Assembly: GCA_012520575.1 (NCBI GenBank)
Contig: JAAYOB010000034.1
Coordinates: 1 to 25,711, forward strand
DNA from: Candidatus Stramentimicrobium fermentans
GTDB taxonomy: Bacteria > Atribacterota > Phoenicimicrobiia > Phoenicimicrobiales > Stramentimicrobiaceae
Length of the DNA stretch: 25,711 bases
Direction of reading: 5' to 3'
In this document: piece by piece, positions 1 through 25,711 of the stretch
Layout of the letters: each line of letters begins with the position of its first letter
How positions within the stretch are numbered: the stretch's first letter is position 1
The notes under the pieces: generated by a model
What the model was told of the DNA's origin: nothing
What the model saw: only the letters and a program-made list of their open reading frames with translations
The model's database searches: none
Program-made: the position numbers and the translations under genes

Positions 1-239
1 AAAAATTCAGCGCCACCTTCCTCTTCTTCGGTCTCTTCTGATTCGATTATCTGTTCCGGATTTTGGGGAATGATTATCCAAGCAATAATATAGGCAATTC
101 CTCCCGCCCCACCTAAAAATACAACCAACACTGTTAAGAGCCGAACCAAAGTCGGGTCTATCTCGAAATATTCAGCAATTCCGCCACAGACACCGGCAAT
201 CATACTATCCTTCTTAGAACGGTACAACTTTTTGGTCAT
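1..239 (-). CDS. PspC-domain membrane protein (C-terminus cut by window edge)
   Basis: The first 79 residues are visible. The N-terminus reads KKLYRSKKDSMIAGVCGGIA, followed by EYFEIDPTLVRLL. This is the typical PspC arrangement: a short basic stretch, the GVCGGIAEYF motif, then one hydrophobic helix (about residues 35-57, rich in V, L, I and G, ending IIAWIIIP). An acidic tail (ESEETEEEEGG) begins before the sequence leaves the window. The start is ATG at 239, with AGGAGG at 250-255 and a 10-base spacer. PspC proteins are small inner-membrane proteins linked to envelope-stress responses, but many stand-alone members have no known job. The gene lies downstream of tRNA-Ser on the same strand. 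I see only a weak AT hairpin between them, so read-through is possible. Family assignment is firm; function is not. Confidence 0.88.
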   Translation of the reverse strand, partial: MTKKLYRSKKDSMIAGVCGGIAEYFEIDPTLVRLLTVLVVFLGGAGGIAYIIAWIIIPQNPEQIIESEETEEEEGGAEF

Positions 240-398
240 AAAAAGTATGCCTCCTGAAAAATAAATTTCATAGCTTATTTTTTTGAGGTTCAAGTCATAG
301 GCAGCTCATTTTGATCCTGCCCCCAAAAAAATGATTTTTTCTTCAACCTTAACAAAGCCATATTTTCCGTAAAGTATGCGGCAGGGATAAAAGTAAAA

Positions 399-493
399 TG
401 GCGGAGAGAGAGGGATTCGAACCCTCGGAGCGAACTTATAATCCGCTCAATTGCTTAGCAGGCAACCACCTTCGGCCTCTCGGTCATCTCTCC
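399..493 (-). tRNA. tRNA-Ser (anticodon GCU)
   Basis: On the minus strand the acceptor stem GGAGAGA pairs with TCTCTCC, followed by discriminator G and an encoded CCA (399-401). The D-arm region reads ACCGAGAGGCCGAAGG. The anticodon arm is GTTGC-CTGCTAA-GCAAT, which places GCT as anticodon and makes it serine (AGC/AGU codons). A long variable arm, typical of class II tRNAs such as Ser, precedes the T arm GAGGG-TTCGAAT-CCCTC. The length is 95 nt with CCA. The layout closely follows bacterial tRNA-Ser(GCU). Confidence 0.96.
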
Positions 494-499
494 GTTTTC

Positions 500-528
500 A
501 GTATAACACAATCATATTTCTCAAGCAA
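500..528 (-). promoter_or_regulatory. Promoter of tRNA-Ser
   Basis: On the minus strand TTGCTT (523-528) is followed by exactly 17 bases and TATACT (500-505). Transcription would start about 7 bases further on, right at the mature tRNA 5' end (493). The position and spacing support a sigma-70-type promoter. Confidence 0.7.
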
Positions 529-881
529 CTGAAATAAAAAAATCGCATCGCCTTCTTTGCCTACTTTACTTTAGAAAACAAATATTTTAGTATTTTTACG
601 GATTTCTCCCCTATAGGAAGAAAAAACTTTATAATCAAAGATTTCTTATTAAAATTTTCACTAATATTTTATGATAGAGAAAGCAAAGCAATATTAACCA
701 GGAGGCAGAAAAAAAGCGGAAAAACTACGATTACAGTGATACCGGAAAGGTGAATAGATTTCAGGAATTATTTTCAATTACAGAATATAAAAGCAATATT
801 TTAATCACAAAAAGATGCAAAATATCTCAGAATATGTTATTTTTTATTGAAACAGTGAATTAGTTATTCAGAGTTTAAAAT
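529..881. other. AT-rich intergenic region between tRNA-Ser and mnmG promoters
   Basis: About 350 bases with no credible gene on either strand. The two genes diverge here, so it must hold the mnmG promoter, but I find no convincing -35/-10 pair with good spacing. An AGGAGG run near 701 is not followed by a usable reading frame. No tRNA- or riboswitch-like fold was recognised. Confidence 0.5.
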
Positions 882-2774
882 ATGTTAATACCATACTATC
901 AATATGATGTTATCGTAGTTGGAGCAGGACATGCCGGATGTGAGGCTGCACTTGCCTCAGCTCGCCGTGGCGCTAAAACCTTGCTGATTACCTCTAATGT
1001 GGATAATATTGCCTTGCTTCCCTGTAATCCCTCTATAGGCGGACCGGGGAAAGGTCATGTAGCCAGAGAGATTGATGCATTAGGAGGGGAATTAGCTAAG
1101 AATACCGACAAGGCAACTCTCCATATTCGCATGCTCAATACCAGTAAAGGCCCGGCTATGTGGGCTTTAAGGGCTCAGGTAGACAAGATTAAATATAAAC
1201 AGGAGATGATAAAGACCGTTCAGAAACAAGAGAACCTGACTCTGGTGCAGGAGATGGTTTCGCGGCTTTTGATTAAAAATAATCAAATTGAAGGGGTATT
1301 GACCCGGAGTGGCGTACAATTTTTTGCTCCCGCTGTTATCATAACTGCGGGAACTTTTTTAAATGGTAAAATCTATATGGGAAAAGTATGTTTTAGCGCA
1401 GGCCGTGAGGGGGAATTAGCCTCAATCGACTTAGCCAATCAATTTAAGGCTTTGGATTTTAAGACCACCCGTTTTAATACCTCTACCCCGCCTCGTCTTC
1501 ACAGGAGAAGCATTGATTTTTCTGAACTAAAGGCACAGGAGAGTGCCGGTGAACCGTTGGCCTTCTCTTTCGAATCGGAAAAGAAAACTTACCGGAAACA
1601 TAAGGTCTATATTACCCGTACTACTCCAGATACTCAACGAGTGATTGGGGAGTACCTGCCCCAGGTATCCCTGCTCAGTAAAAACATTGATAGCACCGCT
1701 GCTCGATATTGTCCCACCATTGAGGATAAAATAGTTCGTTTTCCCCATCATGCCTCTCACCAACTATTCTTGGAGCCGGAGAGTACTACCGGTAAAGAAA
1801 TCTATCTACAGGGGTTTTTTACCAGTCTGCCTCCTATAGCCCAACTGAAAGCTCTACACACCATCCCCGGACTGGAACATTGTGAAGTATTGCGATATGG
1901 CTATGCCATTGAATATGACGTAATATTACCCCATCAACTTAAATATTCTTTGGAAACAAAGAAACTTAAAGGTCTTTTTTTAGCCGGTCAGTTAAACGGG
2001 ACTTCCGGTTATGAGGAGGCGGCTGAACAGGGGCTAATAGCAGGTATTAATGCAGTACAGTCATTAAGTAAAGCAGAGCCATTTATACTGGATCGTTCAG
2101 AAGCTTATATTGCTGTAGAGATTGATGACCTGGTCACCAAGGGCGTAACTGAACCGTACCGCCTAAGGACCGGGCTTGCTGAATACCGCCTTCTACTACG
2201 TCAAGACAATGCTGATTTAAGATTGACTACTTATGGCTATAAATATGGTCTAATCTCGGAGACCAGATATCAAAAATTTTTAGTTAAAAAAGAGGCTATT
2301 GAAAAAGAGATTAACAGACTGAATAATCTTAAAATGTTTCCCAATGAATCTACCAACCTCTTATTGGCAAGGCTTAATTCTCCCCCTCTGCAAAAACAGG
2401 TGACCTTAGCAGAACTGCTTACCCGTCCCGGTTTAAATTATACTGATACCTCCATTCTGGACCCGGAAAGAGTCCCATTGGACCCGGAGGTTATTGACCA
2501 GGTAGAGATTCAGCTAAAGTATTCCGGTTACTTGAAAAGACAGGAAGAAGAGGTAGCTCGATTTAAAAAAAATGAACACTATAGAATTCCTGAAAGTCTT
2601 GATTATGCAAAATTATATGGTATTTCTCGTGAGGGTATCGAAAGATTCAGTGAAATAAGACCGGTATCCTTAGGGCAAGCCCAGAGGATACCGGGGATTA
2701 CTCCTTCCGATATTACTGCCTTGATGATTAATCTGGAAAAGTTCAAGAGACAAAGGAAAAACGCTATCTCTTAA
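882..2774 (+). CDS. mnmG: tRNA uridine-5-carboxymethylaminomethyl modification enzyme MnmG (GidA)
   Basis: MnmG works with MnmE to install the carboxymethylaminomethyl group on U34 of tRNAs that read NNA/NNG codons, using FAD, NADH and methylene-THF. The protein is 630 aa, the usual full length. The N-terminal Rossmann motif VIVVGAGHAGCEAALASARR (residues 10-29) binds FAD. CNPSIGGPGKGH, a hallmark of the family, follows at about 48-59. A second conserved FAD region (GLFLAGQLNGTSGYEEAAEQG) is in the middle. The C-terminal helical domain carries the conserved Y-x-x-L-x-GIS-x-E...RP-x-SLGQAQRIPGITP block that contacts MnmE. The start ATG has only a weak ribosome site. MnmE is not next to it, unlike in many genomes. 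It faces folD tail to tail with 26 bases between. Confidence 0.97.
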   Translation: MLIPYYQYDVIVVGAGHAGCEAALASARRGAKTLLITSNVDNIALLPCNPSIGGPGKGHVAREIDALGGELAKNTDKATLHIRMLNTSKGPAMWALRAQVDKIKYKQEMIKTVQKQENLTLVQEMVSRLLIKNNQIEGVLTRSGVQFFAPAVIITAGTFLNGKIYMGKVCFSAGREGELASIDLANQFKALDFKTTRFNTSTPPRLHRRSIDFSELKAQESAGEPLAFSFESEKKTYRKHKVYITRTTPDTQRVIGEYLPQVSLLSKNIDSTAARYCPTIEDKIVRFPHHASHQLFLEPESTTGKEIYLQGFFTSLPPIAQLKALHTIPGLEHCEVLRYGYAIEYDVILPHQLKYSLETKKLKGLFLAGQLNGTSGYEEAAEQGLIAGINAVQSLSKAEPFILDRSEAYIAVEIDDLVTKGVTEPYRLRTGLAEYRLLLRQDNADLRLTTYGYKYGLISETRYQKFLVKKEAIEKEINRLNNLKMFPNESTNLLLARLNSPPLQKQVTLAELLTRPGLNYTDTSILDPERVPLDPEVIDQVEIQLKYSGYLKRQEEEVARFKKNEHYRIPESLDYAKLYGISREGIERFSEIRPVSLGQAQRIPGITPSDITALMINLEKFKRQRKNAIS

Positions 2775-2800
2775 TTCCTACTTGTCCCGGCTTTCTGCTT

Positions 2801-3673
2801 TCAATAGGACAATCTTTTTTTAGCTGCCTGCAGGGTGTTCTTCATCAACATCATATTAGTTACCGGACCGACACCGCCCGGAACGGGTGTGATTTTTGAG
2901 GCAATGGGAGAAACCTCTTCAAAATCTACATCTCCCACTAATTTTCCACCCTCCTCGTTAGTGCCTACATCGATGACTACCGCACCTTTTTTAATCATAT
3001 CACCCTTAATTAATCTGGCAACTCCTACTGCTGCCACTACAATATCCCCGGCACGGGTAAGCGCAGCAATATCTTTGGTCCTGGAATGGCATACCGTTAC
3101 CGAGGCATTGGCATGCGGCTGTTTTAAGAGTAAAATAAGGGCAAGCGGCTTGCCTACTACACTGCTTCTTCCTACAACAACAACATGTTTCCCCTCTACT
3201 TCAATATTTTCTCTCTTCAGTATCTCAAAGACTGCATTGGGTGTGCAGGGTAAAAAATCGGGATTCCCCATGGCCAATTTACCCATATTGATGGGATTAA
3301 AGCAATCTACATCTTTTGAGGAAATTACCGTTTCACGAATTCGGTCCTCATTGATATGCTTGGGTAAAGGCGTTTGGACAATTATCCCGTGTACCGATTC
3401 ATCTCCATTTAACTGGTGCAGCAGATGCAATAAATCTGCTTCTGAAGCCACCTCAGGAAGGGTATGTTTGCGGAAATCAAAATCAACCTTTTGACATGTT
3501 CTTTCAATCATGCGGACATAGAATAAGGAGGCTGGGTCCTCACCTAAAATAATAACAGAAAGGCTGGGCTTTACATACATCTCTTGAAAGAATTGAGTTG
3601 ACTCTAATTGCAATTCCTTTCCTATAGTATCGGCAATAATTTTCCCCTCAATGATATTGTTCATTTTATTCAT
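2801..3673 (-). CDS. folD: FolD-family methylenetetrahydrofolate dehydrogenase (catalytic Lys absent)
   Basis: FolD normally oxidises 5,10-methylene-THF with NADP+ and then hydrolyses methenyl-THF to 10-formyl-THF. Family blocks are in order: ILGEDPAS-x-x-Y, VHGIIVQTPLP (conserved Gln), KDVDCFNPINMGKL (conserved Asp), LPCTPNAV, GRSSVVGKPLA (dinucleotide-binding loop), VIDVGTN and PGGVGPVTNMML. Length (about 290 aa) is normal. The oddity is in the first active-site block. The family pattern is Y-x-x-x-K, as in E. coli YVASKRKAC. Here it reads YVRMIERTC, so isoleucine (residue 57 counted from the GTG at 3676) replaces the lysine needed for cyclohydrolase activity; Gly in KDVDGF is also Cys. Dehydrogenase activity may survive alone, as in monofunctional homologues such as yeast MTD1. 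Start: ATG at 3673 lies 8 bases after AGGAG; a GTG one codon upstream is also possible. Confidence 0.93.
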   Translation of the reverse strand: MNKMNNIIEGKIIADTIGKELQLESTQFFQEMYVKPSLSVIILGEDPASLFYVRMIERTCQKVDFDFRKHTLPEVASEADLLHLLHQLNGDESVHGIIVQTPLPKHINEDRIRETVISSKDVDCFNPINMGKLAMGNPDFLPCTPNAVFEILKRENIEVEGKHVVVVGRSSVVGKPLALILLLKQPHANASVTVCHSRTKDIAALTRAGDIVVAAVGVARLIKGDMIKKGAVVIDVGTNEEGGKLVGDVDFEEVSPIASKITPVPGGVGPVTNMMLMKNTLQAAKKRLSY

Positions 3674-3928
3674 CACCCTATCTCCTATCTTTTTTTGTTT
3701 ATATCTTTTATTTCGGTTAATAAGAATATCTGCAATTTAAAAATCTTTTAATATTATGCCGTCTCTCATTAAAAATGAGCAATCTGTATCAAAAAATCCT
3801 CAGGCGCTGGCTACAATAAAATGTATATATTCTTGGTATAAAGATAATTAATACTATAAAAATTCCGGTTACAGAATTTCATTCATACTCAATAAAATCT
3901 GTAAGTAATAGCAGAAATTTAATAAAAA

Positions 3929-5887
3929 TTAGGGGAGATAATTTAATGGATTATTTGGTTTCCCACTTACTCTGACTTCAAAATGGAGATGAGGTCCGGT
4001 GGCATTACCGGTAGCCCCTACTTGACCAATTATATCTCCCTTACTGACAGTCTGTCCTTTTTGAACTGAATTTACAGAGTTGTGAGAATAGACGGTAGAA
4101 TATCCACCGGCATGGTCAATAATGACAGTATTGCCGTATCCGCTTAGATAACCAACAAAACTTACCTTCCCACTTTCGGCAGCCCTGATAGAACTCCCTG
4201 TACGGCTGCTAATATCAATACCGGTATGGTAGACTTGCCGTCCGCCAAGAGTTCTGTTGCCAAAATGCGAAGTTATTAAACCGTTTAAAGGCCAGATAAA
4301 AGAGGGTGAGGAACCTGTACCGGGAGCAGTACGTGCATTTGGTATAATCAGCTTCTGTCCCACCAATATTCTGCTATTCTCAGAAATACCGTTCGCTTTA
4401 GTAATAGACTGTAAGCTAACCCCATATCTCCGGGAAATTTGCCAGAGAGTCTCCCCCTTTTGCACATAATGCACGATATCCTTTACTTCCGATTTTTGCA
4501 CCGCCGTTGAGGAAGTTATTGTGCCCTGTTGAGCTATTGCAGCCGATGAGGCAGGTATCTTTAATTTTTGGCCAATAGCGAGATGAGTGATGTTTTTCAG
4601 CTCATTTAAACTTATAATTTCATGCATCTTCACATCAAATTTTTGAGCTATATTCCAGAGAGAGTCACCCTTGGTAACAATATACTCAATGGTTTGTTTT
4701 GTTGTATCTTTACCGCCAATAGCGGGTATTTGTAAGACCTGTCCTACTGACAACTTATTTTTATTATTTAAGTGGTTTACAGCTATTATGCCTTCCATTG
4801 AAACACAATATCTCTGGGCGATATTCCACAAAGTATCACCGGGTTTAACGGTATAGTAAACGGTTTCCGGTTCTATCTTCTTACTATCAACCTCGGCAAC
4901 ATTTTGCTGCTTAGCAGCTGTATCTCCCTGAAGGGCTATTTCAGATAATACCTGCTCATCAACTTTTATTTTGAGTCTCTGACCGGGAAAGATATAATCT
5001 TTCTGTGAAATATGGTTAAGCTGACAGATCGTCTCCACCGGTAGATGGTATTTCCGAGCAATCATGGAGATATTCTCTCCATATGCCACAATATGTTCTA
5101 TCACACTAGGTTCAGGCAGCTTTTCCGGACGATTAGCAATTTCTACCGAGGTATTGCTATCCTTATTCCTTAGCGGGATTTTTATAATTTGGCCAATAGA
5201 CAACCTTTCTTTGCTGTCCAGACTATTAGCTTGAGAAATTTCATTTAAAGAAACCTGATAGTTTTGAGCAATAGTCCATAAACTTTCACCGGGCTTAACC
5301 ACATAAGTTATTTCATCCACCGTTTCTCTAAATTCCTGATTTAGGCTACTACTGATATCCTTTAAGTTTTCTTTCTCTTCCTGAAAAGATAAGACTGATT
5401 GACTGCCACTGTTGCCGGTACAGGGTTCCTCCTCAGTCTTATTATTTCCGTTAAGGGGAATTTTAATTTCCTGCCCTACATATAGAGCATCAGGTCTTCG
5501 TAATGTATTGACCCGGGAAAGGTCTTCCAAAGACAGACGATATTGTTGTGCTATATTCCAAAGATTCTCGCCCTTTTTAACTGTATGAACTACAGTATCT
5601 TCGGTGCCTTCTAAAATAGGGCTTTGAGCGCCATTCTGAGGGATTTTTAAGAGAATGCCCGGCTGTAGGGTTTCTTTGGTACTCAAGTTATTTGTTTGAG
5701 TAATGTCTTGAATTGACAATTGAAATTGCTTGGCGATAGTCCACAAACAATCGCCTTTTTGTACCTGATAATCTATATAATCCTGGGCTAATACCGGGAA
5801 TGAGAGAGTGGTGAGAAAAAAAATGGTGTGTAAAAGATGTGATATTAGCCGGCTTTTACCAGTAGAAGTATTTTTTTGGAAATACAT
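3929..5887 (-). CDS. Secreted LysM-repeat M23 metallopeptidase (NlpD/EnvC-like architecture)
   Basis: A 652-aa exported cell-wall protein. A signal peptide (basic start, hydrophobic residues about 17-33, cleavage near VLAQ) leads into seven LysM repeats at about 40-83, 101-144, 195-238, 265-308, 345-388, 402-445 and 473-516. Most read Y-x-V-x-x-G-(D/E)-x-LW-x-IA...GQ-x-(L/I)-KIP. Variable Ser/Thr/Glu/Gln-rich linkers join them. The C-terminal M23 (LytM) domain, about 530-650, keeps the zinc site: H554-x3-D558 and H633-x-H635 in GPHLHFE, plus YSH near 602. It could therefore cut peptidoglycan cross-links or stem peptides, or act as an activator. Seven LysM copies is a high number and suggests tight glycan binding. 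Repeat 4 is the most divergent (ENISMIARKY, lacking the Trp). The start ATG has only a modest ribosome site; a promoter lies about 110 bases upstream. Confidence 0.93.
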   Translation of the reverse strand: MYFQKNTSTGKSRLISHLLHTIFFLTTLSFPVLAQDYIDYQVQKGDCLWTIAKQFQLSIQDITQTNNLSTKETLQPGILLKIPQNGAQSPILEGTEDTVVHTVKKGENLWNIAQQYRLSLEDLSRVNTLRRPDALYVGQEIKIPLNGNNKTEEEPCTGNSGSQSVLSFQEEKENLKDISSSLNQEFRETVDEITYVVKPGESLWTIAQNYQVSLNEISQANSLDSKERLSIGQIIKIPLRNKDSNTSVEIANRPEKLPEPSVIEHIVAYGENISMIARKYHLPVETICQLNHISQKDYIFPGQRLKIKVDEQVLSEIALQGDTAAKQQNVAEVDSKKIEPETVYYTVKPGDTLWNIAQRYCVSMEGIIAVNHLNNKNKLSVGQVLQIPAIGGKDTTKQTIEYIVTKGDSLWNIAQKFDVKMHEIISLNELKNITHLAIGQKLKIPASSAAIAQQGTITSSTAVQKSEVKDIVHYVQKGETLWQISRRYGVSLQSITKANGISENSRILVGQKLIIPNARTAPGTGSSPSFIWPLNGLITSHFGNRTLGGRQVYHTGIDISSRTGSSIRAAESGKVSFVGYLSGYGNTVIIDHAGGYSTVYSHNSVNSVQKGQTVSKGDIIGQVGATGNATGPHLHFEVRVSGKPNNPLNYLP

Positions 5888-6002
5888 TCTTCTATAACAC
5901 CTGCCAATTCTATTGAATTTTCAACCATCAACTATTGGGTTAAAAGAAGAGTTATCCCTATTTGCACAGACCAGGTGAAAAAGGAATGATTTTTATTTTC
6001 CT

Positions 6003-6031
6003 ATTATAATATACCCTGTTTGAAAAAAGCA
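6003..6031 (-). promoter_or_regulatory. Probable promoter of the LysM/M23 gene
   Basis: A perfect -10 TATAAT lies on the minus strand at 6003-6008, within GGGTATATTATAATAGG. The best -35 is TTGCTT about 18 bases upstream, which is weak. Transcription would start near 5996, giving an untranslated leader of about 110 nt. A TTGACA further upstream is too far from this -10 to pair with it. Confidence 0.45.
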
Positions 6032-6126
6032 AGTCTTTGTCAAAATAGTTGTTTCATTTTTTTGAAAACAGGTCTACTTAAAAATATAACAGATAGTTAT
6101 TCTTTCTGCCTTACTCTTTTTTATTA

Positions 6127-6312
6127 CTATAATTCGTAACCTTTTTCACGTAACTGTTCCTCTAAAAATTTATCAATAGCTCCTTTATGAAACCGCCAAA
6201 CCCTTCCTATTTTAATTGCGGGTATCTTTCCGTCTCTAGCCCATTGATATATCGTTAGAGGTTTAACCTGTAAGTTTTTTGCTACCTGTTTTGCAGTCAG
6301 ATACTCTGGCAT
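6127..6312 (-). CDS. Small excisionase/MerR-like helix-turn-helix protein
   Basis: A 61-aa protein made almost wholly of one DNA-binding domain. The start EYLTAKQVAKNLQVKPLTIY is the winged HTH seen in the excisionase (HTH_17) family: the acidic-aromatic LTAKQVAK helix, the recognition helix KPLTIYQWARDGKIP, then the wing KIGRVWRFHKGAID. A short charged tail follows. The start is well supported: GAGGAGG lies 5 bases before the ATG. No integrase, phage or plasmid gene is nearby, so it is more likely a stand-alone regulator than a true excisionase. The targets cannot be told from the sequence. It has its own near-consensus promoter at 6421-6449. Confidence 0.88.
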   Translation of the reverse strand: MPEYLTAKQVAKNLQVKPLTIYQWARDGKIPAIKIGRVWRFHKGAIDKFLEEQLREKGYEL

Positions 6313-6420
6313 TATTTCCTCCTCACGGTAATAAGGACCGTTTCTTTTTGAAATATTTTCAGATAATCCTGCTAAAATATTTTATAAGAATTTTAAGAGA
6401 CATAATGCTGTTAATACCTA

Positions 6421-6449
6421 ATTTTATTGTTTTTTTACGGCAATGTCAA
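6421..6449 (-). promoter_or_regulatory. Strong promoter of the small HTH gene
   Basis: On the minus strand, perfect TTGACA (6444-6449), a 17-base spacer and TAAAAT (6421-6426). Transcription would start near 6414, leaving a leader of about 100 nt before the ATG at 6312. It lies just past the stop of the aminotransferase gene, so the small regulator is transcribed on its own. Confidence 0.75.
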
Positions 6450-6457
6450 TTTGCGCT

Positions 6458-7483
6458 TTATTCTAAAATAGTTTTTTGAAAATCGGTCAATAGTCTTAAC
6501 ACCAGGCCCATCTCTTCCTTATTGCTGATAGTAAAACGAATAAAATTCTTACCCAAGCCGGTGCACTCTTCACCCCAGGCGGGACAGGTGAAAACATTTT
6601 TTTCTCTTAAATATTGCCATGCTCTCCTGGTTTTCTCCTCGGTAACAAAATCAGCCAAAACAAAATTGCTCCGGGAAGGGAAAACCTCAATACCTATACC
6701 CTTCATTCCCGAAATAAAATATTCCCTGACTAGGGCAATTTCCTGCCATATTTTTTGAAAATAGTCTAAATATTTCAATACTTTACACCCGGCTGCCTCT
6801 GCCATTCTGTTCACTCTAAAAACCTGGCAGTAGTGAGCAATTTCATGAATATTTCTGGGAGAAGAGAGGGCAAACCCCAATCTAAATCCGGCTAAACCGA
6901 AGTTTTTAGAAAAACTGCGGGAAACAACTAAGTTGGGAAATTCATCTATTAAATCTACTACCGTCTCTCCTAAATATTCATAATTACATTCATCGACCAC
7001 CACTATGCCGGGAGAATCGTTAAGTATATTAATAATGTCCTCACGCTGAATTGGACTACCGGTGGGATTATTGGGATTGCATATCCAGACTAAACTTGCT
7101 TGTTTTAAATCATCCCTGCTGTAGTTCAACTGATAATGATAGCCCTTTAAACAGGGGACTAATTTTTTCTTAAATCCGTTTCGGTTTGCGCTGACTTCAT
7201 ATTGGGAAAAAGTAGGAACGGGGATAAGTATAAGTTTACTGCCAAAGGCTCTGGTAACTGCTTCAATAACTTCATCTGAGCCATTGGCGGGCAAGATATT
7301 ATCGGCCGGAGTACCGGTATATTCTGCTAATTTAGTTCTCAGAGTGTCGTAATCATCTCCGCTGGGGTACTCATTCATAGAGTGAAGTTCTGCTGACAAC
7401 TCTTTTAACAAACCCTCCGGCAAGGGGAATTTTAAACTGGAATGCTCTAAATGTATCTCTTTTTTTACCCTATTTTTGCTCAC
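6458..7483 (-). CDS. HisC-like PLP-dependent aminotransferase (class I/II)
   Basis: A 341-aa fold-type I aminotransferase. Visible landmarks are PANGSDEVIEA (phosphate contact), WICNPNNPTG (about 133-142), VVVDECNYEY with the PLP-ring Asp at 164, and SFSKNFGLAGFRLGF, in which Lys193 is the Schiff-base lysine. A C-terminal FIRFT supplies the usual substrate carboxylate Arg. The overall pattern fits histidinol-phosphate aminotransferase (HisC) or threonine-phosphate decarboxylase (CobD). The N-terminus lacks the usual L-x-x-NENP motif, so I do not assign a symbol. No other his or cob gene is in the window. The start is GTG at 7483, with AGGAGG at 7498-7503 and a rather long 14-base spacer. The glycosyltransferase gene ends 64 bases upstream, so the two may share a transcript. 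Confidence 0.85.
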   Translation of the reverse strand: MSKNRVKKEIHLEHSSLKFPLPEGLLKELSAELHSMNEYPSGDDYDTLRTKLAEYTGTPADNILPANGSDEVIEAVTRAFGSKLILIPVPTFSQYEVSANRNGFKKKLVPCLKGYHYQLNYSRDDLKQASLVWICNPNNPTGSPIQREDIINILNDSPGIVVVDECNYEYLGETVVDLIDEFPNLVVSRSFSKNFGLAGFRLGFALSSPRNIHEIAHYCQVFRVNRMAEAAGCKVLKYLDYFQKIWQEIALVREYFISGMKGIGIEVFPSRSNFVLADFVTEEKTRRAWQYLREKNVFTCPAWGEECTGLGKNFIRFTISNKEEMGLVLRLLTDFQKTILE

Positions 7484-7547
7484 TATTTTTATCTTCGCCT
7501 CCTGTAATATAGGAAGTCCACTAAAAGTATATTCTTATCTCGTTCTC

Positions 7548-8705
7548 TCATATTTGCTCCATCAATCGATGGTAAAGCGCCAGTACCTGGTCGGATACAG
7601 TGTCAATACTGTATAGCCGTGCGGTCCTGAAGGCGTTTTGGGATATTTTTTCCCTCAAATCGCGGTGCTGTATTAGATTAGCGAGATGTTTGGCAAAATC
7701 AGTTATATCATTCTCCGCCAAAATACCATCAACCCCATCAGTGATTATATCGACAGCGCCAGGTGCTCTCACTGCCAAAACCGGCAATCCGGAAGCCAAT
7801 GCTTCGATAATTACCATGCCAAAAGTTTCCGAGGTTGAACTGAAAGCGAATATATCGGCAATCTGATAGTAGTTTCCTACCTGTTCCATATCTACCGCTC
7901 CAACAAATCTTACCTTTTCAGTCAGGTTTAAGGACTGCACTAAATTTTTAATGTCCTCTAAGGCAGTCCCTTCTCCCACTACCATAAACTGAAAATTGGT
8001 GATTTTTTTATCGCGAAGAAGAGCCAGGGCTTTGATTATCTTATCTATATTCTTTTCAAACGATACCCTCCCTACATAGACGATTAATATATCATCGGTG
8101 AATAATTTTAATTCTTTTTTTAGTCTTTTTATTTCTTTCTCATCTTTTTTATGGAAGGTATCGATATCAATGGCATTGGGAATTACCATAATTTCTTTGG
8201 TTATGCCATATTGTTCGATTAATTCTTTCATGGATTGAGACGGTGTGGTAATTATATCTACCTTATCTGCTAAATTGACTATGATTCTACGTAGTGCTTC
8301 ATGGGCTATAATGGGGGGGATAGCAGGCACATAATGGCTATAACGTTCATATTGGGTGTGCAGAGTTAATACTTTGGGAATTTTAAGTTTTTCAGCATAC
8401 ATAATTGCCGGCAGACTGAGCACAAAGGGGTGATGAATATGGATAATATCCGGGTCAAATTCACTGATAATCCGGCCTGCCTTAAGGGATAGCGGTATAG
8501 CTATGGGATATTTTACTTTTTGCGTTAAATTAATGGAGTGGTATCTGAATATATTATCTTCTTCATCTTTATAATCTTCCACCTTGGGGGCAAAAATATA
8601 AGTTTCGTGTCCTTTTCTTTCAAGGGCTTCTTTTAAAGAGACTATACTGCTTACTACTCCATTAATCAGAGGTTTGTAGCAATTAGTAAAAAAAGCAATT
8701 TTCAT
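7548..8705 (-). CDS. GT4-family glycosyltransferase (diacylglycerol glucosyltransferase-like)
   Basis: A 385-aa GT-B enzyme with both Rossmann halves. The N-terminal acceptor half begins KIAFFTNCYKPLINGVV, with the glycine-rich loop GVVSS and HIHHPF at about 89-94. The C-terminal donor half has VGRVSFEKN (Arg213 and Lys218 bind the nucleotide-sugar phosphates), VVGEGTALEDI, FVGAVDMEQVGNYYQIADI and the retaining GT4 signature E293-x7-E301 (SETFGMVIIEALASG). This overall form is common among enzymes that glucosylate diacylglycerol or phosphatidylinositol, so membrane glycolipid synthesis is the best guess. Other sugar acceptors cannot be excluded. The neighbours (glnS upstream, an aminotransferase downstream) do not identify a pathway. 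Confidence 0.88.
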   Translation of the reverse strand: MKIAFFTNCYKPLINGVVSSIVSLKEALERKGHETYIFAPKVEDYKDEEDNIFRYHSINLTQKVKYPIAIPLSLKAGRIISEFDPDIIHIHHPFVLSLPAIMYAEKLKIPKVLTLHTQYERYSHYVPAIPPIIAHEALRRIIVNLADKVDIITTPSQSMKELIEQYGITKEIMVIPNAIDIDTFHKKDEKEIKRLKKELKLFTDDILIVYVGRVSFEKNIDKIIKALALLRDKKITNFQFMVVGEGTALEDIKNLVQSLNLTEKVRFVGAVDMEQVGNYYQIADIFAFSSTSETFGMVIIEALASGLPVLAVRAPGAVDIITDGVDGILAENDITDFAKHLANLIQHRDLREKISQNAFRTARLYSIDTVSDQVLALYHRLMEQI

Positions 8706-8744
8706 ATAATCACCGTAGATTCAAAAGTGATGCCATTAAATTAA

Positions 8745-10463
8745 TTATGAGTTTTTTTGAGTATCCCCCATAATTTTTTCCCAGTTATCCCGTAAAGAGA
8801 CAACTCTGTTAAAAACCAGCTTATCGGGCTTGGAATCCGGGTCCACACAGAAATACCCTTTGCGCATAAACTGAAATTTTTCACCCGGTGTCACATTCTT
8901 TAAACCGGGTTCGACCAGACATTCCTTCAACACTTCCTTTGATTTGGGATTTAATTGTCCGATTAACCCATCATCTCCGGCTTCTTCGGTCTGCTCTTCA
9001 CCACTATCCAGCAAGAGAGTATCATATAAGCGTACTTCGGCCGGTAGGGCTGATAGGGCTGAGACCCAATGCAGCGTACCCTTTACTCTGCGCATTGCCC
9101 CCGGTCGACCGCTTTTGGTTTCCGGGTCATAAGTACAGTGTACTTCCCGGATGGCTCCGGTTTTTTCATCTCGAACGAAACCGACACATTTAATAATATA
9201 GGCATTTTTTAATCTGACTTCACGTCCCGGAGACAGGCGGAAATACTTCGCCGGAGGATTATCATGAAAATCTTCTCTTTCAATATAGAGTACCTTGGAA
9301 AAAGGAACCTTTCTGGTTCCGGAGGCGGTATCCTCCGGATTATTTTCACAATCCATCTCTTCAATCAAATCATCCGGGTAATTGTCAATAATCAACTTTA
9401 AAGGCTCCAGGACAGCCATTACTCTCTGTGCCCTCTTATTTAGATCTTCCCTGATACAATGCTCTAAAAATCGTATATCAACAACACTGTTGGTCTTTGC
9501 CACACCGATACGTTCACAGAAATTGCGGATAGCCTCCGGGGTATATCCCCTCCTTCGTAAACCGGAAAGAGTGGGGAGGCGCGGGTCATCCCAGCCGGAA
9601 ACATACCCATTTTCCACCAGAACTCTCAATCTCCGTTTACTCATCACTGTGTTACTCATATTCAGACGGGCAAATTCAATCTGTTGGGGCGGCTCTACTG
9701 CCTGTATATTCTCTAAAACCCAATCATATAAAGGACGGTGGTCTTCAAATTCTAAAGTACAGACCGAATGGGTTATCTTCTCATAATAATCCTCTAAGGG
9801 GTGGGCATAGTCATACATGGGATAGATACACCATTTATCGCCGGTTCGGTGATGAGATTCTTTTAAAATTCGGTAAAGAACCGGGTCTCTCATATTTAAA
9901 TTAGGGGAACTCATATCTATCTTGGCTCTGAGCACCCGTGCGCCATCTTCAAATTTACCTTCTTTCATCCCTTCAAATAACGATAAATTCTCCTCAACAG
10001 AGCGGTTACGGTAGGGGCTTTCTTTACCCGGTATGGTAAAGGTCCCTCTGTATTCCCTAATCTCGTCTGTATTTAAATCACAGACATAGGCCTTTCCCCC
10101 TTTAATCAGAGTGAGGGCATCCTGATACATCCTGTCAAAATAATCGGAGGCGTAATAGAGACGGTCTTCCCAATCGAAACCTAACCAGTCCACATCATAA
10201 ATAATAGACTCAATATACTCTATCTCCTCTTTGGTAGGGTTAGTATCATCAAAGCGCAGGTTGCACAGACCATTGTTCTTTTGAGCCAAGCCAAAATTTA
10301 AACAGATAGACTTGGCATGTCCGATATGTAAATAGCCATTTGGTTCAGGTGGAAAACGAAGATGTACCCTTCCTCCATACTTATTATTCTTTTTATCTTT
10401 ATCAATAATGGCTTGAATAAAATTTACCGACTCTGTACTTTTTGATTCTTGAGAAGAGTACAT
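8745..10463 (-). CDS. glnS: Glutaminyl-tRNA synthetase
   Basis: GlnRS charges tRNA-Gln directly with glutamine. The class I signatures are clear: [18 protein letters not shown] (HIGH motif) near the N-terminus and VMSKRRL (KMSKS motif) in the catalytic core. Conserved [21 protein letters not shown] and [12 protein letters not shown] also point to GlnRS rather than GluRS. The C-terminal beta-barrel anticodon-binding region is complete (about 572 aa). I choose ATG at 10463 because AGGAGG sits 12 bases before it and the protein then begins like E. coli GlnRS (NFI-x-x-IID). An in-frame ATG at 10502 would add 13 basic residues. Many bacteria outside Proteobacteria instead use GluRS plus GatCAB, so this gene is phylogenetically informative. 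Confidence 0.96.
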
Positions 10464-10576
10464 TTGTTCCTTTTTCCTCCTGTTTTGTCTATTTCCCTTC
10501 ATTCCATCTTAATATTTTAATTATAATTGATTTACTTTCTTTATTAAATTGGGATTGATGGTGCGGTGTTTTTATA

Positions 10577-10619
10577 TTACACTATTTTGGCTAAAATATC
10601 TATGCTTAACATAGTGTAA
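10577..10619. promoter_or_regulatory. Nested inverted repeat overlapping a possible glnS promoter
   Basis: TTACACTAT (10577-10585) and its exact complement ATAGTGTAA (10611-10619) are separated by 25 bases. On the minus strand one arm continues as CTATG-TTAAG-CATAG, a second palindrome inside the first. A possible promoter, TTTACA-N16-TATTTT, lies across it, so one arm would cover the -35 and the other the start region. This looks like an operator for glnS, 75-115 bases upstream. The regulator is unknown. Confidence 0.45.
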
Positions 10620-10748
10620 ATGAATTTTCCAACCATTTTTTCATTATAGTTTATTTACTGTTTTAGAATAAGAAGGAGGTGTTCGTCATTAGAAAACATA
10701 TGTATAATCACTGAATTTTATAGAGAATAATACTTTTGTTTCCTATTT

Positions 10749-10803
10749 AAAAAAGAGGCAAGGGTGGGATATTTTTAATTACGTTAACCCTGCCTCTTTT
10801 TTT
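10749..10803. terminator. Bidirectional intrinsic terminator after nrdJ-dodecin
   Basis: The arms AAAAGAGGCAAGGGT and ACCCTGCCTCTTTT pair over 10 GC-rich positions with a single bulged A, flanked by A-runs on the left and T-runs on the right. It can end transcription on either strand. On the minus strand it lies 54 bases beyond the dodecin-like stop and closes that operon. Confidence 0.85.
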
Positions 10804-10856
10804 AAGTTCTTTTTACTTGATATTACCTGATGCAGCCTCCTGTCAACATGTAAACT

Positions 10857-11069
10857 TTAGCTCAACTCTTCGTATTTAAAAGATACTTTCAACTTTGCTC
10901 TAAAAATCAGGTTACCATCAGGGTTCACCTTAATATCCAGCTTATCTACCTCTGCTATTCTGATATCCCGAATAGTTCGGACTGCTGTATCTAAGGCGGT
11001 TTTAGCTGCATCTTCCCAAGATTGTTCACTGGTCCCAACTATTTCAATAATCTTGTATACACTCTCCAT
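10857..11069 (-). CDS. Dodecin-family protein, lacking the flavin-stacking Trp
   Basis: A 70-aa dodecin: beta strand, helix, two beta strands (VYKIIEIVGTS, SWEDAAKTALDTAVRTIRDIR, AEVDKLDIKV, IFRAKLKVSFKYE). Dodecins form 12-mer shells that usually store or buffer flavins. In classical members the strand after the helix holds a tryptophan that stacks on the isoalloxazine ring (Trp36 of Halobacterium, in VVWAEV). Here the matching position is Ile38 (DIRIAEV), so classical flavin tetrads are unlikely. Non-flavin dodecins, such as the mycobacterial calcium dodecin, are a better comparison. The gene begins 59 bases after nrdJ ends, with an AGGAGG-type ribosome site (AAGGAGG), and shares its terminator. 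A functional link to ribonucleotide reduction is possible but not shown. Confidence 0.88.
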   Translation of the reverse strand: MESVYKIIEIVGTSEQSWEDAAKTALDTAVRTIRDIRIAEVDKLDIKVNPDGNLIFRAKLKVSFKYEELS

Positions 11070-11128
11070 TTTCTTTCCTCCTTTCCACTTATTAAATTAG
11101 TTTACACCGGAATAGCGGTATCAATGGT

Positions 11129-13468
11129 TTACCGCACCGGACAGACCCCGCTATCACAAGATTCATCTCCGGGGTCGAGTATCTGTTCATCTTTTTCGTA
11201 TTTGGCTATAAGAGAGGGAATAAAATTGACCATTTCATCTACTCTCCGCTCATATTCCTCTTTACTTATCTCCTCAAAAGGCATCTGAGCATAAAAACTA
11301 TCATCCAAAGAGACAAAACTGACCGCTACAACGTCATCCCAGTTATTCCACAACCATTCCTCTACTTCTTCCCATTCATTATTGCGTACATGTACCGTAA
11401 TAGAGGTATTATGATCGCAATACTCTCTTTGAAAGGCCTTATAATTCTCTAATTGTTCAATAGCTGATACATCATTCTTTGTCTTGCCCGGTGGTGCACT
11501 GCAGGGGAAAGAGATGACTTTAGTGCGGCAATTCTCTTCCGTCTGTCCATTTTCCGGTTTTATATCATAACCTAACTCCTCGCACACCTTTAACAGCGGG
11601 TCAGAGGCATTGATGCGCACCCTCCGGATATAATAGGGGGCGTGCGAGTAGTGCACTCCGCTGGAAACGGTGGGTAATAACGTAATGGTGCCCTCGGGCT
11701 TAACGGTAGTAACTAAAAGAGGCGGTTCTACTCCTAATTTTTTAGCATAGAGTTCTGCCTCCCGATGAGCAGCTTCTCTAAGTTTTTTTCGTAAATCAGA
11801 TTCTTCTTCGGCAGACATATTGGTGGCATTGACCATATCCTGCCATCCGGTTAAACTGCACCCCACCAATCTATCCCTCTTATGTTTAATATCCCACTGG
11901 TCCAATTCTAAATCTAAATAGGTCATTCTAAATCCGGCGCGCACCGAAAGACGCTGCGCCCGTAGTAATTCCTCTTCCTCTAACTTCCCTTCTTTAACAA
12001 AGCCCATCACATTAACCGTAGTAAGATTGCACATCTGCTCCCTATCCAGCAACACCTCCATGCAGGGATTCGCTCCCTCTAAATTAGGCCTTCTTCGGGC
12101 TGCTGCTTCAGCATTCATAAAGCCCGGTTCACCGCTATAGCGCATCTGTTTAACATGCCAGGATAGCTTTTCCCGAGAGGGTTTAGAGGTGTAAAAAATG
12201 CTATTATTACTCATCTCACGATGATCAATCTCGGCATTTTTTACCCATTTACCGTCCTTCTGCTCATAGAGGTTATTTTTGGCATTTAAGATATCCTGGT
12301 CATCCGGGTCAAACAAGATTACTTCACTTGTTCTCCTTACCCCGCCCACTACTACATTCTGACCGATAATATTGGCAATATCCATACAATCTACCGGTTT
12401 TAGTTTTTTCAGTTGGGTAAAACAATTGCTCTTGATAATCTTATCAATTTTATAAAACATCGTCTCCAGACTCTCATAACCGGAAGCTGTTCCCCCGAAG
12501 GTCTTTAACACCTCGCCCTTAGGCCTGACCTGGTCATAATTAAAGATAATGGTATCAATCTGGTGGTATTCAGTACGTGACAGAATATTTAAAAATATAT
12601 CCAGTGCCTGTACCCACCCTTCTTTGCTATCACCTATGACGACATGGGCAGTATTTTTCTTAAAGGTCACACTGGTTAAGTCTTCTCTCTCCTCCTGAGG
12701 AACCGGTTTATAGGATTCATGGATAATCTTAACATTAGTCCTTACTTTAGGTAATTTTTCGACATCTGTTTTCAATACTCTGGCTCCTACCCCGGCACCA
12801 ACCATTAAAAGATAAAATAGGTCTCGGAAGGCGCTAAATCGGTCCAGTACCGTGAAACTGCAGTTAAAATTGGACATGGGGTACTTTAAACTAACTGCAG
12901 TGCCCCCTGTCCACAGTGTTCTGCCGGCCAAAAATTGCCTCAGGTGGTAAATATTATCATATAGTTCCTCTGCCTCTTTTTCGGTAGTTCTGACCAGATT
13001 ACAGTTAAATTCTACTGCTCTCCTGACAGTCTCCCACCAGTATTCTCTCCTCTTTTCTAAGGGGAGCCACCTGGAGTAAGTACGGTAATAGATAAATTGC
13101 CCCAACTGTGTAGGGAAAGGATTGGGCAGGTGTTTATATTTACTGATAAACTCATCACTCAACAGCTTATGGTTCTCTCGGACGAGCTCTCTTAACTTAT
13201 CACGCTGTTGGCGGTAGAGAATGTATATCTTGGCTACATCTTTTCTCTCGCTTGCCATCAATTCTGTTTCTACCTGCTCCTGAATATCGGCAACGGTTAC
13301 CTTTTTTACGGTCTTTTTTAAATCTTGTTCAATTTTTTTGGCAATACTGACCGAAAGCTCCTGATCTACCCCTTTAATTGTTTCTCTCATGGCTTGGGTA
13401 ATAGCATTAATAATTTTATTCGGGTCAAAATACTGCACTGTATTGTTTCGTTTAATCACTTTTAACAT
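11129..13468 (-). CDS. nrdJ: Adenosylcobalamin-dependent ribonucleoside-triphosphate reductase (class II)
   Basis: The enzyme reduces ribonucleotides to deoxyribonucleotides using adenosylcobalamin and needs no oxygen. The 779-aa protein begins with an ATP-cone (about 1-90: VIKRNN-x-x-x-x-FDPNKI...), the site of dATP feedback control, which the Lactobacillus enzyme lacks. Active-site residues line up with that monomeric enzyme (RTPR): Cys203 in NFNCSFT and Cys480 in EQMCNL form the redox pair, Cys469 in NPCMEV is the thiyl radical site, and Glu471 is the general acid/base. The spacing of the last two cysteines (11) is identical to RTPR. The C-terminal shuttle pair is Cys771/Cys776 in CDSGVC. 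All catalytic residues are present. An 8-bp inverted repeat lies just upstream. No cobalamin riboswitch is seen. Confidence 0.95.
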   Translation of the reverse strand: MLKVIKRNNTVQYFDPNKIINAITQAMRETIKGVDQELSVSIAKKIEQDLKKTVKKVTVADIQEQVETELMASERKDVAKIYILYRQQRDKLRELVRENHKLLSDEFISKYKHLPNPFPTQLGQFIYYRTYSRWLPLEKRREYWWETVRRAVEFNCNLVRTTEKEAEELYDNIYHLRQFLAGRTLWTGGTAVSLKYPMSNFNCSFTVLDRFSAFRDLFYLLMVGAGVGARVLKTDVEKLPKVRTNVKIIHESYKPVPQEEREDLTSVTFKKNTAHVVIGDSKEGWVQALDIFLNILSRTEYHQIDTIIFNYDQVRPKGEVLKTFGGTASGYESLETMFYKIDKIIKSNCFTQLKKLKPVDCMDIANIIGQNVVVGGVRRTSEVILFDPDDQDILNAKNNLYEQKDGKWVKNAEIDHREMSNNSIFYTSKPSREKLSWHVKQMRYSGEPGFMNAEAAARRRPNLEGANPCMEVLLDREQMCNLTTVNVMGFVKEGKLEEEELLRAQRLSVRAGFRMTYLDLELDQWDIKHKRDRLVGCSLTGWQDMVNATNMSAEEESDLRKKLREAAHREAELYAKKLGVEPPLLVTTVKPEGTITLLPTVSSGVHYSHAPYYIRRVRINASDPLLKVCEELGYDIKPENGQTEENCRTKVISFPCSAPPGKTKNDVSAIEQLENYKAFQREYCDHNTSITVHVRNNEWEEVEEWLWNNWDDVVAVSFVSLDDSFYAQMPFEEISKEEYERRVDEMVNFIPSLIAKYEKDEQILDPGDESCDSGVCPVR

Positions 13469-13503
13469 AAAAACTCCCCACCCTTCCTATTTTGAATTCC
13501 TCA

Positions 13504-13533
13504 GTTAGAATGTAGTTTATATTTTATTCTAAC
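13504..13533. promoter_or_regulatory. Inverted repeat (possible operator) upstream of nrdJ
   Basis: GTTAGAAT (13504-13511) and ATTCTAAC (13526-13533) are exact complements separated by 14 bases, 35-65 bases upstream of the nrdJ start. No U-run follows on either strand, so it is not a terminator. It does not resemble the NrdR box. A repressor site is the simplest reading. Confidence 0.4.
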
Positions 13534-13600
13534 ATGATTTGACGTATTAAAACTAAAAAGTTCCACAAAAATCTAAAAATTATTCTTTAGTCTCTCTGCC

Positions 13601-14278
13601 CTAACGGATCATAGTCAGAATTAAGACGATAAAGAGGAAGGTGCCGATCCTCTGCAGTCCGTTGATAACATAGGTAAAGGCGGCATGGCGCAATACCACA
13701 GCCACTATCCCGATCTCCTCTCTATCTGCCAACCCCACCTCTTTCAAGGCCTCGAGCGCCCAGCTGCTGGCATTTAATTCCACCGGCAAAGAGATTAGGG
13801 CAAAGATGACCATACCAAAGAGAAGCAACACCCCGGTATAAACCAATAATAAGTTTCTGAAAAAGACCCCCCAGATAAAAACCAGCGGGCTCAACTGCCC
13901 GGTAATGGCTAAAATTTTGGCAAATCTATTCCTCATTTCCATAAATTGGAATCCCCGGTTATCCTGAACCGCATGTCCTACTTCATGTGCTACAATACCC
14001 AAAGAAGTAACGGATGCCGTCTCAGCAATTTTCTTGCAAAAATTCAATGTTTTATTTTGAGGATTATAAAAATTTGATAATTGCCTTTCGGTTTCGAGTA
14101 TAGGTATGTCAAGCCCATAAAAAGATAGCAGTGCTTGTGCAGCCTCTCGCCCATTCTTCCCTCTTTTATTTGGTATCTCCAGATAATGGAAATAAATCTT
14201 CCTCAGCCGCCATTGAGCCAACCATCCCAGCAAAGCAAAAATGATGAGTAGTAGGTAGATTGGTTTAAATCCTGCCAT
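13601..14278 (-). CDS. YugP-like zinc metallopeptidase (Zn_peptidase_2 family)
   Basis: A 225-aa membrane protease of the YugP type (PF04298). An N-terminal anchor (about 5-22) is followed by the conserved soluble region and the zinc motif H98-E-V-G-H102 in GIVAHEVGHAVQD. Two or three hydrophobic helices follow (about 123-140, 143-165 and 207-224). The family-specific LPVELNASSWALEAL (about 164-178) supplies the likely third zinc ligand, Glu167. All of this matches family length and order. The substrate is unknown; membrane protein quality control is often suggested. It begins 24 bases after the HI0933-like gene ends, so the two are almost certainly co-transcribed. Confidence 0.9.
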   Translation of the reverse strand: MAGFKPIYLLLIIFALLGWLAQWRLRKIYFHYLEIPNKRGKNGREAAQALLSFYGLDIPILETERQLSNFYNPQNKTLNFCKKIAETASVTSLGIVAHEVGHAVQDNRGFQFMEMRNRFAKILAITGQLSPLVFIWGVFFRNLLLVYTGVLLLFGMVIFALISLPVELNASSWALEALKEVGLADREEIGIVAVVLRHAAFTYVINGLQRIGTFLFIVLILTMIR

Positions 14279-14302
14279 TATTTCACCTTATTCCCCAAAA
14301 GA

Positions 14303-15586
14303 CTATTTAACGGCACTCTCTCCCGCCAGATAGCCGGTACTCCAGCATTCCTGCAAATTATAACCCCCTGAAGGGCCATCAAGATTCAAAATTTCTCCGG
14401 CAAAATAAAGATTTTTTATTTTCTTAGAAACCATAGTATTAGGGTCAATCTCTTTCAAAGATATTCCTCCGGCGGTAATTACCGCCCAGGGGAATCCCAA
14501 TAGCCTGATAGGTGTTAACTCCAGCTCCTTGAAAAGATGCAGCAATCGCTTTCTTTCAGACTTGGTAATATGATCTACTTTTTTCTCCCCTTCTATGGCG
14601 GATAATTTTATTATGACCGGTATTAAAGAGGCGGGAAGAAGTTTCACTAAGGAATTTTTAAACATTCGCCCCTTAAACTCCCGAAAATCACGCATAACCC
14701 TTTCTTCTAATTTTTGAAAATCGAGTGCCGGTTTTAAATCGAGCAGAAGCTTGACTTTTCCTTTTTCCAGATAATCATTTATGTTTTTACTCATATCCAT
14801 CACTATGGGACCGCTGATACCAAAATGGGTGAACAATAACTCGCCAAACCGTTCCTCACGTTTTCTCCCATCTAAATATAACTGCAGAGATACATTCTTT
14901 AAAGTCAGCCCCTGCACCTCTTTAACCCATCTATCAGCAGTCTCTACCGGATTCAAGGCCGGTTTTGGTTCAATAATAGTATGCCCCAGTGCCTGTGCCC
15001 AATGGTAGCCATCACCGGTAGAACCGGTCTGAGGGTATGATTTGCCGCCGGTACAGACTATTATCTTTTTGGCAGAGATTGCACCCGTTGCAGTGCTCAC
15101 TATAAAATTTTCAGTACCGTCCTTTGCTCTATCTATACCGATAACCTCGGTATTACAGTACACCTTCACCCTTCCCTCAGCTAAGTATCCCATCAATATC
15201 TTCAAAATATTCTGCGCATCACCCTCTTTAGGAAAGACCCGGTCTCCCCGTTCTACCTGCCAGACTAACCCTCGTGATTGAAAAAAATTCAGGGTTTCGC
15301 TTACTCCGAAATGCTCCAAGGCGCTATATAAAAAACGCCCCTCTTTGCCAAACTTTTCAGCAAATTTTACTTTATCGTACTCATAATTAGTGAGATTGCA
15401 GCGACCTTTACCGGTTAGCAATAGTTTTCGCCCTAAAGATTCATTCTTTTCGAAAAGAGCAATCCGGGCTCCCTGCTGAGCAGCCCTACCGGCAGCCATC
15501 ATTCCCGCAGGACCGCCTCCTATCACGATAACCTCAAAGTAATTGCCTTTTCTGGGGGACTTTTTGTTCTGTTGCGATAATTCCAT
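14303..15586 (-). CDS. HI0933/YhiN-family FAD-dependent oxidoreductase
   Basis: A flavoprotein of about 427 aa. The N-terminal FAD motif is VIVIGGGPAGMMAAGRAAQQG, followed by the family marker LGRKLLLTGKGRCNLTN. The centre has IIVCTGGKSYPQTGSTGDGY. The C-terminus has VITAGGISLKEID, KNLYFAGEILNLDGPSGGYNLQECWSTGYLAG, the second FAD contact. This is the HI0933/YhiN family (PF03486). Members include BaiN, a bile-acid 7-dehydroxylation reductase, but most have no proven substrate. Start: ATG at 15586 has GAGGAG only 2-3 bases away; an in-frame TTG at 15613 has no ribosome site. It sits between the NatB-like permease (83 bases) and the YugP-like gene (24 bases). Confidence 0.92.
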   Translation of the reverse strand: MELSQQNKKSPRKGNYFEVIVIGGGPAGMMAAGRAAQQGARIALFEKNESLGRKLLLTGKGRCNLTNYEYDKVKFAEKFGKEGRFLYSALEHFGVSETLNFFQSRGLVWQVERGDRVFPKEGDAQNILKILMGYLAEGRVKVYCNTEVIGIDRAKDGTENFIVSTATGAISAKKIIVCTGGKSYPQTGSTGDGYHWAQALGHTIIEPKPALNPVETADRWVKEVQGLTLKNVSLQLYLDGRKREERFGELLFTHFGISGPIVMDMSKNINDYLEKGKVKLLLDLKPALDFQKLEERVMRDFREFKGRMFKNSLVKLLPASLIPVIIKLSAIEGEKKVDHITKSERKRLLHLFKELELTPIRLLGFPWAVITAGGISLKEIDPNTMVSKKIKNLYFAGEILNLDGPSGGYNLQECWSTGYLAGESAVK

Positions 15587-15668
15587 TACTCCTCTGTCAG
15601 TCTCCTTCAGCAATATTCACAAATTTCAAAAATTGATTTTACCTAATCCTCATCAGCTTAAGTAAATC

Positions 15669-16871
15669 TCAACTGCGGAATAAAACACTTTCTTTTTGAA
15701 ACATTCCGGCAGCGGCTCTCAAAGCTAAGAAGGCAACCACCATATTGCTTATAACCGTGCCCAGAATGTGTGTTCCATTAACCGTACCCAGCAATAGCTC
15801 CTTAAAGACAAAACTATTGTTTAGAATAGGTACCAGAAATAATGGTTTGGCTAACTCTACACCCTGATTGAGAGAAATCATAGCTAAAAAGATAGCACTC
15901 ATATAAAGGGGGGTAATATAAGTAGAGGCTTCTTTGGTATTACGGGCAAATATACCAATTAAGATGAGCAGAGCACTGGCTAATCCCACCAAAGGTATTA
16001 AAATGAGAAAGAAGAGAAAAAATAAGGAAGGGGAATAATGTACTCCCATCACAGAAACTTCTCCAAAGATATAGGCGGGCAGTAAAAAAGCAATGCTAAG
16101 GCCAATCAGCCCTAAAAACATACTAACGGCCGAGATGGTCATAACCGTAAAATATTTACCGAGCACAATCTCCAGGCGGTTGAGCTGACTGACCAGCAGA
16201 GTCGCCAGGGTACCGCGCTCCTTTTCTCCGGCAGTAATGTCTACCGCGGAATGCATCGCTCCAACAAAGATGAGTATGATTATTAGGTATGGCAAGATTA
16301 ATCCCAGGATAAAACCGGCTTTTTTATCCTCCGGTGCCAGGTCCATACTCTGCTCTTGAAATGGTTTTATAAAATCATGGCCCAGTCCTATCTTTTTTAG
16401 CCTCATTTGGACTATGCCTTTCCGATAGCTTTCTATCAGAGCCAACACTCTTTTTTTCGCTACCAGGGAATGTTGGGCAGTAGAATCGTACTCTATAATG
16501 ATAGACGGAGGGTCTTTTCTATTATCCTCTGAGTAATCTGTCTCTACACTCTCCGGAACCCGAATAATCAGGTGTATATCACCCTCTATCAATTCCTTCA
16601 CCCTATTCTCTTCGGTTGGAACTATATTTATATCTTTATCCTGCTCTAACAGATTTACCAGTTCAGGAGCATTTTCTGCCCCTACAATACTGATTAGCGA
16701 TGATTGGGATTCTGAATTTCTTTCCCCTATTACCGAAAAGTAGCCGATACTCAGGAAAAGGAGAGGATAAAAAATAAGCGGTACCAGTATCGTAGTAATC
16801 ATGGTTCTGCGGTCCCGAATGGCACCCTGCATCTCCTTTAAATATATTAATCGTACATTCTTCCAGTTCAT
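15669..16871 (-). CDS. ABC-2 type permease (NatB-like)
   Basis: A 400-aa membrane subunit. One helix near the N-terminus (about 25-46, MITTILVPLIFYPLLFLSIGYF) precedes a large extracytoplasmic domain (about 47-185). Five or six helices then fill the C-terminal half. The cytoplasmic stretch ITAGEKERGTLATLLVSQLNRLEIVLGK (about 211-238) is the ABC-2 permease signature, most like NatB of the Bacillus Na+ exporter NatAB. Its ATG overlaps the stop of the ATPase gene in ATGA, which means translational coupling. The substrate could be sodium, but related systems export drugs or peptides, so I do not assign it. Confidence 0.9.
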   Translation of the reverse strand: MNWKNVRLIYLKEMQGAIRDRRTMITTILVPLIFYPLLFLSIGYFSVIGERNSESQSSLISIVGAENAPELVNLLEQDKDINIVPTEENRVKELIEGDIHLIIRVPESVETDYSEDNRKDPPSIIIEYDSTAQHSLVAKKRVLALIESYRKGIVQMRLKKIGLGHDFIKPFQEQSMDLAPEDKKAGFILGLILPYLIIILIFVGAMHSAVDITAGEKERGTLATLLVSQLNRLEIVLGKYFTVMTISAVSMFLGLIGLSIAFLLPAYIFGEVSVMGVHYSPSLFFLFFLILIPLVGLASALLILIGIFARNTKEASTYITPLYMSAIFLAMISLNQGVELAKPLFLVPILNNSFVFKELLLGTVNGTHILGTVISNMVVAFLALRAAAGMFQKESVLFRS

Positions 16872-17617
16872 GGACGAACCCCTGTTTCTACCCGTATCAA
16901 TTTAAAAAATATCTCCTCCAGCTCTTTTTCCTGAAACCTTTGCTGCAGCTCCTCTAAGCTGCCCTTGGCCAAAATCTCCCCTTTATGGATAATAGCAATC
17001 CTATCACATAATCTTTCTGCCTCTTGCATCTGATGCGTAGAAAAGATGATGCATTTCCCCCGGTTTTTAAATTCCTTGATATAGTTCAGTACCACCCGAG
17101 CTGTAATGACATCCAGCCCTACGGTAGGTTCATCAAAGATTAAGATAGGCGGGTTATGGATAAGGGCACGGGCGATGGATAATTTCTGCTTCATACCGGT
17201 AGAGAGTTTATCTACTCTGACCTCCTGAAAACTTTTCATATCCAAAATCTCAAATATTTCATCCATCCTCATTCTTATCTCCTCATCGGGAAGATTGTTT
17301 ATTCTGCCGAAGAAGAGTATGGTTTCTTTTGGCGTAAAACGGTCGTAGAGTCCGGTTTCCCCGGAGAGAAAACCGATACTCGCTCTCACCTGATGGGCTT
17401 CCTTTATCACATCATAACCATTGACCGACACCTCTCCTACAGTGGGCTTCAGCATAGTGGCTAAAATACGCAGGGTAGTAGTCTTGCCGGCACCGTTAGG
17501 TCCTAACAAGCCGAATATTTCACCTTTCCGACAATGCAGATTGATGCCGTTGACCGCCTTAACCTCGCCTCTCTTTTTGTCAAAAAAAATCTTTTTTAAA
17601 TTATTAACTTCAATCAA
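16868..17617 (-). CDS. ABC transporter ATP-binding protein (NatA-like)
   Basis: A 249-aa ATPase with Walker A GPNGAGKT (39-46), Q-loop region GFLSGETGLYD, signature LSTGMKQ (138-144), Walker B ILIFDE (158-163), D-loop and H195 in STHQM. The C-terminal extension is short. The sequence resembles NatA and CcmA-type exporter ATPases. Start: TTG at 17617, 8 bases after AAAGG; a nearby ATG is out of frame and stops at once. It forms one exporter with the overlapping permease gene. A gap of 114 bases containing a small hairpin separates it from the adenosine-specific kinase gene upstream. Confidence 0.93.
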   Translation of the reverse strand: MIEVNNLKKIFFDKKRGEVKAVNGINLHCRKGEIFGLLGPNGAGKTTTLRILATMLKPTVGEVSVNGYDVIKEAHQVRASIGFLSGETGLYDRFTPKETILFFGRINNLPDEEIRMRMDEIFEILDMKSFQEVRVDKLSTGMKQKLSIARALIHNPPILIFDEPTVGLDVITARVVLNYIKEFKNRGKCIIFSTHQMQEAERLCDRIAIIHKGEILAKGSLEELQQRFQEKELEEIFFKLIRVETGVRP

Positions 17618-17636
17618 TACATTGCCTTTCTAACAA

Positions 17637-17658
17637 TTAAGGGAAATGCTCCCCTTAA
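17637..17658 (-). terminator. Weak hairpin after the adenosine-specific kinase gene
   Basis: TTAAGGG and CCCTTAA pair across an 8-base loop, about 75 bases past the kinase stop. Only TTGTT follows on the minus strand, so it may attenuate rather than stop transcription into the NatA-like gene. Confidence 0.35.
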
Positions 17659-17731
17659 TAATATCTGAGATGCAAACTCCTATGTTGATATAAGAGAAAA
17701 AATTATAGACTTGAACAGGATAGTAATCCTG

Positions 17732-18214
17732 CTACAGTTTATAATTTATGGTTCTTAAAAAATTTTTTCTTACTTTAATGTCTTCCTCTTTTTCTACTCC
17801 CTTTGGCGCAAATCCGTCAATGACTCCCAATATACCGCGTCCCTGTTCCGTTTCCGCTACTATCACCTCTACCGGGTTGGCAGTTGCGCAGAAGATTCGG
17901 CATACTTCAGCGCATTGCTTCACAGCGTTTAAGACATTGATAGGAAAGGCATTTTCCATAATAATAAGGAAGGCATGGCCTGCTCCTATCTCTCTGATAT
18001 TAGAAATTGCTATATTCTTTAATTTTTCATCATTACCTTCCGCTCTGATGAGACAGGGACCGGAGGCTTCGTTGAAAGCCAATCCGAATTTAACCCCCGG
18101 CACTGAAGAGACCATAATTTCATAAAGATCTTCGGCTGTTTTAATAAAATGAGATTGTCCGAGAATAATATTTACTTCCTCCGGGTAATCTAACTTAATT
18201 GTTTTTAACTCCAT
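17732..18214 (-). CDS. Adenosine-specific kinase family protein (PF04008)
   Basis: A 160-aa protein matching the adenosine-specific kinase family along its whole length. Family blocks are GQSHFIKTAEDLYE, PGVKFGLAFNEASGPCLIR-x-x-GND, IGAGHAFLI, FPINVLNAVKQ, IFCATANPVEVIVAET-x-x-GRGILGVIDG and the C-terminal RKNFLRTINYK. An archaeal member was reported to bind adenosine-type ligands; the physiological reaction is not well established. The ATG at 18214 lies 7 bases after AAGGAG. It is transcribed away from the deacetylase gene, from a shared 330-base region. No nucleoside-salvage gene is adjacent. Confidence 0.93.
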   Translation of the reverse strand: MELKTIKLDYPEEVNIILGQSHFIKTAEDLYEIMVSSVPGVKFGLAFNEASGPCLIRAEGNDEKLKNIAISNIREIGAGHAFLIIMENAFPINVLNAVKQCAEVCRIFCATANPVEVIVAETEQGRGILGVIDGFAPKGVEKEEDIKVRKNFLRTINYKL

Positions 18215-18543
18215 CTTTATTCTCCTTTTTCCAATTTTGTTATTTTGCGTTTTATCTCTATTCTACACAGAAATAAAACCAAGTTCTACTCTTATTTAAT
18301 AATTACTGACGGCTTTCGCCTACTATATATAGATGAAACCTTTTAAAATAGGATAGGAAACAGATTTAAGAAATATATTTAAGTTATTTTCCATAGTTAT
18401 TTTAAAACAGGGTTATCAATTCAGAAGATATCTGCTATAATTTTTATAGAGAGCTATTAGCATTTCCTTCATTAAGAAATTACCACCTTTCTTAAGCTAT
18501 GTATAACTTATAGTATTCTTCCAAAAAAGATAAAAAGGAAAAA
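18215..18543. other. Divergent intergenic region (adenosine kinase / deacetylase)
   Basis: About 330 bases with no gene. The plus-strand promoter of the deacetylase is at 18413-18441. Near 18310-18322 a small GGC-GAAA-GCC hairpin is followed by the palindrome CTATATATAG. No clear promoter was found for the minus-strand kinase gene. Confidence 0.5.
18413..18441 (+). promoter_or_regulatory. Extended -10 promoter of the deacetylase gene
   Basis: TTATCA (18413-18418), a 17-base spacer and TATAAT (18436-18441) preceded by TGC, making an extended -10. The start would be near 18448, about 95 bases before the ATG. Confidence 0.65.
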
Positions 18544-19668
18544 ATGAAAGATAAGAAAAAGAGCTGTTTGCAAAGATTAATGATTGGTAATAAAAATACG
18601 AGATTGGCATTTATCTCCCTTACTTTGATAGTATTATTCATAACCGTCTCTCTGGCTGCTGAAAGCCCTGACGTCTCAGAATACAGGTATCATGAGCTTA
18701 CTATCCCCATTCTGACCTATCATAAATTCTGTAGCGGTGAAAGTCCCGATGAATACACCATTAATATTGCTCAATTTCGGGAGCATTTGGATTATCTGAA
18801 AAATAATGATTACCGGGTGATTTCCCTCACCCGGCTTTTAGAGTGTATTGAAAATAACTTTTTTCCGGAGAAGCCGGTGGTTATTACCATTGATGACGGC
18901 TTCAAGTCGGTATATTCCCTGGCTTTCCCTATCTTAAAAGAATATAACTATCCTGCTACTCTATACCTCTACACTGACTTTGTAGGAAATAATTCCAATC
19001 AGTTAACCTGGTCGGAAATAAAAGAAATGATTGCAGAAGGGATAGAGATTGGCTCGCATAGTCTCAGCCATACTAATCTATTAAATATGAAAAAGGGCGA
19101 ATCCCGCTCCGATTATTTAAACAGAATAAATAAAGAAATTTCTCTCTCTAAGACAATTCTGGAAAGAAATACTGCCAGTCAGGTACTCTCGTTTGCCTAC
19201 CCTTATGGAGTATACAGTGAAGACATTAAAGTACTGGCAAAAGAAGCAGGGTATAAAGCTCTGCTCAATGTCAATAGTATGAACAATTCTATTCCCATTA
19301 ACGCTTATGCCTTAAATCGGCAAATTATAGGAAGCGATTGTTCGGTGGCACAATTTCAGGCGATTTTACGGGAAAAGACTTTAGCAGTTAATGATATCTT
19401 TCCTCCCGATGGCATTATTATCGATAATCAAAGTTCGACCGTTGGAGCCGTTTTAAATAACCCCGCCAACATTGAACTAAACTCTTTATATATGAGATTA
19501 GGCGGCGCCGGTTTGCACTGCACTTATCAACCGGAGCAGAATAAGGTCTCCTTTACCCCTGTCGCTCCAAAACTATTACAGAAACGCACCTGGATTGCCC
19601 AGATTACTGCCCGGGACAGCGAGACCGGGCAGCGGCGCAAAGTGGCTTGGCTCTTTACAGTCAGGTAA
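18544..19668 (+). CDS. Membrane-anchored polysaccharide deacetylase (CE4) with C-terminal Ig-like domain
   Basis: A 374-aa exported carbohydrate esterase. A basic N-terminus and one hydrophobic segment (about 20-38, ending VSLAAES) act as signal or anchor. The NodB domain (about 50-265) holds the motifs VVITIDDGF (catalytic Asp117, metal ligand Asp118), GSHSLSH (metal ligands His172 and His176) and FAYPYGVYS. CE4 enzymes remove N-acetyl groups from chitin-like glycans, peptidoglycan or biofilm poly-GlcNAc. Residues about 285-374 look like a bacterial Ig-like module: PPDGIIIDN at the start, beta-type alternation, and a WIAQITARDSETG...VAWLFTV ending typical of that fold. The module may position the enzyme on the wall or a glycan. 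It is the lone plus-strand gene in its neighbourhood. Confidence 0.92.
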   Translation: MKDKKKSCLQRLMIGNKNTRLAFISLTLIVLFITVSLAAESPDVSEYRYHELTIPILTYHKFCSGESPDEYTINIAQFREHLDYLKNNDYRVISLTRLLECIENNFFPEKPVVITIDDGFKSVYSLAFPILKEYNYPATLYLYTDFVGNNSNQLTWSEIKEMIAEGIEIGSHSLSHTNLLNMKKGESRSDYLNRINKEISLSKTILERNTASQVLSFAYPYGVYSEDIKVLAKEAGYKALLNVNSMNNSIPINAYALNRQIIGSDCSVAQFQAILREKTLAVNDIFPPDGIIIDNQSSTVGAVLNNPANIELNSLYMRLGGAGLHCTYQPEQNKVSFTPVAPKLLQKRTWIAQITARDSETGQRRKVAWLFTVR

Positions 19669-19693
19669 ATTGGAATTGACCTTCCCTGCTTAA

Positions 19694-19912
19694 CTATTTA
19701 AACTCGGCATCATCTAATTTTTTTACCATCTCTATAAAACTATCTATCCAATCAGCGGAAAAGTTTATTCCTTTTTTAGTAGGAACATACTCATCTTTAT
19801 CCTTCAGCTTTATATAGGTCCTTATATCTACCCTGGGTTTCCCTCTAAATTCCCCCACGGATAGAACCAGCCGTGAGTTATCTGTAATATCTACCGTTCC
19901 GATTTCTTTCAT
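19694..19912 (-). CDS. PC4/YdbC-like ssDNA-binding protein
   Basis: A 72-aa protein that reads as a single PC4 (transcriptional coactivator p15) domain: TVDITDNSRLVLSVGEFRGKPRVDIRTYIK forms curved beta strands, then GINFSADWIDSFIEMVKKLDDA forms the helix that dimerises. Bacterial members such as Lactococcus YdbC bind single-stranded nucleic acid and are thought to act in transcription or replication. The ATG has AAGGAAG 6 bases upstream. The gene follows an unrecognised small gene by 47 bases on the same strand, so they probably share an mRNA. It converges with the deacetylase gene, 25 bases apart, with no clear terminator between. Confidence 0.9.
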   Translation of the reverse strand: MKEIGTVDITDNSRLVLSVGEFRGKPRVDIRTYIKLKDKDEYVPTKKGINFSADWIDSFIEMVKKLDDAEFK

Positions 19913-19959
19913 ATACTGCTTCCTTTTCCTTTCTCTGTTTGTAGTCCATTTTTTCCCGA

Positions 19960-20268
19960 CTATGCATCCAGCATACTGTCCCGTTCCGCAAGATGGTAGG
20001 GATCAATAAATAATATTTTTTTGTCGGGATTTTCCCCTTCAATCCTCTTCCTCTCTTCTCTAAAGTCGGAAGAAATGATAATATCCAAGGGTTCGATTTT
20101 TTGAGCATAATTCAAAACATTCTCATGAGGGACCTCGGGAGTAATAAGAAAACATTTTCCGATATTACCTCGCCTTAAATGCTTTTCTACGCCATGAAGA
20201 TGCACCATCCCCACCTTGGGCAGATGGGAAAGAAGAATATGCTGACCTGCACTCCGGTTGGCAGCCAT
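19960..20268 (-). CDS. Hypothetical protein, 102 aa, next to the PC4-like gene
   Basis: I do not recognise this protein. Seen from ATG 20268 it starts MAANRSAGQHILLSH and contains the histidine-rich VGMVHLHGVEKHLRRG, then a beta/alpha-looking stretch (GKCFLITPEVPHENVLNYAQ, LDIIISSDFREE, KKILFIDPYHLAE). It has no signal peptide or membrane segment. Start choice: GAGGTG lies 10 bases before ATG 20268, while the upstream ATG at 20307 has no ribosome site and would add only a run of Lys/Arg. Its position, 47 bases ahead of a PC4-like gene, suggests a shared transcript and perhaps a nucleic-acid role. A 76-aa frame overlaps its end (19878-20108) but lacks a ribosome site. Confidence 0.6.
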   Translation of the reverse strand: MAANRSAGQHILLSHLPKVGMVHLHGVEKHLRRGNIGKCFLITPEVPHENVLNYAQKIEPLDIIISSDFREERKRIEGENPDKKILFIDPYHLAERDSMLDA

Positions 20269-20324
20269 ATCGAATCGACACCTCTTCTTTTTTTTCTTAC
20301 TTCTCATACTGGAATTTTATTCTA

Positions 20325-20352
20325 AATACTTTGTTTTTTAAAACAAAGTATT
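20325..20352. repeat. Near-perfect palindrome at the end of the DUF6391-like gene
   Basis: AATACTTTGTTTT (325-337 within 20 kb) is followed by two bases and its exact complement, AAAACAAAGTATT. The right end overlaps the stop codon of the DUF6391-like gene. As RNA it gives a 12-bp AT-rich hairpin with a 4-base loop. There is no clear U-run after it, so it could be a weak terminator, an RNA-stability element or a protein site. Confidence 0.6.
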
Positions 20353-21001
20353 AATTATCATAGTGTACCGTCTTAATGAAAAAACCTCTGGGGAAATGCC
20401 GCAGCAACAGACCCTCATCCGGCTGCCCTATTTCATATTGTAAACCCACAATATCGGTATTTTCTACGTCACAGGAGGTAGTAAAGTGCCTCTGTATAAA
20501 CTGCCCCAGATAGGGACTGGTAAAATTGGAAACCAACAGAGCGATGATAATATTTAAAATACTTACCATACCGGTAGAGAAGAGCAGCACCATGAAAATC
20601 AAGGCGGCAGTCAAATTGGCAATGGCTATATCCGTTCCGCAACGTCTGTGAATGGCTAAGTCACAATGGCCCTGCTTTAGCAGATTTAAGCCGCGGGTGG
20701 CCGCCTCCTCCACCACTCCGGGATCCTGAATACCGGAAATATAGAAACCATTCTCCTGAGATAAGCCGGAGATGTTTAAGGGACGTCCTACCGATTGCTC
20801 TATTATATTTATAGTAGCATGTTCAATGGCATGATTCCTTCTGATGTTTTTACTGCGGGCAATTTTCCAGATCTGACCGGGGACGGTAATTAAGGTTATC
20901 AATGAATATGCCGTAAATCTATAAGGCAAAAATATTAAAGCTGCAATAAAAAAGAAGAAAACAGGCATTAGGAAAAAATATAGTAATGGTAATAGGAACA
21001 T
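20351..21001 (-). CDS. DUF6391-like membrane protein
   Basis: A 216-aa protein resembling the uncharacterised DUF6391 family. Two hydrophobic segments open the protein (about 1-25 and 30-43) and another spans about 128-158. Between them lies the conserved soluble core: RRNHAIEHATINIIEQ (54-69), LSQENGFYISG, then GHCDLAIHRRCGTDIA (111-126). The His/Glu/Cys residues (H57, E60, H61, H112, H118, C121) could form a metal site. H57-x-x-E60-H61 has the same spacing as the inverted zinc motif HxxEH, but that is only inference. Function is unknown. A near-consensus promoter lies 107-135 bases upstream, so it is independent of the Ldh gene. Confidence 0.75.
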   Translation of the reverse strand: MFLLPLLYFFLMPVFFFFIAALIFLPYRFTAYSLITLITVPGQIWKIARSKNIRRNHAIEHATINIIEQSVGRPLNISGLSQENGFYISGIQDPGVVEEAATRGLNLLKQGHCDLAIHRRCGTDIAIANLTAALIFMVLLFSTGMVSILNIIIALLVSNFTSPYLGQFIQRHFTTSCDVENTDIVGLQYEIGQPDEGLLLRHFPRGFFIKTVHYDN

Positions 21002-21107
21002 ATTTATCGACTTCTTTCTTCTTGTCTTTTCTGTTACTAATTATTCTTAATCTTACTTACTCATTATAGATTACGGCTCTTCATAAACCGGCCCAAAATC
21101 ATTAACC

Positions 21108-21136
21108 ATATTAAGGGCAAAATAAAAAACTGTCAA
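21108..21136 (-). promoter_or_regulatory. Strong promoter of the DUF6391-like gene
   Basis: On the minus strand, perfect TTGACA (21131-21136), a 17-base spacer and TAATAT (21108-21113). The start would be near 21101, giving a leader of about 100 nt before the ATG at 21001. Confidence 0.75.
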
Positions 21137-21157
21137 GCATCCTATCTTATTAGCTTA

Positions 21158-22264
21158 TTAAAAAGGAAACCGATATTGGGTAAGGCCTAAATCTCTCTGA
21201 ACAGATAAAATTTCTTTTTGCAAACTCTTATTGAGCGGTACCCCTTTATCCTTTCTTTCCAGCCAGAACAGATATTCTTTCTCACCGGCAGTGTAAATTC
21301 TATCCGCCCCCGGTGCTTTTTTAGAGGCACGTAACATTCTCAGAATATCACCGGCCGTCTTCTGAAATGATTCCAACTCAATAAAAGAAGAGATATTGAT
21401 AGCTATAAAGAAATGACCCAGATTGATAGGAACCTGTTTACCGTCTTCTATACCGGAAAGCATCTTCAAAAATTTGCTTGCTGTAAAAGCGGCTGACAGT
21501 ATTTCTACCACTGTGGCATACCCATATCCTTTATAACCGGCTGTCTCTACTCCTATTCCTCCCAGAGGGGTTAACGCCGCCTCCCCCTTCACTAAATCTT
21601 CCAATATTTCCTGAGGATTTGTTTTGGCTTTACCGTCACTTCCGATAACCCAGCCCTCAGGAATTTCTTTTCCCTCTCTGGCATATAACTCAATTCTGCC
21701 CCTTTGAACCATGGAAGTAGAAAAATCCAAATAGAATGGAAACTCTTCATCGGTCGGTAGGGCAAAGGTCAGGGCATTGGTGCCCAGCATACCTTCCACT
21801 CCGAAAGTAGGAGCCACCGAGGGTCTGGCATTAGAACCATTGATGCCCACCATCCCCTTTTCAGCCGCCATCAGGGCATAATAGCCAGCAATACCGTAAT
21901 GGGTAGAATTTTTCACTGCCACCATACCCATGCCCAATTGAGACGCCTTATTTATTGCTATTTCCATTGATTTATGAGCGATAACCTGTCCCATGCCGTT
22001 ATGCCCATCGACCACTGCCGTAGTGGGACCTTCTTTTACTACTTCAAAATTAGTAACCGGGGATTGTATTCCGGCTTTTATCCTATCATAATAAATCGGC
22101 TTAAAACGGCTGATTCCATGAGAATCAATGCCTCGCTTATCGGCGGTAATGAGAACATTGGCACATATTCGGGCATCTTCTTCAGGAACCCCGATGCCCA
22201 TAAAACTATCCATCATAAAATTTTCTAAGGTATCAAAACTTACCCATACCACATCTTCCTTCAT
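21158..22264 (-). CDS. Ldh/MDH2-family NAD(P)-dependent oxidoreductase
   Basis: A 368-aa member of the malate/L-lactate/ureidoglycolate dehydrogenase family (PF02615), a fold unrelated to classical MDH. Markers are the N-terminal TADKRGIDSHGISR (catalytic His), VDGHNGMGQVIAHKSME, VKNSTHYGIAGYYALMA, GSNARPSVAPTFGVEGMLGTNALTFALPT and the C-terminal GYKGYGYATVVEILSAA. Length and order are normal. Substrates in the family include malate, sulfolactate, 2-oxo acids and ureidoglycolate; the sequence does not say which. The start is ATG 22264, 8 bases after AAGGGG; an in-frame codon at 22330 would add 22 residues unlike the family. It has no metabolic partner gene nearby. Confidence 0.92.
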   Translation of the reverse strand: MKEDVVWVSFDTLENFMMDSFMGIGVPEEDARICANVLITADKRGIDSHGISRFKPIYYDRIKAGIQSPVTNFEVVKEGPTTAVVDGHNGMGQVIAHKSMEIAINKASQLGMGMVAVKNSTHYGIAGYYALMAAEKGMVGINGSNARPSVAPTFGVEGMLGTNALTFALPTDEEFPFYLDFSTSMVQRGRIELYAREGKEIPEGWVIGSDGKAKTNPQEILEDLVKGEAALTPLGGIGVETAGYKGYGYATVVEILSAAFTASKFLKMLSGIEDGKQVPINLGHFFIAINISSFIELESFQKTAGDILRMLRASKKAPGADRIYTAGEKEYLFWLERKDKGVPLNKSLQKEILSVQRDLGLTQYRFPF

Positions 22265-22417
22265 CGAGCATCCCCTTCTCTTTATTTTTTGATTATAAAT
22301 AACTATAACAAAAGCCGGATGAGGTTGCAAAAAAGTTTCGCTGTTTCTGGTTCTCAGTTTATAGTTTTCGATTGCAGAAATACCGGTTACTAATCATCAT
22401 CTATCGGTTTTCAATAA

Positions 22418-22546
22418 TTAAAGATGTGGAAAAATGAGCTGTAAGAGCCAAAAGTTTTCAACTGTCAGTCTTCCATAAAAGATAAAGGCAGTCATGCATT
22501 GTACAAGAAATATAAAAATTTTACAGAACTTTCTTCCTCCAGTCAT
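22418..22546 (-). CDS. Possible 42-aa small hydrophobic protein
   Basis: A short open frame with ATG at 22546, preceded by GGAG with an 8-base spacer. It starts MTGGRKFCKIFIFLVQ, giving a basic head, then a hydrophobic stretch, and ends LLQLIFPHL. It could be a small membrane protein or chance coding in an AT-rich gap. The only support is the ribosome site and the plausible membrane-like composition. Confidence 0.22.
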   Translation of the reverse strand: MTGGRKFCKIFIFLVQCMTAFIFYGRLTVENFWLLQLIFPHL

Positions 22547-22709
22547 TATAAACACTCCATTTAATTAATATTTTTAAAGGAAAGTGTTTATTGGAAAAAT
22601 TATATTTTCTGTTTAGTATTATGTTTTTTATTATTTTGAGATTTGGATAGCAAGGATTGTCTGAAAGTTTTCAAATATTTTACTAATTCCTAGAAAATAA
22701 ACATAAATA

Positions 22710-22748
22710 AAGATACCCCATCGGTTTTTTATTCCAATGGGGTATCTT
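22710..22748 (-). terminator. Terminator of the surface lipoprotein gene
   Basis: AAGATACCCCAT (22710-22721) pairs perfectly with ATGGGGTATCTT (22737-22748), and the stem extends by GG/CC across one mismatch. It is 67 bases past the lipoprotein stop. The trailing U-run on the minus strand is modest (TTTATTT); on the plus strand it is TTCTTTAATTT. Confidence 0.75.
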
Positions 22749-22814
22749 CTTTAATTTAGTTAAGAAACGTCTGTTATGCTCAACATTCAAAAGTGTTTTT
22801 CTAACGCTCCTAGT

Positions 22815-24986
22815 TTACTTTATTACCGGTATGCCACTTCGTGAAATTCCCTTACCCGTATTACCACTTTTTTTGATAGGTATTGCTATTACTCCGGCTG
22901 GAGTTCCTGCATCTCCACTATTATTATAAAGATTATGTGCTTGGGTATAATTGAATGTTCCATAACTATTATCGGTGGCTTTCCATATAGCACCCTGTAT
23001 ATATCTATAATCGCTTACTGCAGGATGTTCCCTTGCTTTCTCTAATATTGCCCATACCTTTTCAATCTTACCCGGAGTATAGTGTCCACCGAAAACATCT
23101 GCGGGAATACTTGCAGTTTCTGCCGGATACAACAGAACATCATACTCGATACCTGAACTAATAGGCATATTCAGAGTAACACACCAACCGATATCTTTGC
23201 CAAGAATGGTATGGGTATAACCCTCTGCAGTTAATTTAACGACTCTGAAGTATGTTTGACCGGTTCTCTTTATTTCTAATTTTCCCGCTACACCAGTATG
23301 ATTCTTTACATAAGATAGTAGAGCTCGATCTTCAATTAATATATGCTGGACACCCTTTTCTTGCGCAAAATGTGCAGTCAACAAAACATCTTCTGGGGGC
23401 ATAGTGTAATTGAAATTAGCCTGTTTACTTATTTCAGCTCCATCCTTGGTCCAATTTACAAAAAAGTAACCATTGCTAGCTTGAGCACTAACCGGAACAA
23501 CGGTACCTTCCTCATAATTTCCGTCTCCAGAAGTAGTACCGCCCCCAATAGGAGAAGACTCAGTTGTTAGATTATATTTTGCCGGTGCCGGATCCATAGT
23601 AACTGTGGCAGTATCATTATCGGTGACGTTTTGATCGTTAGTTACGGTAGCAACGTTTACTAATGTCCCTGCTTCCAGTTCTTCCTGAGTAACTGTGTGT
23701 TCTTTGGTACCGGTAGTAGTTGCACCAGGAGCAAGTGTGGTTGCACCTAGATTAATATTGCCTAACTTATCATCATTTACCTTGACATTGGTCAGTTTTA
23801 CACCGCCGGTATTCTCTACCTTATAGGTGTAGGTAACTTTTTGACCGGCTGCTGTGACGGTAGTCGGACTGGCAGTCTTAGTGATCTTTACTGCTGGTGG
23901 TTCATAGGTATTGGCAAAGATAACTTCAATATTTTGGCCATTGTTTTCGAGTTGTGCTGTGCCGATACGACCACTGGTAGGAGCTGCTTCACCGACTTGA
24001 ACCGTAGTAGACCATCCCTCACCGGGATCTGTCTCAGTGATGGTGTAGCTGCCCATGGCTAAACCGGTAAGATTTTTACTGTAATTACCTTCATCCGGAA
24101 GCACGAAGTCTTTGCTGTAATTATTGGGTCCGGTAACGGTAAATTCAAATTGACCATCTTCAACCGGAGTGCATTCTGACTGTGTTCCACCTCTTAGAAG
24201 CATATTGCAATCATTATCTACTACTTTAGTGATGGTTAAAGACCCTACTCTGGGACTCGGAGTCGGACCGCCACCACCTCCGGTAGCTCCGGGGGAAGGT
24301 GTGCAGCAGTTCCATTCACAGATTAAGTCTACCAGGTCTTCATACTGGTCATCACAGTATTCACCGAAGTCGATATGTGCCATTATAGCCGGAATATCTA
24401 CTTTGTTGACATCTTTGGCAATCTTCTCTACCAGGTTGTAGATGCTGGCATTGGTGAGCTTGCCGAAACATCTGTACCAGTCATTGTAGCAATTGTTAAT
24501 CTTTTCGATTACCAGGGCTAAGGCGGTTGAGGTACAATCGGGGATACCGGCATCTAGGCCTATGCCTTCTATTTTTTGGGCTACATCTTTTACCAATAAG
24601 TTATTATCTGTTTTATGGGTTTCGGGGTCGGCACAGTAGGCGGTAATGATGTATAGTCCGGGTTTGACATCTTCGAATTGGTAGTTACCGTCTTCATCGG
24701 TGATGGTGGTATCCAGTATCCTTCTGCAGGATCCTCTCTGGGCGGATTTTAATTCTACTACGGCGTTGGCTATTATGGCCCAGTCTTCTGTCTCATCGCA
24801 ATCACCAACTACCGGTACTTCTCCTGATAGATCACATGCACAGAGTACGGGTAATTTGATCTGACCGCTGATGGTTCTAACATCTTCGGTGGCACCGGGT
24901 GAGGGGATAACACTGTTACAGCCGGCAAATATCAGTATAGTCAACGCAAGTAAGACAAAAGGTAAATAAATGCGTAGTTTTTTCAT
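22815..24986 (-). CDS. Multi-domain surface lipoprotein with C-terminal thioester-domain-like module
   Basis: A 723-aa exported lipoprotein. The signal helix (residues 5-22) ends in the lipobox IFAGC, so Cys23 is the lipidated residue. Residues 34-228 are Cys-rich, with a transthyretin-like stretch (ITDEDGNYQFEDVKPGLYIITAYC) and a helical part, then a GGGGGPTPSPR linker. Beta modules follow: SpaA/Cna-B-like (about 247-362, SLTITKVVDND...SYTITETDPGEGW), DUF11-like (about 365-466, VKITKTASPTTVTAAGQKVTYTYKVENTG) and an InlB/Flg_new-like repeat (about 470-541). The last module (about 548-700) has IGWCVTL with Cys602 and YIQGAIWKATD with Gln664. These match the Cys and Q-x-AIW-x-x-TD signatures of thioester domains, which bond covalently to host or partner amines. 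There is no LPXTG signal. The start is ATG with AAGGAG 8 bases upstream. The leader carries a c-di-GMP-I riboswitch and a terminator. Confidence 0.85.
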   Translation of the reverse strand: MKKLRIYLPFVLLALTILIFAGCNSVIPSPGATEDVRTISGQIKLPVLCACDLSGEVPVVGDCDETEDWAIIANAVVELKSAQRGSCRRILDTTITDEDGNYQFEDVKPGLYIITAYCADPETHKTDNNLLVKDVAQKIEGIGLDAGIPDCTSTALALVIEKINNCYNDWYRCFGKLTNASIYNLVEKIAKDVNKVDIPAIMAHIDFGEYCDDQYEDLVDLICEWNCCTPSPGATGGGGGPTPSPRVGSLTITKVVDNDCNMLLRGGTQSECTPVEDGQFEFTVTGPNNYSKDFVLPDEGNYSKNLTGLAMGSYTITETDPGEGWSTTVQVGEAAPTSGRIGTAQLENNGQNIEVIFANTYEPPAVKITKTASPTTVTAAGQKVTYTYKVENTGGVKLTNVKVNDDKLGNINLGATTLAPGATTTGTKEHTVTQEELEAGTLVNVATVTNDQNVTDNDTATVTMDPAPAKYNLTTESSPIGGGTTSGDGNYEEGTVVPVSAQASNGYFFVNWTKDGAEISKQANFNYTMPPEDVLLTAHFAQEKGVQHILIEDRALLSYVKNHTGVAGKLEIKRTGQTYFRVVKLTAEGYTHTILGKDIGWCVTLNMPISSGIEYDVLLYPAETASIPADVFGGHYTPGKIEKVWAILEKAREHPAVSDYRYIQGAIWKATDNSYGTFNYTQAHNLYNNSGDAGTPAGVIAIPIKKSGNTGKGISRSGIPVIK

Positions 24987-25052
24987 TTGGAAAACTCCTT
25001 TTCATTATTTATATTTTTTAATACCTTTTTTACCAAGTGTTACTAAGAAAGC

Positions 25053-25080
25053 AAAAACCCCAGTGGAGAACCCATGGGGT
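25053..25080 (-). terminator. Leader terminator between riboswitch and lipoprotein gene
   Basis: On the minus strand ACCCCA (25075-25080) pairs with TGGGGT (25057-25062), with an inner GG/CC pairing and a short loop, followed directly by TTTTT (25053-25057). It lies between the riboswitch and the start codon, 66 bases ahead of the ATG. It therefore acts as the expression platform, stopping or letting through transcription according to ligand. Confidence 0.8.
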
Positions 25081-25090
25081 AAATATAAAT

Positions 25091-25217
25091 AATAAAAAGT
25101 CGGTAGTCTGGCAGTCGTAGTCTGCACCGCTGATTGTCTGTCTCTAGTAACAGACCTTAGACCCAGAACTTTGCGTCCTGTCCTTTCGGGCAGTTTACCT
25201 TTTTCAACTTTTTATTT
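25091..25217 (-). ncRNA. Cyclic-di-GMP-I (GEMM-I) riboswitch
   Basis: Reading the minus strand, the core matches the GEMM-I aptamer. GGTAAAC (25193-25199) is followed by a P2 arm capped by a GAAA tetraloop (CTGCCC-GAAA-GGACAG), then the invariant GGACGCAAAG (25169-25178), GGTCTAA of the tetraloop receptor, a P3 hairpin (25136-25155) and a closing CTACCG. P1 is a long AT helix: AAATAAAAAGT (25207-25217) pairs with ACTTTTTATT (25091-25100). In Vibrio Vc2 numbering the base at G20 is G, which favours c-di-GMP over cGAMP (the G20A variants). A47 of the GCAAAG loop is present. P3 is longer and more irregular than in Vc2. Confidence 0.85.
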
Positions 25218-25404
25218 CTCATGCGATAGGCATCACCCTTTTCAATATATATTTATATAAAAATTTAAGCTAAAACAATATAGCTAAGTTGATGAGTAGA
25301 TTTTTATACTCCATACTATCATTATTCCACATAAAATAATTTTTAGACATTGTTTTGGGAAATAATTGGGATTATTTTTTAAGTAACCATACTATCGGGC
25401 AACT

Positions 25405-25433
25405 ATAATACCATACTTGTCAAAATATTTCAA
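25405..25433 (-). promoter_or_regulatory. Promoter of the riboswitch-lipoprotein transcript
   Basis: TTGAAA (25428-25433), exactly 17 bases, then TATTAT (25405-25410) on the minus strand. It begins 11 bases upstream-side of the TPR gene stop, so the lipoprotein has its own transcript starting near 25398. Confidence 0.7.
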
Positions 25434-25443
25434 CCAATAAATA

Positions 25444-25711
25444 TTATTTTTTTCCTGCTAATTTGCGCTGCGCTTCTTTGACCCAGTAATCGGCTTTAGC
25501 ATTGCCCGGTTCTAAGTTCAGTACCTGCGTGTAATTGTTGATGGCTTGCTGATAATCACCAGCATCAAAATAGACTCTTCCCAACCAGTAGTAGGCATCA
25601 ATAAATTTGGGATTCAATCTCACTGCCTGCCGATAAGAGTCGATAGCACGGCTGTAGTTTCTTTTCTCGTATTCGTTATAACCCTGTTCATACCAGCTAT
25701 AGGCTTCTTTA
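25444..25711 (-). CDS. TPR-repeat protein (C-terminal 88 residues only)
   Basis: The frame is open to the window edge and ends in TAA at 25444-25446. Two tetratricopeptide repeats are clear: YEQGYNEYEKRNYSRAIDSYRQAVRLNP and AYYWLGRVYFDAGDYQQAINNYTQVLNLEP, with the typical W/L-G-Y-A-P spacing. A short basic tail (VKEAQRKLAGKK) follows. TPRs form scaffolds for protein-protein contact. The start and any N-terminal domain lie outside the window, so no role is assigned. Confidence 0.88.
   Translation of the reverse strand, partial: KEAYSWYEQGYNEYEKRNYSRAIDSYRQAVRLNPKFIDAYYWLGRVYFDAGDYQQAINNYTQVLNLEPGNAKADYWVKEAQRKLAGKK

Follow-up and report, generated by a model that had tools for sequence, protein, structure and literature searches.

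A c-di-GMP-I riboswitch ahead of a surface lipoprotein gene in an Atribacterota genome, predicted to act as an ON switch mainly at translation

By sequence and structure, a genuine c-di-GMP-I (GEMM-I) riboswitch, whose aptamer presumably binds c-di-GMP, lies ahead of a surface lipoprotein gene in Candidatus Stramentimicrobium fermentans (Atribacterota). The pairing options of the leader suggest that c-di-GMP probably turns the lipoprotein ON, mainly at the level of translation. The window, a stretch of 25,711 nucleotides, is the whole of one contig (C16) of a 1.58-Mb genome. The leader was found on the minus strand (the original prediction gave no strand) and comprises, in order, a promoter-like element, an SD-like element, the aptamer, a hairpin followed by U5, a Shine-Dalgarno sequence (SD) and the lipoprotein gene (Table 1). 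The TPR gene upstream of the leader is found in the same place, ahead of the leader, in three relatives (G001, G003 and G006). Five GGDEF domains are encoded in the window's genome, indicating that c-di-GMP is probably made by the host. A second GEMM-I is located on contig C34 of this genome, and a third is cut off at the end of contig C33. The latter (G000:C33:14478-14545; L003) lies upstream of a C39-peptidase-like lipoprotein gene, the counterpart of which is preceded by a tandem GEMM-I in relatives.

Table 1. Features of the riboswitch leader and its neighbouring genes in the window.
Feature	Coordinates	Strand	Remarks
Promoter-like element	25321-25349	-	TGTCTAAA (25349-25342), N12, TGGAATAAT (25329-25321); 1 mismatch to the consensus of most GEMM-I leaders in the order
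SD-like element	25219-25238	-	GGGTGATGCCTATCGCATGA, conserved; possible 4-codon frame ATG CCT ATC GCA TGA (25233-25219)
Segment A	25205-25217	-	P1 5' strand; partner of segment B when the aptamer is formed
c-di-GMP-I (GEMM-I) aptamer core	25099-25209	-	RF01051, 66.8 bits
Segment B	25081-25099	-	P1 3' strand and tail; 19-nt perfect complement to segment C
Intrinsic terminator	25053-25080	-	Hairpin 25080-25057 and U tract; stem pairing kept in five relatives despite sequence change
Segment C	24995-25016	-	AAATATAAATAATGAAAAGGAG; 3' end is the Shine-Dalgarno AAGGAG (25000-24995)
Surface lipoprotein gene	22815-24986	-	723 aa; start at 24986
TPR protein gene, upstream	25444-25710	-	C-terminal part; gene cut by the contig end

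The RF01051 covariance model, proposed in the original prediction as a check, matched the aptamer over its full length (model positions 1-87) with a score well above the gathering threshold of 35 bits (E 2.8e-11). The core motifs named in that prediction (GGTAAAC, the GAAA loop, GGACGCAAAG, GGTCTAA and CTACCG) were all present in the alignment, and the long P1 that it described was also found, as an extended helix of 12 bp between 25217-25205 and 25102-25091. The segments AAAAAGG, GACGCA and CUACCG align to the family consensus, and the pocket residues of the family, which we take to be G20, A47 and C92 (Vc2 numbering), are intact; G20 distinguishes c-di-GMP sensors from cGAMP sensors. Both the GAAA tetraloop on P2 and its receptor in P3 could be seen in the alignment, and P2 contains non-standard pairs in the window and is fully paired in G003. 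The aptamer shares with the RF01051 family its sequence, structure, pocket residues, GAAA loop and place ahead of a surface protein gene, whereas it differs in having U rather than C after GG (U22, a wobble with a conserved G) and in the extension of P1 to 12 bp.

The hairpin downstream of the aptamer, ACCCCAUGG-GUUCU-CCACUGGGGU followed by U5, has a folding energy of about -12.3 kcal/mol. It was not matched in a strict terminator scan, probably because its stem is bulged. In five further genomes, the stem differs in sequence yet still pairs (-12 to -16 kcal/mol, U5-7). Such changed but consistently paired stems, each with a tract of five to seven U in the six leaders, indicate that the hairpin is a real terminator, which bears out the terminator with T5 claimed earlier. 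On the other hand, the mutual exclusion of aptamer P1 and terminator suggested in the original prediction did not appear on folding. When the RNA was truncated at the U tract and folded at equilibrium, the terminator stem formed with a probability of 0.985-1.000 in all six leaders, whether P1 was forced or free. No sequence segment common to the aptamer and the terminator was found, and folding as far as the U tract, with P1 either free or forced, revealed no ligand-dependent terminator/antiterminator pair. A 6-nt pairing of GGUAAA with UUUACC was considered as an antiterminator and dropped, as it showed no competition in the fold.

These findings bear directly on the claim that termination itself depends on the ligand, in which c-di-GMP would alter termination at 25080-25053 and turn the gene either OFF, as in C. 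difficile class I, or ON, as in Bc2 of B. thuringiensis. The hairpin and U tract are kept in six genomes despite changed stems, the aptamer 3' end doubles as part of a terminator in other GEMM-I leaders of the order, and there is precedent for both polarities, since class I switches of C. difficile work via termination and Bc2 via read-through. However, hairpin and aptamer have no bases in common in this leader, the pairing of the hairpin is unaffected by P1 in all six leaders, and the sole upstream complement seen is the non-competing 6-nt segment mentioned above. Transcriptional control by the ligand is therefore considered unlikely here. The terminator folds independently of P1, and the helix that does exclude P1 sequesters the SD. 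Thus, the favoured model takes the terminator as a real attenuator that would lower read-through upstream of a translational switch. The lesson of this single leader may be that even a conspicuous terminator is not necessarily what is regulated.

The P1-excluding helix was identified between segments B and C. Segment B, made up of the P1 3' strand and a tail (25099-25081), is perfectly complementary over 19 bp to 25016-24998, running into the SD, and this B:C helix is perfect in all six orthologous leaders (the window, G001, G003, G006, G007 and G009), where B reads CUUUUU(A/G)UUAUUUAUAUUU and forms 19 contiguous pairs with C, AAAUAUAAAUAAU(G/A)AAAAGG. Across these leaders, B:C has an energy of -15.6 to -16.6 kcal/mol, compared with -7.1 to -10.3 kcal/mol for P1 (A:B). 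A complementary run of 19 nt was reached by only one of 20,000 shuffles of the window's leader with the same composition. In the order's other leaders that are followed by a gene at 60-200 nt, the runs were mostly 7-12 nt, a comparison in which the run of G007 was undercounted (its start was miscalled); one unrelated leader, G017:C242, also has a run of 19. Both B and C are nearly invariant in the six leaders, whereas the spacer from the terminator to C has come to differ in both length and sequence. Compensatory changes inside B or C are few (A-U to G-U and G-U to A-U only), and the support for the helix therefore rests on its conservation against the diverged spacer.

Equilibrium folding, which ignores cotranscriptional kinetics and constitutes, together with sequence, the evidence on mechanism, was further used to follow the fate of the SD. 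With 12 nt of coding sequence included, forcing P1 eliminated the pairing of the SD to B in each of the six leaders (0.44-0.64 before, 0.00 after), and the unpaired fraction of AAGGAG rose in five of them (0.26 to 0.63 in the window; flat in G003). The tail of B stayed on the first half of C under these conditions, matching branch migration. With 40 nt of coding sequence, release of the SD was clear in the window, G001 and G009, weak in G003, and absent in G006 and G007. Sequestration has an energetic advantage of about 2.4-6.2 kcal/mol, a range that could be paid by ligand binding. Since the conserved competitor of P1 is the helix sequestering the SD, the arrangement points to translational control and to ON polarity.

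In the proposed mechanism, transcription would start at the alternative-sigma promoter upstream (25349-25321). Without c-di-GMP, B would pair with C over 19 bp, overlapping the SD, and translation would be low. Binding of c-di-GMP is expected to stabilise P1, formed by A and the first part of B, which would displace the SD-proximal half of B:C through branch migration and so free the SD; the B tail would keep its pairing with the first half of C. The terminator between B and C, for which no ligand-dependent alternative was found on folding, would lower read-through. This reading is supported by the finding of the same riboswitch-gene pair again across the order and by the five GGDEF domains of the genome. 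Against it stands the fact that the terminator acts before C is transcribed; moreover, an unregulated terminator would be wasteful, implying that an antiterminator may have been missed.

A somewhat less probable alternative than ligand-controlled termination is dual or incoherent control of the kind described for Bc1 of B. thuringiensis, in which both the terminator and the SD would respond and a third factor (possibly a sigma factor, a protein, or a ribosome at the upstream SD-like element) would set the net outcome. Both leaders have an aptamer, a long platform, an intrinsic terminator and an occludable ribosome-binding site, and a conserved SD-like element lies directly upstream of P1 in the window. 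However, the ligand traps the ribosome-binding site in Bc1, a polarity opposite to that predicted here, and no third factor was identified in the present analysis. It is also very improbable that the leader is inert, with a real aptamer but constitutive SD sequestration and termination: non-responsive switches have been documented (the genes downstream of Bc1 gave no response, and just 11 of 16 c-di-GMP riboswitches of C. difficile are functional), but six genomes of the family have kept the aptamer, B, C and terminator as a set while their flanks diverged, which argues otherwise.

The translational ON reading is best placed beside known systems, of which C. difficile, B. thuringiensis, Vibrio and Geobacter are the usual comparison organisms for c-di-GMP riboswitches. 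Class I switches upstream of adhesins are already known: in B. thuringiensis, the class I aptamer Bc2 lies ahead of cap, which encodes a collagen adhesion protein, and acts as an ON switch (PMC4933901, PMC6366702). As with Bc2, the class I aptamer of the window lies ahead of the gene for an adhesin-like protein and the direction, here predicted, is ON, but Bc2 works through transcription read-through, whereas the exclusive helix in the window covers the SD. The Bc1 leader (of mcpE) shows dual control and combines a long platform, terminator(s) and an occludable ribosome-binding site (PMC11218506). Its two terminators differ in how far they unfold, and its ribosome-binding site is trapped by the ligand, whereas the window has one terminator and a predicted release of that site. 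In C. difficile, c-di-GMP controls motility, pili and surface proteins, with class I (flgB) acting OFF via termination and class II (pilA1) serving the pilus; in Atribacterota, by contrast, class I aptamers were found ahead of pilin genes. If the layout of this leader does predict ON polarity, similar layouts could offer a route to predicting the control of many unstudied adhesion and pilus genes.

A surface lipoprotein downstream of the leader had been expected, and the gene was indeed found there. Besides a lipobox, the protein contains CarboxypepD_reg/SdrD_B-like, DUF5979 and DUF7507 domains as well as an InlB-type repeat (Flg_new_2); its C-terminal domain carries the motifs WC and QxxIW. 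The N-terminal ~250 residues were found again in five genomes of its own family (G001, G003, G006, G007 and G009) and in several from a second family of the order, always downstream of a GEMM-I; the C-terminal domains vary among the orthologs. In G007 (C50:32649-33262; L060), the frame of the ortholog is broken by stops and the leader is conserved. The WC/QxxIW module was not found in 23 relatives of the order; weak matches came from two genomes of the phylum at a greater distance.

The original prediction had further called the protein a covalent-type adhesin, which is unproven. Thioester domains carry the motifs [YFL]C and TQxx(hydrophobic)W (PMC6194298), and their bond-forming Gln lies near the C-terminal strand in published examples. 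The C-terminal domain of the lipoprotein contains GWCV and IQGAIW, of which Cys, Gln and Trp are kept in three aligned domains, and the residue before Cys is W rather than Y, F or L. No bond-forming Gln could be recognised in the last strand (GVIAIPI) of the three-domain alignment, and the TED profile (PF08341) had no match in the lipoprotein, the genome, or two relatives of the C-terminal domain. A PDB sequence search and a single-sequence structure model (pLDDT 32), like Pfam, lent no support to a thioester adhesin, and the idea was set aside.

The promoter-like element of the window belongs to a type, TGTCTAAA-N12/13-GGGAATAAT, that was detected ahead of 66 of 110 GEMM-I leaders of the order (at least 14 of 17 positions matching a consensus partly derived from the scored leaders themselves). 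Shuffled sequences reached 14 matches in 7 of 330 cases and never more, and reverse strands never exceeded 13. The 110 leaders include orthologs and are not independent, yet they lie ahead of many unrelated genes. A strict form, TGTCTAAN13-14GGGAATA, occurred 63 times in 24 genomes of the order (one match in the reversed control) and was absent from 26 other genomes of the phylum; 47 of the 63 matches are followed, at a distance of 32-335 nt, by a GEMM-I on their own strand. The element resembles the GTTT-N13-17-GGGWAT type of promoter. A sigma-70 site at 25433, found on the right strand in a standard scan (10 of 12 positions), was superseded by the conserved element. Relaxed matches in the window's genome number seven, including the window leader, a sigma gene on C34 and three pilin genes on C17. 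The latter (C17:55759-58649) are pilin-like genes with the promoter element ahead of them and no detected aptamer.

Sigma genes preceded by a GEMM-I, with the same promoter as the other leaders, were found in seven genomes of the family. Among sigma families, TIGR02980 (SigB/SigF/SigG) matched these proteins best (E 2.5e-26 and 7.1e-26), with scores of 92.8 and 91.3 bits, far below the subfamily cut-off of 234; in the present lineage, however, the gene lies behind a GEMM-I aptamer. A second pair of sigma relatives adjoins pilin genes. Strong relatives (E < 1e-30) were limited to the order and one further genome (G024), and matches elsewhere in the phylum were weak and mostly in RpoD-sized frames. 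The sigma gene of the window's own genome (G000:C34:3935-3195; L001, L068) is shortened by a stop near its C-terminus relative to its relatives. We infer that the riboswitch-linked sigma factor may read the TGTCTAAA-N12/13-GGGAATAAT promoter. It is quite possible, if short of probable, that an order-wide, self-reinforcing feed-forward regulon exists, in which the SigB/F/G-like sigma factor would be transcribed from its own promoter type under the gate of a GEMM-I riboswitch, and the same promoter would drive pilins and dozens of surface-protein genes, the latter being GEMM-I-gated themselves. If so, one second messenger would be read twice, at sigma production and at each target mRNA, and surface attachment would be commanded by c-di-GMP at both levels. 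In the open-licence literature, no evident precedent by title was found for feed-forward control that combines a c-di-GMP riboswitch and an alternative sigma factor, and no paper brought together c-di-GMP, riboswitch and Atribacter-. This uncultured phylum appears to be heavily reliant on c-di-GMP riboswitches and to possess both a promoter dedicated to them and a sigma gene under riboswitch control.

Several further patterns were observed among the GEMM-I leaders of the order. An SD-like sequence, AGGAGGUGAU, was present ~25 nt upstream of 23 of 25 GGUAAA aptamers (U after GG) and of 5 of 87 GGC aptamers (Fisher 6e-17, with orthologs not independent); the survey included the window (25238-25193) and leaders of G001, G003, G005-G007, G009, G010, G013, G014, G016, G017 and G019-G023. 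A leader peptide was rejected as its role, as no consistent frame or start codon was found across the leaders carrying it. Among the leaders grouped with the window, the gap between the element and the ATG is only about 2 nt, which makes initiation doubtful. A Stab-SD was likewise rejected, the element being ~70 nt from the predicted transcription start and not at the 5' end.

In other leaders of the order, the P1 3' strand itself contains the SD (CCGAAGGAG beside the start codon; G010:C201, G013:C10, G019:C39, G023:C34 and G021:C29:20570), and such aptamers are predicted to be OFF switches, opposite to the window. Terminators that reuse the aptamer 3' end (CUGCC/GGCAG or CUACCAAC/GUUGGUAG, followed by U6) were seen in G010:C13, G013:C1, G014:C318, G017:C113, G019:C375 and G020:C96; these leaders are predicted to be transcriptional ON switches, a kind of control that probably exists in this lineage. 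Class I GEMM elements also lie upstream of type IV pilin genes in G010:C145, G018:C4, G021:C29 and G022:C40. Tandem GEMM-I elements, common in bacteria, also occur in these genomes of the order, and the GEMM-I load reaches 13-15 per roughly 2-Mb genome.
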